Assembly (NCBI RefSeq): GCF_014696615.1
Contig: NZ_JACJQJ010000047.1
Location: 1 to 64,000, forward strand
Direction of reading: 5' to 3'
Source: Nostoc linckia FACHB-104
Lineage (GTDB): Bacteria; Cyanobacteriota; Cyanobacteriia; Cyanobacteriales; Nostocaceae
Length of the DNA stretch: 64,000 bases
In this document: piece by piece, positions 1 through 64,000 of the stretch
Layout: every line of letters starts with the position of its first letter
Position numbering within the stretch: position 1 is the first letter of the stretch
The notes under the pieces: model-generated
Told to the model about the DNA's origin: nothing
The model's database searches: none
The model's input: the letters and a program-made list of their open reading frames with translations, nothing else
Position numbers and translations under genes: made by a program

Positions 1-1905
1 AGGGGTGGGGAAGCTACTACCCTCAATAATATCGGGGGAGTTTACGACGATTTAGGGGAAAAGCAGAAAGCTTTGGAATTTTACAACTCAGCACTGCCAC
101 TACTTCAGGCGGTGGGCAACAGGAGTGGAGAAGCTTCTACCCTTTACAACCTCGCCTACCTAGAACGCAGCCGCGGAAATCTCCAAGCAGCCCGCAGCAA
201 TGTAGAAGCCGCTATAAAAATTATCGAAGATTTACGCACCAAAATTGACAGCAAAGACCTTCGTAGTTCTTACTTCGCGACCCAGCAGGATGTTTACCAA
301 TTCTACATCGACTTGCTGATGGAACTGCACAAAAAAGACCCATCAAAAGGATACGCTGCATTAGCTCTGCACTACAGCGAACGCTCCCGCGCCCGCAGCC
401 TCATCGAATTATTAAACGAAGCCAACGCCAAAATTCTCAAAGGCGCAAACCCGCAACTCATCGCCCAAGAACGGAATTTACGACAGCAAATAGACGCTAA
501 AACTACACTGCGGCGTAATTTAGAAACTTCAACCAAGCAAAACGACTTAGTTACCAAAGCAGCTATTCAACGACTGAATCAAGAAATCACCAATCTCACC
601 AATCAATACGAACAACTACAAGCCCAAATTCGGACTTCTAACCCAGAATATGCGAAATTAACAAACCCAGATCCCGAAAAGGATATTCTCAAATTACCGC
701 AAATTCAACAACAACTCGATAAAGACACCTTGCTATTGCAATATACCTTGGGAGAAGAACGCAGTTATTTATGGGCCGTCACTCCCACATCAATGCAAGT
801 TTACACCCTTCCCCCACGCCAAGAAATAGAAAAAGTTGCTACCAAATTCCATGAAAGTTTAGCAAAAGGAGGGACAACTGACATATCTATTCCCAACGCC
901 CAACAACTGAGTAAACTCATCCTTGCACCCGTCGCTGATCAATTACCAGGAAAGCGTTTAGTCATAGTTGCTGATGGTGTGTTGCAAACCATTCCCTTTG
1001 CAGCTTTAGCTGATATCAATACCCAAGCCAAAGGCGACGCTAAAGCAGAAGCAAAATACCAACCACTAATGGTAAACCATGAAATCGTTAACTTACCCTC
1101 AGCTTCTACCATTGCTTTTCAACGCCAACAACTCGCCAAGCGCCAACCCGCACCCAAAGCACTGGCTATCCTTGCCGATCCGGTATTTAATAAAACAGAT
1201 TGCCGATTTAAAGATGAAAATTGCCAAGAAGCCGATAAACCTCAATCTCTCAATAATAATCTTGACATTCCGGCCCAATTACAACAATCTCTGCTAAATC
1301 GTTCCGCCATCAACCTCAAGCGCAATGGTTGGGATAGGCTACTCTACACAGCCAAAGAAGCCAAAGCAATTTTAAACCTTATACCATCAGCTAGCAGTCT
1401 CAAAGCTTTGAGTTTTGATGCTAATTACAATTGGGCGACTAGCGGCGCTTTAAATCAATATCGTATTCTCCATTTTGCGACTCACGGTATAGTCGATCCC
1501 AAAGAACCACACTTATCCGGCATTCTACTGTCTAGCTATGATAAACAAGGTAAATATTTAATTGACAATAAATTAAGTTTAGGCGATTTATTTAACCAAG
1601 ATTACCCCGCAGAGTTAATTGTCTTAAGCGCTTGCGAAACTGGACTTGGTAAAGATGTCAACGGTGAGGGTTTAATTGGCTTAACCCGCGGCTTAATGTA
1701 TGCAGGTGCAGCACGGGTTGCAGTCTCCCTATGGCAAGTTAGCGATGAAGGTACATCAATATTAATGCAGGAATTTTACAAACAGATGTTACGGGAAAAT
1801 AAAACCCCAGCTTCCGCCATGCGTGCAGCGCAAATGAAGTTATGGCAAGACGGGCATAGTCCTTATGAATGGGCAGGTTTCACCGTGCAAGGGGAATGGC
1901 GGTAA
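1..1905 (+). CDS. TPR-CHAT protein, 5' end outside window
   Basis: The frame is already open at base 1 and encodes tetratricopeptide-repeat sequence (TLNNIGGVYDDLGE, later TLYNLAYLERSRGNL), so the true start lies upstream; the TTG at 73 is internal. A charged coiled-coil stretch follows (about 430-640). The C-terminal third is a CHAT domain, the caspase-like fold common in cyanobacteria. The likely catalytic His is in HFATHG (about 1470) and the Cys in LSACETGLG (about 1630). CHAT proteins are proteases or protease-like signalling proteins, often in defence or cell-death circuits; no partner is visible here, so the role is open. A second TPR-CHAT gene lies at 54208. Confidence 0.93.
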   Translation, partial: RGGEATTLNNIGGVYDDLGEKQKALEFYNSALPLLQAVGNRSGEASTLYNLAYLERSRGNLQAARSNVEAAIKIIEDLRTKIDSKDLRSSYFATQQDVYQFYIDLLMELHKKDPSKGYAALALHYSERSRARSLIELLNEANAKILKGANPQLIAQERNLRQQIDAKTTLRRNLETSTKQNDLVTKAAIQRLNQEITNLTNQYEQLQAQIRTSNPEYAKLTNPDPEKDILKLPQIQQQLDKDTLLLQYTLGEERSYLWAVTPTSMQVYTLPPRQEIEKVATKFHESLAKGGTTDISIPNAQQLSKLILAPVADQLPGKRLVIVADGVLQTIPFAALADINTQAKGDAKAEAKYQPLMVNHEIVNLPSASTIAFQRQQLAKRQPAPKALAILADPVFNKTDCRFKDENCQEADKPQSLNNNLDIPAQLQQSLLNRSAINLKRNGWDRLLYTAKEAKAILNLIPSASSLKALSFDANYNWATSGALNQYRILHFATHGIVDPKEPHLSGILLSSYDKQGKYLIDNKLSLGDLFNQDYPAELIVLSACETGLGKDVNGEGLIGLTRGLMYAGAARVAVSLWQVSDEGTSILMQEFYKQMLRENKTPASAMRAAQMKLWQDGHSPYEWAGFTVQGEWR

Positions 1906-2226
1906 AAGAGGCCAGGGGTAGCTCTTAGAGCAAACCTCTGCGTCAACACAGAGTTTCGGCAAGGACGTATTGTTTCTCAGGCTTATAGGTCTCGAAACAA
2001 GTATTTTTTGTTTTTCCGAATGAAAAAGGAGGCTTCCGACTATCTACGGTGGGCATTCTCCAAGAGCCTCCACAGCCCTCCTTTTCGGTAAACCATGTTC
2101 GTTAAGTTTCAATGCTTAAACTTGAATTATGTACAACAATCAAGACGTAGAATGAGGAATGAATCAAAACTGTTTAAAAATGCGCTCACAAAAATTGTCA
2201 GCGCATCGCGTTGAATATCCTTAACG
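1906..2226. other. Intergenic region with two inverted repeats
   Basis: No gene seen. TTGTTTC at 1970-1976 pairs with GAAACAA at 1994-2000 and is followed by GTATTTTTTG, which fits an intrinsic terminator for the TPR-CHAT gene. A second, interrupted inverted repeat (CCGAA...AAAGGAGG at about 2016-2032 against CCCTCCTTTTCGG at about 2076-2088) encloses a further GGAGGCT/AGCCTCC pair. It may be a second terminator serving the gene on the other strand, or a small structured transcript. Confidence 0.45.
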
Positions 2227-3153
2227 TTACAAATCCTCGAATAAGTCTAATTGCTTCTCAGTTGGTGGTGTAGCATCCCTCTTACTCTGCTTATGCTTGT
2301 TCGCCTTGTATTGGTCAGCAGTCTGTGGCGGTGCTGGCATCTCCTCAAAAAGGCTCAGTTGGTGAGGAGAAACGTCAAACGCATCCTGTACCTGCGGGCC
2401 TTCAGGTGAAGAAATAAAGCTTAATCTCTCTTCCACCTGTTGCGTCAGCGTAGGTAAGTCATGCAGTTCGCGAAATTTCTTTGCGATAAGAAACGCAGGA
2501 GTATACCTTACACCATACACTTCCAAAGAAAGCGAATTACCATGAATGACAGTGCCAGAAATACCCAGGGCAGACAGTTGAATATACGTCATATTCGCAC
2601 AGAGCAAATCTAGATCCACTGCTTCAAAGTACATACATTCTTGGGGATTATAGCCCAATTCCTCAATCACCTCAGTAGCCGCAATTAAAAAACACCCTGC
2701 TCCTACGGCTGGTTCATGAAAACTGACATATCCTTTTTGAGTGATCTGCTCATCCAGTAAGTGCTTGTCAATTGAAAGTCGAGCCATGAGCTTTGCAACG
2801 GGATAGGGCATAAAAAATTGCCCTAAATCGGCTTTCCATCCAATTTCGAGTTCTTGATGCAGTTGTCCTAAAAAGTCACTCTTTGCGGTGGAAAGCACAA
2901 GCTGCACAAGGCCAAACATTTCTGCAAATACCTGCAATGAATCACGATCATAATCTTTAACTATCTCAAGATACCTTCGTTCACCTTGTTCGTAGAGTTC
3001 ATCCTTTTTTACAATACCTTGGTGATACGGTACTTGCTGAGAGGTAATCGTAGCGACTTCTACCCAATCTCGAAACACTTCATAGCGGCTTCGTGAATGA
3101 ACAAGAGAGAGTAATTTGGTTGAGAATTCACGTTTGTAGTTCTCGACTAACAT
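2227..3153 (-). CDS. N6-adenine DNA methyltransferase-like protein
   Basis: 308 aa. The centre matches the N6 DNA methylase fold of type I HsdM-like enzymes. DLGQFFMPYPVAKLMA (about residues 109-124) corresponds to the G.ff.P..va motif, HEPAVGAGCF (147-155) to the SAM-binding motif I, and EAVDLDLLCANMTY (178-190) to the acidic motif that follows. After VIHGNSL (203-208) an NPPY/F catalytic motif would be expected, but the sequence reads SLEVYGVRYTPAF with no NPP. Such NPP-less relatives are common on cyanobacterial plasmids. It may bind SAM without methylating, or act differently. The tail (from about 250) is low-complexity. No restriction or specificity gene adjoins it. Confidence 0.75.
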   Translation of the reverse strand: MLVENYKREFSTKLLSLVHSRSRYEVFRDWVEVATITSQQVPYHQGIVKKDELYEQGERRYLEIVKDYDRDSLQVFAEMFGLVQLVLSTAKSDFLGQLHQELEIGWKADLGQFFMPYPVAKLMARLSIDKHLLDEQITQKGYVSFHEPAVGAGCFLIAATEVIEELGYNPQECMYFEAVDLDLLCANMTYIQLSALGISGTVIHGNSLSLEVYGVRYTPAFLIAKKFRELHDLPTLTQQVEERLSFISSPEGPQVQDAFDVSPHQLSLFEEMPAPPQTADQYKANKHKQSKRDATPPTEKQLDLFEDL

Positions 3154-3292
3154 TTCCTAAAACCTAATTCAACATAAGCTCAATCAGGTTTTTTTTAGAA
3201 GTAGTGCAGTATTTCTGTAAGGGAGAAATCAATATTAAAAGGATGGGAAGATAAAATGTTTATAACCTCATTCGCTTATCTTCCCAAAAGCT

Positions 3293-3484
3293 TTATAACC
3301 CTTCTAATGTTTGACTACCTAAGCGTTCACACAATGCTTCAATTTCATCGTATGTCAGTGGCTTGTGTTCTATAAAATGAAGCGAAAATAACTCTTGCCA
3401 CTCTTCATCGTCACTGTCGTAATTGGCTTGAAAAAATCTAAGTGCCGCAATAATCGTTGCTAATTTCTTTGTTGATACCTTCAT
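3293..3484 (-). CDS. Hypothetical small protein, 63 aa
   Basis: Not recognised. A short acidic protein with a basic N-terminus (MKVSTKKLATIIAAL) and a C-terminal half rich in Glu (DDEEWQELFSLHF, YDEIEALCERLG). It lies 24 bases downstream of the 3509-3925 gene on the same strand and is probably co-transcribed with it. Function unknown. Support is the compact same-strand arrangement and protein-like composition only. Confidence 0.5.
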   Translation of the reverse strand: MKVSTKKLATIIAALRFFQANYDSDDEEWQELFSLHFIEHKPLTYDEIEALCERLGSQTLEGL

Positions 3485-3508
3485 TATTTACCTTCTATGA
3501 CTAACGAT

Positions 3509-3925
3509 TTATACTGTATGAATTACCTGCTGAAGAGCTTCAGCTACCTGTTGTTGCTGCGTGTTAGCTTTTAATTGTATTTGTTGAATGAGCAAATGTT
3601 TAGGTGCATCTTTACCGTTGATTTTTTGCGGTATATTAAGCTTACCTGCTATCTTCCTTGCTTGCCTAGCAGTAAGCTTATTTATTTCTGTTTCCAGTAG
3701 TTCAATATTGTCCTTATAATTATCATTAACCTCTTCACTTAACCCCATCTCTTCGTAGTTCAGTTTTTCTGCATCTCTGCTACCTAACGTATCTTGATGA
3801 ACAAGATAATCTGCGTTCATCATTATGTCGCCTTCACCAATCATCACGTTTTCTGGAGTCACTAACCAGCACAAAATACTGAAAATGACTACAAATAAGT
3901 ACACTGCTACGATTGTATCCATCAT
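3509..3925 (-). CDS. Hypothetical membrane-anchored protein with SAP/HeH-like tail
   Basis: 138 aa. Residues 4-24 (VAVYLFVVIFSILCWLV within them) form one transmembrane segment at the N-terminus. The middle is acidic and the C-terminal part (LTARQARKIAGKLNIPQKI, then KHLLIQQIQLK) has the helix-turn-helix rhythm of SAP/HeH-type nucleic-acid-binding motifs, an inference from pattern only. The ATG is doubled (MM) with GAGG about 8 bases upstream. It appears to lead the two-gene unit with the 63-aa gene downstream. Function unknown. Confidence 0.55.
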   Translation of the reverse strand: MMDTIVAVYLFVVIFSILCWLVTPENVMIGEGDIMMNADYLVHQDTLGSRDAEKLNYEEMGLSEEVNDNYKDNIELLETEINKLTARQARKIAGKLNIPQKINGKDAPKHLLIQQIQLKANTQQQQVAEALQQVIHTV

Positions 3926-4070
3926 AGTAAAACCTCTTTTTTACAACTAAGGTTACTATTGTGAACACTAATAGAAATTAAGAAAGAGATACGAACAAAT
4001 TTTATGGATAAAATGTATTTTTTATTAATAAAAATGCTACAATATTACAAAGTAGCAATGAGGACGAGTT

Positions 4071-4805
4071 ATGGCAGTTACTACCTCACTTCGCTCCGAT
4101 AATTTTCAACTATTTCTATCACTTCAATCTGAAATTAAAGACGCAGCTACCTATATTACTCACCTCACAAAAGAGCGAGGTGAATGCATTCAATTCTTCG
4201 CGCAGTTGGCTGCACCACTCATGAGCAATGCAGGCAAAGCAATTGGCACCATTATTCGGTGTAAATTAGGGCAAGAGGAAACACTTTCATTCCTATCACA
4301 GGCAGCGTTAACGCTTCACCGCATCTGGGTACGGTGTGCTGACTATGCACCGATGATTGCGTCAAAAGCGCTGCATTTCTATCAGCAAATCATCACTATA
4401 TTTCCTTCAGGCACGGCACTACAACTGGAGTTATTAGGGCAGGGTGATTACAAGCGAGATGTTGAACCACCAACCCTGATGCTTTCTACTATTGCGTCAT
4501 GGTGGAAGCGTCATGCCCAAGGGTATCGTGCACCAAAGACAACAGCGTCGCCTACGAGTACCCAACCGGTGCAGCTCTGTCTTGACCTTGATATAGAAGC
4601 GCCTACGCCGATAGATGCACCCAAAGAAGCACTTTTACCTTCAGAAACCTGGAAAGAACGCGATCGCGTAGGTGTAGACGGGGGATATTGTGGCACTATC
4701 ACCGCACGTGCTGGTAAGCGTGTATGTATACAATGGGATAACGGCTACACGGCACGGTACACCGTTGAAGAGATGAAACGCTATCGCTATTACAAAGTAC
4801 AATGA
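4071..4805 (+). CDS. Hypothetical protein with C-terminal SH3-like segment
   Basis: 244 aa, start ATG preceded by GAGGACGAG. The N-terminal 150 residues are mostly helical with no recognised family. A proline/threonine-rich linker (about 155-205) leads to a C-terminal beta-rich module, DRVGVDGGYCGTITARAGKR then VCIQWDNGYTARYT. This resembles the small SH3/KOW-like modules at the ends of plasmid proteins; the primase at 21271-24045 ends in a comparable module (VRF..GW.NGIIQEI). That suggests a nucleic-acid-binding role. A HIP1 site (GCGATCGC, about 4660) lies inside the gene. Function not known. Confidence 0.65.
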   Translation: MAVTTSLRSDNFQLFLSLQSEIKDAATYITHLTKERGECIQFFAQLAAPLMSNAGKAIGTIIRCKLGQEETLSFLSQAALTLHRIWVRCADYAPMIASKALHFYQQIITIFPSGTALQLELLGQGDYKRDVEPPTLMLSTIASWWKRHAQGYRAPKTTASPTSTQPVQLCLDLDIEAPTPIDAPKEALLPSETWKERDRVGVDGGYCGTITARAGKRVCIQWDNGYTARYTVEEMKRYRYYKVQ

Positions 4806-4936
4806 GCACCCTACGGTACGCGCTGATGTTGCTGTAACGTAGGAAGCACCTTACTACTGAGTGGGTGCATGACTTATGTGCCTACGTGGGTATGATACAG
4901 GGGGGAATATCCCTCACACCTTTGACGCTCACATGT

Positions 4937-5767
4937 ATGTCTTCTACTGACGTTACTTCAGCTACGCCTACGCCACGCCCAAAAAAGAGACTTCCTCCTT
5001 TAGAGGAACTTGAGCAACGTTGCCCGCCGCATGAGCAGCACAATCGTCACCCGCAGGAACATTCGTTGCTACAGTTTAAAGCGATCGGGGTGGTGACAGG
5101 AGACGTGCGCTTTTCAGATGAACGAAATACTATCACCGTTGGTGGCCACGATTACACGTTACTATTCATCAAAAAAAAGCTCAAAGCGTTTGAGTCCTTA
5201 AAGCGCCATGTAGAAACCTCAGGACAAGCGCGGCAACGCGTAGTGGTGTACCCCAAGGTAACGCATTTTCCTAAAAAGGATGAGCCGCATATCATTGCGT
5301 TTCAAGTCGTAGGCTTTGACGTAGGGCATGAAGAAAATGCCGTGTCAGGGGAGTTAGAAGATTTAGAATTTAAGGTCTCAGGATTTTGGCAGTTTATTCC
5401 GGTGTGTCCTACGCCATGCATTACCGTGCTACGCAACTTCACACGCGAACGGCTTGAGTTCATGAAACACGCTGAACCTGGTCAAAATGTGTGGTTTATG
5501 AAGGCTAGTCATATTCCTGTGCTCTGGAAAGATGCACCTGTAAAACCATATCGGTTTAACCCTAAAGCGGAAAAAGAAGAGCAGGGGCATCCGCCGTTTG
5601 TGGCGATTAAAGCAAAGTTTTTACCGCAGCGAAATGTGTTTGCGTGTGTGGAACTTATAGTAGAGCCACAGGAAAAGTCACCGAAGTTTTTAAAAGTGTC
5701 TAAGACTGACAAGACTATTGTGCAGGAAGCAAAAAAACAACAACGGAAAGTGGAAGATTTTATCTAG
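4937..5767 (+). CDS. Hypothetical plasmid protein, about 276 aa
   Basis: Start placed at ATG 4937 (MSSTDVTSATPTPRPKKRLP); an earlier in-frame start exists at 4865 but adds a poorly protein-like leader. The body looks like beta-strand-rich, OB-fold-type sequence (LLQFKAIGVVTGDVRFSD, QRVVVYPKVTHFPKK, ISFQVV-like strands, LECVELIVEP-like strands) with a basic tail. Single-stranded nucleic-acid binding is a guess from that pattern, not a family match. It follows the 4071 gene on the same strand and may share its transcript. Confidence 0.55.
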   Translation: MSSTDVTSATPTPRPKKRLPPLEELEQRCPPHEQHNRHPQEHSLLQFKAIGVVTGDVRFSDERNTITVGGHDYTLLFIKKKLKAFESLKRHVETSGQARQRVVVYPKVTHFPKKDEPHIIAFQVVGFDVGHEENAVSGELEDLEFKVSGFWQFIPVCPTPCITVLRNFTRERLEFMKHAEPGQNVWFMKASHIPVLWKDAPVKPYRFNPKAEKEEQGHPPFVAIKAKFLPQRNVFACVELIVEPQEKSPKFLKVSKTDKTIVQEAKKQQRKVEDFI

Positions 5768-6112
5768 AAAACACTTTCTGTAGGCGAAGTATAGGATTGA
5801 AGCTTAGGCTACAGACAAGCTTGATTTGTTTTTTTTGATTATTGGTGCATAACAAAGATTGTTGGGTGCTGTGAGGTTAGATACGGCAGAATCAACTTTT
5901 CAGACTACTTCAGGACAAAAACTTGTCTATAAATTGATGAGTTCATAACTGTTCGGTTAATAAATTTACAGATTTATCTCAAGCAGGTTACAAAACCATT
6001 GTTAATATATGTTTTGAGGTAGTATTACAGTATAAATGCTTAGTGTATACAGCATTACAGAAAAAGAAGGTTGATTAGTTTTTTCTTTGGTCTTTGATGA
6101 GAAGGAGAATTT
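5768..6112. other. Intergenic region, possible terminator and leader
   Basis: No gene seen. Near 5797-5834 an imperfect hairpin built from two AAGCTT hexamers is followed by TTTGTTTTTTTTG, consistent with termination of the upstream gene. The remainder is AT-rich and must hold the promoter for the gene at 6113, but I could not pick a convincing -35/-10 pair. Confidence 0.35.
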
Positions 6113-6967
6113 ATGGAAGCTAAATTATCAAATGAGGTTTCTAAGCTGTTTGAACACGACCAAAATACATATCAATCAATTGTTAAATCGGCAGACCAGA
6201 TTCATAAGCTGATCAATCAAGAATATATTGACAAAAAAAGAGCGCTAGAACTGTTGGATCAGCTTCGCGCAGTATTGGACACGATTCTAGATAGCATTGA
6301 AGTATATCAAGAAAATTTTGTTACTGTGTCAAGTGTTGAAAAAAAAGATAAGGAAGAACACTATCATTTATTAGTGGCGCAGTTAGACGAGTTTGTAGAT
6401 ATTTTACAGAATGATTTTGAAAATTTGTTGCTGTCTGGTAACTTTACTCTCGAGCTAAGGTTTCAAGAAAAATTAGTCAATCAATTAAAAAATATTAATA
6501 CAAAGTTAGATGATTTCCGAATCAAACCTGAAAAACTATATAGCCAAGTCAAGCTTTTGCGAGATACAGTTTATACATTTCGCAAGCATCTTTTAGATTT
6601 GAATGATATCGATTTCGCCAAAAATCATTTTCAGAATAAAAATATATTCGTAAATATCATTTTGGGATTATTTGGTATTTCTCTATTTACTACAGGTGGT
6701 TGTATGGCTGCTTTGGAACATGTAGAAAAAACCTCGGAAACAAAGGAAGTACCTATTACTATGGTTGTAGATAAGAACCCTAGTTCAGAACCTAACCCCG
6801 TTGTTCAACCTTCTAATGAACTGTTTCAAAAACAGAAATACCTAATTAACAAGCCAAGACCAAGTATTTCAACTACTCCTGTGATAACTAGTCTTGTTCA
6901 AGCGGTAGGTATAGCTGTGATTGGTAGAGCAGTCAATAATTTAGGTAAGGATACTCATGATGACTAA
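6113..6967 (+). CDS. Hypothetical coiled-coil protein with one membrane segment
   Basis: 284 aa with a clear ribosome-binding site (GAGAAGGAGAATTTATG). The first 180 residues are a long, charged, helical/coiled-coil region. Residues near 182-202 (NIFVNIILGLFGISLFTTGGC) form a hydrophobic membrane segment, and the last 70 residues are low-complexity with a second weakly hydrophobic stretch (VQAVGIAVIG). No enzyme motif is seen. Topology suggests a cytoplasmic coiled-coil anchored to the membrane. AT-rich codon use differs from the plasmid backbone genes before it, which may indicate separate acquisition. Confidence 0.65.
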   Translation: MEAKLSNEVSKLFEHDQNTYQSIVKSADQIHKLINQEYIDKKRALELLDQLRAVLDTILDSIEVYQENFVTVSSVEKKDKEEHYHLLVAQLDEFVDILQNDFENLLLSGNFTLELRFQEKLVNQLKNINTKLDDFRIKPEKLYSQVKLLRDTVYTFRKHLLDLNDIDFAKNHFQNKNIFVNIILGLFGISLFTTGGCMAALEHVEKTSETKEVPITMVVDKNPSSEPNPVVQPSNELFQKQKYLINKPRPSISTTPVITSLVQAVGIAVIGRAVNNLGKDTHDD

Positions 6968-7085
6968 TGAGCATCTTTGAAAAGACAACTTTATTTGAGC
7001 ATCTGCTTAGATGAGACAGTAGTTGCACCTTCATTAATAGGTTTGTTTTGGTGAAACAAATACATCACTTGCTGCTAGAAGTTGA

Positions 7086-7196
7086 TTTAAACTGCTACCC
7101 AATTTATTACCCGATGCACTTGCTGCTGCCAAATCGATTCAGAAAGAAAGACATCGCACCCAACCACTAGCAGCCTTGGCTCTGCATTTATCGTAA
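7086..7196 (+). pseudogene. Remnant of a helical-repeat protein
   Basis: A 36-codon open segment bounded by an upstream TGA and a TAA at 7194 reads LLPNLLPDALAAAKSIQ, then KERHRTQPLAALALHLS. This is the L..AL.AA..I....R..PLAALA..L pattern of cyanobacterial alpha-helical repeat proteins. There is no start codon, ribosome-binding site or room for a functional protein, so it is read as a decayed gene end. The pattern is seen; the family assignment is inference. Confidence 0.4.
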
Positions 7197-7228
7197 AGGT
7201 CAACTAAGCTCCTATTAGTAAATTAACA

Positions 7229-7894
7229 CTAGAAAATGCTGTCTGTAGGAGACGTGGAGACTTCTTCGTAAAAGACAGATTTTACGGAGCTGTGTGGATT
7301 CGTAGGCGAGAGAATAGAAAGTGAGGACACCGCGCCTAATACTTGGTCTTCTCGTACCTCAAGGTACTTATATAACTCATCTAAGGTACGATGTCCCGAA
7401 ATTTCCTGAATAACTCGCAACGGAATGCCCGCGTTACTCATTTGGGTAAGCGCGGTACGGCGGAAGCTGTGCGAGCTGACTCCTTCTAGCCCAATACGCT
7501 TACAGGCTTTGCGAAGCAGCCACATCGCGGAGTCACGGTGTAGATGATCGTCTATACGGCTTCCATACTCATTGCCAGGGAAAAGCCACTGATTATCATC
7601 GCGTGGGCGATACTCTTCCAGCTTGAGTCTTAGGTCTTCAATGACGGGTACACAACGAGTCGCTAGTTTTCCTTTGGTGTTCCCTTTACGAAATAAAATT
7701 TCTCGCCTTACTCGCCCCTTGGTGTCGTAGACATCACGTTTTCTGAGGGTGACTGCTTCACTGACGCGACACGCCGTAAACAGCATCACCGCATACAACG
7801 CGCGATCGCGGGCGGTGGTGATGTCAGGGGAGAAAAGAAGCTGAATCTCTTCTTGCGTAAGTATTTTGGCTTTGCCGTGTCGGTCAATTTTCAA
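7229..7894 (-). CDS. Small tyrosine recombinase / integrase
   Basis: 221 aa, catalytic domain only, as in the short cyanobacterial integrases that begin with the MKIDRHGKAKILT-type leader. The start is TTG at 7894. The catalytic set is visible: Arg43 in FTACRVSEA, Lys about 75 in FRKGNTKGK, His142 and Arg145 in HSFRR, His168 in ISGHRTLDE, and the nucleophile Tyr177 (or 175) in LYKYLEV. These enzymes perform site-specific strand exchange, either resolving plasmid multimers or moving elements. It stands at the edge of an accessory region (7-21 kb) and could have mediated its entry, but no att pair could be linked to it. Confidence 0.9.
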   Translation of the reverse strand: MKIDRHGKAKILTQEEIQLLFSPDITTARDRALYAVMLFTACRVSEAVTLRKRDVYDTKGRVRREILFRKGNTKGKLATRCVPVIEDLRLKLEEYRPRDDNQWLFPGNEYGSRIDDHLHRDSAMWLLRKACKRIGLEGVSSHSFRRTALTQMSNAGIPLRVIQEISGHRTLDELYKYLEVREDQVLGAVSSLSILSPTNPHSSVKSVFYEEVSTSPTDSIF

Positions 7895-8117
7895 TGCAGT
7901 TACTAAACGCCTACGATTTCTTATTATCCAGCTCTCGCGGTACCGTGGGAGTGGTAGGTGGTGTCATTTCTTAAGTAATAAGCGGGTAGATACCGATACA
8001 CAAAGTTGGATATTTATAGAGGTAAGCCCTTAAACACGAGTAATCATGCGGAAGACATTGTAAAAAAGGGCGAGGATGATGAAATTATTGATTATTCAAT
8101 AAATTAAGGAATATTGA

Positions 8118-9020
8118 ATGGTTTCATTCTACCCTGGTCAAAAAGCTAATGATCTCGCAAAAGGTGCTCAAGAGCGATACGAACGCGCGCTTGAATGGTT
8201 AAAAGAAGAGGAAAAAGCTACCAACAAGGTAGCCGAGGAGTATGGTCAACTCCAGCTCAAGGTTATAAAAGATACGATTAAGCGTTTTGTTGACTTTCTT
8301 GAACGCACAGGGAGGAAAGCCTCTGAGAGCGAGAAGCGTCTTTTAGAGGGCATGGACTTTTCCGTGCAGCAGCTACAAGAATATAAAGCTGCGGCTATAG
8401 CAGCAGAGCAGTATTTTATGGCTGGTGCCAAAGCCGCTGGCGCAGCTGCGGCAGGCTACGGGAGTGCGATAGGTGTTGCGACCACTATAGGAGTAGCAAG
8501 CACTGGCACAGCTATCTCAAGCCTTAGTGGAGCCGCAGCAACGAATGCAATGCTCGCGTGGTTTGGCGGTGGAGCTGTTGCAGCTGGTGGCGGTGGTATG
8601 GCTGTTGGTGTGTGGGTATTAGGAGGTATCACTGCTCTTCCCGCCTTGGCGATTGGTGGCTTTTTTGCAGCTCGGGAAGGAGAAAAAGCCATGACAAAGG
8701 CGCAAGAATATGTAGCCAAAGTCAATAAAGCAATTGCTGAAATTCATGCTGCCGATGACTATGCACAACAAGTAAAGCAGCGCATTATTGAGTTAAAAGG
8801 GGTGTTTGAATCCCTCAATGCTCTTGCGGTTGAAGGACTCAACCAACTTGAATCTCAACCTTTTGATGCAGACAGAGATGCAGAGAAATTTCAGCAAGTC
8901 GGGCTTTGCATAAAAGGGCTTATAGAACTGTTAAAAACTCCAGTTCTTAACAGCGAAGGAAAACTTAATCTTGGTGCTGTCACTATTTTAGAAAAATACC
9001 GCACGCTACCAGGTAAATAA
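8118..9020 (+). CDS. Glycine-zipper membrane-interacting protein, 300 aa
   Basis: Function not established. Residues 1-100 are a charged helical/coiled-coil region. Residues about 100-185 hold two long Gly/Ala-rich hydrophobic stretches (AAGAAAAGYGSAIGVATTIG; then NAMLAWFGGGAVAAGGGG) typical of glycine-zipper membrane-inserting hairpins, and the rest is again helical. Similar Ala-Trp-Phe-Gly-Gly-Gly proteins are, as I recall, often encoded near dynamin-like GTPases in bacteria; a dynamin-like gene lies at 18363-20243 but is not adjacent. The 9023 gene starts two bases after the stop, so the two form an operon. Possible role in membrane remodelling or defence, inferred. Confidence 0.7.
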   Translation: MVSFYPGQKANDLAKGAQERYERALEWLKEEEKATNKVAEEYGQLQLKVIKDTIKRFVDFLERTGRKASESEKRLLEGMDFSVQQLQEYKAAAIAAEQYFMAGAKAAGAAAAGYGSAIGVATTIGVASTGTAISSLSGAAATNAMLAWFGGGAVAAGGGGMAVGVWVLGGITALPALAIGGFFAAREGEKAMTKAQEYVAKVNKAIAEIHAADDYAQQVKQRIIELKGVFESLNALAVEGLNQLESQPFDADRDAEKFQQVGLCIKGLIELLKTPVLNSEGKLNLGAVTILEKYRTLPGK

Positions 9021-9022
9021 TC

Positions 9023-9430
9023 ATGACAGCGAAGAAAGTTCATGTAGAAGTAATAGGAACTGGTGCCGATGCTCTTCAAAGTCTACACGCGATTGTTGAA
9101 GCCTATACTGAGTACAAAAAAGTTGTGCAAGAAGAGCAGACGAAACGACGTGACATAGAAAGATGGGAAAAGATCACCATTTCAGGCATTCAAGCTCGTC
9201 GTGATGTGCTGATAAACTATCTTGAACATTCATTTGATGAACGCGCTAAGAATTTTAGTTTTTTGTTTACAAAAGTAGATGAGGCAATAGCGCAAGGTGA
9301 TAATAATCAGTTAAATCTATTTCTAATCTCCATCATAGAACTCGCCAAATCTAGCCCATTTAAGGACTTTGAAAATATCACATCAGTGAAAGCAGCACTG
9401 AATGATCCAGACTATGAATGGTCAGTTTAA
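9023..9430 (+). CDS. Partner of the glycine-zipper protein, 135 aa
   Basis: Begins two bases after the stop codon of the 8118 gene, so translation is probably coupled. Wholly helical and charged (KVVQEEQTKRRDIERWEKI; ARRDVLINYLEHSFDERAK), with a C-terminal segment LISIIELAKSSPFKDFENI. No catalytic motif and no membrane segment. I do not recognise a named family. The tight pairing suggests an interaction partner or regulator of the upstream membrane-active protein. Confidence 0.65.
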   Translation: MTAKKVHVEVIGTGADALQSLHAIVEAYTEYKKVVQEEQTKRRDIERWEKITISGIQARRDVLINYLEHSFDERAKNFSFLFTKVDEAIAQGDNNQLNLFLISIIELAKSSPFKDFENITSVKAALNDPDYEWSV

Positions 9431-9645
9431 ATGTGCTATCCAAAAAGAAAGAAGCGACTATAAAATGCCTACCTCGCAATATTGTTAAATCGAGCTAAAC
9501 TCTCTGTTCAACTGCTTGCTCATAAGATACTTGTCAGGTGTGGTTACTACCCGTGAGAAAAAACAAGTAACGTCTACGCTATAGTCTATAGTTTAGTATA
9601 GAAAAAATATAAGCCCTTAGGCGCTAACTTCTACAGATTCAAGAG

Positions 9646-9786
9646 CCTGCACATTCAACAGTGAGCGTCAGCGACGACGAAGGTGATCTGTAAACCATGT
9701 AGACAGCAGCACGATAAGTGTTCTGCCCGTCCTCGGCGGCACTCTTGAAAGCGTAAGCGGTGTACAAGTTTACCTTCGCTTAGGCA
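9646..9786 (+). ncRNA. Structured RNA candidate, copy A (upstream of DUF3800 gene)
   Basis: Shares two blocks with 11261-11386: CATTCAAnAGnTGAGCGTCAGCG and, further on, TGCCCGTCCTCnG followed by CACTCTTGAAAGCG and TAAGCGGTG. The blocks pair: TTCAACAGTG (9654-9663) with CACTCTTGAA (about 9740-9749), one mismatch. A longer-range pairing of CGAAGGT(gatctg)TAAAC with GTTTACCTTCG is also possible. It ends 25 bases before the DUF3800 start. Several structured-RNA families associated with DUF3800 genes have been described; whether this is one of them needs a covariance search. Strand is inferred from the downstream gene. Confidence 0.5.
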
Positions 9787-9810
9787 CAAAAAATCTAAAA
9801 TTTCTTTTTT

Positions 9811-10947
9811 ATGACATACTTCGATATAAATCTCCTTCATGAAACTACTAAAAAATTAATACCAAACGTGGCTGATTTAGAGTCAGCATTTACTTTTTTT
9901 TATGATGAAACAAACAATATTAGGAAGTTTTATACTAAAGAAAATAATTTTAATGCTTCATTTCAGTCGAACTTTGTGCTCGGTGGTGTAGTTTATGATA
10001 AATCTGAACCTGATATTGAGAAATTATTTAGGGAATTAAATCTCGAAAGCTCGATAAAGGAAATAAAATTAAAACATATTGCCAAAGGGGACTTTTTATC
10101 TTGTTTAAATTCAAGCAAGCTAAAGTATTTTTTGAGGTATTTATTAGACAACCAAATCTATATTCATTACTCAACTATTAATTTATTGTATTATTCAATA
10201 GTTGATATAGTAGATTCTGCCTACGCAACCAATTTAAACATTATCACAGATTTAGGATATCAATTTGCCCTAGCTTTAAAGAATGATATTTACAAAATTG
10301 CAAAAATAGAAATAGATGCTGTTGTTAATTTATTTTACACTTTCCAATATCCTAATATAAGAAGAGAGTCTGTTTTGGCTTTTATCAATGCCTTTATAGA
10401 GCTATTTAAAAAATATGAAAATACAAGTGAATTTGGTATCGGACTAGGAATATTAAAACAAATTCTTAAAGAAGCGAAAAAAGAAAAATCGTTGCCATTT
10501 ATAATGGATGAAGAAGATTACATACTGATAAAAGACTTCTCACATTTTTACTTAAGGCCTCTTTACCTGTTCAAGAATTCTACTCATGTCTTTGACAAAG
10601 AAGATACGATTAAAAGTATATTAGGCGAATTTATTTTTTGTGACGGAGAGAAGATATTAGAGTGTTATTCTTTTGAAGACTCAATAAATAATTTATATAT
10701 TCAAGCTTCAGATATTTTTGTAGGCTTGGTAGGGAAGCTTTCAAAATTTATTAATACTTGCTCTCGAACAGATATTGAGAATAGTATTTGCAATTTGAGT
10801 GCCTCTCAACTAGAGAGCCTGGATCTATACTTAGAATTGGTTAAAAGATGTAATAGCAAAAACATTGCTTTTTTTCACTCAATAGACAGTATTGAAGAAA
10901 TATCAAAATTAAAGTTGTTGTATCAATTGAGAAATTATGCAGAGTGA
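9811..10947 (+). CDS. DUF3800-type protein
   Basis: 378 aa. The N-terminal FFYDETNNIRKFY (residues 29-41, acidic YDE) and the C-terminal IQASDIFVGLVGKL (near 295) are the two hallmark motifs of DUF3800, a family with a predicted RNase-H-like fold that occurs in mobile and defence contexts. Biochemical function is not known. The gene is very AT-rich compared with its surroundings, a sign of transfer, and lies between two related structured-RNA elements (9646-9786 and 11261-11386). No classical ribosome-binding site is visible before the ATG; the upstream RNA element may influence expression. Confidence 0.75.
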   Translation: MTYFDINLLHETTKKLIPNVADLESAFTFFYDETNNIRKFYTKENNFNASFQSNFVLGGVVYDKSEPDIEKLFRELNLESSIKEIKLKHIAKGDFLSCLNSSKLKYFLRYLLDNQIYIHYSTINLLYYSIVDIVDSAYATNLNIITDLGYQFALALKNDIYKIAKIEIDAVVNLFYTFQYPNIRRESVLAFINAFIELFKKYENTSEFGIGLGILKQILKEAKKEKSLPFIMDEEDYILIKDFSHFYLRPLYLFKNSTHVFDKEDTIKSILGEFIFCDGEKILECYSFEDSINNLYIQASDIFVGLVGKLSKFINTCSRTDIENSICNLSASQLESLDLYLELVKRCNSKNIAFFHSIDSIEEISKLKLLYQLRNYAE

Positions 10948-11260
10948 GCCGCTGCGCTCAATCACAAAATCTTTTAGTCTATGTACGTTTTTGTATAAAA
11001 GTACTCATTCAAAAAAATCTTACGCTCAATAACCTGCCCAAATCAAATATTCTAGAGTGGCAAAGCTAGCTAGAGCAAAAACTCAAACCTAGTAAATTCG
11101 TTATTGTTGAAAATTTTGGTTTACTTATTTACGCCTGTTTCAATCATTACAAACTTACTCTAGTTTATTTTGCCGTTCTAGCAAATATTTATTATTGGTA
11201 ATCTTGTAAGCAAACTTAAATGGTAGGCGGCGTTATTTTCTGTGTTTACCAATCTCTAAG
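10948..11260. other. Intergenic spacer after DUF3800
   Basis: AT-rich stretch between the DUF3800 stop codon and structured-RNA copy B. No gene, clear terminator or repeat recognised. Confidence 0.5.
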
Positions 11261-11386
11261 GTCTTGCCCATTCAAGAGGTGAGCGTCAGCGGTGCTGAGG
11301 GCGGGCTGCCAACCCCTTAAGCTTCCACCGTGAAAATTTCCTGCCCGTCCTCAGTGCACCTCTTGAAAGCGGTAGCGGTGGGCAAG
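11261..11386 (+). ncRNA. Structured RNA candidate, copy B (downstream of DUF3800 gene)
   Basis: Three nested helices are explicit. CTTGCCCA (11263-11270) pairs with TGGGCAAG (11379-11386). TTCAAGAGGTG (11271-11281) pairs with CACCTCTTGAA (11357-11367). CTGAGGGCGGGC (11295-11306) pairs with GCCCGTCCTCAG (11343-11354), one G-U. Between helices 2 and 3 lies GAGCGTCAGCG and after helix 2 AAGCGGTAGCGG, both conserved in copy A at 9646-9786. The helix sequences differ between the copies while pairing is kept, as expected for a structured RNA. The element lies 37 bases before an 80-bp direct repeat. Function unknown. Confidence 0.6.
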
Positions 11387-11422
11387 GCCGCCGCCGCTTC
11401 AGGTAAAGTTTTTCTCTCCCAT

Positions 11423-11502
11423 GCCGATAACTATTAGGGAAGTATTGTCAAAAATTGACAGTTATTGTTAATGATGGCAGGATCGCAAAGAGAAGCAAAT
11501 CG
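11423..11502 (+). repeat. 80-bp direct repeat, left copy (DR1)
   Basis: Aligns without gaps to 18230-18309 with about nine or ten mismatches in 80 (about 88% identity). Shared core includes AAAAATTGACAGTTATTG and TAATGATGGCAGGA. It lies immediately upstream of the ParD start and contains a TTGACA-like hexamer, so it also carries at least part of the TA promoter. The two copies bracket the toxin-antitoxin pair, the CBASS operon and its regulator. Confidence 0.85.
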
Positions 11503-11518
11503 TTGGAGGTGCTACCCT

Positions 11519-11809
11519 ATGAACGTACATCTCGGAGAAACCTTAGATAACTTTGTCGCTGAACTCATCGCCAGTGGCCTCTACCAGTCCCAGAGTGAGG
11601 TCATCCGTGAAGGATTACGGCTGCTCAAAGAGCGTGAAGACTTACGTAAACTTAAGCTCGAAGAGCTGCGGCGTGATATCCACAAAGGAATTGACCAACT
11701 TGAGCGGGGAGAATTTACGACCTACAGCTCGTCGCAAGACCTTGCGGAAGAAATTAAGGCAACAGGACGCAAGAACCTTGCCGCCTCACGGAAGAACGCT
11801 AAGGCATGA
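11519..11809 (+). CDS. parD: ParD-family antitoxin
   Basis: 96 aa from ATG 11519 (GGAGGT upstream); an in-frame ATG at 11465 lies within the repeat and is not preferred. MNVHLGETLDNFVAELIASG, then YQSQSEVIREGLRLLKERE, is the ribbon-helix-helix DNA-binding domain of ParD/CopG antitoxins. The C-terminal half (RRDIHKGIDQLERGEFTTY) is the flexible toxin-wrapping region. The stop overlaps the ATG of the toxin gene, so the pair is translationally coupled. Such antitoxins bind and neutralise ParE and autorepress the operon. It probably stabilises the adjoining island or the plasmid. Confidence 0.9.
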   Translation: MNVHLGETLDNFVAELIASGLYQSQSEVIREGLRLLKEREDLRKLKLEELRRDIHKGIDQLERGEFTTYSSSQDLAEEIKATGRKNLAASRKNAKA

Positions 11810-12096
11810 AGCAGTTACGAATTGCTGTTGAGGCAAAAGGAGATCTGGCTGATATTTGGTGGTACATCGCCCAAGACAGCGAACGCGCCGCAGACGCAAT
11901 CATTGTAAAACTCACACAAAAGTTTGATGATCTGCTGGTTACCCCTGAAATTGGCAGAGCGCGTCCTGAGTTAGCACCGCAACTTCGCAGCATCCCTGTA
12001 GGAAAATATCTTATTTTTTATCGTCCCATTCCTGAAGGTGTTGAAATTGTGAGGGTGCTCCACGGTGCTAGAGATATTGAGAGTATTTTTGAGTAA
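11806..12096 (+). CDS. parE: ParE/RelE-superfamily toxin
   Basis: 96 aa, ATG overlapping the ParD stop by four bases. The family features are AKGDLADIWWYIAQDSERAAD (N-terminal helical hairpin), PEIGRARPELAPQLRSIPVG and a beta-rich end YLIFYRPI, EIVRVLHGARDIESIF. ParE toxins inhibit DNA gyrase, while RelE relatives cleave mRNA; the sequence (HGARDI end) fits the ParE branch better. It is neutralised by the preceding ParD. The complete, uninterrupted frame suggests a working pair. Confidence 0.9.
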   Translation: MKQLRIAVEAKGDLADIWWYIAQDSERAADAIIVKLTQKFDDLLVTPEIGRARPELAPQLRSIPVGKYLIFYRPIPEGVEIVRVLHGARDIESIFE

Positions 12097-12240
12097 GGGC
12101 AAATAATATTGGTTAGTATAAAGTATTAGGTAACTAATTAGGTAGGTATTAAAAGTTGTATATTTCAGTGACTTCTACTGTTTTGTTACCTGAGTAAATT
12201 CAGTCAGACTTGAGAAATATAGCTAATATTAATTCTAATT

Positions 12241-12774
12241 TTAGGAGCATTCAATCAGCTCTATCATAGAGGAGTTTCGAGGAAAAATATAAACTTTTAC
12301 ATTCCATTGCCTCGTCGGATCACCACCAATAATTAATAATAATAGTTCAGGACATTGATAAGAATTTGACTCTCCAATATTCTGCATTTGGTTAATATCT
12401 ATTTGGCTAGGATTGGGATTAGAAAAAGGATGAAAATGCCATTCTCCTAGATAATATTGTTTATCTCGATTCCATAAGCGATTGAGCCAATGCTGGAGGC
12501 CAGTTGTTCCTCGGTGAAACCAGTCGTTACCACTAAGAGAATCTGATGGAGCATCAGAAACATCTGTAACTACTGCACAGTTATGTGACTCTGTGTAGAA
12601 ACCTACAAGAATTCCTCCTGTTTCTTGTACCCCTGCACGCGCACACATTTTTAATAACTGAGTTACTTTTCTCTTATATATTTTTACTCCAAATCTTTTG
12701 TCTTCTGACCAGAATTCTAAATCATTTAACTTATAGTTAGCAGTCAACTTGATGAACCCCCACAAAAGTACCAT
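12241..12774 (-). CDS. cap3: CBASS Cap3, JAB/MPN isopeptidase
   Basis: About 177 aa from ATG 12774; earlier in-frame starts to 12840 run deeper into the end of cap2. The JAMM metalloprotease signature is complete. From this start it has Glu51 in ETGGILVGF, then HFHP (His113, His115), Ser123 and Asp126 in NPSQID. In type II CBASS, Cap3 cleaves the bond that Cap2 forms between the CD-NTase C-terminus and its target, so it opposes priming. It is the last gene of the operon and overlaps cap2 by about 38 bases. No terminator was pinned in the following 140 bases. Confidence 0.9.
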   Translation of the reverse strand: MVLLWGFIKLTANYKLNDLEFWSEDKRFGVKIYKRKVTQLLKMCARAGVQETGGILVGFYTESHNCAVVTDVSDAPSDSLSGNDWFHRGTTGLQHWLNRLWNRDKQYYLGEWHFHPFSNPNPSQIDINQMQNIGESNSYQCPELLLLIIGGDPTRQWNVKVYIFPRNSSMIELIECS

Positions 12775-14551
12775 TTTTATAAAGTTGTTCAAACACAGAT
12801 AAATGGGGTTTTTCTGGGAGTGAGGCTGAAGATGATTCAATATGTTTTACTGCGATTGATGCCATCATCCACACATCATCAATCCGAGCAGGAAATACAG
12901 GATGCCAGCATCCTATACCTTCTCTTGGCAATTGCTGTCCTTCATATTCCTTCAGCTCTTTTTGTAGCCACGGATTTAGCATTGCACTAAAAATAGCATG
13001 AGGAAAACTATCACTATAAGCTGAAAATAAGAACAGGCGTTTACCACCTATTCCCAATGAAATAGAAATAAATAGTTTACAATTCCCCCATGAATAATGC
13101 TCTAAGTGGTAAAGCACTGCATCACTTCCTGTACAGTCAAGAATTATCTCAGACTGTTGAATGTCAGCCTTGTCAGTTTCTTCAAAGTGAGGAAAATTTC
13201 GGTCAATACCGACCACAGTTGCGTAGGGAGAAGTAGTGTTAAGACGAGCTGCAATGCAAGTAGCTTTTTCTACTTTTAGATGGTGCAAGCTTAGGGTATG
13301 TCGTGAGAGATTTCCTATTTGCAGTGTATCTGAGTCTAAGATAATAATCTTTTGTGCATTTCCTCGACTCAACAGTTCAGCAACTGCTGAACCAATGGCT
13401 CCTGCACCTAATAAAAGTATCTTCTTAGAAGCTAAAGGTTCGGGTAGCTTACCACGAGCTGCAATGTAACTATTATGCCAGTTCTCCGAGTTAACCCAAG
13501 CTAAATTGACATCGCCACGTAAAATTTCAGTTCTGTCTCGCCGCCAATATCCTTCTTCGTTTGTTCTAAAACCCTGAGCAGTTTTTATACCTTGGGATAG
13601 TACAGGTAACTGTAGCGGTTGCCAATGTATCTGATGTAAAGGGCCATCTATCTCGGCAGGAATCGGAAAACCAATAAGAGCAATATGACTTTTACCGTCA
13701 CGTATAAACTTTGCAGCTATTTTTAACTGTTCATCAATGTTAATTTCCTGCTCTCGGCATATCTCTCGTAATTCCTTCCATGTCAATGGAACTTGCCAGG
13801 GCTTAAAGACAGGAATTTTTTTTAAGCGTATCCATATTCCTAAAACTAGCTCATCTTTCAATTCGCTCATCTGTTTTCCCCACATGAGCTTAAGTAACTC
13901 TTTACCACGAATTGATTGAAAGCACTTCACAAAGAATACATCTGGTTTTTTACGCAACGGTACTAGGTGAACCAGTCCAACCAAATCAGGAATGTTATGC
14001 CATTGAGTGAAAGACTCCGCACTTTCAGAAAAAGCAACCGTTGAAAATTTTCTTAGGGGAAAATAAGGAAGCTCAAAGGGTTCACCTGAAGAAACAAGTT
14101 TATCCTCCGAGGCAGCCACCAACCATTCAATAGCACGCCTAAAGTGCCATTCCAGTCTCGAGTAATAATCGTAGGGTTCACTATGGTAGCCTTGACGACC
14201 TAAAACATGAACACTGGTATCTAAGCACAGTTTGCCCTTGCGCCAGGGAACTTGACTGTCATCAGAACTATTAAAATCTTGGTGAGAAAAAGTATGGATA
14301 AGGCTATGTTCTTTTGCTGGATAAAATCCAATATTCCCCCAGGGGTACTCTGGACTAACGAGAACATACCAGTCTGTTGATGGTGGAATAAATGAACTTG
14401 GTTGCGGATCAATATGAATACGGCAGTGTAATGTCCACTTTTCAACTTGGTCGCTCCATGTCAAGTCATGCAAAAGTTCAACACATGCTATACCGTCAAG
14501 AGTTCTACGAGCAGCAAGAAGCTCTGTAGAAGGTATTTTTCCATCATTCAC
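12737..14551 (-). CDS. cap2: CBASS Cap2, fused E2-E1 ubiquitin-transfer enzyme
   Basis: 604 aa. The N-terminal E2-like domain has its catalytic Cys109 in RKGKLCLDT. A linker domain follows, then an E1/ThiF adenylation domain with the nucleotide loop LLLGAGAIGSAV (about 380), LDSDTLQIGNLSRH, and the acidic LDCTGSDAV strand. The E1 Cys is probably in GIGCWHP (about 545). Cap2 conjugates the C-terminus of the CD-NTase to target proteins, raising its activity. Start is GTG at 14551, sharing a base with the cdn stop (TAGTG), so translation is coupled. All catalytic residues appear intact. Confidence 0.93.
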   Translation of the reverse strand: MNDGKIPSTELLAARRTLDGIACVELLHDLTWSDQVEKWTLHCRIHIDPQPSSFIPPSTDWYVLVSPEYPWGNIGFYPAKEHSLIHTFSHQDFNSSDDSQVPWRKGKLCLDTSVHVLGRQGYHSEPYDYYSRLEWHFRRAIEWLVAASEDKLVSSGEPFELPYFPLRKFSTVAFSESAESFTQWHNIPDLVGLVHLVPLRKKPDVFFVKCFQSIRGKELLKLMWGKQMSELKDELVLGIWIRLKKIPVFKPWQVPLTWKELREICREQEINIDEQLKIAAKFIRDGKSHIALIGFPIPAEIDGPLHQIHWQPLQLPVLSQGIKTAQGFRTNEEGYWRRDRTEILRGDVNLAWVNSENWHNSYIAARGKLPEPLASKKILLLGAGAIGSAVAELLSRGNAQKIIILDSDTLQIGNLSRHTLSLHHLKVEKATCIAARLNTTSPYATVVGIDRNFPHFEETDKADIQQSEIILDCTGSDAVLYHLEHYSWGNCKLFISISLGIGGKRLFLFSAYSDSFPHAIFSAMLNPWLQKELKEYEGQQLPREGIGCWHPVFPARIDDVWMMASIAVKHIESSSASLPEKPHLSVFEQLYKNGTFVGVHQVDC

Positions 14552-15720
14552 TATGCGAATCTTCCTCCTCCTAATTGAGTGACATCCCGCCGAGGTGTGT
14601 AACCACCTCCGCTCGAATTGTTACCATCCCTGCCACCATTATTAGGAGGAGCATCTGGAAATTTGTTACCAAAAAGTTTCTGCCAATATTCAACGCTTGT
14701 GGCAACATCTGTTGCATTATATGCAAGGCGAGCAATCTTTGCCGCTTCGCATACTTGACGGTAAAACTCCGCAAAATCCTCGCCAGACACACGTTTAAAC
14801 ACATTGTGTGATGGCACGCCATGATCTGGCAGAGCGGGAGCAATTTTCAAAGAAGCATGAATTTGATATTGCTCAGCAATAGCTTCAAGTGTTTTGGTTA
14901 TTCCTTCAGCCACTGAGGTAATTCCATCAGGGCAACACTGTCCTATTAAGTGCTCGACAGGGTATCCTTTGGGATACTTAGGAGTTGGGTGATTTATTCT
15001 TCGCCACCACTTCAACGCTTTCACAACATTAATGTAATGTTTGTTACATCTACGGTTTTTATCCCATGTCCACCTAATTTGCTCTAAGGGGTGAGTATCT
15101 TGCCATTGTTCCGTATCACGATCTGGAATACGGAGAGGGGACAGCTTCCACTCAGCTTGTGTGCGTGCGGCATCTAAATGAGACCTTGTTTCGGAGAATG
15201 AAAGAATAGACCTCGTTTCTAGAGAAACCCAAGAAGGCACTAAGCGCCAATCTGTATCAGCGTTAGGTGTTTCAGGAGTATCGTCAGAGATAACGCTATC
15301 AGTGTTAAAAATTCCAATTTCACTTTCAGAGGGGGCTGATGTAATTACTAGATCCAAATCGACATACGATAATTCAATAGCAAAGGAACGTCCCTGTGGT
15401 TTATATTTTCCTTTGTAATATTTTTCTAAAAACGGCACGAATAATTCAAGTGCTTTCTCAGGCGTATATTCATCTTCACTCAGTCTGGTGACTACAATAA
15501 CATCAACATCCGCTCGTTTTTCACCCTGAGGACGAATGGCGGTTGCACGACGATAACTGCCTTGTAGGAATGTTGCAGCAATAATAAGAGACAGTACTTC
15601 ATCTTCCTTAAGTCTGTCCCTTAATATGCGGTGTCCATTTTTGTAATCGTTTACATGGTTATCTTGAGGACGAATCTCAGCAAGAAAATCATTAAAATAA
15701 CTTGGCAATTCCATACTCAT
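14551..15720 (-). CDS. cdnD: CBASS CD-NTase (cGAS/DncV-like nucleotidyltransferase)
   Basis: 389 aa. The polymerase-beta-like nucleotidyltransferase signature is present: GSYRRATAIRP (Gly54-Ser55), ADVDVIVV (Asp71, Asp73), and the third carboxylate in YVDLDLVIT (Asp121/123). On infection such enzymes make a cyclic oligonucleotide that activates the effector encoded upstream. The C-terminus is a Gly-rich unstructured tail ending LGGGRFA, the kind of free tail that Cap2 attaches to its target. It is flanked by cap4 (28-base gap) and cap2 (one-base overlap). The subclass letter is uncertain (SAVED partners are typical of clades D and others), so the symbol is tentative. Confidence 0.92.
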   Translation of the reverse strand: MSMELPSYFNDFLAEIRPQDNHVNDYKNGHRILRDRLKEDEVLSLIIAATFLQGSYRRATAIRPQGEKRADVDVIVVTRLSEDEYTPEKALELFVPFLEKYYKGKYKPQGRSFAIELSYVDLDLVITSAPSESEIGIFNTDSVISDDTPETPNADTDWRLVPSWVSLETRSILSFSETRSHLDAARTQAEWKLSPLRIPDRDTEQWQDTHPLEQIRWTWDKNRRCNKHYINVVKALKWWRRINHPTPKYPKGYPVEHLIGQCCPDGITSVAEGITKTLEAIAEQYQIHASLKIAPALPDHGVPSHNVFKRVSGEDFAEFYRQVCEAAKIARLAYNATDVATSVEYWQKLFGNKFPDAPPNNGGRDGNNSSGGGYTPRRDVTQLGGGRFA

Positions 15721-15748
15721 TTTATTTACGTTACGTGGAAGTTTATTT

Positions 15749-17305
15749 TTAACTATTAATGCGTTCAGAAACTAAAGGAGGCGGGAACATCAAAGATGGT
15801 TGATACGCGCCAGGTGTGCCACGGTCGAAATCATATTCGTAAAAGGTGCAGGGGCCAAAGCTACGGGCTAGTTGGCCGATGAAAAAAACCAAGGCATTTG
15901 GTGCAGCAACAAAAATATGAAGCATCCCTTGTCGTTCAAGGATTGTGCGATCGCTTCTAAGACGCGCCGATAGTTGATCAGCCAGCAATCTAGCGTGTGT
16001 TGCATCTACTATGGCTTGTGAGCTAGCCCCTTTAGGAAGCGTATAAGAGAAAATGCGATGAATTGGTAGTTGTGCCTGTGCGATGTAGGCTTGAACATCT
16101 GAAGTAACTGGGTGGGTAGCTGATAAAGCAAGAGCTACATCTACTCCTTTTTCCGATACTAATTCTTCATTTACAGTCCACGTAGGATACTGCTCAGGAT
16201 CGGAGCGAGGAGATGGTCGCCAAATTTCTCTTCCAATTCCCGTAGATTGGATCAGTGCGACATCAATTCCAGACTTGGAGTTAAGGCAATATCCAGCAGC
16301 AAAGGCAATTGAGGCATGAGTATGGAGATGCAAGTGGCAACGTTGACCAGAACGTAAATGATTGATCAGAAATTTCTCTACTGCGGGATATATTTTTTGT
16401 TGCCAGAGTTCAGAAGAGCGAATATTACGACCATTGAAGTACTGAAGCAGGTCTAGCATCACATCGGTTTCATCTTCTAAATGTTCAGCCCACCGTAAGA
16501 AACTACGAATCCCAACACGGTAAGCATCAGGTTCAGCGATAGAATGCCCCATCCAAAGTTTCTCCCGTTTACAAATAGCCTCAATGTCGGCACGGGTAAA
16601 TTCTGTTTGTTCACTTTGAATTAACCGCCGTGCCAAATCATCGTAGGGATTACATAAACCTCCTTCTTCCACTGGACGAAGTCCAGCCCGATATAGTTTA
16701 TCGTCGAGCCAATCAGCAATTTCTTTGAGGGTTCTTCCTTGAAGAATCCTCAAAGGACGCAGAATAAGGCGAAGCTCTTCATCCGTTTCAATTCCTAAAT
16801 GTTCACGCCAGGCAGCACGTAGCTTGCCCATTCTTGAGTTAAGACCACCCTCAGCCAAGCGATGCCAATCAAGTCTGCCATCTGTTTCAGAACGTACCTC
16901 TGCCAGACGATCATTAGGGTCAATTTGCCAAGGCGAGTAAAGTATAAAATGCGCTTCAGTCCCATGAGGAGCATACTGTGCTTGGGCATTTTTTAGGCGT
17001 TGAAGTATGGAAATAGATGTCGCATTGATGAAGCCAGGATTCATCATCTCCTCATAGGTGAAAGCTCCCGCTGAAGTCACATGAAACTTGACTTGATGGT
17101 ACTCAGCATGAAGAGAATTTCCCTCGGCATCTTGCATACCTTGGTAATACACCACAACGTCATCAAAGGATTTAATGTTGTTCGCTTCATAACCAACACG
17201 CACAACTTTGGTACGCTCACTAAAAAGACGGCAAACTTGAAACCAAAACCATCGTGCCTGATAATCATCTCCTTGAATGCGAGCAGCAATTGCTCTTTTA
17301 GCCAT
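15749..17305 (-). CDS. cap4: CBASS effector Cap4: DUF4297 nuclease + SAVED sensor
   Basis: 518 aa from ATG 17305 (a TTG two codons earlier is possible). The N-terminus is a DUF4297/Mrr-like nuclease: SFDDVVVYY (Asp48/49) and EYHQVKFHV (Gln71-x-Lys73) form the D...QxK active site. The C-terminal 200 residues are a SAVED domain (LHLHTHASIAFAAGY; ALALSATHPV; HIFVAAPNALVFFIGQLARS; FYEYDFD...YQPSLMFPP), the CARF-related fold that binds cyclic oligonucleotides. Known Cap4 proteins oligomerise on the signal and degrade DNA, killing the infected cell. First gene of the CBASS operon. Confidence 0.92.
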   Translation of the reverse strand: MAKRAIAARIQGDDYQARWFWFQVCRLFSERTKVVRVGYEANNIKSFDDVVVYYQGMQDAEGNSLHAEYHQVKFHVTSAGAFTYEEMMNPGFINATSISILQRLKNAQAQYAPHGTEAHFILYSPWQIDPNDRLAEVRSETDGRLDWHRLAEGGLNSRMGKLRAAWREHLGIETDEELRLILRPLRILQGRTLKEIADWLDDKLYRAGLRPVEEGGLCNPYDDLARRLIQSEQTEFTRADIEAICKREKLWMGHSIAEPDAYRVGIRSFLRWAEHLEDETDVMLDLLQYFNGRNIRSSELWQQKIYPAVEKFLINHLRSGQRCHLHLHTHASIAFAAGYCLNSKSGIDVALIQSTGIGREIWRPSPRSDPEQYPTWTVNEELVSEKGVDVALALSATHPVTSDVQAYIAQAQLPIHRIFSYTLPKGASSQAIVDATHARLLADQLSARLRSDRTILERQGMLHIFVAAPNALVFFIGQLARSFGPCTFYEYDFDRGTPGAYQPSLMFPPPLVSERINS

Positions 17306-17471
17306 AGTCAATTTCTCAATCTAAATCGGCAATAATCTCCGGCGGATGTGGTGTCAACCTAAATACTGACATTCATAAAATCAAATGAAGCTATTGATAC
17401 ATATAGCTTTCTGTAGAGTTTACTGTGTTGAAGTGTACGTTACATGTATATTTATTTTCTAAAAGATAACA

Positions 17472-17507
17472 TAACGTATTCTAAATTGACAAATATCTAA
17501 TACGTTA
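17472..17507 (+). promoter_or_regulatory. Inverted-repeat operator candidate in the CBASS/regulator divergent region
   Basis: TAACGTATT (17472-17480) and AATACGTTA (17499-17507) are perfect 9-bp inverted half-sites, 27 bp centre to centre. They straddle a TTGACA hexamer (17486-17491) that reads toward the MerR-like gene. A related half-site, TACGTTA, lies at 17436-17442 on the CBASS side. The right half with its AT tail (TAATACGTTAAATTTTTA, 17498-17515) recurs exactly at 20941-20958. This placement fits a binding site for the adjacent regulator; binding itself is inference. Confidence 0.55.
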
Positions 17508-17603
17508 AATTTTTATAAAATTTATGTTGATTCGATATATGGTGTTTGTAGGGAGTGCTAATAAAGCAACAGAAAGGGGATTAATTGGACGAGGATAGCT
17601 GTC

Positions 17604-18107
17604 ATGACTGTCATCGATGGATTCACCAGACAAGAGACGATCGCCTTGGCGGGAACTACATCAAACCGTTTACAGTACCTTGAAAGAACAGGACTGATTG
17701 TGCCTCAACGCTACGGTAACACTAGAAAGCCTACGGTCATTTACAGTTGGGAACAAGTGTTAGAAATCCGTGCTATTAAAAATCTTAGGCAAGAAATCTC
17801 ATTGCAAACGGTGAGAAAAATAATTGATTTTTTAAATAACGAAGGATTCAATGACCAATTAAGAGACAAAAAGCTGATTGTCTTGGATGATGAAGTCTAT
17901 TGGGTAATGCCAGATTGGTCTGATTTTCCTAAAGTCATGAAAGTAGCAGATAAACGGAATCAAGGAATTGGACAATACATTTTAATTACTATCCCGTCTT
18001 TGTTTGAAGTAGTGAATGAGGTGTGGCAGGCAGCCGAAAGGTCTGAGGTAATAGACCTTGAGAGCTTCAAGCAGCGTGCAAAAGCTAAACCAGTACTTGC
18101 CGCTTAG
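17604..18107 (+). CDS. MerR-like transcriptional regulator
   Basis: 167 aa. The N-terminal 75 residues form a MerR-type winged helix: FTRQETIALAGTTSNRLQYL, then ERTGLIVPQR and IYSWEQVLEIRAIKNLRQE (recognition helix, wing and HTH_17-like signature). The C-terminal part is a small alpha/beta domain ending in LESFKQRAKAKP, without metal-binding cysteines. It is divergent from the CBASS operon across 298 bases that contain a perfect inverted repeat. It is probably a regulator of its own gene and of CBASS, and possibly of the dynamin-like operon. Confidence is in the DNA-binding fold; targets are inferred. Confidence 0.75.
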   Translation: MTVIDGFTRQETIALAGTTSNRLQYLERTGLIVPQRYGNTRKPTVIYSWEQVLEIRAIKNLRQEISLQTVRKIIDFLNNEGFNDQLRDKKLIVLDDEVYWVMPDWSDFPKVMKVADKRNQGIGQYILITIPSLFEVVNEVWQAAERSEVIDLESFKQRAKAKPVLAA

Positions 18108-18160
18108 TAATTCTAAAAATCTATGGAACAAATCAATTCCAATGCGACAAATAAAAAGTA

Positions 18161-18229
18161 CTAGTTTCTCGGCTGTAGCCAATCCTTCCGTGCCACGGTG
18201 TAGGTGCGCTCTCTCCACTCCTCACGTTT
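18161..18229 (-). pseudogene. Remnant of the primase 3' end
   Basis: On the minus strand this stretch reads KREEWRERTYTVARKDWLQ, then PRN and a TAG stop at 18161-18163. The intact primase at 21271 ends KRSQWRERLYTVAWEHWLQ, LRE and stop. DNA identity is roughly 75% over about 65 bases. The remnant is cut exactly where the 80-bp repeat DR2 begins (18230), marking an old recombination or insertion joint. It is too short to be functional. Confidence 0.8.
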
Positions 18230-18309
18230 GCCGATAACCATTAGGAAAGTATTGTTAAAAATTGACAGTTATTGCTAATGATGGCAGGAGCGCAGAGAGA
18301 AGCAGATCG
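18230..18309 (+). repeat. 80-bp direct repeat, right copy (DR2)
   Basis: Ungapped match to 11423-11502. Here it lacks the ParD gene that follows the left copy and continues into unrelated sequence (ATTGACGATCTGG), so it looks like a severed TA promoter region. It abuts a primase-end remnant on one side and precedes the 3' end of the dynamin-like gene on the other. Confidence 0.85.
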
Positions 18310-18362
18310 ATTGACGATCTGGTGAGAGATGTACCAAATCGGAATCTAGCCAAAAAAATCTG

Positions 18363-20243
18363 TTAGCGTTCGTTTCTCCTAAAAGAGGCCATACTGAAGG
18401 ATAGGCGATTCTTAAATTCCTCTTTAAGGACAGAAAGTTGCTCTACGAGAACTGCGCTTTTTTGATATGATTCGTAACCCTCTATCTTCTGTAAATTAGA
18501 CTCAAGATCTGTCTCAACCTTACTCATGACTGACTCAAGTGTTTTTTGATATTTTGATAGAGAAGAGGAATGTTGCTGTACCTCCTTGATAACTTCCGCA
18601 CTGAGCATTGCTGTGTTGTTAACTTTAGCCTTTGTAGTTGTTTGTTGCAGTTTTATCCAAGCCTCTGTTAACTTCTGCTCAAACTCTTTAAGTCTTAAGT
18701 TTTTGATTCCAGATCCATAAACGCTACCAGCAATACCTCCTAACAGTAAGCCACTAGCAGGAAGAATAAAACCCCCTGTAACTACCGATCCCAAAATATA
18801 AATTGCAGCCAAGCCAGCTGCGCCCATTGTTGCACTACCCACAACAGCTGCTTGTGCAACAATGTTTTCGTCATTAAAACCTTCAGTTATTATATTTCTG
18901 ACAGAGGTGATAGCATCTTTTATTTCTGTTTTTCGAGTCTTGATAGTGTTAAAAATTGGCTGATACTGCTTAACAGTATTATTAGCTCCTGCTAGTAGTT
19001 CATCTATCAGGCTAAGACCCTCATCAATAGCCTGCCGAAGTAAAAATAAATCTCTATTACTAATAAGTGTAGTGAGATGAGAGCGAAACTCGTTGACTGT
19101 TTTTCCACTAATTTGACTTCCTAGTCTTATTAGCGATTCATCTTCTTCTAGAACTACTCTATGACATTCTGCATTAGCAATCTTACGTAATTGATGCTCT
19201 GCTTTGCTGATAGTTTGCAGAGCATCTTTTTCATCGCGCTGAAATGCAAAACTCAAATTTGGAGTAATATTACAAACTCCTAAAACCATAATGTTACGCA
19301 TTTTTAATCCTTGCAATAAGCTATCATGTGGTTGCATCTCTGCTTGTTCAGGTTTGTATACAAGGATAGCTACAGCAGCAGTTCTAATTTTCTTGTTTAC
19401 CGTCTCATCTAGAAGGTTTTTTCCATATTTAACATCCCATACACTGCCTGTGCCAGGAGTGTCCACCAACTCTATTTTGGATATGCCAAGAATATCGCTA
19501 GGAATTTCAATAATAACTTCACGAGGACGACGCTCAAACGGCGACAGATCCCACTCTGCCATTTTGTTTTTCAGAGATTTAATGTCAGGCTTAAAGATTT
19601 CAGACTCATTCTCCCACTTAATCATTCCTGTGAATTTACTTCCATGTCGGATACGAATAAGACATGTTGTCATTTTCCCAGAAGATATAGGAGACACTTG
19701 AGAATTAAGAAGCGCATTAATTAATGTTGATTTGCCTGCACTTTGATGCCCAAAAATATAGATTCTCAAAATACCGTCTCGAACATCCTGCAAAAGATTA
19801 CGAGCATCCTCTTCACTGTTGGGTCGTTGAATAATTGCAGCATTTTTAGTGACTATGTTTAGCAATGACTCACACAATTTATCGAGAGGAGTAATCACTC
19901 GTGGCGAGTCATGTTTGCTCCTAGTGCTTGCAAATGAGCGAGCCTTTTGCTGGCTAGATTTCTTCCATTTCCAGAATTCGATGGACAAAAAGAGTAGAAA
20001 AAATACAGTAAAGATAATTGCTGCGACAACTTGTACAGGAGCAGGATTTTCAGCACGTAAAATTGAGACAACAGTAAAAAATGTACTGCCTGCTCCTAGA
20101 AAACTCATCATCCTAGAATTATCAAAAAACCAGACGAATACATTAGACACAGTATGATTGCCGTCAAATTTAGAGAGTTTTACAGAAATCCTAGTGTGAG
20201 TATCTGGAGTATATGGTGAATCCTGTTTCTCAAATACTGGCAA
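18363..20243 (-). CDS. Dynamin-like membrane GTPase
   Basis: About 626 aa from TTG 20243; a later start near Met45 is possible. N-terminal hydrophobic segments (SFLGAGSTFFTVVSI; VVAAIIFTVFFLLFLSIEFW) precede a dynamin-type GTPase domain. Its P-loop is GHQSAGKST (165-173), the switch-I Thr is in GKMTTCLIRI (190s), and G3 is ELVDTPGTG (Asp261). The helical stalk contains a glycine-rich hydrophobic hairpin (about 455-500: AAGLAAIYILGSVVTGGF). Bacterial relatives remodel membranes or act in phage defence. It is second in an operon after the 171-aa gene. An inverted repeat overlaps the TTG start and may limit its translation. Confidence 0.85.
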   Translation of the reverse strand: MPVFEKQDSPYTPDTHTRISVKLSKFDGNHTVSNVFVWFFDNSRMMSFLGAGSTFFTVVSILRAENPAPVQVVAAIIFTVFFLLFLSIEFWKWKKSSQQKARSFASTRSKHDSPRVITPLDKLCESLLNIVTKNAAIIQRPNSEEDARNLLQDVRDGILRIYIFGHQSAGKSTLINALLNSQVSPISSGKMTTCLIRIRHGSKFTGMIKWENESEIFKPDIKSLKNKMAEWDLSPFERRPREVIIEIPSDILGISKIELVDTPGTGSVWDVKYGKNLLDETVNKKIRTAAVAILVYKPEQAEMQPHDSLLQGLKMRNIMVLGVCNITPNLSFAFQRDEKDALQTISKAEHQLRKIANAECHRVVLEEDESLIRLGSQISGKTVNEFRSHLTTLISNRDLFLLRQAIDEGLSLIDELLAGANNTVKQYQPIFNTIKTRKTEIKDAITSVRNIITEGFNDENIVAQAAVVGSATMGAAGLAAIYILGSVVTGGFILPASGLLLGGIAGSVYGSGIKNLRLKEFEQKLTEAWIKLQQTTTKAKVNNTAMLSAEVIKEVQQHSSSLSKYQKTLESVMSKVETDLESNLQKIEGYESYQKSAVLVEQLSVLKEEFKNRLSFSMASFRRNER

Positions 20244-20274
20244 GCCCCGATACGGAGAATCTGTACCGGGGCTT
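20242..20274 (-). promoter_or_regulatory. Intercistronic hairpin at the GTPase start
   Basis: AAGCCCCGATAC (20242-20253) pairs with GTACCGGGGCTT (20263-20274) with a single mismatch. The hairpin fills the 32-base gap between the 171-aa gene and the GTPase gene and covers the TTG start. On the plus strand it is followed by ATTATTTTTTTT and would terminate antisense transcripts. On the operon strand it has no T-run, so an attenuating or mRNA-stability role is more likely. Confidence 0.5.
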
Positions 20275-20275
20275 A

Positions 20276-20791
20276 TTATTTTTTTTCTGCTTTCTTGTTT
20301 TCTTCTGCTTTTTTAAAGAGTTGTTTAAGTGGCTGAAACGCCTGTCTCAATGCATTTTCTGTATCTAGTTCTACCTCATAGGACAGAATCCCAGGTAAAA
20401 GAGGCAGAGCTATTTTTGCCTTAGCTGCTGCTGGTGTTCCTGGTTGGTTGAGCTTGTCTCGAATTTCCAACAACAACCGCATCAAATCGTTGGGATAGTT
20501 TGCACTGGAATTTTTCTCCATCAGTTCAATTTTTTGCACAACCAAAAAAATGGCATTGTGTGCATCCACTTCTTCTACTGTGCAGAAGTTTGCCTCTTGA
20601 GCCAGAAGCTGCCAATACTCAGTCTCATACTGACGAATTTCTGGCAGAATCTCTTCTCTAATTCTCTGCTCTATAGCATTTTTTGCAAAGATTTCGTCAG
20701 TTATGGCAAGGCGTTTTCCTGCCTTACTAAGAGTTTCATACCGTAACTCTAAAATTTTTTCTAAATCAGCCAACCTTTTGCTTAAGGGCAT
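20276..20791 (-). CDS. Helical accessory protein paired with the dynamin-like GTPase
   Basis: 171 aa. The sequence is typical of a cyanobacterial module (MPLSKRLADLEKILELRYE; IEQRIREEILPEIRQYETEY; LPLLPGILSYEVELDTE) that also occurs, to my recollection, as the N-terminal part of NTPase or caspase-type effector proteins. No catalytic motif or membrane segment. It is mainly helical with a C-terminal Lys-rich tail. It is 32 bases upstream of the GTPase on the same strand, so probably an adaptor or sensor acting with it. The role is inferred from position. Confidence 0.7.
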   Translation of the reverse strand: MPLSKRLADLEKILELRYETLSKAGKRLAITDEIFAKNAIEQRIREEILPEIRQYETEYWQLLAQEANFCTVEEVDAHNAIFLVVQKIELMEKNSSANYPNDLMRLLLEIRDKLNQPGTPAAAKAKIALPLLPGILSYEVELDTENALRQAFQPLKQLFKKAEENKKAEKK

Positions 20792-20940
20792 TCTTATCTA
20801 AACTCCTATAAAATTCAATGACTGCAATTGTGTAAAAAGTCACGACAAGCACAGGTATCAGTTATAAAAGTCGAAATGCACCCTCAAAAACCTTCTGATA
20901 ACTCTTCTTATTAGTAGCATTTTTCGGAATATACTGCTGA

Positions 20941-20958
20941 TAATACGTTAAATTTTTA
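20941..20958. promoter_or_regulatory. Shared 18-bp sequence upstream of the GTPase operon
   Basis: TAATACGTTAAATTTTTA is identical to 17498-17515, where it forms half of the inverted repeat ahead of the MerR-like regulator. Here it lies 150 bases upstream of the first gene of the dynamin-like operon. Only one half-site was found. It is a candidate operator for the same regulator, or the trace of an ancestral promoter duplication. Confidence 0.45.
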
Positions 20959-21060
20959 CCATTAAGCGAGTTAAAATACCTCTGATAGCAAGATACTCAC
21001 TTATGGTGTCTATAACATCTGATCAACTGCCAGAGTTACTTACTACGTATGCCGCATGGC

Positions 21061-21258
21061 TCAATTAGCAGCCATTAGCTGCAAACACTCGTCGTGCTTA
21101 CAAATATCAGTCAACGCGTTTAAAGGGTGCATGTCTGGTGGGATGACAAAGAATGTATCAAAGTTTACCCACTCTGATTTTTTGAGCATGATTGTGTTTG
21201 GTAAAAGGACGGTTGATTCAACGCGTGCATCGTAATGTTTAAGACACTTAAGGCTCAA
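21061..21258 (-). CDS. Possible small protein downstream of the primase
   Basis: 65 codons from a TTG start 12 bases after the primase stop on the same strand. Sequence includes LKHYDARVESTVLLPNTIML and FFVIPPDMHPLNALTDIC. No family recognised and no strong ribosome-binding site. The immediate downstream position is the main support. The surrounding 20792-21060 is otherwise gene-free. Confidence 0.3.
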   Translation of the reverse strand: MSLKCLKHYDARVESTVLLPNTIMLKKSEWVNFDTFFVIPPDMHPLNALTDICKHDECLQLMAAN

Positions 21259-21270
21259 ACATCTAAAGTA

Positions 21271-24045
21271 TTATTCTCTTAGTTGTAGCCAATGCTCCCA
21301 CGCCACAGTATATAAGCGTTCTCTCCACTGACTACGTTTCTTGTAGCTGCACTTCACCACGGCATGTACAAAATAACCTGATTCTCGCTTAATTTCCTGA
21401 ATAATGCCGTTTCTCCACCCCTGAAATTCATCATGCTGAAACCGCACCCGTGCGCCACAGGTGAGATAAGAGGAAGTAGGCGTAGGTGACACCTCAGTTG
21501 GTAAAAGGTCGTCACTCGCCACAACGCCTACGCCATCAGGGGTTGAAAGATTGTCGTGACAGCTATGACGACTTTCTCCTATTGTTTGTTCAGAATCTGG
21601 TGTAAACGAGCTGCCTTCACTTGATAACACCGTGGGCGCTTCACTTACCTCTTGCACTTTTTCTAAATTATTTTTTTCTTGAAAAAGGTCGTCAACTCCG
21701 TCACTTTCTTTGACTGGCAAGGGTTGTAGGTCGTCACACGAGTCGTCACGGCGGTTGTCACCGCATGACAGTAACTCGTCATAGTAGTATGGCTCCCCTT
21801 CTCGGCGGAGGCGAATGCCACAAAAGCCGCGCCGTGTATTGGTACGAACCCGCGTCACTCCTTTTTTGCCTAAGGTGTTGCGGCAGATATCTTCTACCTT
21901 GGGGGAAAAGTTCGTTAACCCGATCCCAGAAAGCCCCGCGTTACGGCAGTAGTGGTGATAAGAGCCAAACAGCGTGCTTATCGCCGGATTATACGACGTA
22001 CCCCCCGCCCACTCATCTTTATTATTGCCACCTTGGGTAAAGGCACCGTCCTCAAAGATGACACACTCCTCAATCCACGCCGCCACAGAATCCTGGCGAA
22101 TAGAGAGATCTAAAAATGCCGCGGTGACCTCACCGCTACTGGGGCGATCGTCACGAAGCACTTTCGTCAGGTGATCGTTGGGAATGCTTAAGAGGTAGCG
22201 GGTAAAGGCGGCAATTTCAGGGGCAAAAAGCACATCCAAGTTTTTCTCCTGGGTTGGCTGATGTGTACAGGTCACTACTAACGCGCGACGCTTCATCCAG
22301 CTTCCTGCCCCTAAAAGGACGGGGGCATTGGCGGTAATAAGCGCTAATCCCTTAAAGACAAAGTTAAACGTATCTTTGTAGAGCTGCTTGGCAGTTAACT
22401 CATCTTGTCCGGTTAAGTTTTTAAAGAACTGCACCCCACTCGTGACTTTCTCCTGGTCAGCAAAAATGGCTAATTTTTTATGCATTAGCCGAAAACAGTC
22501 GTTTTTATCCGATAATTGCTCAATGGTGCCTGACCAGGTATTTCGCTCGCCTAAGACCTGCTGTAACAAACGGGTGTAGGTGCCTTTGCCACTGCCGCCT
22601 GAGCCGACCATGTACAAAAATTTCTGTAAATCGTAGCGCCCCCGTAGCACGGCGGCTGCAAAGCAAAGGAGCAATTCTTGATCAGCTGCCTGGGGCCACC
22701 CCTCTTCTAACCACGCCCGAATCTGCCCCCAATCAGCAACAAGTGGCGTATGGTACTTTCTGGGTAAACACCAAGTGAGCCGATTCTCTGGGGAGTGTGG
22801 TTCAAAGTGTCCTGTTGCAATGACGACTACGCCATCTTGAAACGGCAAAATCCCTTCGCGTTCATCCCAAGAAAAGGTGACAAGCTCACGGCTTAAGAAT
22901 TTCCTAATGTTGACAATATAGGCATCGCTCCCGTAACCGCAAATGCCGCGTGCGTGAAGGATGTGCTGAATCTGGGTGTCAATGTAGTGGTCATTTACGG
23001 CACTCCATACCCCGTCTTGGTGTAGCTCATACCACATCCAGGTTTTATGCGCGTCATTCCATAGAAGTGTTCCCGTATAGTCTTCAGCCAGCGCACGGGC
23101 AAACATATCCGGTTTAGGAATGCGGGGGGCTCGCTCGCCGGACTGACTCGTAAATTGTTGCTCAAGGCGTTGCAACGCCTGCTGGTACATGGTGTCAAAA
23201 AGTGCACTACCACCGCCTACGATAACATCATCAATGCCTTTTCCTTGCTCGGCTGTCCATAAAATATCGTCAACCTGGCAGTGTAGGTCGCGTAACGCAC
23301 TGGTTAACCGCCGCTTTCCTAATGCAACTGCCTTAATCGCACTTGGTTTCTCATCGCGGTCAAAGGCAAACAGCCACTGACTTTTCTCATAGGTAAAGCC
23401 GTGAAGATCCGGTTTAAGGTACGGGGCAACACGCGCACCGTGGCGATAGCTACTCACCCCACAGGTGCAGCCGTAGACGGAAAGCGCAAGATACCCAAGA
23501 GAGAGCGCCGCTAAACTTTTCTTTGCTCCTTCCGTGAGCAGCCGAGGAATCGGGGCAGAGCGTGCCCACTCCCAAAAGCTTCCCTCACGTGGCACCTCAA
23601 CCCCATAGCGCTCACTAATTTTTTGTCGAATCTCGAAAGGAATAGGAGGTAAAAACAGGCGATCGCCGTTATCTTTTGGCGCACTATAGCGATACGGGCG
23701 CTCTTTTTCTTCATCCCAGATGCTCACGATTGCCTGCCACAGCGAGCCATCTTCATTGCGAAAAAACGCCGCATAAAGCGGTGCTCCGTCTAAGGAATGC
23801 CGAAAACGGCGCAGTTCCCAGCCTAGTTCTTCGTGAATGGGCGTAACAGCATCATGCCCCGCGGTGACCTCTAATGCTTCATGAAATTCTACACACGCCT
23901 CAAACAAGACAGGGTCAATCCCGCTTTTTTCACAGCACAGCTCGCGAATAAATGCCTTAAAGTCGTCAAAGCTAGAAAAACTTGTCGCTGGTGGTGCAGT
24001 GGAATCCACAGACGACGCAATAGACAAAGTAGCATGGGCGGACAT
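21271..24045 (-). CDS. Plasmid primase-helicase, DUF3854/D5-like
   Basis: 924 aa from ATG 24045, chosen because AAGGAGTCTCTC precedes it; the frame can open eight codons earlier. The N-terminal half contains a DUF3854/TOPRIM-like region (GVSSYRHGARVAPYLKPD; KSQWLFAFDRDEKPSAIKAV; LWTAEQGKGIDDVIVGGG). The centre is an SF3/D5 helicase: Walker A GSGGSGKGT, LAIFADQEKV, and the sensor region LALITANAPV then MKRRALVVTCTH. The C-terminal 60 residues are an SH3-like tail (GARVRFQHDEFQGWRNG). It primes and unwinds plasmid DNA, particularly after transfer. A fragment of its 3' end is duplicated at 18161. Confidence 0.88.
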   Translation of the reverse strand: MSAHATLSIASSVDSTAPPATSFSSFDDFKAFIRELCCEKSGIDPVLFEACVEFHEALEVTAGHDAVTPIHEELGWELRRFRHSLDGAPLYAAFFRNEDGSLWQAIVSIWDEEKERPYRYSAPKDNGDRLFLPPIPFEIRQKISERYGVEVPREGSFWEWARSAPIPRLLTEGAKKSLAALSLGYLALSVYGCTCGVSSYRHGARVAPYLKPDLHGFTYEKSQWLFAFDRDEKPSAIKAVALGKRRLTSALRDLHCQVDDILWTAEQGKGIDDVIVGGGSALFDTMYQQALQRLEQQFTSQSGERAPRIPKPDMFARALAEDYTGTLLWNDAHKTWMWYELHQDGVWSAVNDHYIDTQIQHILHARGICGYGSDAYIVNIRKFLSRELVTFSWDEREGILPFQDGVVVIATGHFEPHSPENRLTWCLPRKYHTPLVADWGQIRAWLEEGWPQAADQELLLCFAAAVLRGRYDLQKFLYMVGSGGSGKGTYTRLLQQVLGERNTWSGTIEQLSDKNDCFRLMHKKLAIFADQEKVTSGVQFFKNLTGQDELTAKQLYKDTFNFVFKGLALITANAPVLLGAGSWMKRRALVVTCTHQPTQEKNLDVLFAPEIAAFTRYLLSIPNDHLTKVLRDDRPSSGEVTAAFLDLSIRQDSVAAWIEECVIFEDGAFTQGGNNKDEWAGGTSYNPAISTLFGSYHHYCRNAGLSGIGLTNFSPKVEDICRNTLGKKGVTRVRTNTRRGFCGIRLRREGEPYYYDELLSCGDNRRDDSCDDLQPLPVKESDGVDDLFQEKNNLEKVQEVSEAPTVLSSEGSSFTPDSEQTIGESRHSCHDNLSTPDGVGVVASDDLLPTEVSPTPTSSYLTCGARVRFQHDEFQGWRNGIIQEIKRESGYFVHAVVKCSYKKRSQWRERLYTVAWEHWLQLRE

Positions 24046-24560
24046 GAGAGACTCCTTCCCCGCACACACAAGCGCTCTTAAGTAGCAAATGCTATCTTCC
24101 TACGAGCCAGAGAAAAAAACCAACATTCTTATTCTTTGTCCAGATGGCGCACACTTTCGTTGAAAAAAGAGAGTATGGTGAGGAAATGACAAAGAACAGC
24201 ACGTCGCGTTTTACTCCTTCACTGCTACAATACAAGAAGAGATAGCATACGACCGAGCTCGCACTCGTGTATGCAAGTTATTTTCATAAAAGGTTAACTG
24301 TAAGTATAACTCCAGAGGGCTTCTTCCGATGGAGTTATATCCGTGTTTAGGACTAAATATTTCTAAAGTGAGATGAAGGAAGTGTGTGAGCAGGGTGTGA
24401 ACGCTATTTACGCCTAATGGGTAAAGTACTAAAGAAGAATTTATAAAGTATTGATAAAGAAGTATGGCGTAGAGTACCTGTAAAGGTAGTCACAGGTACC
24501 TAGTCGTCGGCAATGCATAAAAAGGCGATCGTGGCATCTCTCTTCTTGCACACGCTGAAG
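24046..24560. other. Intergenic region upstream of the primase
   Basis: No gene seen in 515 bases. It must carry the primase promoter (minus strand). Two perfect inverted repeats are visible: TATAACTCCA/TGGAGTTATA (24306-24315 and 24331-24340) and TACCTGT/ACAGGTA around 24475-24500. Neither is followed by a T-run, so they are more likely operators or ssDNA structures than terminators. Confidence 0.4.
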
Positions 24561-24860
24561 TCATTCCTTCCCTTCCGCAGTTAATTCGTCTAACTCATCG
24601 CTTGCAAGCGGGGCGTAGGTGCCATCAAGCAGTTGCTGCCACATCTCGTCAAAGGAAATCTGCCGTTTGCGGGCGAGGTGTTCGACCATGCGGTGGCGTT
24701 TCTCATCGCGTTGCTGCAACATCGCGCATAAAAGGCTATTGGCTTCTTGCGGGACAGTGCGATTCTTTAACGCCGCTTCTATCCGCAACATATCGTTATA
24801 GTACTCGCCTAAGTCAGGAATTTGTAAGCGTCGCGATCTCGCCATTACTTCATCACGCAT
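24561..24860 (-). CDS. Hypothetical protein, 99 aa
   Basis: Helical, charged protein (LGEYYNDMLRIEAALKNRT; CAMLQQRDEKRHRMVEHLAR; SFDEMWQQLLDGTYAP). ATG at 24860, with an alternative five codons in (24845); neither has a good ribosome-binding site. It lies alone between the primase leader and the ParM-like partition locus and reads away from it. Function unknown. Confidence 0.5.
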   Translation of the reverse strand: MRDEVMARSRRLQIPDLGEYYNDMLRIEAALKNRTVPQEANSLLCAMLQQRDEKRHRMVEHLARKRQISFDEMWQQLLDGTYAPLASDELDELTAEGKE

Positions 24861-24961
24861 AAAAAGTATTCACCATTTATTCTAAGGTGACCAACGGGTG
24901 ATTCCACGGTGAATCAGGGGCACAGAGTTTCCGTGTTTCACTTCTTGCACCGTGCCTCTGT

Positions 24962-25001
24962 TGAATCATTTTTGAATCCATTCTGAATCAAAAATGATTC
25001 A
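24962..25001. promoter_or_regulatory. 14-bp perfect inverted repeat (GAATCA cluster)
   Basis: TGAATCATTTTTGA (24962-24975) and TCAAAAATGATTCA (24988-25001) are perfect inverted copies separated by 12 bases that contain two further GAATC motifs. Another GATTC/GAATC pair lies at about 24900-24920. The site sits between the 99-aa gene and the partition array, so it is a likely operator or an accessory part of the centromere region. Confidence 0.55.
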
Positions 25002-25033
25002 CGTGTGTTATAGTCAATGGTAACACTATCGAC

Positions 25034-25200
25034 ACTGGCTTATCGAAAAAGAAGCCAGTACGGACAACGAATGACCGTGCAACATGTTGTTGCAGTGCAA
25101 CGTTGCAGAACTACGGTGGCAACGGTTGCATCACGGTTTCACGCGTGCAACACCCTATTGCAACAGCCATAACCGCGTGTTGTTGCTGTGCAACATGCCT
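25034..25200. promoter_or_regulatory. parC-like centromere candidate upstream of parM
   Basis: Begins with a perfect hairpin ACTGGCTT/AAGCCAGT (25034-25041, 25052-25059). From 25076 to 25196 there is a dense array of TGCAAC and its complement GTTGCA in both orientations, about ten TTGCA/TGCAA units in 120 bases. Type II partition loci have an iterated centromere directly upstream of parM, bound by ParR. The array ends about 60 bases before the parM start. It probably also contains the par promoter. Confidence 0.65.
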
Positions 25201-25258
25201 CAATCTTTTGTAGTGCTATATACATTACTCACACGGGTTACCGTGTGCCAGTATCGAC

Positions 25259-26446
25259 ATGAGTAATGCCATTGACGATGCGGCAGTGGTGCCGCCTACG
25301 CGAACGCGCACCACACGGCCCAAAACGCATCTGTACTGCGTCATTGATGCGGGGCGCTCCCGCATTAAGTTTCAAGCCAGAACCACCACACGCTCCACTC
25401 CGGTGATGACGTTAGATTCACTGGTCTGCCCTGTCGAGAGTCTTCCCTACGGCGAGCGTGGCGCGTTTAGTATGGCGCGAACGGTCGATGATCAGCAAAA
25501 TGAGATCGTGGAGCACTGGGTCGTAGGCAGTAGTGCTCGCTTTCAAGGAAAAGACTTTGTGACGATGACCGAGCGAGCAGACCATAAAGTTGCCTATTTT
25601 CCGGTCTTAGCACTGGGGGCGATTGCATCACTTCCTTATCTAGAGGAGTTTTCTACAGGCACCCATAAAAGTAAGCGCACACTCCATATTCATCTCTCAA
25701 CGCTCTCGCTTGCTTCACCCCGCACGTTACATAGTGCCATTGAGCAGTGCCGCTGGATTGTCGTAGATGGGGTCAAGTATCGGCTCTCGTTTTCGCGAGC
25801 AGGGTGTGTAGGTTTTCCGGAAGGCTATGGTGCGGCACTGTTTACCCAGCAGCGCCTACGCAACGTAGGCGTAGCAGTGCATACTTTTTACACCTTTGAT
25901 ATCGGGTTTGGTACGGCAACGCTTACTGAGTATGACAATCTTGGCACGTTACCTAAACGCGGCATGTGTAACCCGCATGGCGGTGGCGGGATTGCGACGT
26001 TACTGCGAGTCTTTGCTGAGCAGCTTTCTACTGTTGATGCTGCGCGTGTGATGCGCCCCTCACAGATAAAAGATATTCTTGAAACCTCAATGCTTGATGA
26101 ACAGGGCGTGATTCACGCCTACACCGCCGAAGGGCATGATATTGGGGAGGTATTAAGGGTAGCGATAACGCAGTGGATGAAGGATTCACCGCTTACCTAC
26201 GCCCTTGAAACTCTAGCGACTAGCGGGAGGCGACACCCCGTCACCCTCTGTGGCGGCGGTTTTGCGATCGCTCCGGTGCGAATGCTCGTAAGAAACCACC
26301 TACGCCAGGCAGGAATTCCCGATGAGCATGTGCTTATTCCTGAAGACCCAGGAACGATTGCCTTAGCAGAAATGCACCACCTTTTTTCTTCACCACCACC
26401 GAAGGACTCTACCCATGAAGCTCGACACGCAACCGATGCGGCTTAA
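25259..26446 (+). CDS. parM: ParM/StbA-like actin-family ATPase
   Basis: 395 aa. Actin-fold nucleotide motifs are in order: phosphate-1 loop CVIDAGRSRIKF (residues 28-39), phosphate-2 loop FDIGFGTATLTEYD (about 217-230), then the adenosine motif LCGGGFAIAPVR (about 337-348). ParM proteins polymerise into filaments that push plasmid copies apart when capped by ParR on the centromere. The upstream TTGCA array and the ribbon-helix-helix-like gene overlapping its 3' end complete the expected layout. Strong plasmid-segregation candidate, in addition to the ParA locus at 57.5 kb. Confidence 0.88.
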   Translation: MSNAIDDAAVVPPTRTRTTRPKTHLYCVIDAGRSRIKFQARTTTRSTPVMTLDSLVCPVESLPYGERGAFSMARTVDDQQNEIVEHWVVGSSARFQGKDFVTMTERADHKVAYFPVLALGAIASLPYLEEFSTGTHKSKRTLHIHLSTLSLASPRTLHSAIEQCRWIVVDGVKYRLSFSRAGCVGFPEGYGAALFTQQRLRNVGVAVHTFYTFDIGFGTATLTEYDNLGTLPKRGMCNPHGGGGIATLLRVFAEQLSTVDAARVMRPSQIKDILETSMLDEQGVIHAYTAEGHDIGEVLRVAITQWMKDSPLTYALETLATSGRRHPVTLCGGGFAIAPVRMLVRNHLRQAGIPDEHVLIPEDPGTIALAEMHHLFSSPPPKDSTHEARHATDAA

Positions 26447-26579
26447 CTACAACGTGCCAACACACTTAGTGCCAATGATTAAGTTCATCGCAGAAACGCA
26501 CGGGGTTACTCCCGCTTACTGGCTGCGAAAAACCCTAGAGAATGCCGTCAACGCCTACCAGCAAGAACACTCCCGTTAA
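26415..26579 (+). CDS. parR: ParR-like ribbon-helix-helix protein, 54 aa
   Basis: Starts inside the end of parM (32-base overlap, other frame) and encodes MKLDTQPMRLNYNVPTHLVP, then MIKFIAETHGVTPAYWLRKT and LENAVNAYQQEHSR. The beta strand plus two helices (RLNYNVP; HLVPMIKFIAETHG; TPAYWLRKTLENAVNAY) follow the ribbon-helix-helix plan. Position directly after parM is that of ParR, which binds the centromere and the filament end. At 54 aa it lacks the longer C-terminal tail of many ParR proteins. Fold and role are inferred from pattern and position. Confidence 0.7.
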   Translation: MKLDTQPMRLNYNVPTHLVPMIKFIAETHGVTPAYWLRKTLENAVNAYQQEHSR

Positions 26580-26612
26580 TTGCTTATCTATATATATAAG
26601 GAGCAGCGCGTC

Positions 26613-26876
26613 ATGGGAACAAAACCATTAGGTTATTGGAGTTGTGACTACACGATTACCTTAATTGCTGATATTGCGGAAACCTGGGGCGATATGCTTG
26701 AACGTCTCACCGAACCAGATGCACTCTGGCTCATAAGCCGTATCGCCCATGAAGCGTGGATGCAGCATGAAGCAGACGTACCACCCAGTGAAGAAGCTGA
26801 GGAAGTCGTCAATCGCCTGTATGAGCTATCGCTCACGCAGAAACAAGCCTTATTAAAAGCGATCGCCAATTCATAA
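26613..26876 (+). CDS. Hypothetical protein, 87 aa
   Basis: ATG 26613 is preceded by AAGGAGCAGCGCGTC, a good ribosome-binding site, so it is preferred over an in-frame start at 26580. Helical acidic protein (DYTITLIADIAETWGDMLER; PDALWLISRIAHEAWMQHEA; TQKQALLKAIANS). No recognised family. It is in the same orientation as parM-parR and the membrane-protein genes that follow, probably part of one long transcript from about 25.2 to 30.0 kb. Confidence 0.65.
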   Translation: MGTKPLGYWSCDYTITLIADIAETWGDMLERLTEPDALWLISRIAHEAWMQHEADVPPSEEAEEVVNRLYELSLTQKQALLKAIANS

Positions 26877-26912
26877 CGTATGGTGAGGCGGGAATTTCCC
26901 GCCTAAATCACG

Positions 26913-27362
26913 ATGTATCGCAAACAATGTAGCCTTGCCTTACTAGGCGGTGCCATCAGTGTGCTGCCGATATTTCTTCCCCTAGGCACACGCCTTGCCG
27001 CCTACGTCAAGGCTGAACAGCAGAAAGTACAGATTCAGTTCGATGCTCGCATGGTAGAAGAGAGCGAATCCTTAAAACGCCTCCGCATCAAAGAACGAGA
27101 GACCACAAGCACTGCACTTGCTCAATCGGGAGTCATGCCGATAAGCCAGCGGCTACGCATTACCAACTATCTTGATAACAATCGTGACCCCCGCCCTGAC
27201 ACTACACTCTACCAGCAAGGAGAAACCGTGACGGTGTATGATGCCGCCGGACGCTGTATTGGGGAAATCGTAGACGGGGTATGGCGGTGGAAACGTGTGC
27301 CCGCCTACGGCACGGTGTGCCAGGGCGTTGAAGCAATTGAAGCGGTCAAAAAAAGGAGGTAA
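26913..27362 (+). CDS. Hypothetical protein with N-terminal membrane anchor
   Basis: 149 aa. Residues 6-31 (CSLALLGGAISVLPIFLPLG within them) form a signal-anchor or signal peptide without an obvious cleavage site. The rest is a charged helix followed by a compact beta-rich end (GETVTVYDAAGRCIGEIVDG). Downstream genes encode a polytopic membrane protein and a P-loop ATPase, so it may belong to the same envelope-associated complex. No family recognised. Confidence 0.6.
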   Translation: MYRKQCSLALLGGAISVLPIFLPLGTRLAAYVKAEQQKVQIQFDARMVEESESLKRLRIKERETTSTALAQSGVMPISQRLRITNYLDNNRDPRPDTTLYQQGETVTVYDAAGRCIGEIVDGVWRWKRVPAYGTVCQGVEAIEAVKKRR

Positions 27363-27366
27363 GTGT

Positions 27367-28074
27367 ATGGCATTAGGTGCCAATAAAGGTGAGACGGGAA
27401 GTAGAGAAAGCGCTACTCAAGAAAAAAAACGAAGCTTAGGCGAATTAATTGATGCGATTGCCAAAGTCGTTGTGTTCGTGCTGGGGCTTCCCATTCGGTT
27501 TGCCGCCGCAATTGTCAGTCAATTTGTGAGTAACGGCGGCACTGGGCGGGCCGTTGTAGGAGGGGCACTTTTTTTAATCGGTGCCGCAGTCAGTACTGAT
27601 AGCGTCTGGCAGACCGTGTTTGGACAACCTGCGCTTTTACCGTGGTTTGAGCCGTCCTGGTCGTGGCTTAACGTCCCCTACGCCGTGTTTAACCCCTTCT
27701 TTTACGTCGCATTTCTCATTGCCGTAGGCATTCAAGTGCTTGAAGCGTATAGCCTACGCGGGAAAAATCCTGATAGTGCGCGCCGTGAGCTACAAGACCA
27801 TATGCAGTATGACTTGGAGCAAAAACCAAGTGGAAAAATTGACCTCGTCGGCGAAATCTGGCGAGATTACAAAACTGCCGGAATGCGTGATCGCAGCTCG
27901 ATTGGCTTTACTGCGCTCTTTGTGTGGGGCTTCGATATCGTGAGCACCTTCGCAGCACGTAACCCTTGGCAGTCAGCAGTGCCGACGATGATTATCGGCT
28001 GCATTCTCTTTAATATCTGCACCATGCTTGCTGGAGAAATCGGGTACAGCATTTGGCGGTTAACCAAAGATTAG
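27367..28074 (+). CDS. Polytopic membrane protein, 235 aa
   Basis: Start at ATG 27367, five bases after the preceding stop, with AAAAGGAGG as ribosome-binding site. Four or five hydrophobic segments: GRAVVGGALFLIGAAVS, NPFFYVAFLIAVGIQVLEAY, SSIGFTALFVWGFDIVSTF and PTMIIGCILFNICTMLAGEI, plus a weaker one near residue 40. Charged loop between the second and third. It is followed after ten bases by the ATPase gene with a good ribosome-binding site. Probably a membrane partner of that ATPase in a plasmid transfer or maintenance complex; inferred from the operon. Confidence 0.7.
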   Translation: MALGANKGETGSRESATQEKKRSLGELIDAIAKVVVFVLGLPIRFAAAIVSQFVSNGGTGRAVVGGALFLIGAAVSTDSVWQTVFGQPALLPWFEPSWSWLNVPYAVFNPFFYVAFLIAVGIQVLEAYSLRGKNPDSARRELQDHMQYDLEQKPSGKIDLVGEIWRDYKTAGMRDRSSIGFTALFVWGFDIVSTFAARNPWQSAVPTMIIGCILFNICTMLAGEIGYSIWRLTKD

Positions 28075-28084
28075 GAGGAAAAGA

Positions 28085-30025
28085 ATGACCGAACTTCCTC
28101 ACATTACCACCAAAGAAACGGCAACGTTACGCGATGATTACCCCAGTCTTTCACACCTAGAAGCGGGTAATGTCGCAGAGTGGTTGCAAGAGCGAAAAGA
28201 GCAGCTTGTGGCACGTGCCCGCCGTATTGAAGCAGATGCAGATACCACACGGGTTGTTGGGATGGTTGTCACAGGAGCAAGTCTAATTTTTCATGCCGTC
28301 AATCCCTTAGTCCTTGTCGGGGGGCTCGTAGGCGGTGCCGCTTGGTTGTGGTTTGTGGTCGAACACTTTAGCCGCACGAAGGAGTTTGCGCCCCTGCCAT
28401 TTGTGCGTGGCAATATGGTGGAAGCCCTGACACGGCTGGGCGACTACGACGCACGCCATGCGTGGGAGGAAAATCACCTCGCAGGTACCATTACCTTTTT
28501 ACCGCGCCATGAAGCAGAAGAGTTTGTCTTTCTTTACAGTGACAGTAACTTTGAGCAATTAACCCAATATTTAGTACAGACAGAACCAGGGAAACGCTTT
28601 CACGCCTATAGGTGGCTCTTAGGGTGGTATACCAAGTTGAAAGGACGAGGATTACCCACCTACGATAATTTACACACGTACTTAACTACGGTGCAGATTG
28701 ACTCTCGCCTCAAAGTAGACGAGGTGACACGGGTACAAGAGTATCAAACACGACAAAAAGAGACGTTACAGTTACCGTCAACACCTGCTGTTGATGTGTA
28801 TGCACTCCCCACATCAAAGGAAAGAGAAGAGCACTCGCCTACGGAACACATCAGCACACTACATGAAGTACACGCGCTACCACGATCGCGGGGAGAAGAT
28901 ACTCGCCGCGCCTCACTGCTACCATTACCCCTTCCTGCACGCGCGGAAAAGATAATTACTCTTCTTCAGCAGGACGGGTTTGACCTCACTAAATGCGTGC
29001 AAGACCAGATTACCGTGATTGCAGGCAACCAACGGGGCGGTAAAGGTACCTTAATGGCGCTACTGGCTATCATTAGTCAAGCTGTTACGCCTACGATGAA
29101 AATACATTATTTTACTGCTGGGTCGGACATCTATCCGTTTCAATGCGAGCGGCTGGTCTGTCGCTACACCTACGACGTAGGCGGAAGTGAGGCTGATGCA
29201 CAGGTAGCAAAAGCATTATTCTCCTACTTAAAGCAGATGGATAACGCTGCTGATGGTGCATATCAGCATGTGCTTCTCGTCATTGATGAAGCCGTCGCAC
29301 TCTCTGGGTACCTTGCACCTGATCAGCGCGAGTGGATGATTAAGTTTTTGTTCACGAGGGCGAGTAAAAAAGGCGCGCAGATTTTTATTGTGCTCCACGG
29401 CAAGAATTTATCCTCATGGGTTGGTAATAAAACCGCAGGGATGGCAGACACCTTTAAAACAGGCGCTGCCTTTATCGGGTGTGAGGCAACCAGTGTGCAG
29501 GTTGCACCGTTAAAGAAAATTGCGGTGGCAACAGGGCGCTACTTTTTAACCGAGGCGACTAATTTTGAGCGATCGCTTGAGGATGGGGTAATTGGCACTG
29601 TGCCTGCGTGGTTAAAGGAAGTAACCCACCCTGTCAACGGGCAGCCTGACCCCGCGCGAACATTGCTCACCTTTTTTCCTGAGCTATTTGTTGATGATGT
29701 TGCCTTACTTGCACGAAAGCGTGTACAAGGTGCTTATTTCACTGCAATGGATGAGAGAAGTACCTTAGAGCAGATCTTCCACCTTGACGCGCAAGAATCA
29801 GACAGTGAAGCTGTGATCGCCATTGATGATGAGTTTTTTCACACTGTGATAACGGTGATAGTAAGTGCTACCACTGTGCCTATAAGTTTTCATGCGATTA
29901 GAAATAGTCGTCGTTGGGAAGGCAATAACCCTAGTGTACGAACGTTACGCCGTGCCCTAGAGCAGCTCGTCGGTGAAAAACGGGTGAGGGGAAACGAAAA
30001 GGACGGGTACCACATTGAAGCCTAA
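28085..30025 (+). CDS. Membrane-associated P-loop ATPase (FtsK/HerA/coupling-protein-like)
   Basis: 646 aa. Two N-terminal hydrophobic segments (GMVVTGASLIFHAVNPLVLV, VGGLVGGAAWLWFVV) are followed by a helical region. An ATPase core has Walker A VIAGNQRGGKGTLMAL (about 323) and Walker B HVLLVIDEAVAL (about 398), then RASKKGAQIFIVLHG. The C-terminus has winged-helix character (ISFHAIRNSRRWEG, SVRTLRRALEQL). The architecture resembles DNA-pumping ATPases, but the family is not certain. Last gene of the parM transcript; a bidirectional terminator follows. It may act in DNA transfer or plasmid positioning. Confidence 0.72.
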   Translation: MTELPHITTKETATLRDDYPSLSHLEAGNVAEWLQERKEQLVARARRIEADADTTRVVGMVVTGASLIFHAVNPLVLVGGLVGGAAWLWFVVEHFSRTKEFAPLPFVRGNMVEALTRLGDYDARHAWEENHLAGTITFLPRHEAEEFVFLYSDSNFEQLTQYLVQTEPGKRFHAYRWLLGWYTKLKGRGLPTYDNLHTYLTTVQIDSRLKVDEVTRVQEYQTRQKETLQLPSTPAVDVYALPTSKEREEHSPTEHISTLHEVHALPRSRGEDTRRASLLPLPLPARAEKIITLLQQDGFDLTKCVQDQITVIAGNQRGGKGTLMALLAIISQAVTPTMKIHYFTAGSDIYPFQCERLVCRYTYDVGGSEADAQVAKALFSYLKQMDNAADGAYQHVLLVIDEAVALSGYLAPDQREWMIKFLFTRASKKGAQIFIVLHGKNLSSWVGNKTAGMADTFKTGAAFIGCEATSVQVAPLKKIAVATGRYFLTEATNFERSLEDGVIGTVPAWLKEVTHPVNGQPDPARTLLTFFPELFVDDVALLARKRVQGAYFTAMDERSTLEQIFHLDAQESDSEAVIAIDDEFFHTVITVIVSATTVPISFHAIRNSRRWEGNNPSVRTLRRALEQLVGEKRVRGNEKDGYHIEA

Positions 30026-30030
30026 TAAAT

Positions 30031-30059
30031 AAAAAAGCCAACTATGTGTTGGCTTTTTT
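30031..30059 (+). terminator. Rho-independent terminator after the ATPase gene
   Basis: AAAAAAGCCAAC (30031-30042) and GTTGGCTTTTTT (30048-30059) form a perfect 12-bp stem with a 5-base loop and a T-run in both directions. It begins six bases after the stop of the 28085 gene. Confidence 0.92.
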
Positions 30060-30721
30060 AGTACGATGAATCTGCTTATTATGTGTAGGCACTTGTGATT
30101 TGAAACAAAAAATGAGATTTTAACTCATGATATGCTTCAGAAATGAGTATCTAGTTTATAGTTCACTTTTAATATTCGAGTTTTTTTACTAATAATGATT
30201 ATCGTGTGAGGGATAAAAAGACTGATAAAAGCGACGTTTGTATTAATCCTCCGACTTGATTATCATTATTATTAAGTTACGATTTGAGTAGGCGATCGCT
30301 CTGTTGTTGGGCGATCGCTTGGACAGCGAAATATTTGATTTTTACTCAGATATCTACTAAAACAAAAGTTTTGAACCATAACATGGGTATTTGAAGCATA
30401 TTTTGAATTGAAAGTTTAAGTCAGAACAATTTTGTCAGGGATTTTTTGTGCAAGTTTTGTCCAATTGTGTTTTTTCAACTCATTCTCTAGTTATGATTCA
30501 GAATTTCAATTCTCACTCATAATTTGATTCAAAGTTTTAATTTGTGATTAGCGCAAAAGCCTGAATTTCCGTTAACTCTTTTCTAATTTATGGATTAAAA
30601 TTTTTCTCACATTATGATTCAAAGCATAGCACTACTATAGTGGTACTGGTCATTACAAAAAAAAAGAAATTAAAAAAGGTGTACCTCAAGAGGCAACCTT
30701 AATAATAAAAACCATAATTTT
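30060..30721. other. AT-rich non-coding region
   Basis: About 660 bases without a gene. Contents: TAATAATGAT (30189-30198) and an inverted ATCATTATTA some 60 bases on, both within palindrome-like Fur/Zur-type sequence; two HIP1 octamers 20 bases apart (about 30293 and 30313); and several GATTCA/TGAATC motifs in the last 200 bases, as in the region before the parC-like array. No transcript can be assigned. The composition would fit an origin, centromere or matrix of protein-binding sites. Confidence 0.4.
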
Positions 30722-30928
30722 TTAAGGCAGAAGTGGATGTATTTCTCCTTCTCCAGCAAGACGGTTAGCAATCCAATAAATGCCTGTATGGTGAAATTCA
30801 CCACGTGTGTGTAAGCGTATGACTTCTTCACGAATGCGCGCACAGTCTTCTTCACTTAATTGTGCGCCGTGAATCCCACAGTCACAGCGAATAAAGTCAT
30901 CCGTGAGATAACCTAATACATCGTGCAT
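30722..30928 (-). CDS. Hypothetical protein, 68 aa, with Cys-x-Cys motif
   Basis: ATG 30928 with AAGGTG at a good distance. MHDVLGYLTDDFIRCDCGIH, then EEDCARIREEVIRLHTRGEF and YWIANRLAGEGEIHPLLP. CDCG with the following His and a later Cys could bind metal, but no family is recognised. Small single gene between the AT-rich region and the pentapeptide-repeat gene, on the same strand as the latter. Confidence 0.6.
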   Translation of the reverse strand: MHDVLGYLTDDFIRCDCGIHGAQLSEEDCARIREEVIRLHTRGEFHHTGIYWIANRLAGEGEIHPLLP

Positions 30929-31082
30929 AGTATTCACCTTGTTTCCTCATCAGAAGTACACCATAGTAGGCCTAACACTAGAGAAGCTGACATAACGTGC
31001 CAAGCATTTTAAAGCATTGCGATCGCGGTAAAACAATTACCATAGGATTTTCTACAGACTGGGCAATTACTACTTCCCCGAT

Positions 31083-32000
31083 TTACTTAGTAGGTTCTGG
31101 CGGCAAGCCCAGTTGCTTGCGAAATTCTTCACTATACTTTGCTTTCTCCCAATTTTTAGCTTGCTTAACTTGCTCAGGAGTTAAGTTTTCGACATCACTA
31201 AGGTTGGCATCACTGAGGTCAGCACCATAAAGGTAGGTATATTGAAGGTTAGCTTTGCTGAGGTTAATACTTACAAGATTGGCATAACTGAGGTTGGCTT
31301 TGTTAAGGTCGGCATAGGTGAAGTTGCTATAAGTGAGGTTGCTATAGCTAAGGTCACTATTGTTGAGATTGGCTTTGCTAAGATTAGCTCTACTAACATT
31401 AGCTTGTTTAAAATTGGCATACCTGAGGTAGGCGTTTGCTAAGTTAATACGTTCCAAATATGCCTGGTTTGCATCTAACCCTCTTAAACTGACACCATCA
31501 TTATTTAAATCCTGAAGAGCATTAATTCTGCCTGCGTTTGTACGTTGTCCTTTTGCAGAATTAATGATCTGCCAAGCTTGATAATGTGCCTGCTTTTCTC
31601 GTTTGGGAGCTTCCCAAAAGTATCGCCCTAATGCAACTACAGCAGTTATAACAATAGTTTGTCTAATTAACCAAAAACTCCCCTTACGGAGTAAAGTAAG
31701 TTTTTTCTTTCTTGGTAAATGAATGTACCACTTTGCCCAATCTTTAGGGATCTGTCGCCAATGTTTTGGTTTAGGGTAAGGCTCAATAGGTTCTTCTGAC
31801 CTCAGTTCGTACAAACGACGATAAGTGTCAATTGGTATATTTAATCGTTCTGCTTCTTTTAGTATCTCGTACTCACGTTGCAGGCGGTCTGGCCCATCGT
31901 AGATTTTAGAGAAACTTTCCCGTAACTCTTCAAGCCCTAGTTTATTATTATCGTCCACTTCCGATCTCTTTAAAAGGTGTAATACTAAAGAGTTTGTCAT
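31083..32000 (-). CDS. Pentapeptide-repeat membrane protein
   Basis: 305 aa. N-terminal 95 residues are charged (helical region with KDWAKWYIHLPRKKK). One transmembrane segment lies near 108-127 (SFWLIRQTIVITAVVALG). From about residue 165 there are some 22 consecutive A(N/D)LxX pentapeptides (LANAYLRYAN, ANVSRANLSKANLNNSDLSY, ANLSDVENL) forming a right-handed beta-helix. Pentapeptide proteins are abundant in cyanobacteria; some mimic DNA or act as protein scaffolds. A membrane-anchored form with short helix is seen here; the partner is unknown. Confidence 0.88.
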   Translation of the reverse strand: MTNSLVLHLLKRSEVDDNNKLGLEELRESFSKIYDGPDRLQREYEILKEAERLNIPIDTYRRLYELRSEEPIEPYPKPKHWRQIPKDWAKWYIHLPRKKKLTLLRKGSFWLIRQTIVITAVVALGRYFWEAPKREKQAHYQAWQIINSAKGQRTNAGRINALQDLNNDGVSLRGLDANQAYLERINLANAYLRYANFKQANVSRANLSKANLNNSDLSYSNLTYSNFTYADLNKANLSYANLVSINLSKANLQYTYLYGADLSDANLSDVENLTPEQVKQAKNWEKAKYSEEFRKQLGLPPEPTK

Positions 32001-32670
32001 GAAGTGCTATGCAAAGAGACAGTATTCCGATTTTATTCTTGGTTCTGAAACTTGCCCTTATCTCCCCCTAATTTTAAAGGCACTAAAGTGCCTTCTCCTT
32101 CCCGCGTGTAGGCGGTGATAATGCTGCAACCTCCCTATACGAAATGCTTCTTCCATTAAGTGGTCAAGGAGTTATCAACAGTCTTACTTAGTAAGCCTAT
32201 TGATAACTCCTTGGTATTTTTCCACAATCGCTTCACTCCAGCCCTTCTGTGAGAAAGGGCATTCCGTTCCGCTCATGTGGAAAAATAGTGTGTGCTCAAC
32301 ACTAACTCCTAAAACGTTCGGTCATATTTTTTATATAGTCCTAAGAACTAGTGCAAACTTTTTACTTCTATAGTGTTCATGTAAGTAAGAATTTCTCTAA
32401 TTGAAAAAACGAAGAAGTTAATAAAAATATAATGCTTAATATGCGCTCAAAAAATCGCCTACTACGGTAATAGCTTAAAAAATAACTTGGCATGGAGCGC
32501 ATGGGAACCCCGAAGAAACTCTCTCTACTTTTCACGCAGTAGGCGCTCACGCGAAAAGTTCATTATTCATTCAACCGATGCAGTAGCAAATAATAAAATT
32601 ATACGAGAGATAACGGTGCTTACATAGGACTAATCGCAAAGCGTTGCACTACAGAACAGTCCTACAAATC
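32001..32670. other. Non-coding region holding structured element copy 1
   Basis: No gene in 670 bases. The first half contains the structured element described separately (32074-32287). The remainder is AT-rich with no clear repeat. A strong hairpin cluster between two gene blocks suggests a cis-acting site rather than spacer. Confidence 0.5.
32074..32287 (+). repeat. Duplicated structured non-coding element, copy 1
   Basis: Related in order to 35482-35631: GCACTAAAGTGCCTT, GTAGGCGGTG, GATAACT.CTTG, ACAATCG.TTCAC, ending in a GTGG block. It is highly folded. AAGGCAC/GTGCCTT (32077-32094) forms the first hairpin. CAAGGAGTTATCAA (32165-32178) pairs with TTGATAACTCCTTG (32200-32213), a perfect 14 bp. 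TTTTTCCACA (32217-32226) pairs with TGTGGAAAAA (32276-32285) and encloses GCCCTT/AAGGGC. No coding capacity. Candidate single-stranded-DNA promoter, single-strand origin or transfer-related site. Confidence 0.65.
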
Positions 32671-32925
32671 CTAAGACTTTTGTGCGAGTGTTGAAGGTTT
32701 CTTTCTTGTTGCATCCTTGGCAGAGACTTCTTTTTCAATCATAGCTAAAAAATCATTACCATCCATTGCTGATACGCGCCAAAGCTTTATTAACTTTTCA
32801 ATATTAACGGCGCGTTTTGAGTTTTCAAAATCAATGTAACCTCTACTACTGCTAAACCCTAAAACCTTTTGTGATTGGTAATAATTTAAGCCTAATTTAA
32901 GCCTAATTTTTTTAATAAATTCCAT
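32671..32925 (-). CDS. Small XRE-like DNA-binding protein, paralogue 1
   Basis: 84 aa. FIKKIRLKLGLNYYQSQKVL, then GFSSSRGYIDFENSKRAVNI and EKLIKLWRVSAMDGNDFLAM. The helix-turn-helix arrangement (LG....Q..LG......Y..FE....) is that of Cro/XRE-type domains with a Lys-rich tail. A paralogue, about 50% identical in the domain, is encoded at 33794-34045 on the same strand, and the two flank ardA. Probably local repressors. Start ATG lies after TCCTCC on the plus strand (AGGAGGAAAAAGT on the coding strand), a strong ribosome-binding site. Confidence 0.7.
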   Translation of the reverse strand: MEFIKKIRLKLGLNYYQSQKVLGFSSSRGYIDFENSKRAVNIEKLIKLWRVSAMDGNDFLAMIEKEVSAKDATRKKPSTLAQKS

Positions 32926-33138
32926 ACTTTTTCCTCCTACTACATTGACTATTAAGGAATATCTTATTATTATTCGTAATAGAAAATAACACTACGAAGA
33001 GAGAAGAATCGTAGGAAGAAATGCACAATTTGGTAGGGGAAGTAGAAAAGAGAACGTAAGCATAGTGCATATATTCCTACGCCTACGTTCGAGAGAATTC
33101 CTAATAAGTATTTAACTATTAGAAATAAGTTTAATCAG

Positions 33139-33165
33139 CCCCTGGATGCTCGCAACATCCAGGGG
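33139..33165 (+). promoter_or_regulatory. Leader hairpin of ardA
   Basis: CCCCTGGATG (33139-33148) and CATCCAGGGG (33156-33165) form a perfect 10-bp stem with a 7-base loop, followed by CATTTTAA, 28 bases before the ardA start. The 3' arm and its extension CCAGGGGCAT recur in the hairpin ahead of the DUF4160 gene (34785-34803). It may be an attenuator, or a hairpin that acts in single-stranded DNA during transfer. Confidence 0.7.
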
Positions 33166-33193
33166 CATTTTAACTATAAGGATACTACCTACT

Positions 33194-33733
33194 ATGAATA
33201 ATTCTTATGATAAATGCAAGGATAAGTTTAAGCCAAAAGTATATATAGCCTGTTTAGCCGCCTATAATGCAGGGTATCTACATGGTGAGTGGGTTGATGC
33301 CACCCTTGATGTTGAAGAAATACAGGGAGAAATTAATGAGATGCTCGCTTCTTCTCCTATAGCCAATGCAGAAGAATGGGCGATACACGACTATGATGAT
33401 TTCGGTAATGTATCATTGGGTGAATATCCACGCCTTTCAACAGTAGTTGATACTGCCTGTTTTATTGCACTACATGGTTCTTTAGGCATTGAGTTACTTA
33501 CTCATTTTGATGAGGTGGCAGAAGCCGAAAAAGCACTCGATGAGTATTACCTAGGAGTTTATGAAAGTGTCGAAGACTATGCACAAGAACTTACTGAAGA
33601 CACCACGAAGATACCGGAGCATTTACAATACTATATCGATTATGAAGCAATGGCGCGAGATATGGAATTAAACGGTGATATCTTCACTATAGAAACAGGC
33701 TATAAAAGAGTACATATATTTTTGAATTTTTAA
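33194..33733 (+). CDS. ardA: Antirestriction protein ArdA
   Basis: 179 aa from ATG 33194 (AAGGA upstream); a longer frame starting 48 bases earlier includes the leader hairpin and is not preferred. It matches ArdA along its length: PKVYIACLAAYNAGYLHGEW, DATLDVEEIQGEINEMLA, EEWAIHDYDDFG, and the C-terminal ARDMELNGDIFTIE antirestriction region. ArdA is a dimeric DNA mimic that occupies type I restriction-modification complexes, protecting a plasmid entering a new host. Its position in a cluster with hairpin leaders near the relaxase fits early expression in a recipient. A 14-bp terminator follows. Confidence 0.95.
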   Translation: MNNSYDKCKDKFKPKVYIACLAAYNAGYLHGEWVDATLDVEEIQGEINEMLASSPIANAEEWAIHDYDDFGNVSLGEYPRLSTVVDTACFIALHGSLGIELLTHFDEVAEAEKALDEYYLGVYESVEDYAQELTEDTTKIPEHLQYYIDYEAMARDMELNGDIFTIETGYKRVHIFLNF

Positions 33734-33735
33734 TT

Positions 33736-33768
33736 AGTGTAAGCCTCTTACAAGAAGAGGCTTACACT
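33736..33768. terminator. Bidirectional terminator between ardA and the HTH gene
   Basis: AGTGTAAGCCTCTT (33736-33749) and AAGAGGCTTACACT (33755-33768) form a perfect 14-bp stem with a 5-base loop, two bases after the ardA stop and before the end of the convergent HTH gene. There is no long T-run on either side, so termination may be weak, but position and symmetry fit a shared stop site. Confidence 0.7.
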
Positions 33769-33793
33769 ATTCATTCACGCATGTAGGAGGAAA

Positions 33794-34045
33794 TTACTTT
33801 TTCTTCGTGTGAGTCTTACTCTTCTTAGAAACTTCTTCTTGTAACACTTCTTCTTCAATCATTTCCAAAAATGAATGAGCATCCATTCCTGAAACTCTCC
33901 ATAGTTTGACGAGGTTTTTTAAGCTTACGCTACTTTTTGCATTTTCAAAAACTATGTAGGTTTGGGTAGATTTAATTCCTAACTCTTTTTGCATTTTATA
34001 CGGATTAAGTCCAAGTTTTTCTCTAATTTTTGTGATAAATTTCAT
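33794..34045 (-). CDS. Small XRE-like DNA-binding protein, paralogue 2
   Basis: 83 aa. FITKIREKLGLNPYKMQKEL, then GIKSTQTYIVFENAKSSVSL and KNLVKLWRVSGMDAHSFLEM. Clear paralogue of 32671-32925: same length, same VKLWRVS.MD...FL.MIE motif, and a Lys/Ser-rich tail (SKKSKTHTKKK). The Cro/XRE-like fold suggests a repressor. The two copies bracket ardA and converge on or diverge from it, consistent with a regulatory pair that arose by duplication. Confidence 0.7.
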   Translation of the reverse strand: MKFITKIREKLGLNPYKMQKELGIKSTQTYIVFENAKSSVSLKNLVKLWRVSGMDAHSFLEMIEEEVLQEEVSKKSKTHTKKK

Positions 34046-34185
34046 ACTTTTACTTTATTACTATTGATTAGTCTATTTTAATAGAGTATAGTGACTATAC
34101 TAAATAAGACAACGCAACAAAAATAAAAAAATAGTAGGAAGCGTTGGAAGAAATAAAGCACAACTGAAGAAGAGTAGAAGAGAAA

Positions 34186-34339
34186 CCTATAAGAAACACG
34201 GTACATGTTGCACGTATTTCTTATAGGGGTTTTGATGGGTTACATCGGTAGTTACCTGTGCATATTCATCGTCATTATGCACTTTCGTACATCAAACGTT
34301 GTAGGCGGTAATGTTCCAGCATTACCGCCTACTTTTTTT
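34186..34339 (+). promoter_or_regulatory. Two-hairpin leader with perfect terminator upstream of the DUF6876 gene
   Basis: First hairpin CCTATAAGAAA (34186-34196) with TTTCTTATAGG (34217-34227), followed by GGTTTTG. Second hairpin GTAGGCGGTAATG (34301-34313) with CATTACCGCCTAC (34320-34332), 13 bp perfect, followed by seven Ts (34333-34339): a textbook intrinsic terminator only 15 bases before the ATG of the next gene. A frame between them (from 34235) continues in frame into the gene and could encode a short hydrophobic leader. Placement implies termination control or a single-stranded-DNA promoter. Confidence 0.75.
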
Positions 34340-34354
34340 AGGAATACAAAACAT

Positions 34355-34765
34355 ATGAATACTACTATTGAAGATATTAAGCAACAGTTAACCTGTTTTA
34401 CAGGCACCACACGCTATTATCGATTCTCTCAATTATTTGCTTATCTCCTCCTCACCGATGGTACTAAGTATCTTGCTGAGGCGTGTAAGTGTTACTGGTT
34501 AATAGAAGAGATTGCGGTACTACAAATTCATCCTCATATTTATCATCATCCAACGCTACAAATGATACAGTTTTGGACACTTGTCGTAAGAAAAGACAGT
34601 ACCGCCACACTATGGTGTGAGTGGGACGAAGGAAAAACGGTGTACACAAAGGAGATTTCTTATACTACGTTTCCTTTCGCAAAGATTCGCCTATGGGTAC
34701 AGCCATTTTCTTACTCAAAAGACGGAAAGAGAGAGTGGGTAATTCATCTTCCTTCTGAATATTAA
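34355..34765 (+). CDS. DUF6876-family protein
   Basis: 136 aa from ATG 34355; the frame is open upstream to 34205, but that part spans a terminator. It begins MNTTIEDIKQQLTCFTGTTR, then LLTDGTKYLAEACKCYWLIE and QFWTLVVRKDSTATLWCEWD, the pattern of DUF6876 proteins (FTGT..yy......l.TDG..yLae....YWL...I). They are found on plasmids and phages; function unknown. Its position next to ardA and the hairpin leader suggest a role during establishment in a recipient or against host defences. That is inference. Confidence 0.75.
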   Translation: MNTTIEDIKQQLTCFTGTTRYYRFSQLFAYLLLTDGTKYLAEACKCYWLIEEIAVLQIHPHIYHHPTLQMIQFWTLVVRKDSTATLWCEWDEGKTVYTKEISYTTFPFAKIRLWVQPFSYSKDGKREWVIHLPSEY

Positions 34766-34784
34766 ACTATTAAACGCTAAAAAA

Positions 34785-34803
34785 GCCTCTGCTTGCCAGG
34801 GGC
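34785..34803 (+). promoter_or_regulatory. Leader hairpin of the DUF4160/DUF2442 pair
   Basis: GCCTCTG (34785-34791) pairs with CAGGGGC (34797-34803), preceded by six As and followed by ATATTTATAGG, 19 bases before the DUF4160 ATG. The 3' arm CCAGGGGCAT is identical to that of the ardA leader hairpin. Confidence 0.55.
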
Positions 34804-34821
34804 ATATTTATAGGTGCAACA

Positions 34822-35079
34822 ATGCCAGAAATATGCAGATTTCAAGGACTTATTATTTTAATGTTTTTTAATGACCATAACCCTCCGCATTTTCATGTGT
34901 GGTATGCAGAAAAAAAAGCTGGAATTACTATACAAACATTTGAGATGCTAGAAGGAACACTGCCACCAAAGGCATATTCTTTAGTGGTACAGTGGGCAAC
35001 ACTGCATCAAGATGAATTACTGCACAATTGGGAATTGTGCCGTACGGGAAAAAAGCCTCAGAGGATTGAAGCATTATGA
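34822..35079 (+). CDS. DUF4160 protein (putative toxin-antitoxin component)
   Basis: 85 aa. MPEICRFQGLIILMFFNDHN, PPHFHVWYAEKKAGITIQTF and the C-terminal LHQDELLHNWELCRTGKKPQ are diagnostic of DUF4160 (F.gi.I.my..dH.PPHfHv.Y..). These are nearly always paired with a DUF2442 gene and are considered probable TA modules. Its stop overlaps the ATG of the DUF2442 gene by four bases. Which partner would be the toxin is not established. An upstream hairpin is listed separately. Confidence 0.88.
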   Translation: MPEICRFQGLIILMFFNDHNPPHFHVWYAEKKAGITIQTFEMLEGTLPPKAYSLVVQWATLHQDELLHNWELCRTGKKPQRIEAL

Positions 35080-35363
35080 TAGAAATTATCGGCGTAGAAT
35101 ATAAAGAAGACTATAAACTTGAGCTTGAATTTAATACAGGTGAACGGAAAATCGTTGACCTCCTACCACATTTACACGGAGAAGTATTTGAACCACTGAA
35201 AGATAAAAAGTTATTCATAAAATTTGGGCTAGAGTGGGGTACTATCGTGTGGGAAAATGAGGCTGACTTTGCTCCTGAATTTCTCTATGACATAGGGGTA
35301 GACGTTGAGCAAGAAGAGCCTACGGTAGAAGATACGCTGCCTACGACAGGTACTCACAACTAA
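35076..35363 (+). CDS. DUF2442 protein (putative toxin-antitoxin component)
   Basis: 95 aa, overlapping the DUF4160 stop by four bases. IIGVEYKEDYKLELEFNTGE, RKIVDLLPHLHGEVFEPLKD, LFIKFGLEWGTIVWENEADF and APEFLYDI match DUF2442 (V....y.L.v.F..Ge....d...l....F..L.d...F......tI.W.ng.D..Pe.Ly). An acidic tail extends about 15 residues past the domain. The pair probably encodes a small addiction or establishment module. No gene follows on this strand until the relaxase. Confidence 0.88.
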   Translation: MIEIIGVEYKEDYKLELEFNTGERKIVDLLPHLHGEVFEPLKDKKLFIKFGLEWGTIVWENEADFAPEFLYDIGVDVEQEEPTVEDTLPTTGTHN

Positions 35364-35481
35364 CTGCAACGTGTGTGGTGCGTGGTAATACTACCACGCA
35401 CTCCTTCACACTATAAATGTGCTCATTTTTTTATAGAGTAAGGATAAAAAATATGGCTACTCATTCTCACGCTCGCCTTAC

Positions 35482-35631
35482 GCACTAAAGTGCCTTTTTC
35501 TTCTCTCACGTAGGCGGTGTAATGGTGCCACCTACGTAAGCCTAGTGATAACTTCTTGTCATTGCGATACAATCGTTTCACCTCAACTCTTGACTGGAAA
35601 AGGGTGTTGCGTTTCACGCAGGTGGCACCAT
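35482..35631 (+). repeat. Duplicated structured non-coding element, copy 2
   Basis: Same block order as 32074-32287 (GCACTAAAGTGCCTTTTTCTT; ACGTAGGCGGTG; GATAACTTCTTG; ACAATCGTTTCACC; TTTCACGCAGGTGG) but lacking about 50 bases in the middle. Internal pairing differs in sequence yet is kept: CACGTAGGCGGTG with CACCTACGT, and GCAGGTGGCACC can pair with GGTGCCACCT. Lies between the DUF2442 gene and the oriT-like repeat, 225 bases before the relaxase start. Confidence 0.6.
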
Positions 35632-35680
35632 GTTATTGTTGAAACATTTCCTCCTACGTCTTTTCCTTGATATCCCCCTC

Positions 35681-35714
35681 AGGTAGCTGGTACTGGGCAC
35701 GGTACCAGCTACCT
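35681..35714. other. oriT candidate: 13-bp perfect inverted repeat
   Basis: AGGTAGCTGGTAC (35681-35693) and GTACCAGCTACCT (35702-35714) form a perfect 13-bp inverted repeat with an 8-base loop (TGGGCACG). It lies 142 bases upstream of the MobF relaxase start. Origins of transfer of this class carry a relaxase-binding inverted repeat next to the nick site, usually beside the relaxase gene. The nick position cannot be assigned by eye. A short minus-strand frame also crosses the site. Confidence 0.55.
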
Positions 35715-35855
35715 GGACGCGTAATTGGTCGCCCTTTTGGACGTAATCCCCTTAACCAATGGACGTTCCATTGGAATCCTTGAGGAATAAAGGACGCACA
35801 CATAGGCACTGTTTGGTAACGTTTAGTAACAGCAACGTTTACCTTCTTCATTGCT

Positions 35856-37742
35856 ATGGTACTAAGCGTCAGCATTGGAAGTCATGGCTCTGCGGCGGCT
35901 GCCTACTACGCAACGCAGGATGCGCTCTACGAAATCACCGAACAAGAAAAAGATGTAGCAACACTCACTAATTCTACAAAACGCGCTGCCTGTGGCTACT
36001 ACTTCGGTCGCGGGGCAGCTGCCTTAGGGATTGAAGGGGACAAAATTTACCCCAATGACACACAGTTTGCCACCTTAATGCAGGGAAAAACCCCTGACAA
36101 AAGCGCCTTTCTACGAAAGGGCGTAGGGACGGTGCGAACGTATACAAATAAAGCCACCGGAGAAGTTCGTTACCACTCTTCCCTAAGCCACTATGACCTC
36201 ACCTTTTCAGCACCAAAGGAAGTGTCACTTCTCATGGCGGTGAGTCCCGATCAAGAAACTCGCGATCGCTTCTACCAGTACCATATCAACGCCGTACACA
36301 CCGCCCTGCACTATATCGAGTCACAGTGTGTTACTCGTGTTGGCAGTGCAGGAAAAGACACCGCTCACGTAGACGTGATTGTGGCGGTATTTCACCACAC
36401 GACTAGCCGCGCCAATGATCCCCAGCTTCATACCCACGCCATCCTCATCAATGGCGGCCTCCGCCACGATGGGGTGTGGGGTGCATTAGATTCTAAAATG
36501 CTGCTGAAAAAAGATGCCCCCGTGCGCTTAATCGCAGGGCAAATTTACCAAAACACCTTACGCACCCAGCTTGAGCAGTCTGAAAAACTCACCACCTACG
36601 ATCGCCCGTTTAGTGACGGAAAAGGCGTAAGCTTTGGCATTGAAGGAATTACCCCTGCTCAACGAGATGCCTTTTCTTCACGGCATCAACAGATTGTTGA
36701 AGGTTTAACGTCAAGCGATTCAGGAAAAGAAGTACAAATCACTGCCGTTACCACTCGCCCGCCGAAAGACCACAAGATGGCAAAAGATGCATTACTCAAC
36801 GAGTGGCAGCAGCGCGCCCAGGCAGTGGATCTCTCATGGGAACGTATCGTCTCCTCTCACACGCCACGTGTTGAGCAGAGAGAAAGCATATCTGCACAGC
36901 ATACCCGTGCCGCAACGACGACTTCCCAACGGCATACGCCTAAAGTAGTAGCTACTACCTCGTTTCAAACGCCTACATTCACTACACCACCTACGCCTAC
37001 GCCAAACTCGACGCACGCACCGTCTCAACACCTTAACCCTACGTCATCTGCCCGTGAAATTTTGCCGCTTCACCGCACAATGGCTACCTACCTTCAGCAG
37101 TACCAACCCCGCGGCGGCTTTACTCGTTCACATATCGTGTTTGCCGCAGTTCAATCAACAAAAGTAGCGATAAATACAGCACTAAAGGCAGCCCAGACCT
37201 TTGAGGCGAAGTACACTCGCCCTACCCGCCACGCAGGAATACTGCGTCTTAGTCGAGTGGGCCACCGCCTTGTTAATTGGCAATCGATTAAAGAAAAACT
37301 GGTTACGTTTGGGCATACGCTCCTTCACTACCGTAATACCATCCGCTGGACAGCACTGTATGCCACAGGGCGCATTACCCGTAAGCACTATCTTTTAGGA
37401 CGTGAACATCACCATATTGCACGGCTTCGCTACGAGCGAAAAATCACGCACACAACGTATCAACGGTACCTAGAAGCGTTACGAAGGGATCGCAACATTC
37501 CGCGAAGTATCTTTATCATCAGGGCAACACAAGCAACGGGTGCAATGCCGAAAAAACGGGCAGACTATTGGGTAAAGTATGCACAATCGCTGAAAGGAAA
37601 GACTCGTCCACAACCACTCACCAAAAAAGAACGTAGAGAGCTTCTTGCCATAAAACCTAACTGGGGATGGACACCAAAAATAACATCACCATCACAGAAG
37701 ATATCGAAGAAAGAAGACCGTGCTCGCCTACGTCTTTACTAA
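35856..37742 (+). CDS. MobF (TrwC-type) relaxase
   Basis: 628 aa. Typical MobF start (MVLSVSIGSHGSAAAAYYAT) with tandem Tyr17-Tyr18 as nick nucleophiles, SHYDLTFSAPKEVSLLMA as the relaxase core, and the metal-binding histidines His181, His192 and His194 (HHTTSRANDPQLHTHAILIN). The relaxase cuts one strand at oriT and remains bound to the 5' end as DNA moves to the recipient. Unlike TrwC and TraI (about 970-1750 aa) there is no helicase: after about residue 300 the chain is Pro/Thr-rich, then basic, with no Walker motif. Unwinding would need another enzyme. Confidence 0.92.
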   Translation: MVLSVSIGSHGSAAAAYYATQDALYEITEQEKDVATLTNSTKRAACGYYFGRGAAALGIEGDKIYPNDTQFATLMQGKTPDKSAFLRKGVGTVRTYTNKATGEVRYHSSLSHYDLTFSAPKEVSLLMAVSPDQETRDRFYQYHINAVHTALHYIESQCVTRVGSAGKDTAHVDVIVAVFHHTTSRANDPQLHTHAILINGGLRHDGVWGALDSKMLLKKDAPVRLIAGQIYQNTLRTQLEQSEKLTTYDRPFSDGKGVSFGIEGITPAQRDAFSSRHQQIVEGLTSSDSGKEVQITAVTTRPPKDHKMAKDALLNEWQQRAQAVDLSWERIVSSHTPRVEQRESISAQHTRAATTTSQRHTPKVVATTSFQTPTFTTPPTPTPNSTHAPSQHLNPTSSAREILPLHRTMATYLQQYQPRGGFTRSHIVFAAVQSTKVAINTALKAAQTFEAKYTRPTRHAGILRLSRVGHRLVNWQSIKEKLVTFGHTLLHYRNTIRWTALYATGRITRKHYLLGREHHHIARLRYERKITHTTYQRYLEALRRDRNIPRSIFIIRATQATGAMPKKRADYWVKYAQSLKGKTRPQPLTKKERRELLAIKPNWGWTPKITSPSQKISKKEDRARLRLY

Positions 37743-37839
37743 TCATGAACACATGAAGATGATAATTTATTGTTGATACCTTGCACTTTCTAGAAAAGAT
37801 GCACAAGGCATCACACAAGTACAACCTTTCGCTTAATTG

Positions 37840-38844
37840 CTACGCCGAAATAGGAGTAGGTAAAGGATAGTCTTCTAGCATTTCGCGGTAGTCACTGGTG
37901 AGTGCTTTTAACTCATCATCTGCTGATAATAAAGATTGAAATGGTGTTGCTCTTGCCCATTCTTTGGAGAAACCCTGAAAATATTTATCAGAAGTTCCTT
38001 GAGGAATATTCTTACAAGTAAACACTATTGATTGGCTTGTATCTGTTTGATTAATGCGTGGAAATATATAACTTTGTGCGTCAGGGTCTTGAGGATCAAC
38101 AAAATAGCATAAGGCATATACAATATTGTCCGTGAATTTTGCTTCAATCTGAGAAGAAAAATTGTGAATATTTTTATCCTTCGCAAGTTGTCGCCATTCT
38201 TTCATCAGTGTTAATAAACAGCGAATATTTTGAAGGCACGCGCCTAATAAAATACTACTTCTTTCAAGCTGCTGCGCTTGAAGCTCAAAACAGTTACTTT
38301 TGGGGTTAAGAAAGAGAAATTTGAGCGTGGTGCCTGTTTCCAACAAAGAGCGATACAGATGTCTTTTCTGCGTCAGAGAAAATTGAAAATGAACCCCCGA
38401 TAACCATATATGCCTTGGGTTTGTTAATACTATCTCATCAATTAAATTCTGAGGGATGATGTTTTGTCTAACAGAGAGCAACCCCATATAAGGGTCGTGG
38501 TGAGGTGCAGCTTTTTCAAGAGAAGGAAGAGAATGCACATTGTGATGGCACCATTCTTCAAATGATATATCTAACAGCGCCTGGCACAATCCATCAATAA
38601 ACCAATATCTGAACGTCTTTGAATGTCCCTTATAAAAGTTACGCAACGTTTGGTCATTAGGCTTTTTAAATTTATTGGCTTTACTCCTGTTCCAACGAGT
38701 ACAGAATTTTAAGTAGTTGAGGCGCTCTGTGTATCCATACAGTTCTATATACTCATTCTGAAGCTTTTGACGTAATGTGTGCAGTAATGCGTCTGGAATG
38801 GGAATACATTTATTGTACTCAGCCTTATTCATGTTTCTTAACAT
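37840..38844 (-). CDS. Hypothetical protein, possibly HTH plus PLD-like signalling domain
   Basis: 334 aa. The N-terminal 110 residues are basic and helical (LRQKLQNEYIELYGYTERLN; LRNFYKGHSKTFRYWFIDGL; LDISFEEW), resembling a small HTH-type module seen in cyanobacterial regulators. The second half (LIDEIVLTNPRHIWLSGVHF; YRSLLETGTTLKFLFLNPKS; IRCLLTLMKEWRQL) resembles the DUF/PLD-like domains that follow such modules, but no HKD motif is seen. It ends with a low-similarity tail. Function unknown. It is transcribed toward the relaxase gene. Confidence 0.55.
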   Translation of the reverse strand: MLRNMNKAEYNKCIPIPDALLHTLRQKLQNEYIELYGYTERLNYLKFCTRWNRSKANKFKKPNDQTLRNFYKGHSKTFRYWFIDGLCQALLDISFEEWCHHNVHSLPSLEKAAPHHDPYMGLLSVRQNIIPQNLIDEIVLTNPRHIWLSGVHFQFSLTQKRHLYRSLLETGTTLKFLFLNPKSNCFELQAQQLERSSILLGACLQNIRCLLTLMKEWRQLAKDKNIHNFSSQIEAKFTDNIVYALCYFVDPQDPDAQSYIFPRINQTDTSQSIVFTCKNIPQGTSDKYFQGFSKEWARATPFQSLLSADDELKALTSDYREMLEDYPLPTPISA

Positions 38845-39737
38845 GTGTTCTTTTATTACCCTAATAGTGCCATAGTTGGGTAATTTTTAAAAGCTTATCT
38901 CACGATGAAGCAAGCGTTTAACGGTTTGGTTACTATCGCAGTGACGCTATTTTATGAGTGTGAACAATGAGTATTCACAGCCTTCACTAGTCCTTGTCAA
39001 CTATGGTGGTAATAGGGGCAAAACACAACGATGGGAAGTTTTGTTAAAAGTAGACATGGTAGCGTAGGGTTATTGAAGGCTTTCACGCGATAAGTGAGGG
39101 CAAATAAAGTTCTTGTGTACGCCATAGAAGGGGAAAATATGCGTCTATCTTATGGGTTATATTGGCAAGGTTCTCAAGGTAAGTGGACACAGCAAATAAC
39201 ACCATCTTTTTAAAGACAACGTAAAAAGAAGACGATGCTCGACTACGCCTTTATTAATAATAGATATGCTTGACCATAGTTCGTTTTCTTCCTACTAATA
39301 AAGCGAGACAAGTCAACGCGAGCTATTTATCGAGATAGCGTGCTTCTTCATCAAAACTTTATATAATTTTGAAAAAAAAATCCTCCTACTTATGTACTTT
39401 TACAGTATGGTTAAAAGATGAGTCCGGTGTATGTAAGGGTGCGCCTATGAAAAATAAGCTTTTACTACCAATTATTAATAGTTTCTCTACATTCCGAAGG
39501 GGTACCGCGTCGCTCTGGCATTACCACTGACGCGAAATATTTTTAACATGCTCTCTACTACATACTTCACTTCATTGTTGAAAAAAAAGAATGTAATTAT
39601 AACGGAAATAGCAAAAAACGTAGAGAGAAAAATACCGTATTCAGGGGTTACTTTTCCGCACCATTACTACCTATATGCATCTACCACTCCACGGGGTGCG
39701 GTCAGCAGTAAAAACCAGATCATCTAGGGGCAATACC
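38845..39737. other. Non-coding region with decayed small frames
   Basis: Nearly 900 bases without a convincing gene. A 37-codon frame (38954-39067: MSVNNEYSQPSLVLVNYGGN, then RGKTQRWEVL) and a second open piece near 39116-39213 (LSYGLYWQGSQGKWTQQ) lie in line and may be debris of one gene. The last 350 bases lead into the 39738 gene and should contain its promoter. No strong repeat or terminator identified. Confidence 0.35.
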
Positions 39738-39965
39738 ATGAAAAAAGACCCGTCGCTTTTTTCAAAACGAGACTTACAAGAAAAGTATCAAAAAGCCGAC
39801 ACCACGATTTATCGCTGGATTAAAGCCTGTGGGCTTTCCACAGCAAAAGTGTATTACACCGAAGAAGAAGTCACTACGACTTTAGACACTGCACGAACGC
39901 TTTTCTCCTCTGGGTACACCGTCAAGGAAGTACGCGAATACTTTAATCTCCCAACGGAGACATAA
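39738..39965 (+). CDS. Small MerR-like DNA-binding protein
   Basis: 75 aa from ATG 39738 (GGGGCAATACC upstream); the frame opens 63 bases earlier with an implausible leader. LFSKRDLQEKYQKADTTIYR, then WIKACGLSTAKVYYTEEEVT and LFSSGYTVKEVREYFNLP is a MerR/HTH_17-type helix-turn-helix with a wing-like region. It precedes the transfer genes (40013-43834) on the same strand and may regulate them. A second protein with a comparable N-terminal domain is encoded at 43991. Confidence 0.65.
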   Translation: MKKDPSLFSKRDLQEKYQKADTTIYRWIKACGLSTAKVYYTEEEVTTTLDTARTLFSSGYTVKEVREYFNLPTET

Positions 39966-40012
39966 ACAATACCACACACCTACCCTCAAGCTGTGTGAAA
40001 GGTGGTGCATCG

Positions 40013-41398
40013 ATGCTTTTTTTTCCTTTTGTCCGCGTCACCGAGACGGTACTCGGTACCAGACTACGCGTGCAAGCACAACGTGTAGGTGTGATTATCC
40101 TGATTGCGTGTAGCTATGTGATATGTCTACACGTGATAACGTATAACCCCACCTTGTTTGCTGCTCTAGTGCAGTATAAGTTTGACACCATGAATGAGGC
40201 GCAACTAGCCTCGGTAGCCAGTGAGAGTAGTACCTTAAAGGAGCAATCGTTTGAGGCACGGCAGTTGCCGTTTGCGATCGATTGCACCTATACCTTTACC
40301 AATAAAGGCTTAGTGCGGTATTCCTCACCGATTAAGGCACCACGATATAGTCATAGCGCCGGAGATCGAATGTGTTACTCGCTCGCGCAAAGCGTAAAAA
40401 GTGCAAGCGCTATCGCCTACGTAAATCGCACTCATAAGGAACTCCTTACCCAGTGGCAAGAGTTAACCCACAAGGTACAGGCACTTAACGCAGAACGAGA
40501 CGCAATTATTCAACGCTATCGAGCACAAGGGGTACCGATGGTAAACCTTGAAACCTATATGTACCCAGGGTTACTACGTCCTCGCATTCCTGGATTAACA
40601 AAGGCAGAGCAAGCCATATTACTGCGCCATGACATCGAAGATAAACAACGACGAGTAGAAGAGGAGCTTCACGCCCAGTATCGACAGGTAACTAATAATG
40701 CCACTCCCCTTAACCACCGCACTCTTTTCCCAGGACAAGACAGTTTTTACTTTGTGCTGACTCTTAAAGATTACCTACAAAAGGAAGTAGACCCTACAGA
40801 AAGAGTTGCAGTGGATAGACAGACGATGGTAAAGGCATTTAAAGCACAACCTGACATTGCTCGCGCAATGATAGGAGCAACGCTCAGGGAATTTTTAATC
40901 CTCCACACCAAAGAGGTAATCAGGCTTTACTCCTTTCAAGTGCTAGGCACCCTTATTATCCTTGTGGCAACCAATAGCTACCGTACACTGGTACAGCTTC
41001 ACTTCTATGCAGTTCGACGAGTCTTTCCGCATGTCTACCACGCAACCATAAGTAGCGATATTAACAATTCAGTGTCGCTTGTCTTTTTTACTGTTGTCGT
41101 ACCGCTTTCTCTGTGCGTAGGAGTAAAAGCGCTACGGTTTTGTAGCACCTGGCGCATTACGCCTACTAGCTCTCTTGAAGAGTTAAGTGCGTTGGCGTTG
41201 GCGATCTACTCCTTGATTACCCATTGGTCTACGTCAAGTCTTGGCTTGTTCAACTTTTGGGGAATGTACGACCAAAGACAAGGTTGGCTTAGTGGTGCCG
41301 CTGCCGCACTCTGGGAGAAACGACAGACGAAAAAACCTCCTACAAAACCTCCTTCCCCTTCTGACCAGTACGACCCACCTCCCCGTCGTCCTTACTAA
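40013..41398 (+). CDS. Polytopic membrane protein of the transfer region
   Basis: 461 aa from ATG 40013, preceded by AAAGGTGG; an in-frame GTG at 39995 is less likely. One N-terminal membrane segment (VGVIILIACSYVICLHVITY), a 250-residue extramembrane domain with coiled-coil (KVQALNAERDAIIQRYRAQG; EDKQRRVEEELHAQYRQV), then three C-terminal segments (VLGTLIILVATNS; SLVFFTVVVPLSLCVGV; LSALALAIYSLITHW) and a Pro-rich tail. It lies 11 bases upstream of the coupling-ATPase gene, so it is probably its membrane partner at the donor-cell envelope. No named family recognised. Confidence 0.65.
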   Translation: MLFFPFVRVTETVLGTRLRVQAQRVGVIILIACSYVICLHVITYNPTLFAALVQYKFDTMNEAQLASVASESSTLKEQSFEARQLPFAIDCTYTFTNKGLVRYSSPIKAPRYSHSAGDRMCYSLAQSVKSASAIAYVNRTHKELLTQWQELTHKVQALNAERDAIIQRYRAQGVPMVNLETYMYPGLLRPRIPGLTKAEQAILLRHDIEDKQRRVEEELHAQYRQVTNNATPLNHRTLFPGQDSFYFVLTLKDYLQKEVDPTERVAVDRQTMVKAFKAQPDIARAMIGATLREFLILHTKEVIRLYSFQVLGTLIILVATNSYRTLVQLHFYAVRRVFPHVYHATISSDINNSVSLVFFTVVVPLSLCVGVKALRFCSTWRITPTSSLEELSALALAIYSLITHWSTSSLGLFNFWGMYDQRQGWLSGAAAALWEKRQTKKPPTKPPSPSDQYDPPPRRPY

Positions 41399-41409
41399 CG
41401 CGTCTGCCG

Positions 41410-43083
41410 ATGACTGACTTTTTTGATTCGTTTATTAACCGTAATGATGATCATGACGGTAAAAGTCCGCCTACTCGCTTTCCCGTCTATCTCGATCAGC
41501 AGCGTCATAAGGATGCACAAGAATACCTTTTTATTGGCGGAAGCTACAAGCTCTTAAGCCGACTCCAAGACCATTGCCTTATTTTAGGCGTGCCAGGCAG
41601 TGGAAAAAATAAACTCTTAAACCCCCAGATTGCTCACGCAATCCCCTTGTGCCGCCCTGGGAAAAAGCGCCGCATGATTGTCTTTTCGTACAAAGGAGAT
41701 GAAATTCAATGGATTACCCCAATCTGTGAACAATATGAGGTAGCGGTTAAATTCTTAGCATTAAACGACCTACGTGCATTTCTTCCTGAAGAAGAGGCGA
41801 GCACGCGCGGGGGAGCCGTTGGCTATGCCTGGGACTTTGCAAAAGATACCCAAGGGCGACCCGATAAAATTCTGCAACAGGTGTTTGCGTTATATCCGCA
41901 CGCCGTACACCAGGACTACCACATCTGGAATGATGCTGCCGCGTTATTGACCAGTGCGATTGGTGAGTCGTTAGTGGCGGTCAAAGGCTTAGACTGGGGA
42001 CTTCACGATATCTACCAACATAGTCTTGCAATACTGCAAGGAATGCGGGAGATTTTATCGAAAAGTGAACTAGGTAAGACGGTAGAAAAATTTATCTTTG
42101 AAGACGCAGCGCCTGAAACGTCAGCAAGTGTCATCTTTAACCAGATGGTGACGCTTATGAAGCAGATACGGCTTCCGGCGGCACATCAATATCACACGCC
42201 AAAAGAACGGTGGCTGTCGCTACGCTCGTTCCTCGAAGAAGGTGAAGGGGTACTCGTCATTGCACCAGATCTTGAGTCACCGAGCAGTTCGTTTCCTGTG
42301 ATAGCAGCAATGCTGCAACGGCTCATCGAGTTTGCCAGTGTCCGCGGAAACCGTAAGGTAATTGATACATTCATTTTCATTGATGAGTTTCCGCTTCTTC
42401 CCCGCGCGCCTTCGTTTCCAATGCTCCCTGCCTTTTTACGCGGCAAAGGGGTACACCTTACCGCCGTTGCCCAAACGCTGACCCAAATTAAAACAGTGTG
42501 GAAAGATGAAGCCGACACCATTATCAATAATTGTGGCTACGTGATTGCGCTTCACACCCGCTGTGATGAGACGGCACGGTGGTTAACCACCGTGCCTGGG
42601 GTACAGCGAACGACTGACATTAACGCCTCCTATTCAGTAGGAGGAAGTGGTGCCTCCTATAACGAACAAGAGCAGGTCGTCGAGCGGACTGCCTATACCA
42701 CCTACGACTTTAAACAAGGACTGCCAAAAAGTAACCCTTCGATTGGGCTTCACTACTACTTGTACTGTCACGAGATTCGCGACTATGTACGCGGGCACAT
42801 CTCCCCTGAAGAGGTAGACCGCTTACAGCCACCTGAAGATACAACGATTCCTGTACGAATGCCCACCCCTGCGTCATTTTTGACGATTCCTGCTGTGTCA
42901 GCTGAAGAGTTGCTCGCGGTCTTGTCTGCCACTCGCTGGGATGGCGTTGAACAGGAGTTTGTGGGGGCAGCAACAACTGCCTATGAACGCTCGTTACGAC
43001 AAGACATCATCGCCATGCTGAAGTCAATCGTAGGCAACAATATCGAACAGCTTAAAGACATCCTCTCACGGCACACCGTATGA
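41410..43083 (+). CDS. Type IV coupling-protein-like ATPase (TraD/VirD4/TraG family)
   Basis: 557 aa without N-terminal membrane helices. The Walker A region is CLILGVPGSGKNKLLNP (about 57-73); the usual Ser/Thr after Lys is replaced by Asn, which is unusual. The Walker B is TFIFIDEFPLLPRAP (about 315), followed by FLRGKGVHLTAVAQTLTQIK, the TraG/TraD C-terminal signature, and NNCGYVIALHTRCDETA. Coupling proteins link the relaxosome to the secretion channel. Membrane contact may be supplied by the preceding membrane protein. With the relaxase 4 kb upstream, it makes the plasmid at least mobilisable. Confidence 0.82.
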   Translation: MTDFFDSFINRNDDHDGKSPPTRFPVYLDQQRHKDAQEYLFIGGSYKLLSRLQDHCLILGVPGSGKNKLLNPQIAHAIPLCRPGKKRRMIVFSYKGDEIQWITPICEQYEVAVKFLALNDLRAFLPEEEASTRGGAVGYAWDFAKDTQGRPDKILQQVFALYPHAVHQDYHIWNDAAALLTSAIGESLVAVKGLDWGLHDIYQHSLAILQGMREILSKSELGKTVEKFIFEDAAPETSASVIFNQMVTLMKQIRLPAAHQYHTPKERWLSLRSFLEEGEGVLVIAPDLESPSSSFPVIAAMLQRLIEFASVRGNRKVIDTFIFIDEFPLLPRAPSFPMLPAFLRGKGVHLTAVAQTLTQIKTVWKDEADTIINNCGYVIALHTRCDETARWLTTVPGVQRTTDINASYSVGGSGASYNEQEQVVERTAYTTYDFKQGLPKSNPSIGLHYYLYCHEIRDYVRGHISPEEVDRLQPPEDTTIPVRMPTPASFLTIPAVSAEELLAVLSATRWDGVEQEFVGAATTAYERSLRQDIIAMLKSIVGNNIEQLKDILSRHTV

Positions 43084-43183
43084 ACACGCTGCAAACTTGG
43101 CCGCACCAACGTGCACCACCTTTTTTTATACACTGCACTCCTTAAAAATTCCCCGTTGCACACACGTTAAGTTATCTACCATC

Positions 43184-43834
43184 ATGAAAAATCAATTATT
43201 TACTCCACGCTTCTTCAGCCGTACATTTGTCCACGTAGGCGCAACTGCGACACTCCTTGTCTCCTTGTATCCTCTGAGTGCGTGGGCACAGTTTGGGTAT
43301 CCCAGGATTGGCGCTCCTAGTAGCACATGTTACGTGCCAAGCGAAGGAGCAATGACCATACCGACCTCACAAGTGCTTGCGGGATTGGCGAAATATAACG
43401 CCAACCCACGTAGTGATGATAGCTACATACTGCGAAATCTTGCTCGTCAAGGTATGGACTATACAGTAAATCCTTACCCAGTGTTAGTAAAACTCTACAC
43501 AATCTTAAAACGCGGCAATTCCGTTGCCGTGCGCTCTACCCCAGAAGACGCAGCGCTGATGGCATTACGAGGGTACAAGGAATTTCCCTCCTCACTTCCT
43601 CAGGCTACAGGTGGTGATTTACTCTCTATTTTTGAACGACAACTAAATACTCAAGATCAAGAGCAACAATTCTATACTGATCGTGCACAAGGCACGCTGA
43701 AAGCACCGCTACCTGATACCTTCTTACTGTCTGGTATCCGGCGACTTGCCGACCACGTAGAGCAGTACGATAACTCACCGTATGCTGCAACGCTACAACG
43801 GGTACGTCGCGAGTCAGCTAACCCCCATTGTTAA
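43184..43834 (+). CDS. Secreted or periplasmic hypothetical protein
   Basis: 216 aa from ATG 43184. Residues 1-36 form a signal peptide (basic n-region FFSRTF, hydrophobic VGATATLLVSLYPL, cleavage after SAWA). The mature part has two Cys (STCYVPSEG and the C-terminal NPHC) that could form a disulfide, and is otherwise helical. It follows the coupling ATPase by 100 bases on the same strand and probably acts at the cell envelope in transfer. No recognised family. Confidence 0.65.
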   Translation: MKNQLFTPRFFSRTFVHVGATATLLVSLYPLSAWAQFGYPRIGAPSSTCYVPSEGAMTIPTSQVLAGLAKYNANPRSDDSYILRNLARQGMDYTVNPYPVLVKLYTILKRGNSVAVRSTPEDAALMALRGYKEFPSSLPQATGGDLLSIFERQLNTQDQEQQFYTDRAQGTLKAPLPDTFLLSGIRRLADHVEQYDNSPYAATLQRVRRESANPHC

Positions 43835-43990
43835 AGCTTTCCTACGCCTATCGTAGGTAAGAGGAGTACAAAAGTACTCCTGTACAAGGAGGTAACCCGT
43901 AGCGAGTACTCACTGTAATACCTCCGTACTGGTGCACTGCCCCGTTGCAGCGCATCAGTACTTCATCATATACAAAGGACTACACGCCTT

Positions 43991-44533
43991 ATGCCTTGGA
44001 CTCGTCAGCAATTAATCGATACGTTTTTTATTGAAGATCGCTCGGTGCGAAAAACGCTTCACGCCATTGGTGCCAATATTAGGGACAAAGAATATAGCGA
44101 TGAGGTATATGAGCGTTTTAAGTGTGCCAGGGAAATGATTGATGGGGGCGCAAGTTTTGATGATGTAAAGCGAAGGTTTAACGTGGTGACCAATGAGGAG
44201 GATAATAACACCACGCCAGAGGAGTTAGATCCTACAGCCCTTGTCAAATTAACGGCTGAAGGGACTGCGAGTATTGTAGGTGCCTACGTCGAAAAAATTG
44301 TGAGTGACCTTGCTACTAATGATGTCCTTCCTGCCTTAATAGAGAAAACGCTTATAAACTACCGCACCCAGTTTAAAGCATCGTTTACGCGGTATACAGC
44401 TCGCATTAAAGAACAGACTACCTCCTACGTCTCAACGAGTTCCTCTTCCTCTACGCCACAGGTGCACCTTACTGCAATAGAAGACGATAACAACAATGAG
44501 GGTGAGGTAAACGATGATACGTCATCGTCGTAA
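43991..44533 (+). CDS. HTH protein with long acidic/serine-rich tail
   Basis: 180 aa. The N-terminal 70 residues resemble a MerR-like helix-turn-helix (MPWTRQQLIDTFFIEDRSVR, then EVYERFKCAREMIDGGASFD). The middle is helical (TAEGTASIVGAYVEKIVSDL) and could dimerise. The end is Ser/Thr then Asp/Asn/Glu-rich (STSSSSST; EDDNNNEGEVNDDTSSS). It is transcribed toward the 44580-46676 gene, whose stop lies 46 bases away. Likely a regulator of the transfer block, or a DNA-binding structural protein. Confidence 0.6.
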   Translation: MPWTRQQLIDTFFIEDRSVRKTLHAIGANIRDKEYSDEVYERFKCAREMIDGGASFDDVKRRFNVVTNEEDNNTTPEELDPTALVKLTAEGTASIVGAYVEKIVSDLATNDVLPALIEKTLINYRTQFKASFTRYTARIKEQTTSYVSTSSSSSTPQVHLTAIEDDNNNEGEVNDDTSSS

Positions 44534-44579
44534 TAACCCGTAGGCGACTACGTTTACCAAAAGCAAAAAGTACCCCTAC

Positions 44580-46676
44580 CTACAGTGACATCCCACACCC
44601 CTTACACCGTTGCTGCTCTTCGTGCTGGCCTACCACGGCACGTGACGGTGAATACTGCATCCCTTGGCGACGATAATCTTCCACAAAAGCGTGGGCTTTT
44701 TGTTCGTTGATTTCAGCTTTTTCTCGGCAATAGCGTGACAGCGCAAGGTCGCCCCGTAGGCGTTTTATCTGGCGTGCTTCTTTTCGCCATGCCTTAGTTT
44801 GGGTGGTGTAGTGGCCGCGATCGCGAGAAAGATTGCGAAGTCCTTCTGATGCTTCAATAAGGCGTTTACGAGATTCATTATGTAACGTAAGGCTAAAGCA
44901 CTCAACCTGCTGCCCCTGCCCGTGGTCGGTGGCAATAACTTCTTGCCCACGGTAGGAAACGTGCGCCGTTAAATCGGGGATGCGCTGCGAGGTGAAGGCG
45001 CGAGTAAGCTTGTACGATTCCTGCGGATAGTTGGTATAAATCGCAGTACGGTAAAGTTCTACTTTATTGTTGGTAATAACAAGCGTATGTGGCTCTTTCA
45101 TGAGACGCTGCGCGATCGCAGGATCTTGTACCGCGGCATGTAGTATCTTTTTTGCCTCTGGCGCGTGAGCGTCGAGTAACGAGCGGTCAAGCGTATCATT
45201 CCACACCGGAAAAATTCCTTGTGGGGCTTCGCCTTTCTTTATTGCAGGGGATTGAGACACAAGAGAAGCTTCACGGGAGGCGGCAGTCTGGGCAATATGG
45301 TAATGAGGCACTACACTGCCTACCATCCCCTTATACTCAAGTGAAACCGTAAAATCTCGTACAGGCACAGGTAACGGGTCACGAGACTGAAATAATGGCT
45401 TCTCGGTCAACGCTTCACTCACCGTCACCCGATTATCCTTCACGTTCACCATGAGCATCGTACGCGCTGCTTCCTTAGTAATTGCAGGGTTTACCAGCAT
45501 ATCCTGGAGCACCCACTCCTCAGGGGTGCGTTTCATGTGGCGGTCAGCCTTATGCCACTCGACATAGTGAGGCTGCTCCTGTGGAATTTGCAAGTGTTGT
45601 TTCCACAGAGTAGCGCGTGAAGCTTCAGACAGCGAAAGCGCTACCGTAGACGTTTCGGGCGCTAACGTCACGTTTACCGTGCAGGGGGTAAGTGGCGTGT
45701 CGATGGTACCCCGAAAATATTCTCGCTGGTGCAATCGAGAAGACACTTTTAGTTCTTGCCCGCTACATTCAATCACGAGATCCCTGCGGCTTAATTGGGC
45801 GATGACCTTTGGGTGTTTAACTACCTGCTCAAGAGCTTTCTGCGTGGTTGTACCTTGTAAGATGGTGTAGTCATCAGGGTTACGCCACACGTAAGACGGA
45901 GAACGCTGCTCATATTGCCCCGCAACAGCCACAACGCGGGGATAGTCAGTCGTTCGTACTACGTCAGTACGTATTTCATGCTCACGTGTGGTACCCTCCT
46001 CTGTAGGCGGTGCTGCCTGGGTAGGCGTTACAGAAGGAGTGATCGCTTCATTGCGTAAAGGTAATGGTGCAGGAGACGCTAAAGGTGCCACCTTGACTAC
46101 GTTCTCTTGAGCTATCACCATGTCTGCGGTACCGTTTGAAGGGTATGGTACCTCTTGACGTGAGGGAGATGAGATAGTAGGCGTAGGAGAAGATATCTGC
46201 GTTGCTACGGGAGCTGAAACTTCTGCTGATGCAGAAGGTACTGGAGGAAATGCATGTACCTGCTCATTACCCTGGCGTAGGGGCACGCTTGTAGAAGTAG
46301 CTACTGGCGCTTCAGCCGTTGGCGAAGGTAATGGTGTAGTTGAGATACTTGCGTCTAGCCTATGCTGGGTATGCGTAGGAGGTGCTTCTTGGGGAGGTAA
46401 GCTACGCTGTACCACCGCGACATTATCTTCCTGCCGATAGTGTACTGTTGCCTCAAATGGCGACACCGTGGTGTCAGCGGTGCCACGAAAGAGTTCCTTT
46501 TTTTGGGACATTGAGCGAATAGAAATATGGTTTCCGTCCCAATGAATGAAAACATCTTGCTGCTGTACCCGTGCTCGCACTCGTGGATCATCGAGCAACG
46601 CCGCAACTATTTTCTTATCGACTTTATCGCGTACTTTTTCGTAGTCGTCTTCCCATATAAGCTTTAAACGAGCCAT
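44580..46676 (-). CDS. Four-repeat protein of unknown function with CxxC tail
   Basis: 698 aa. Four copies of a domain of about 85-90 residues can be aligned by eye. Copy 1 (1-95) has LLDDPRVRARVQQQDVFIHW and LFRGTADTTVSP; copy 2 (about 255-345) has VVKHPKVIAQLSRRDLVIEC and YFRGTIDTPLTP; copy 3 is at about 375-460 (MLVNPAITKEAARTMLMVNV) and copy 4 at about 490-580 (VQDPAIAQRLMKEPHTLVI). Copies 1 and 2 are closest, and a 150-residue Pro/Thr-rich linker separates them. The end is a basic coiled-coil closing in RCKGCGMSL, half a zinc-ribbon. No known family recognised. Position suggests a transfer- or DNA-associated protein. Confidence 0.7.
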   Translation of the reverse strand: MARLKLIWEDDYEKVRDKVDKKIVAALLDDPRVRARVQQQDVFIHWDGNHISIRSMSQKKELFRGTADTTVSPFEATVHYRQEDNVAVVQRSLPPQEAPPTHTQHRLDASISTTPLPSPTAEAPVATSTSVPLRQGNEQVHAFPPVPSASAEVSAPVATQISSPTPTISSPSRQEVPYPSNGTADMVIAQENVVKVAPLASPAPLPLRNEAITPSVTPTQAAPPTEEGTTREHEIRTDVVRTTDYPRVVAVAGQYEQRSPSYVWRNPDDYTILQGTTTQKALEQVVKHPKVIAQLSRRDLVIECSGQELKVSSRLHQREYFRGTIDTPLTPCTVNVTLAPETSTVALSLSEASRATLWKQHLQIPQEQPHYVEWHKADRHMKRTPEEWVLQDMLVNPAITKEAARTMLMVNVKDNRVTVSEALTEKPLFQSRDPLPVPVRDFTVSLEYKGMVGSVVPHYHIAQTAASREASLVSQSPAIKKGEAPQGIFPVWNDTLDRSLLDAHAPEAKKILHAAVQDPAIAQRLMKEPHTLVITNNKVELYRTAIYTNYPQESYKLTRAFTSQRIPDLTAHVSYRGQEVIATDHGQGQQVECFSLTLHNESRKRLIEASEGLRNLSRDRGHYTTQTKAWRKEARQIKRLRGDLALSRYCREKAEINEQKAHAFVEDYRRQGMQYSPSRAVVGQHEEQQRCKGCGMSL

Positions 46677-46841
46677 AGTCTCACACGGCTGAAGAAGCGT
46701 ATGCTTTTATTGTAGAGGCTATGTGCGTAGCATTTTTAATAGTTCTTAGAAAATATAGAGCAAGGTAAATTAGACCACTTTTTTAAAAGTGTAATTGTTC
46801 CGGATATTAGAGAAATCCTCTGAAAGCGTAATTAGACTAGA

Positions 46842-46867
46842 AAAAGGCTTCTTGCCAGAAGCCTTTT
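46842..46867 (-). terminator. Rho-independent terminator
   Basis: AAAAGGCTTCT (46842-46852) pairs with AGAAGCCTTTT (46857-46867), an 11-bp perfect stem with a four-base loop. It is flanked by short A and T runs on both sides, so it works in either direction. It lies 37 bases beyond the stop of the 55-aa membrane-protein gene on the minus strand. Confidence 0.85.
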
Positions 46868-46903
46868 GGTTAAATCAATACAATTTCTGAAATGCTACAG
46901 TTC

Positions 46904-47071
46904 CTAGCTGTGGCGTTTCTCCTCATCCTTACCCCTGTATCGCCATATAGACGAAAGAGCATAAATAGTAGCAGGAGCTACTTTATCAAAACTGCTCCGG
47001 AAAGTGGGTGCAATAATAGTAAGCACCAAAGGAGCAACTAGTAAAACTACGAAGAAAGTAGTTTTAACCAT
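46904..47071 (-). CDS. Small membrane protein, 55 aa
   Basis: ATG at 47071 with an excellent ribosome-binding site (GGAGGTAGG directly upstream). Encodes MVKTTFFVVLLVAPLVLTII, then APTFRSSFDKVAPATIYALS and a basic tail SIWRYRGKDEEKRHS. There is one N-terminal transmembrane helix, possibly a second weak one, and a charged cytoplasmic end. A perfect terminator follows, so it forms its own transcription unit. Single-helix proteins of this size may be toxins of type I systems or regulators of membrane proteins; nothing here decides. Confidence 0.6.
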   Translation of the reverse strand: MVKTTFFVVLLVAPLVLTIIAPTFRSSFDKVAPATIYALSSIWRYRGKDEEKRHS

Positions 47072-47234
47072 CCTACCTCCATGAAAATGGGTTTATTAGC
47101 GATAAGAGGTTTAATGGAGACAAAATTAGCTTTTTCAAACGCTCTTGATCTATTCCTCCCTACTTAGTTTTTATTACTGCATCCGGACGATTCCCTAAAA
47201 AGTATTGTTTTTTACTGAATAAAAAATAAAAGAA

Positions 47235-47411
47235 TTACACATCGGTATAGTCTACTAGTAACCAATTACCTGCATTATTTAGACGACCCCAAAATGTCAC
47301 CAATTCTTTATCTAGCAAAGGTTTTAGTTGTTCATCAATGAGCAAGCGTAAAGTGATAAGCTGCCAAATCTTTTGTTGATGGCAGAATGCTGAATTAGTA
47401 ATAGTACTGAA
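47235..47411 (-). pseudogene. Open fragment without start
   Basis: A 58-codon open stretch closed by TAA at 47235-47237 reads QKIWQLITLRLLIDEQLKPL, then LDKELVTFWGRLNNAGNWLL and VDYTDV. The composition is protein-like, but there is no ATG or ribosome-binding site and an upstream stop. Probably the end of a lost gene. The remaining 47072-47813 shows only AT-rich sequence. Confidence 0.3.
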
Positions 47412-47813
47412 TCAACAGGTTGAATGATGTTGTAATGCAATTTTTCAAGCGTAAAATTACTAAATTTATATCTGTGTAATAGTACTGAGATTATAAAAAG
47501 CGTAGATAGTTTCTATTAAGAGAATAGGTTGTTGTTCTATGTAAATCATTTGTGTGCCAAGTAGACACAGTGAATTAACAATTTCTAAATCACACAATAA
47601 AATAAATAACTGTAGGTAAAACCTGCCAATTCATAGGAAACGAACACTAGATTACTTCAAGTACTTTCAACAGTTAGTTTCGTGTTATTCAAACATTTTA
47701 AAAACGTTCATGCTACTTGTTTGTCGCAAACTATTTGTTCATAGTAATAATTAATAAAAGTAGGTGTAATTATAGGTAAAAAGTACTATCTTTTCGTAGT
47801 AAAAAAACAGTTA

Positions 47814-50006
47814 CTATTGTAGAAAAATTTCTTCACCAATCACTCGCCCAAGAGGTTTTTTATAGGTAAAGGTGAATTGGTGAGGACTCTCCATTACCTT
47901 TCGTAGCTCTTCATACATTGGATAATCACTAACACCACTCACCTGCACCCATGCTTTTGATCGAGTTAACGCAACGAATAATTGGTTACGCAGCCTAAGA
48001 GTACTCTCCTGTTGAGCGATATGCTGAAAGCCTATAAGATACACCATATAGGCTTCATTTCCCTTAGCGCGATAAATCCGTGAAATAGTGACCGCATCAT
48101 CTTTCCAAAAGTCATTAGGACGCTTCTCGTGTACCGTTCTCTGGTCTAGAAATTGATTAATAGTCGGCGCACTTGGAATATAAAAGTTGATACCTTGTTG
48201 TTGTAAGGTAAAAGCTGCTCGTCGTTGCAGATGAAGACTTTCTTCTTGGTCTCCTAACACGATGACTAAGATATCACGGCTTGGCTTTAATCCTTCAACA
48301 TGAATAGTGTATGCAATATGTTGACCTAACGCCTGAAGTTCTTCATCGTAGGAATCATAGGTCGTAAAGGTAATTAAATCCTTCTCCCAAAAACGACGAA
48401 TAGGGTGCGGAGAATACTGCGCTGGCCGCCTCAGCGTAATCGGCTCCCCTACCTTACGAAAATCACCGTCAACTTCATAGCCTATATACGCCCAATCTTT
48501 TTTGTTGGTAATGCCAGTGAGCATTCCTTCAGGACGGAGCCACCCCATCCCCATTGCGTGCGCGATCGTTAAAATCTCACCTGGTGTGCGATAGCAATGC
48601 CGCATCGCATGGGCTTTCCGAATCCCTCCGGCATACCACGCCCCACCATTTCCTCCTAATACATGGCTTAACGCTTCGCCTAAGACTTCTTTTGAACTCG
48701 GCACCGTTAAGGAATCAAGACTTTGTGCTTCATCGTATGCCCAAATTAATCGCCTTACCTCTGGCGTTGTCGGTGACACAGGCTTTAACGCTTGCCATGC
48801 CAGCCAATAAATTGATTGCTTATCTTCGACCTTTAACGTCGGTGCATCTAAGGCTAAATCTTGCCCTTCATCAATTAACACGGCATCAAACAGTGGCTGA
48901 ATGTCGTACTGTGTAAGGAGCCGTTTACTTAAATAGGCAAGCTTTTCAGGAGGAGTCCCCCTGACAGGCTCATCCAGTGTCGGGGAAATGCCTTGTAAGT
49001 GACAAATGGTGGAGTATAACCCTGGCTGCTCGGCATCACCCCAGGCGTGCAGAATTTTAAGGCGTGAGGTACACGGATCATACTGGCGATCGCCACCAGA
49101 AAAAAACTGTACCCACTCCCCTACTAACCGCACCGCTTGGTCATACAAGCTTCGCGTAAAGAACACTAACGCAATATCCCACTCAGGGTGATACCAGTGC
49201 ATCCAGGCTGCTTTTTTACAGAGCAGCACCGTTTTTCCAGACCCCGCAATGCCGCGAATCCGTTGGGGGCCAGGGGGGATTTCCATGCCAATATGCAGTT
49301 GCTCAAGGTCAGTGCACCCGACCCATTGCTGTAATTGGTCAATCACCCAGCGCCGCGTTGCTGGTGGTGGTTCGTCTGGTACACCTGCAACAGGCGGCGG
49401 TGGCAGGGGGCCACACACAAGGAGTTGCAATTGTTGCCACGCTTCATCAGTTAACGGCTGCCCTTGCTGCACATATCCCGCGCGGGTAGTAATCAGGTGA
49501 AGCAAATTGGGCGCAGCGAGATCTTCTTTAAAAAGAATCGGTGGGCAACATGCTTGTTGATGAAATCCCCGTTGCTCCCACTGCGTTGCCGTAATAGAAG
49601 GTAACGCGACAATAACCCTTCCGCTTACCTTGCGATTGAGTAAAGCGTACTTATTACAATGATTAATCAGTTGATGTAATTGATTCTTTGCTTGGTTGTA
49701 GGCGTTAAGAGGTGATTTCCAAAAGCCTTGCGTATGCCAATTATGCCCTTCAATATGAGTAATTTGATCAATAAAAATATTCTTTACTTCTATCACGATG
49801 AGACCTAATGCTTGATCAAGAATCAGCACATCTGGTTCATAGCAAAGCTGTTTATCTTGGATAAAAATTGGATATGTCCAAAAGCAAAAGCATTGGTCTC
49901 GTGCCGATAGTGCCGCACGCACCGCATTCCATACTTTTTCTTCTGCATGTTGCCCAGGAAAGCTGAGTGGTTCAGTGGTGACGAACTTTAGTTGAGTGGC
50001 AGAGAC
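47814..50006 (-). CDS. NERD-domain UvrD/Rep-like helicase
   Basis: 730 aa from ATG 50006 (frame open to an ATG at 50081 without a ribosome-binding site). The N-terminal 150 residues are a NERD nuclease-related domain (FPGQHAEEKVWNAVRAALSA; YEPDVLILDQALGLIVIEVK with the D...ExK active-site pattern). Superfamily 1A helicase motifs follow: RIRGIAGSGKTVLL (motif I), AVLIDEGQDLALD (II), HCYRTPGEIL (IV-like), VTISRIYRAKGNEAYMVYL (V) and LFVALTRSKAWVQVSG (VI). NERD-helicases occur on plasmids and near defence genes, with a proposed role in DNA processing. Single-gene unit. Confidence 0.88.
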   Translation of the reverse strand, partial: VSATQLKFVTTEPLSFPGQHAEEKVWNAVRAALSARDQCFCFWTYPIFIQDKQLCYEPDVLILDQALGLIVIEVKNIFIDQITHIEGHNWHTQGFWKSPLNAYNQAKNQLHQLINHCNKYALLNRKVSGRVIVALPSITATQWEQRGFHQQACCPPILFKEDLAAPNLLHLITTRAGYVQQGQPLTDEAWQQLQLLVCGPLPPPPVAGVPDEPPPATRRWVIDQLQQWVGCTDLEQLHIGMEIPPGPQRIRGIAGSGKTVLLCKKAAWMHWYHPEWDIALVFFTRSLYDQAVRLVGEWVQFFSGGDRQYDPCTSRLKILHAWGDAEQPGLYSTICHLQGISPTLDEPVRGTPPEKLAYLSKRLLTQYDIQPLFDAVLIDEGQDLALDAPTLKVEDKQSIYWLAWQALKPVSPTTPEVRRLIWAYDEAQSLDSLTVPSSKEVLGEALSHVLGGNGGAWYAGGIRKAHAMRHCYRTPGEILTIAHAMGMGWLRPEGMLTGITNKKDWAYIGYEVDGDFRKVGEPITLRRPAQYSPHPIRRFWEKDLITFTTYDSYDEELQALGQHIAYTIHVEGLKPSRDILVIVLGDQEESLHLQRRAAFTLQQQGINFYIPSAPTINQFLDQRTVHEKRPNDFWKDDAVTISRIYRAKGNEAYMVYLIGFQHIAQQESTLRLRNQLFVALTRSKAWVQVSGVSDYPMYEELRKVMESPHQFTFTYKKPLGRVIGEEIFLQ

Positions 50007-50049
50007 CATTAGGTAGTACCTAGTACGAATGGTAGCTGAATCTACAATT

Positions 50050-50102
50050 GCAGCATACTTACCATCATCTTTTATGTGCATTCTTAAAGGCTTCAGGGAA
50101 AG
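50050..50102 (+). repeat. 53-bp direct repeat, left copy
   Basis: Shares CATCTTTTATGTGC.TTCTT.AAGG.TTC.GGGAAA and the preceding GCAGC..TACTTA with 50690-50740, about 83% identity. It covers the region just upstream of the NERD-helicase start. With its partner it brackets the 124-aa secreted protein gene. Confidence 0.7.
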
Positions 50103-50219
50103 TACGAGTTTGCCTTAACACTATCCATTGTTTGCTCAAGCACAGCAAAGAATCACAAGTTCCTACCTAAAATCTGGGAATAATAGTATGAGATTCAAGT
50201 AAGTTTTTTAGCAGCGATT

Positions 50220-50594
50220 ATGGCAAGCATCTGCAAACTGATTGTTTTACTAGTTCTGATTATGGCAACTTCTATATTTAATACTGGGTTAGCATATGGA
50301 GTCGAGATTTCCAGTGATGAGCTTACCCCCGTTATAAACAACTCTAATTACGGAGGATTCACTATGAATATGGTTGAATCTACGACAACAACATTACCTG
50401 ACGGTTTAAAACGTACTTCCTTCACAATCAGACCAAGCTTTAAAGGAGCAGTAGCAGGTGCAACTAGTGGTGGTGCTGCTGGTGTTGCTGCATGTAGCGC
50501 AACTGTTGTAAGCGCGCCAGCAACCCCTATCTGTGCTTTAGTAGGAGGAACAATTGGCGGTATTACTGGTTTGATCTTTGGGCCAGCGGATTAA
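50220..50594 (+). CDS. Secreted glycine-zipper peptide, 124 aa
   Basis: N-terminal signal peptide (ICKLIVLLVLIMATSIFNTG, cleavage probably after AYG or thereabouts). The C-terminal 45 residues (FKGAVAGATSGGAAGVAACS; ATPICALVGGTIGGITGLIF) are a Gly/Ala-rich glycine-zipper of the kind found in bacteriocins and in proteins that insert into membranes, with two Cys. No accessory export or immunity genes adjoin. It lies between two copies of a 50-bp repeat. Could be a bacteriocin-like or surface peptide; undetermined. Confidence 0.6.
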   Translation: MASICKLIVLLVLIMATSIFNTGLAYGVEISSDELTPVINNSNYGGFTMNMVESTTTTLPDGLKRTSFTIRPSFKGAVAGATSGGAAGVAACSATVVSAPATPICALVGGTIGGITGLIFGPAD

Positions 50595-50689
50595 TAGGTT
50601 TGACTGTGGTACCTACAAGTAATAAAAGCCCAGCCATTTCAATAATAGCTTTAGCTAAGTTGATAAATTTAGTAGCTCACTTTATAAGT

Positions 50690-50740
50690 GCAGCTTACTT
50701 ATGATCATCTTTTATGTGCTTTCTTGAAGGTTTCGGGAAA
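50690..50740 (+). repeat. 53-bp direct repeat, right copy
   Basis: Partner of 50050-50102. The duplication of this promoter-region sequence around the 50220 gene suggests that the gene arrived by insertion or local duplication. Confidence 0.7.
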
Positions 50741-50792
50741 AATTAACATCCCTCATGTAAAGTTAAGCACAAAGTTACTGTTCATATTAACC

Positions 50793-52697
50793 TTACCTGA
50801 CAGGCATTGGAAACCAAGTAGTCAAATTACCTGATTTACTAGCAAATCCTATTTTTAACTTTGTTCCTTTATAGACAATGTCATAGTATGGTGGATTACC
50901 ACCCATTGTTGGTATTTTGTTGGCAAGATTCAACTTAATAGTCTCACCGATATTGGCAATATCTTGCATGGTAAAATTATCAGGAAATAGTGTTTTCGGA
51001 GCAGATATACCACTATTATTGTATCTAACCTTAATACGTTCTAGGTTATTAACCATTCTGCGTGCAGTATTAATGCTGATTTTTTTACCTTGTAAGTCTA
51101 GAAGATCTATCAGCCCAACCTGATTAAGTTTCTTAAGTGTATCAAAATGATGTAACCCCGTAGTTTTAGTACCTATATTCACCTCTCCTTTGATAACATG
51201 CTCTAATTCAGACTTGCTAAGGGTAGAAACACTGCTGGCAACCGCTTGAATTTCAGTATCTATTTCTGCCAAAACTTGCCTTTGAGTGGATGTGCATCTT
51301 GTTAAAGCCACCACATCAGCAGGCAAAGCAGCAATCAAATTCCCACTGAAAAACTCCATCGTGGGTGTGTCAGTTGCAATACCAACAAAACCAGTAGAGC
51401 CACTGCTAGCCACACAAGGACTGGTTGAATTAGTGCGACTGCGAACTTTATCTACATCATCAGCTAACGAAGAACTTCCAGTACCACCTTTTTTAGCACT
51501 TACACCACTTCTGCTAACTCGTTTGATGTCGTCCACAAGCTGGGCAGCTTTGGCTGGGTTGCTTGTTCTTTTAACTGCGGCTCTAAGCTCAGTTTCTGGA
51601 ATGGTAGCCAGTGCCTTTCTGACACCTGTGGTTGGCACATCAGTGACTCCAAGTAGTAAATCCAAGCCTAATTCACTCATCAGGTAGTTAAAAGACTCTC
51701 CTCTGCTTAAGCCTCTGACCTGTTCCATATATAGGACAGTGGCAGTGGCTTTATCAATCAGCTTAGGCATAACAGTACGATAACGGTACTGGTTGACTGC
51801 TGCTTTAACCTGATCTTGGGTAGAGTAAGGTAGATAGAATCTGGCGTTACTGCTAAGAAACCCACTGGAAGGAAGTAGAAAATTACCACCTCCACCGATG
51901 TTCTCAGTAGGTAGGAGGGTTCTTTCTCCTTTGCTTTTGTAGTCTCGCTTTAAGCTCTCTAAAGCATAATAGACTTGGTTTAAGCCATTGTTATTGCCTT
52001 GTTGCTTGTAGATTTCCAGTTGTTGTTCGTACAGAAGGACTGACAGGTCTAGCGCTGCTTTTTGCAAGGTGATTTCCTTGTTTTTCAGTACCTCCAAGTT
52101 TGCCCTTTCTTGTGAACTTCTATTGAGAGAGCCACTATCTACCAACTGGGGGATAATACCAGAAAGGTGAGTAGCCATCTGGGCTACTTCTAGATACTTA
52201 GACTTGATAGCAGAAGAAAAGTTTTGTTTAGCCAGTCTCTTAGAGAGTTCGGGTTTGATAAACTGGTTGTATTTTTCCAGCAAAAGCCATCTGATCTGGC
52301 TACCTACCTTATCACCTTGTTTTTCTCCTAAGCGGTAGTGAACCGCGCTAGAGAAAGACAACCATTCCTTGACTAGACTGGAAGCAGGATCACCATTCCA
52401 GTAATAGGCACTTGAGCGTTTAGCTTGTACCCACTCGTAGTTGTAGATATGGTTGAACTTAGCTCTGATAACTGGGTCAACTGTAACGGGCTTAACTGCA
52501 AAACCAGCTTGAGCAGGGGATAAGCCAATGCTTAAACTGATTTGGTCAGCTTTAGCTTGAGCCTCTTGCTGGCTTAGTTTCTGACTGGTCTGTACCACTG
52601 GGGTCATAAATTGAGTCAGTATGACGGTCAGAAGCGTTAGGGGAAAAAAACGGACTTTGAGAATTTGAGAAAGAAGTGCAAACTTAGGGAAATTCAC
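50793..52697 (-). CDS. Large toxin protein with C-terminal EndoU RNase domain
   Basis: 634 aa. A hydrophobic N-terminal segment (FFPLTLLTVILTQFMTPVVQ) acts as signal peptide or anchor. A long helical region follows (about 40-470), then a bacterial EndoU domain: ELEHVIKGEVNIGTKTTGLHHFD (two His spaced as in EndoU), KTLFPDNFTMQDIANI, GTKLKIGFASKSG and the closing LTTWFPMPV with the Thr/Ser-Phe motif. EndoU toxins of polymorphic systems cut RNA in rival cells. No dedicated immunity gene is seen directly downstream on the same strand, which is unusual. Role in competition is inferred. Confidence 0.75.
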   Translation of the reverse strand: MNFPKFALLSQILKVRFFPLTLLTVILTQFMTPVVQTSQKLSQQEAQAKADQISLSIGLSPAQAGFAVKPVTVDPVIRAKFNHIYNYEWVQAKRSSAYYWNGDPASSLVKEWLSFSSAVHYRLGEKQGDKVGSQIRWLLLEKYNQFIKPELSKRLAKQNFSSAIKSKYLEVAQMATHLSGIIPQLVDSGSLNRSSQERANLEVLKNKEITLQKAALDLSVLLYEQQLEIYKQQGNNNGLNQVYYALESLKRDYKSKGERTLLPTENIGGGGNFLLPSSGFLSSNARFYLPYSTQDQVKAAVNQYRYRTVMPKLIDKATATVLYMEQVRGLSRGESFNYLMSELGLDLLLGVTDVPTTGVRKALATIPETELRAAVKRTSNPAKAAQLVDDIKRVSRSGVSAKKGGTGSSSLADDVDKVRSRTNSTSPCVASSGSTGFVGIATDTPTMEFFSGNLIAALPADVVALTRCTSTQRQVLAEIDTEIQAVASSVSTLSKSELEHVIKGEVNIGTKTTGLHHFDTLKKLNQVGLIDLLDLQGKKISINTARRMVNNLERIKVRYNNSGISAPKTLFPDNFTMQDIANIGETIKLNLANKIPTMGGNPPYYDIVYKGTKLKIGFASKSGNLTTWFPMPVR

Positions 52698-53455
52698 TGT
52701 TTTGACTTTTCACGTTTAATTAGTTTGTAAGTTGCACAATTAAATTGCACCTTTTCTGCAAAGTTATTTTGCACCCTTCCCTTGAAGCTCATATCTTTAA
52801 TGAATGAATTTTCTCATTATATTAGAAAGATAGGTGAAGGTAAGGGGTACCTATTCTCGTTCTGAAGATGCAAAAATAATTATGCATAATAAGTGTAATT
52901 TATTAATGCAGTTTACAATTTACAATTTGGTCAGTTACAACAACAGGTCTGTTACATTCCTGGCACTGATTCAAACATTGTTAAATTAATGTTCCACGTA
53001 GTAGTATTAGCTACTTAGCTTGTCAATTTTTTGTGTTTCTTCACTCGCCAAGCTCCCTACTTTATATATAGCTATCCAAATAAATTATCGTAAAATCAAA
53101 TTCTTATACGTGCATTGAAGCGAAGAATCTCTGCACTCTCTCAAACAAGAAAGCATAGCTAGTACATGCACTACCGTGGAACAATCGCCGTTAAGAACCT
53201 AAAACGACCAAAAAAGCCCTTGCGTAGCGGTGCTTTCCCCTATATTGTCGGACAATTAGCCGAAATCGCCAAAAAAGGTACCCGATAACCATACTTATCA
53301 GGCTAAAATGCCGCTTTTTGCCCATTTGGGGACTTTTGAAATTCCCTTCAGATGATAAAAAACAGCAGAATCAGGTGACATAAAGGCATAAAAGCACAGA
53401 TAAACTCCCCTTTCCTGCATTTTAGGCTGCACGAAGGGCTTATAAGGGATGAACG
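52698..53455. other. Non-coding region upstream of the EndoU gene
   Basis: About 760 bases. Contains the EndoU-gene leader on the minus strand and a 40-codon frame at 53166-53288 (MHYRGTIAVKNLKRPKKPLR, then SGAFPYIVGQLAEIAKKGTR) without support. No strong repeat found. The last 50 bases (AAGGGATGAACG) supply the ribosome-binding site of the 53456 gene. Confidence 0.4.
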
Positions 53456-53686
53456 ATGCGAACCAAGGTGACGGTCTCACTGCATGATGAAGAGTTACTC
53501 CTGCTTGAACGGTTAAAGCAGCAGCTTGAAGAGAGTGACGTGTATGTGGTGCCTTCGACTAGTGAAGTGGTGCGGTTAGCGTTAAAGGTTTTGGCGCAGA
53601 CACCGCAGAAAACAGTGGCTGCGATCGCAGAGCGCGTGCCGTTGAGAAGTGCGGGGAGGCCGAAACAGCGAAAGCGAGTCTTTTAA
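53456..53686 (+). CDS. Ribbon-helix-helix DNA-binding protein, 76 aa
   Basis: MRTKVTVSLHDEELLLLERL, then TSEVVRLALKVLAQTP and a basic tail GRPKQRKRVF. The pattern of one beta strand (KVTVSLHDEE) and two helices with a conserved 'SEVVRLAL' second helix is that of CopG/Arc/ParD-type repressors. No toxin gene follows within 500 bases, so it is more likely a plasmid regulator (copy number or transfer) than an antitoxin. AT-rich palindromes CTAAATTTAG directly downstream (53711 and 53735) may be its sites or belong to the ParB-like protein at 58252. Confidence 0.7.
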   Translation: MRTKVTVSLHDEELLLLERLKQQLEESDVYVVPSTSEVVRLALKVLAQTPQKTVAAIAERVPLRSAGRPKQRKRVF

Positions 53687-53710
53687 CTTAATGTACTCAT
53701 ACCTAAAAAA

Positions 53711-53744
53711 CTAAATTTAGTTATTGCTGAATGACTAAATTTAG
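53711..53744. repeat. Pair of CTAAATTTAG palindromes (second parS-like site)
   Basis: CTAAATTTAG occurs at 53711-53720 and 53735-53744, 24 bp apart, each in the context (GA)CTAAATTTAGTTAT. The flanking GACTCAATT continues the pattern. The motif is the same family as the repeats upstream of parA (57324-57398), so it is probably a second binding site for the partition or regulatory protein. Confidence 0.55.
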
Positions 53745-54207
53745 TTATGACTCAATTTATTTTTTAACTAGCAGCTTAAAGTCATGGGTTTTGTCAGTAC
53801 CTTCATTGTGCTATCTGCGATCGCCAATGGCACGTCGTCTCACTATTCATACAGAAGGTCTATTGTGTAATTACCAATGACAAATAACAAACTGCATAAG
53901 CCCTCAACCTCAGAGATATAGCAATCCTACTCCAAACGTGAGAAAATACTGAGATAAAAATCCTTATTGTATAAGCATTTGAGGCTTCTTGAACTCTCAC
54001 TTATCATTTAGGATTGCTATATATGTAATCGCAACGCTAAAAAACTCAGCACCAACAGCGTCAGCAGATTCTTATGCTCAAACAACTTTCATTAAAGCTT
54101 CAAAAAATATCCGCAAAACTACGGATAAACCCTGCCATACTAACTAAAACAGCCAAAAACAATCTTTCCCGTTTAAAAATTACGAATTAAGCATTACGAA
54201 TTACCCC
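53745..54207. other. Intergenic region before the TPR-CHAT gene
   Basis: No gene recognised in about 460 bases. One HIP1-like site lies near 53818. The region ends with AATTACCCCGTG, the GTG being the likely start of the following gene. No convincing promoter or terminator can be named. Confidence 0.4.
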
Positions 54208-57192
54208 GTGTTTACCCACCATCGCACCAGGAAGCAAAAGAACTTGTCCCCTCAATTATCCCAAATACAACCCCCTAAGCGTAACCCTGTGAAATTGCTA
54301 ACTTGGTCGATTGCCACAGCAATGGTATTAGGAATACTGGTGAGTATACCAAGAAAAGTTGCAGGACAAGCCCAACCTCTACTATCAGCACAACAGTCCG
54401 CAGAGTTAGCCGTAGCCGAGCGACTGAATCAACAAGTAGAGCAGATGTATCAGCAAGGCAAATATAGTGAAGCTCTTCCTCTTGCAGAAAGAGCCTTAGC
54501 AATTCGGGAGAAATTACTGACTAAAAAACATCCAGATGTAGCAAATAGCTTGAACAATTTAGCATTACTTTACTCTTCACAGGGTAGTTACGCCAAAGCC
54601 GAAGGCCTTTACCTCCGTTCCCTGGCGATTCGGGAGAAAGTACTGGGTCAACAACATCCAGATGTAGCAAATAGCTTGAACAATTTAGCATTACTTTACT
54701 ACTCACAGGGTAGTTATGCTAAAGCCGAAGGCCTTTACTTCCGCTCTCTGGCGATTTTAGAGAAAGTACTGGGTAAAGAACATCCACTTGTTGCACAAAG
54801 CCTGAACAATTTAGCAGAACTTTACCGATTGCAGGGGAACTATACCAAAGCTGAACCGCTTCTTGTACGCTCTCTGGCAATTGTGGAGAAAGTACTGAAT
54901 AAAGAACATCCGCTTATGGCACAAAGCCTGAACAATTTAGCACTAATTTATTTATCACAGGGGAGTTATGCCAAAACTGAACCGCTTCTTGTGCGTTCTC
55001 TGGCAATTTTAGAGAAAGTACTGGGTAAAGAACATCCATTTGTGGCACAAAGCCTGAACAACTTAGCAGAACTTTACCGATTGCAGGGGAGTTATACCAA
55101 AGCTGAACCGCTTCTTGTGCGCTCTCTGGCAATTGTGGAGAAAGTACTGAATAAAGAACATCCACTTGTGGCACAAAGCTTGAACAATTTAGCAGCACTT
55201 TACTTATCACAGGGGAGTTATACCAAAGCTGAACCGCTTCTTGTGCGCTCTCTGGTAATTGTGGAGAGAGTAGTAGGTAGGGAACATCCCGATGTGGCTA
55301 CTAGCCTAAACAATTTAGCAGAACTTTACCGATTACAGGGGAGTTATGCCAAGGCTGAACCCCTTTACCTGCGCTCTTTGAAGATTCGGGAGAAAGTACT
55401 GGGTAAAGAACATCCCGATGTGGCTACTAGCCTGAGCAATTTAGCTCTACTTTATTGGGCACAGGGTGATATCAATCGCACCACTGATTTTTTCACCCGT
55501 GGACTCGCAGTTGAAGAACAAAATTTGCAACTCATCTATGCTGTGGGTTCGGAACAAAGAAAACAAAACTACGCTCAAACCTTTAGTTACAGTACAGACA
55601 TTTCTATTTTCCTCGCCCTACAACAACCTACCAACAACCCCACATTAGCCAAACTCGCCCTGAGTACTATATTTCATCGTAAAGGGCGGGTGCTAGATGC
55701 CATGACTAACACAGTGCAGACATTACGCACCCAGCTAGCAGACAACCCAGAAACCAAAAAGCTCTTTGATGATTGGTTGAACGTGCAGCAACAGTTAGCT
55801 ACCTTAGTATATCGCGGACAAGGGGAAGTAAAATTTGAAGTTTATCAAGCTCAAATCAAACAACTAGAAACAGAAAAGGAACGCTTAGAAGAACAGGTTA
55901 GTGCTAAAAGCGCCGAGTTCCGCCAAGCAATTCAACCTGTGGAATTAGCTGCTATCCAAGCCCAAATTCCCCAGAATGCTGCAATGGTAGAAATTGTGCA
56001 ATACAAGCCAGTTAATCCTAAAGCTCAACAAGACAGCGAACAATGGGGTAAACCGCGTTATGCAGCAGTAGTGTTGCGTGCTTCAGGGGAACCGAAGTGG
56101 GTTGATTTAGGTGATGCTACAACTATTGATAAGTCTGTTGCTAGTTTCCGCCAGTTTTTTACATATCAACCAATTGATGGCAAACCCCCTGCCCTGCTCC
56201 AGAAACTCGCCCGCGCCTTAGATGAGCAAATCATGGCTCCCATCCGTCCCCTGTTAGGCGATGCGCGTCACCTGTTGCTTTCACCAGATGGACAGTTAAA
56301 CTTGATACCCTTTGAAGCCCTCAAAGATGAGCAAAATCAATATCTAGTCCAGCGTTACGCCTTCTCTTATCTCACCACTGGGCGAGACTTACTCAGCTTG
56401 CAAACCACAGCCAAAGTAGCCTCAAATCCTGTAATTTTTGCAGCTATTGACTACGAACAACAAGACACCACAGTTGCAGCCAAATCCCGTGGTTCAAATC
56501 AGCGTTCCTTTGACTTTGATAATTTAGCATTTGACCCATTAACAGCGACTTTAGCAGAAGGGCAACAAATCCAAAATATTATCCCCCAAGCCAGCCTGAT
56601 ATTAGGAAAACAAGCCACAGAAGCCGCTATTAAACAATTAAATGCACCCAAGATTTTACATTTAGCGACGCATGGCTTCTTTTTACCAGATAAAGAAATT
56701 AAACTCCCAAGCAATGATTTGAATCAGCAATTAGAAAAAGCCCCAGCTTTAAATTTAGAAAATCCTTTATTGCGTTCTGGTTTAGCTTTAGCTGGTTTTA
56801 ATAACCGTCAAAACAAACAAAAAACCGATACAGATGATGGAGTGCTCACCGCTTTAGAAGTTGCAGGTTTAAATTTACGCGGCACAGAATTAGTAGTGTT
56901 ATCCGCTTGTGAAACTGGACTTGGTGATGTGAAAATTGGTGGCGGTGTGTACGGCTTACGTCGTGCGTTAGTAATCGCAGGTTCTCAAACTCAACTATTA
57001 AGTTTATGGCAAGTAGCTGATGACGGCACTAAAGATTTAATGGTGAAATATTATGAGAAATTGCAAGCCGGAAAGGGTAGACATGAAGCGTTGCGAGAGG
57101 TGCAGTTAGAGTTACTAAATCATCCGCAATATCAGCATCCTTATTATTGGGCGAGTTTTATTCCTTCCGGCAATTGGCGGGCGATGAAGTAA
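54208..57192 (+). CDS. TPR (kinesin-light-chain type) CHAT protein
   Basis: 994 aa, GTG start at 54208. A membrane anchor or signal lies at residues 29-50 (LLTWSIATAMVLGILVS). Nine or so 42-residue TPR/KLC repeats follow (SLAIREKVLG.EHPDVA.SLNNLALLY..QGSY.KAE), then a long coiled-coil and a C-terminal CHAT domain with catalytic His in LHLATHGFFLP and Cys in VLSACETGLGDVK. The TPR repeats are nearly identical at DNA level, a sign of recent expansion by recombination. CHAT proteases are cleaved or regulated by TPR sensors in other bacteria; target unknown. Paralogue of the gene at 1-1905. Confidence 0.95.
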   Translation: MFTHHRTRKQKNLSPQLSQIQPPKRNPVKLLTWSIATAMVLGILVSIPRKVAGQAQPLLSAQQSAELAVAERLNQQVEQMYQQGKYSEALPLAERALAIREKLLTKKHPDVANSLNNLALLYSSQGSYAKAEGLYLRSLAIREKVLGQQHPDVANSLNNLALLYYSQGSYAKAEGLYFRSLAILEKVLGKEHPLVAQSLNNLAELYRLQGNYTKAEPLLVRSLAIVEKVLNKEHPLMAQSLNNLALIYLSQGSYAKTEPLLVRSLAILEKVLGKEHPFVAQSLNNLAELYRLQGSYTKAEPLLVRSLAIVEKVLNKEHPLVAQSLNNLAALYLSQGSYTKAEPLLVRSLVIVERVVGREHPDVATSLNNLAELYRLQGSYAKAEPLYLRSLKIREKVLGKEHPDVATSLSNLALLYWAQGDINRTTDFFTRGLAVEEQNLQLIYAVGSEQRKQNYAQTFSYSTDISIFLALQQPTNNPTLAKLALSTIFHRKGRVLDAMTNTVQTLRTQLADNPETKKLFDDWLNVQQQLATLVYRGQGEVKFEVYQAQIKQLETEKERLEEQVSAKSAEFRQAIQPVELAAIQAQIPQNAAMVEIVQYKPVNPKAQQDSEQWGKPRYAAVVLRASGEPKWVDLGDATTIDKSVASFRQFFTYQPIDGKPPALLQKLARALDEQIMAPIRPLLGDARHLLLSPDGQLNLIPFEALKDEQNQYLVQRYAFSYLTTGRDLLSLQTTAKVASNPVIFAAIDYEQQDTTVAAKSRGSNQRSFDFDNLAFDPLTATLAEGQQIQNIIPQASLILGKQATEAAIKQLNAPKILHLATHGFFLPDKEIKLPSNDLNQQLEKAPALNLENPLLRSGLALAGFNNRQNKQKTDTDDGVLTALEVAGLNLRGTELVVLSACETGLGDVKIGGGVYGLRRALVIAGSQTQLLSLWQVADDGTKDLMVKYYEKLQAGKGRHEALREVQLELLNHPQYQHPYYWASFIPSGNWRAMK

Positions 57193-57323
57193 TCAGATTC
57201 AGTATTGTATTGAACTGACAAGACTGATTTAGTACGTTAACAAAAATTTCTTTCATCGGCGCTGCTTATGAAAGCCATAATCTTAGGCAAGCATAGTAAA
57301 CAGCCAGTTCAAAAATCTAAGTC

Positions 57324-57398
57324 GAATTTAGTCATTACTAAATGACTAAATTCAGTAATGACTAACTTAAGTATTTTAAAAATTGAGTCATTACTGAA
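57324..57398. promoter_or_regulatory. parS-like centromere candidate
   Basis: Two perfect 13-bp inverted repeats share bases: GAATTTAGTCATT/AATGACTAAATTC (57324-57336, 57341-57353) and TTCAGTAATGACT/AGTCATTACTGAA (57351-57363, 57386-57398). The unit AGTCATTA occurs four times in alternating orientation. It lies about 100 bases upstream of parA, the place expected for a type I centromere. A similar motif (GACTGAATTTAGTCATT) also occurs inside the parB-like gene near 58365. Confidence 0.65.
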
Positions 57399-57494
57399 TT
57401 GCGCTTTTTTTAGTTATGGTATAAAGTCATCCATTAATTACCGTTACCTAGTTCTAGGTTTTAGCAGTAAACTTCGCAACCCGTAGAGGAGTAA

Positions 57495-58259
57495 ATGCTT
57501 ACATTCACTTGTACCTCTCTTTCTGGTGGGCAAGGCAAAACAACCGTCTCAATATTTCTGGGAAGAATGCTTGCTCAACAAGGTAATACTGTGCTGATGA
57601 TCGATGCTGATCCACAAGCCAATCTCACCTTTTACTTAGGACATGAAGTACAGGAGAACCAGCCTACACTTCTTGAAGTCATCAAGAAACAGGTCGCCAC
57701 TGAGCATGGCATGTATGAGGTGGGAGAAAACTTGTGGCTTATTCCTGCCGATGATGGCCTCGATAAAGCACAGGATTATTTATCCAGTAGTGGCATGGGG
57801 GCAGTGGTACTCAAGAAAAGATTAAAAGAAGTAAGTAGCTCATTTAATTACTGTGTCATTGATGCACCACCTCAACGTTCTCAACTTTCACTGACCAGTG
57901 CAGGGGCAGCAGATCACATTATTATCCCTGCTGAAGCTTCTTCAAAAGGAGTAAATTCTCTACTTCGCACCCTCGACTTAATTGCCGAGCTTCAAGAAAT
58001 AGATGCGTTTTCTGGAAAAGTTATTGGTGTGTTGCCATTTAGAGATAAATGGGTGGGAAACAACCAAGCAGCACAAAGTAGAGCAAGCATTGAAGCAATG
58101 CGCGAGATTGCGGGGACTACTCCTGTCTTACCCTCTATTCTTGAATCTGAACAATTTAAAAAAGCGATCGATAAAGGCGTAACGTTGGCAGCGTTGGGGT
58201 TTCCTCAACTTGAAAGTCCTTTTCAACGTATCATGGAGGAATTAAAAGTATATGTCTGA
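57495..58259 (+). CDS. parA: ParA partition ATPase
   Basis: 254 aa. Deviant Walker A SLSGGQGKTTVSIFLG (residues 8-23), LMIDADPQANLTFYLG and Walker B CVIDAPPQRSQL are diagnostic of ParA/MinD ATPases; the Gln in GGQGKTT replaces the usual Val/Ile. The N-terminus lacks an HTH, as in ParA of the short (Ib/Soj) type. It drives plasmid segregation by ATP-dependent DNA binding controlled by the centromere-binding partner. Its stop overlaps the ATG of that partner by eight bases, so the two are coupled. Confidence 0.93.
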   Translation: MLTFTCTSLSGGQGKTTVSIFLGRMLAQQGNTVLMIDADPQANLTFYLGHEVQENQPTLLEVIKKQVATEHGMYEVGENLWLIPADDGLDKAQDYLSSSGMGAVVLKKRLKEVSSSFNYCVIDAPPQRSQLSLTSAGAADHIIIPAEASSKGVNSLLRTLDLIAELQEIDAFSGKVIGVLPFRDKWVGNNQAAQSRASIEAMREIAGTTPVLPSILESEQFKKAIDKGVTLAALGFPQLESPFQRIMEELKVYV

Positions 58260-58686
58260 TGCGATTAGTCGATTAAAACAAAAAGCACAGGAACGCCCAA
58301 AAGTTCCTCCACGTGAAAAGTCGATTATTAATGGCGCTACTGCTCAATCACTAAATGACGAAAAGACTGAATTTAGTCATTTAGAAAATACTGAAGTACT
58401 CAATGACGAAAGTAAGCCCCCAGCGCAAGAGGAAGAATCAACTCTTGTAGAGACAGTAAGGCGCACTATTCGATTAGAACAAGGAATTGATACGCAGTTA
58501 GAAGCATTCTGTCAGCGTCACAAAGTAACCAGAGAAACATTTTTAGAAGCAGCCTTTGTCTTGGGAATGCACAACGAAGAACTACTCAAGGAAATTGTTA
58601 ACGAGGCAAAAGAAAGGTATCAGCAGCGAAAGAAAACAGGAGAACAACGAAAATTTCAAACAATGGCTAAACGCATAGGAAAATAA
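58252..58686 (+). CDS. parB: ParB-like centromere-binding protein, RHH type
   Basis: 144 aa, overlapping parA by eight bases. The N-terminal half is a disordered, charged linker (AISRLKQKAQERPKVPPREK), a likely ParA-interaction arm. The C-terminal RTIRLEQGIDTQLEAFCQRH, KVTRETFLEAAFVLG matches the ribbon-helix-helix fold of plasmid ParB/ParG-type proteins. It should bind the palindromic repeats upstream of parA. No classical ParB (Spo0J) domain is present, so the locus is of type Ib. Confidence 0.82.
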   Translation: MSDAISRLKQKAQERPKVPPREKSIINGATAQSLNDEKTEFSHLENTEVLNDESKPPAQEEESTLVETVRRTIRLEQGIDTQLEAFCQRHKVTRETFLEAAFVLGMHNEELLKEIVNEAKERYQQRKKTGEQRKFQTMAKRIGK

Positions 58687-58838
58687 CTATCTTTTTAGTG
58701 ATTACACTAAAAGAGAAGATTTTGACGGCATTGATTTTTTTTATAAATAATGCAGCACTTAGTTTAATTCAGTAGGAGTCATTACTGTGCTTGTTTGCTC
58801 ATGAGTAATGTACTTATACTTGTGCAGTATGTTACGTA

Positions 58839-59393
58839 ATGAGTAAGAATTTTAATACAATTAAAACAGAAGTTATACAGTGGAAGAATTTCACTTATAA
58901 TAACGAAGTTTTTGATTTATCACACCTGAATGCTCACTGGGTTAAATACTGTGATGAGAGGAATGAAAGTAAGCCAATAACCTATAAGTTTATAGTCACC
59001 TATGGCTCACATTGTTTTACTACATCACAAGAAGTTAGTGGTGAAGAATCACCCTTATTGATGTACCATGCCCCTAGAGAATCAAGACCATTTGATGTTG
59101 AACGATACTCATTGTCAAAATATCTACCAAATATTATTCACTCACTTGCCGACAAGACAACGTTAGTATGTCATGCAGGATATGGCAATTTTGCAACAGT
59201 AAAAGTTGTAGATTCAAACAGCAGAGTAATTGATTATTTTGTCGTCTTTACAGTGTTTAGGGAAAACAGAAAACTGCGACTACATGTGATGAGTGCATAT
59301 CCTAAGTATGATGGGATAGGAAAAGTAAAGAAGGTAAGCTTTTTGGTAATAGCGAAAAACTTACTTGCAAATCAACAATTACCACGTCCATAA
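58839..59393 (+). CDS. Hypothetical protein, 184 aa
   Basis: Alpha/beta protein with no recognised family: EVFDLSHLNAHWVKYC, YKFIVTYGSHCFTTSQEV, LVCHAGYGNFATVKVVDS, YFVVFTVFRENRKLRLHVMS, PKYDGIGKVKKVSFLVI. Several His/Cys residues (Cys44, Cys56-like, Cys115-like) are scattered. A 20-base palindrome (AAGGCTCC/GGAGCCTT, 59400-59419) lies seven bases past the stop and may terminate the transcript. It follows the par operon by 150 bases. Confidence 0.6.
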   Translation: MSKNFNTIKTEVIQWKNFTYNNEVFDLSHLNAHWVKYCDERNESKPITYKFIVTYGSHCFTTSQEVSGEESPLLMYHAPRESRPFDVERYSLSKYLPNIIHSLADKTTLVCHAGYGNFATVKVVDSNSRVIDYFVVFTVFRENRKLRLHVMSAYPKYDGIGKVKKVSFLVIAKNLLANQQLPRP

Positions 59394-59999
59394 ATAACAA
59401 AGGCTCCTTAAGGAGCCTTCGCCAAAAATCAAATTTTTGGTATTCAGAACGTCCTTACCGGAATTTCCTCGACCTTTTACAAGGTGACGGGATGTCATGT
59501 GTACACATGTCTGCTGCATCCAAGATTAATTATAAGGTTTGATGCTAGGTAAATCAAGGCTTTTCGTTATTAAAATTTTCGTCTCGTCGCTTCTCATTTG
59601 TTACCCAACCAATGTTAGCTTGCTTAGTCATTTCACCGTCCGTAACAATAAACTGAACAGCGAAATCAAGTAAAAATTACTTCTGATTAATGAAGAGCCA
59701 TAAGTTATTAAACATCAAACTTTTTTAGCAACAACTTACTTTTTAAGTTGTAAAAGAATGACACCCATTGATATAAAAGCCTTGACGTAGAAGAAAAAGG
59801 TGACTGAAGCCGAAAGAGAAGGTGGCTGAGGTCTTTAGGTAGATACCTTTTGCTGAAACGTCGGATTGCGGGGCCGCCCGCTCGTATTGTCTTATCCTTG
59901 AGCGGGTAGCCCCGCTCAGGTTCTTTTCATCTTGTTCAAAAATATTAAATAAAATCAAGCTGTTACATTTCACTCCTCCCGACAGAATAAGACGCTATG
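59394..59999. other. Non-coding leader to the large RNA
   Basis: About 600 bases without a gene. Contains the 20-base palindrome at 59400-59419, a 14-base palindrome CATGTGTACACATG at about 59494-59508, and a strong two-step hairpin: GCGGGGC (59868-59874) with GCCCCGC (59909-59915) and, inside it, CCCGCTC (59877-59883) with GAGCGGG (59900-59906). The last may be the first helix of the RNA that follows. Confidence 0.5.
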
Positions 60000-60000
60000 T

Positions 60001-61228
60001 GCTGGTGCGTTGCTAACGCTTCTGCATGAGAGTGTACTCGCGTGATTACGCAACACCTGGGCCATGTGGACTTACCAACCCACGGTAAAACAGGGACGGG
60101 GTAGCTGCCGTCATGTCGCGCAATCCCCCTCTTAGCGTGAGGTGCTCGGAAAGCGAGCTTGCCTTATGCGAGAGAGGCTGAATGGACTAATCCTGTGACG
60201 TGCTGCACAGAGTAATCCCATTCTTCTATCTCATACAGTGTTCTGTGTAGACATCATTCAACAACTGAAATTTTGAAGACGGGCGACCGAGACACGCCTA
60301 AGTCCCCAACACTTAGGCCGTGATAAGGGAAGTGGTGTAAATCCACAAGAGGGGGCATAGCCTACGGGGTAAAACCTATGGTGTGTTACCTCTTCCAGTG
60401 CTGGGAGTTCGTCATTGGTAACAATGGCGATCGGAGGATGACAACTCCGACCATAAGTTGAAAAACTTAGGGCGAATAGCTGAACAGTGAAAGGCGAGAA
60501 ATCGCTTACTGGTTATGCGGTGTATGGTGCGAGGTCAAACCGCGAAACATCTCAAGGTGAGTAAGGGAAAGCTTCTGCCTTCTAGTCCCCCAAATCGCTG
60601 ACCGCGAAAGGTACTTGAGTACCTAGCCTTGACGACCTGAGCCTCTAGGCTCTAGCAACACCTAACCATCGTTGAACTCTTATCACTAATCGGGGAATCT
60701 CCTGCACGCCGAACCTTGCGAGTTCGGAAGCTTGGCAGGTCACCAAGTCACAACGTGACAGGAGAGGGAGCGGGGAGCAAGTAGGAATCACACAAGGTGA
60801 GAGAACAATGGGCTGACAGTCTAGCGTTCTTGTCCAGTGGGCTGGTAATCCACAACATTAAGGACACACGAAAGCTCTGAGGAGGGGTAATCTAATGCGA
60901 GTACACCCCATCAATGCAGGGGCGGAGTAAGCGGTATACCTTACACGGGTGTAGCGTTTACTCTCCTACTAGCCTAATACGAGCGGACTATGACAAAAAA
61001 TACAATGCAATATGAGATAACACAGACAAACATCAACACTCAACGACAAATGATAAGTCATTGAAAAGAAGAGAATTGTGACGGCTATATGGAAGGTGGG
61101 TCTTCGCCTAATAAGTAGCATTTAGTACTAACAGGAGGAGTCTACCTTCTGCCGTGCGTTGTTATCGATGGTTTTCTTATCAAGGCTTTGTGAGTTGTGC
61201 CTTTCACCTACAACTCACCTTTTTTTTT
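60001..61228 (+). ncRNA. Large structured RNA candidate, about 1.2 kb
   Basis: No frame of even 60 codons exists on either strand from 60001 to about 61150, and the DNA is visibly GC-richer than both flanks. Many local helices are perfect: GCCTAAGT/ACTTAGGC (60296-60318), CATTG-GTAA-CAATG (about 60413-60426), TAAGTT-GAAA-AACTTA (60453-60468), GCGA-GAAA-TCGC (60494-60505), GGTAC/GTACC (60610-60623), GAGCC/GGCTC (60639-60652), CGAAC/GTTCG (60710-60727), GTCAC/GTGAC (60747-60759). Several loops are GNRA (GAAA, GTAA), as in large ornate RNAs and ribozymes. The 3' end is placed at the terminator 61190-61228; the 5' end is uncertain and could lie near 59868. No known family identified. Confidence 0.6.
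61190..61228 (+). terminator. Rho-independent terminator between the RNA and the 201-aa gene
   Basis: GTGAGTTGT (61190-61198) pairs with ACAACTCAC (61210-61218), nine perfect base pairs with an 11-base loop, followed by CTTTTTTTTT (to 61228). The downstream gene's ribosome-binding site (AGGAG at 61231) starts three bases later. It is placed to end the upstream RNA and to gate read-through into the gene. Confidence 0.85.
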
Positions 61229-61243
61229 CTAGGAGCAGGGGTG

Positions 61244-61849
61244 ATGATCTATGAAGCGCACACATTAGGAGAATTTTTGCGTAAGGTCGCTATCGACTAC
61301 CTACGGTACGGCTATTATCGGTATTTACTAAGGGTAATTCCTGAAAAGATGGAGATACATTCTATTGATCGAAAGGTAATCGCCGACTATGAAATTACCG
61401 TATGTCGGATGACGCGGTTGAGGAGGAAAAAAGCAGGACGTGCCAATGTCGCCTACGTTCGATGGGGTCGTCGCTTTGTGTTGCTTGCGACTGAAGGGAT
61501 ACATGAGGAATTTGAGAAACGAAGATTTCTAGATATTCGAGAGAACCCTTTATATGTGAGTGGCTACTCGATTGGAATACACGCAGGAAAGCCATGCGTC
61601 ATGATTGAACCTACTCGATATCAACTCATTCGCTCGCACCTTCATGCGATCGCACTTTTTAATGAAGCACGGGTCACTGATTACCTACGCGATATCTCTC
61701 CCTTTAGTTTTCCAGGCATTGTGAGGCAGAAACGACGATTATTGCGTGAAGTGAATAGGAAGAGAAAACGGGCAGGGTTATCTACCATTAAGATTGAAGT
61801 TCGCTTTACGAAAAAAGATGCTGGTGCTCCTAAGATAGCTGCTCATTAA
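61244..61849 (+). CDS. Unknown protein encoded behind the structured RNA, 201 aa
   Basis: Start chosen at ATG 61244: AGGAG lies eight bases upstream and a terminator excludes the in-frame GTG at 61154. The protein is basic: MIYEAHTLGEFLRKVAIDYL; YLLRVIPEKMEIHSIDRKV; YEITVCRMTRLRRKKAGR; VAYVRWGRRFVLLATEG; YVSGYSIGIHAGKPCVMIEP; RQKRRLLREVNRKRKRAG. Arg/Lys clusters suggest nucleic-acid binding; no reverse transcriptase, HNH, RuvC or transposase motif is visible. Position directly behind a large structured RNA suggests a ribonucleoprotein partner, an inference. It converges with and overlaps the next gene's end by four bases. Confidence 0.7.
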   Translation: MIYEAHTLGEFLRKVAIDYLRYGYYRYLLRVIPEKMEIHSIDRKVIADYEITVCRMTRLRRKKAGRANVAYVRWGRRFVLLATEGIHEEFEKRRFLDIRENPLYVSGYSIGIHAGKPCVMIEPTRYQLIRSHLHAIALFNEARVTDYLRDISPFSFPGIVRQKRRLLREVNRKRKRAGLSTIKIEVRFTKKDAGAPKIAAH

Positions 61850-62322
61850 GCCCAAGACTTACCTGTACTGGCTTCAATCAATGCTATAGCAAAACACTGC
61901 TCAAAATCTGCCATCCATGAAGCTGCTGCACCTAGCGTAGGCATGACTATGGTAGCGAGCCAAGGCACAGTGTTCGGCCTATGAGGAGTACGGGGAATTG
62001 TTCCACTCTCACGCATTACTTTGAGATACAAGTCTTCAAATAATTCCCAACAAAGTTCTTGCTTTGTAGTACTCCAAACAACAGCATTCGAGGTTAAGGT
62101 AATGCTAGATTCACGCACATCAAACATCGCACATTCTCCCTCAACCGTTGTCTTGACAGTGTAATCTTCAAAAGGATAAGGCAATGGATCTTCTGCCTTA
62201 CCTTCTAGGATGGCTCGTGCGTCCATTGGGTGGAGAAGTTTTAAGGTTTCTGGTTGATATGCTTTGTGAGAGCAATCAAACATATCAAATGTATTAAGAG
62301 TGTAATGCAGAAGTTGAGGCAT
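61846..62322 (-). CDS. Hypothetical protein, 158 aa
   Basis: Not recognised. Sequence: LLHYTLNTFDMFDCSHKAYQ; HPMDARAILEGKAEDPLPYP; YTVKTTVEGECAMFDVRESS; ELFEDLYLKVMRESGTIPRT; PWLATIVMPTLGAAASWMAD. The mixed alpha/beta pattern looks like a globular cytoplasmic protein with no catalytic signature. It is convergent with the 61244 gene, overlapping by four bases at the stop codons, and sits 167 bases before the end of the RepA gene on the same strand. Confidence 0.6.
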   Translation of the reverse strand: MPQLLHYTLNTFDMFDCSHKAYQPETLKLLHPMDARAILEGKAEDPLPYPFEDYTVKTTVEGECAMFDVRESSITLTSNAVVWSTTKQELCWELFEDLYLKVMRESGTIPRTPHRPNTVPWLATIVMPTLGAAASWMADFEQCFAIALIEASTGKSWA

Positions 62323-62489
62323 TTAATATTCCCAACAATTACCAAGTAAACGTGAAGCCGTTACCTGAGTTTCCTTATTTTCCATTTTTTAATCAATAAT
62401 TTTGTGAAAATTAATTATCAGTAAATATGAGCAATCTGAACTACACTCAAAGTATATTTTCATTTCACAAAGCAAAGCTTCTCCTCCTA

Positions 62490-63542
62490 TTATGGCCGCC
62501 ATTTAATTCCCACCTTTTTACAATATGCTGTAAGGTCTTCTTTTGTTACCTCTTGCACTGGTTTGGGAACAATTCGTATAGGTGGTGACCCTTCATCTTC
62601 GCAATTACTTTCCTGTGGTAAAGAAGATTTGGCTTGTGGCTTCATTAGAGAATTAGTTGACCGCTTTAAAACTATAAAGTTTTTTCCCCGAGAAACAGAA
62701 TAAAATCGTTGTGATTCTGGTAAAGGTTCTAAAAAACCTTTTTCTTCTAACTCAGCAATAGCTGGACGTAGTTTTTCTTTTAACTTACTTCCAAAGTAAT
62801 CACCACATAATCCTAGATGGTCTCTTGCAAATCCCGACAATTCCAATTCTAAAGAATCTCTTTTATAAAAACGCTTGTCCAAAAAACGATACATCCTTTT
62901 TGAAGTAGGAAGGTTAAGCTTTCTATAAAAATCGAAATCTAATCGTTTAATATTGCCTGCTTGAAAGCTTTTGAAAATAATATCGTTCCACTTAATTTGG
63001 CAAAGTCCTGCATAAGGATCGTGAGGAAATTTTGTGCGAAATATTTTTCTGGTCTCCGAGGCACAAATGAGTGCGTGCTCTATGATATGAAAAGTTGCGT
63101 CTGTCCATGATTGCGAAGATTTATCCCACCACGCCTTATCATAGTTAAGAGTAATTCCTGTCCAGCGTTTCAGGGATTCTCCTAATCGCTTATAGTTAAC
63201 ATCATTAATTGTCCAATTAAGTAATTTCAGAAATTCATAGCGAGTAAAATAAAGCGTTGAATCTTCAAAATTGTTTTTAGCTGAAAGCTGAATTGCTGCA
63301 AGTATCACCTCCTCATCAGAACTTGTGGGTAGCCCGTAGGCATCTGAAGCAGTAATAGTTAATGTACGCGGGACTAGTGTTTTGGCACTTTCATCATAAA
63401 CCTTATCAAGAAATACAAGAGTCTTTTGTCCTGGCTTTCTCTTTCCAAGAACTGCAATTGGAAACTCTGCTAAATTCATTTCATCCCGCCCATAAATTAT
63501 TTCTTGTATCGCATCCTCTTTTTCATCTTTGTTCTTAATCAC
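62490..63542 (-). CDS. repA: RepA replication initiator (RPA family)
   Basis: 350 aa, GTG start at 63542; ATG 63479 is an alternative. It matches plasmid RPA-type replication initiators over most of its length: AEFPIAVLGKRKPGQKTLVF, AYGLPTSSDEEVILAAIQLS, FTRYEFLKLLNWTINDVNYK, RLGESLKRWTGITLNYDKAW, IIFKSFQAGNIKRLDFDFYR, SKRMYRFLDKRFYKRDSLEL and RPAIAELEEKGFLEPLP. Tandem winged-helix domains bind iterons and open the origin. Six 20-bp iterons lie about 140 bases upstream of the start, giving a standard iteron-controlled replicon. The C-terminal 60 residues are a poorly conserved tail. Confidence 0.93.
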   Translation of the reverse strand: MIKNKDEKEDAIQEIIYGRDEMNLAEFPIAVLGKRKPGQKTLVFLDKVYDESAKTLVPRTLTITASDAYGLPTSSDEEVILAAIQLSAKNNFEDSTLYFTRYEFLKLLNWTINDVNYKRLGESLKRWTGITLNYDKAWWDKSSQSWTDATFHIIEHALICASETRKIFRTKFPHDPYAGLCQIKWNDIIFKSFQAGNIKRLDFDFYRKLNLPTSKRMYRFLDKRFYKRDSLELELSGFARDHLGLCGDYFGSKLKEKLRPAIAELEEKGFLEPLPESQRFYSVSRGKNFIVLKRSTNSLMKPQAKSSLPQESNCEDEGSPPIRIVPKPVQEVTKEDLTAYCKKVGIKWRP

Positions 63543-63683
63543 AATATTTTATTCCTAAAATTTTAAAATAAAAGCGAAGCGTTCTCTTATTTTTATAGTT
63601 TTATATAGTTTAGTAGTGGGCGATAAAAAAATCTAATAATATCGATAACTTACAGCGAATTTTTTACCTCAATTCACGAAGTT

Positions 63684-63813
63684 CTATCCCTCTTAGTGCA
63701 GTAGTACTATCCCTCTTAGTGCAGTAATACTATCCCTCTTAGTGCAGTAACTATCCCTCAGAGTGCAGTATTCTATCCCTCTTAGTGCAGTAACTATCCC
63801 TCAGAGTGCAATA
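63684..63813. repeat. Replication origin: six iterons
   Basis: CTATCCCTCTTAGTGCAGTA starts at 63684, 63707, 63730, 63751, 63773 and 63794, spaced 23, 23, 21, 22 and 21 bp, about two helical turns. Copies 4 and 6 have TCAGAGTGCA in place of TCTTAGTGCA, and the last ends in ATA. The array lies upstream of repA, where RepA-family proteins bind to start replication and limit copy number. Sequence beyond 63814 is AT-rich, suitable for strand opening. Confidence 0.93.
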
Positions 63814-64000
63814 GTTTTTCCTCTAAAGCAACTCTATAAAATAAAGAAAGTTAACTCATAAGTTATGGGGAATTTTAGATAGGCTATTAAGCTCGTATAA
63901 AGTCAAGGAGATTCTGGTTATTATGTAGCCCAAGGGTAAGAGTGTTCAAAAAAATAACAGGCTTAATCTTAATGTAGAGGGTTTAAATTAAGGCGTGATA
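63814..64000. other. AT-rich end of window
   Basis: No gene. Directly adjoins the iterons and could be the DNA-unwinding element. No DnaA-box match was found by eye. Confidence 0.4.

Follow-up and report, generated by a model that had tools for sequence, protein, structure and literature searches.

A circularly permuted group II ribozyme followed by an acpG-like gene on a probable cyanobacterial plasmid

The window, a stretch of 64,000 nucleotides of Nostoc linckia FACHB-104 DNA, carries a circularly permuted (CP) group II ribozyme and, behind it on the same strand, the partner gene acpG; we are highly confident in this joint identification of the RNA and the protein. CP group II ribozymes were described by Roth et al. 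2021 (PMC8637638) and are named for the placement of domains 5 and 6 (D5-D6) upstream of domain 1 (D1); for members from five species that paper reports back-splicing chemistry in vitro. They are one of the few large natural ribozyme classes, and their role is not known. The locus and its relatives extend the class to cyanobacteria and planctomycetes; together they show splice-site pairing kept by covariation and define a branch in which acpG follows the RNA. The reverse transcriptase (RT)-like fold predicted for AcpG is the first structural lead that we found for this protein.

The locus and its neighbourhood

The window lies on a 65.8-kb contig of a 9.4-Mb genome. The features discussed here are as follows, with the basis of each assignment in brackets.

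57495-58259, ParA-type gene
59982-60131, plus strand, stretch preceding domain 5, corresponding to the place of P1 and P2 in the RNAs of Roth et al., PMC8637638 (position only)
60132-60169, plus strand, domain 5, with a helix at 60135-60169 of 8 bp, U, 5 bp, loop GAAAG, 5 bp, UUG and 8 bp (geometry search, covariance model, compensatory pairs)
60170-60234, plus strand, domain 6, ending CUAUCUCAU, with the 3' splice site after 60234 (boundary patterns, covariance model)
60228, plus strand, presumed branch-point A of domain 6 (position and analogy with Roth et al., PMC8637638)
60235-60280, plus strand, linker of 46 nt, the predicted RNA circle (boundary rule that gives 32 nt on pPNAP05)
60275-60278, plus strand, IBS1 core GAAG (EBS1 pairing, covariation in 8 of 9 RNAs)
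60281-60884, plus strand, domain 1 onward, opening GGGCGACC, the borders of D1, D2 and D3 not being split (alignment A9, consensus fold)
60579-60582, plus strand, EBS1 core CUUC, within the loop of a domain 1 hairpin (covariation; position checked)
60885-61189, plus strand, less conserved 3' part of the RNA, assigned to D4 and an extension; a long hairpin was seen by eye at about 61079-61155 (position only)
61190-61228, plus strand, terminator-like hairpin and T-run between the RNA and the acpG-like gene (letters checked)
61244-61849, plus strand, acpG-like gene, 201 aa, predicted RT-like fold
62490-63542, minus strand, plasmid replication initiator (RPA, PF10134), a neighbour outside the RNA-acpG unit

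The initial annotation had described some 1.2 kb without coding capacity, rich in hairpins and closed by a terminator 15 bases before a 201-aa reading frame, and this description holds. There is no ORF of at least 60 aa (ATG, GTG or TTG starts) in 59974-61153, and many hairpins occur in the stretch, for example at 60296-60318 and 60925-60963. The hairpin at 61190-61218 has a perfect 9-bp stem and an 11-nt loop and is followed by one C and nine T, the acpG-like frame starting 15 bases past the end of the T-run. This hairpin goes unlisted in our simple terminator scan, in which loops were limited to 8 nt; the scan gave five terminator-like sites elsewhere (2.7 in shuffles) and one promoter-like site (3.7 in shuffles).

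The contig carrying the RNA and the acpG-like gene is probably a plasmid, because a ParA-type gene and an RPA-family replication initiator lie nearby. Beside the initiator, at 63680-63830, iteron-like tandem copies resembling CTATCCCTCTTAGTGCAGTA were seen by eye. Upstream of the RNA, on the minus strand at 59400-59547, there is an sroH-like element (RF00372, 62.2 bits, E 1.7e-13, gathering score 80) with 75-82% identity to seven Vibrio/Escherichia plasmid records, at sites without a listed gene; such similarity is unusual in a cyanobacterium. An Rfam search of 59400-61300 by E-value returned nothing beyond this element and a chance psbJ match, and tRNA searches found no tRNA.

Domains, splice boundaries and fold of the permuted RNA

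The RNA of the window runs from D5-D6 through the 46-nt linker to D1 onward, and so departs from the canonical group II order, in which D1 to D6 succeed one another with D5-D6 at the 3' end. Its boundaries recur among the relatives. The end of D6 reads CUA...AU in 12 of 13 sequences, counting published pTT8, the exception being locus L012 with GU; D1, whose start was located by the pattern GGCGA, opens with GGGCGA likewise in 12 of 13 (pTT8 again counted), with TGGCGA in L012. Linker lengths across the 13 sequences are 12-46 nt. According to Roth et al. (PMC8637638), CP group II linkers are typically <100 nt and four published circles measure 32-86 nt, that of the Polaromonas naphthalenivorans ribozyme being 32 nt; our boundary rule, applied to pPNAP05 of this species, gives the same 32 nt. 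The linkers of L008 and L009, at 15 and 12 nt, fall below these four published sizes, and if processed they would yield very small RNA circles.

For D5-D6 we built a covariance model, R1, from 10 relatives with the window excluded; 23 of its 32 pairs show a change on both sides. R1 has one match in the window, at 60132-60234 (83.2 bits, E 9.8e-15 with 12 sources searched). Two further matches are the published pPNAP05 ribozyme, at 36.2 bits, and L017, at 33.7 bits; L011 scores 78.6 bits, but nearly duplicates one of the training sequences. The published pTT8 RNA escapes R1, whose sole match there is a chance one of 10.7 bits on the other strand, and five other Thermus acpG loci give no match.

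An Rfam search for a known intron or domain V, the check proposed in the initial annotation, gave no family at gathering score anywhere in the window; Rfam matches at that place come from the relatives. Among the 12 loci scanned, RF00029 is found about 0.8-1.4 kb before the gene in seven (three of the first five loci and four of the next seven), above gathering in L010, L009, L023 and L024 and below it in L003, L019 and L021. In pTT8 and most of pPNAP05, Rfam detected no group II element. When the loci were searched by geometry, 10 of 13 had a hairpin of D5 shape at a suitable distance, its loop of the GAAA or GAGA type; in five of these ten, one looser geometry match elsewhere was ignored. 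As for the remaining three loci, L021 has an insertion and its D5 was taken from the sub-gathering Rfam match, L026 was covered on the wrong strand by this search and its D5 was read separately, and the contig of L022 begins too late.

Within the family, R1 exceeds 80 bits in four of 208 genomes. Another 35 family genomes have matches of 37.7-52.5 bits, which are probably ordinary group II introns; in the two such loci inspected (L077 and L078), GGCGACC is absent from the stretch inspected. Plasmid5 of Calothrix NIES-4101 (G027:C5) holds two CP RNA copies about 2 kb apart, at 21124-21228 and 23275-23370, with acpG directly after the second only.

The D5 of the window is unusual. It opens with AGC at 60134-60136, the A unpaired, and AGC stands there in six of 10 relatives (alignment A7). 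The CP class as described by Roth et al. (PMC8637638) likewise starts D5 with AGC and an unpaired A, five base pairs from the bulge, whereas seven pairs separate the two in the window. Five pairs below the bulge the window has CGU (60136-60138), where nine of 10 relatives have CGC and L010 has AGC; either trinucleotide may serve as the triad in this branch. The loop is the five-nt GAAAG rather than a tetraloop, and that of L012 also has five bases. Several pairs of the lower stem are changed in the window with pairing intact throughout. Because of the CGU and the five-nt loop, the activity of this copy is in doubt: going by its letters, it may be weak or dead, or the D5 change may be tolerated.

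For D1 onward we aligned the window with eight relatives (alignment A9, nine cyanobacterial RNAs, with L017, L010, L024 and pTT8 left out). The consensus fold reaches -113.9 kcal/mol; 40 shuffled alignments that preserve the gap pattern and rough conservation average -14.0 (sd 3.3), so that z is about -30. Both sides have changed in 86 of its 124 pairs, and no shuffled alignment has more than 17 such pairs.

The splice-site pairing is likewise kept. IBS1, the linker bases at -6 to -3 relative to the start of D1, and EBS1, in one loop of D1, are fully Watson-Crick over 4 nt in eight of the nine RNAs, the window included, in four different sequences: GAAG/CUUC in the window and GAAU/AUUC, GAAA/UUUC and GAGA/UCUC elsewhere. 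This count is a best-of-many, taken at fixed four-base positions over all columns and offsets, and it includes L019 and L021, two copies in a single genome whose linkers end alike; 40 linker permutations searched identically reached at most 7. Beside the core, the window has one A.C mismatch. A first search of a different design (5-7 nt, column bins) gave a best count of 4, with permutations up to 5. We take EBS1-IBS1 to be maintained by selection, and see in this an argument for continued back-splicing in the family.

Relatives of AcpG and their association with the RNA

A single-sequence search with the window protein alone found no relatives, nor did a scan of viral contigs that used the alignment. 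Relatives of the protein occur in six of 217 family genomes, four of them strong, and in two of 386 genomes drawn from the phylum (the window's own genome counted in both), as well as in six plasmid records and seven genome-contig loci, some of which overlap others. Their sources are cyanobacteria, planctomycetes (the K2D plasmid and an Isosphaera MAG), Planococcus, which was reached by a planctomycete query, and a MAG labelled Rhodobacteraceae.

In all 12 loci where the position is covered, spread over three phyla, D5-D6 lies upstream of acpG on the same strand; this count leaves out L022 (no D5 in the contig) and L006 and L007 (short), and takes the L. boryana duplicates once. The four genomes with RNA matches >80 bits are the same four that have strong protein relatives (208 versus 217 genomes, overlapping samples), an agreement that is partly by construction since three of the four RNAs trained R1. 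That RNA and protein belong together, as first proposed, is thus borne out. Two of the 217 family genomes, G059 and G062, have short AcpG-like proteins (L006 and L007) without a strong RNA match, which speaks against a strict coupling. These are frames of 159 and 158 residues, like the N-terminal part of AcpG and without the C-terminal helices.

The family also connects to the AcpG that Roth et al. (PMC8637638) found near CP RNAs and, in their text, related to no protein. It aligns with Thermus AcpG in hhalign at probability 92.7 and E 4.2e-7 over 167 columns, a pair compared without decoys; pairwise BLASTP of the two single sequences leaves the window protein and Thermus AcpG unlinked. A 269-aa protein encoded divergently from the pPNAP05 RNA, together with its proteobacterial relatives, aligns with both acpG groups. 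At the proteobacterial acpG loci R1 finds an RNA in six of 10, always on the opposite strand, and nothing in the other four; five of these six RNAs are upstream of the gene within the sequence read, and that of L070 occupies another part of a 4.2-kb circle. Plasmids on which an AcpG-like gene is accompanied by a CP RNA match on the opposite strand include those of L072 (E. coli pFHI_NMBU_11_03), L070 (Halomonas) and L068 (Burkholderia glumae).

A comparison of the window with genome G018 shows an uneven AcpG: 71 of the last 73 residues (window 61628-61849; L012 2954-3175) are identical, against 70% overall, the N-terminal part having diverged as if by recombination. The order of the 158/166-aa gene and the replication gene is also shared by G018, which has one more ORF there, on its 8.5-Mb contig.

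Pfam, NCBIfam, PHROG and PADLOC gave no convincing name for the window protein family. We regard as chance the PADLOC matches to Cas11a (one of 12 members, 1.8e-4) and AbiEii (one of 12, 0.0018), the PHROG families (each in one of 12 members, best 0.0082), the matches to ribosomal protein L22 among PDB sequences (0.073 at best) and NCBIfam PRK01617 (E 0.044, far under the cut-off). We found no solved structure among the AcpG relatives, and no later work on AcpG among the best matches of searches in open-licence PMC texts.

Predicted fold, proposed role and comparison with known systems

AlphaFold models of the window AcpG (pLDDT 90.1, pTM 0.81) and a planctomycete AcpG (pLDDT 83.4, pTM 0.74), both built from the same eight sequences, were compared by Foldseek with the PDB (350,542 chains). 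Ranks 1-11 for the window protein are all group II intron/retron complexes, the best being 8fli_B (E 9.5e-4) and 8t2r_D (TM 0.49); ranks 1-8 for the planctomycete protein are again all such complexes, with 8t2s_D best (E 1.7e-3). The top matches of both models range from E 9.5e-4 to 6.9e-2, with TM <=0.49 and large rmsd, and one match only across both PDB searches reaches E 0.001. The Foldseek viral library gave nothing at 0.001, many of its named matches being viral RNA polymerases or polyproteins.

The motif-C hairpin of RTs carries YxDD, a motif also seen in the intron proteins compared here. A [YFHWM]xDD motif is absent from all 28 AcpG sequences; the early judgement that the protein is not an RT stands for catalysis, yet the predicted fold leans, with modest scores, towards the RTs of group II introns and retrons. 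The hairpin NVAYVRWGRRFVLLATEG of AcpG is a candidate for the place of the YxDD hairpin. A first hhalign run set it on the YxDD hairpin in a weak alignment (P 0.025) that continues to the thumb. The intron-encoded proteins came from 31 loci (L032-L062), with 26 frames >300 aa, of which the 24 with a YxDD-type motif were used. In eight later comparisons between AcpG and intron-encoded proteins, 1 to 20 of 60 decoys scored equally high, three of the eight alignments lying on the same diagonal as the first run. Because these eight comparisons are no better than decoys, we claim no sequence homology between AcpG and RTs; the suggested RT descent of AcpG rests on predicted structure.

By analogy with published CP ribozymes, the branch A of D6 (60228) would attack the 60280/60281 junction, and the freed linker end would then attack 60234/60235, giving a 46-nt RNA circle and a T-shaped branched RNA; the latter could reopen RNAs or DNAs that have an IBS1-like site. 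One would expect so large an RNA to need a maturase, and AcpG is proposed in that role: on the models above it would bind the RNA as a dedicated maturase, replacing the intron-encoded protein normally inside domain 4. We put at about an even chance that AcpG serves the permuted ribozyme as an RT-like but catalytically dead maturase. A fuller reading, which we hold tentatively and a little short of even, is that in AcpG we have the intron-encoded protein that the permuted ribozymes lack, an RT reduced to a dead palm/thumb maturase and moved from domain 4 to a gene of its own; the pair would then be a non-mobile, plasmid-kept ribonucleoprotein for back-splicing itself or cutting matching nucleic acids, not for retrotransposition.

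It is quite possible, if somewhat improbable, that AcpG is instead an unrelated RNA- or DNA-binding protein with a generic palm-like or alpha/beta fold, controlling for example plasmid replication or its own transcript. The low TM scores and large rmsd, the single PDB match at E 0.001, viral-library matches of which none reaches 0.001 and many of the named ones are to palm folds in general, and sequence profiles that give no link to intron-encoded proteins would all suit such a protein, as would the replication initiator close by and the terminator-like hairpin before the gene. However, all the top matches of the two models (11 of 11 and 8 of 8) belong to group II/retron complexes, as expected of the partner of a group II ribozyme, and the one weak profile alignment that sets the hairpin on YxDD and runs to the thumb shares its diagonal with three of the eight later ones.

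One might also object to the identity of the RNA, taking it for an ordinary group II intron, broken or misassembled, with its pieces in the wrong order by chance. Its domains are indeed group II intron domains, RF00029 matches its relatives and the window D5 departs from theirs, but the permuted order, the boundaries and the downstream gene recur in 12 loci of three phyla, pairs change on both sides with EBS1-IBS1 maintained, and published members in this order are active in vitro (PMC8637638); we consider the objection very improbable. The initial annotation had placed the RNA outside known families, and a ribonucleoprotein class unrelated to known ribozymes is scarcely credible, even though the window has no Rfam match at gathering and the protein no convincing library assignment: for the RNA the idea is refuted by D5-D6, recognisable at its 5' end, by the splice boundaries and by the AcpG partner, which fit the published CP group II class.

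Among known systems, group II intron-encoded RT/maturases resemble AcpG in that they are, with retron complexes, the top structural matches of its two models. AcpG differs from them in lacking YxDD, in having a third to half their length, in being a separate gene outside the RNA and in giving no significant profile match. Thermus AcpG (TTHC007, T. thermophilus pTT8) is alike in its collinear 167-column profile match and in adjoining a CP RNA, and a joint alignment read by eye gives it GY, RxRR-like, LLAT-like and F.G..Q blocks in common with the window family. The window AcpG, at 201 aa against about 260, is 18% identical to it in the profile alignment and is without the Thermus C-terminal extension.

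The closest likeness of the RNA and gene together is with the CP group II ribozymes of pPNAP05 and pTT8 as described by Roth et al. (PMC8637638). The identification section of that paper names Deinococcus-Thermus, Firmicutes and Proteobacteria, and its main text leaves cyanobacteria and planctomycetes unmentioned. The window shares with the published RNAs the order D5-D6-D1, the GGGCGA boundary, the AU at the end of D6, the short linker, the location on a (here probable) plasmid, a nearby AcpG and the lack of an internal 60-aa ORF. Its D5-D6 is longer (103 nt, where pTT8 has 84 and pPNAP05 77), and its D5 differs from theirs in the CGU five pairs below the bulge and in the five-nt loop. The acpG of the window lies on the same strand as the RNA, after a terminator-like hairpin, whereas gene and RNA lie on opposite strands in pTT8, in pPNAP05 and at the six proteobacterial loci with an R1 match; same-strand cases were also known to Roth et al. 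(PMC8637638).
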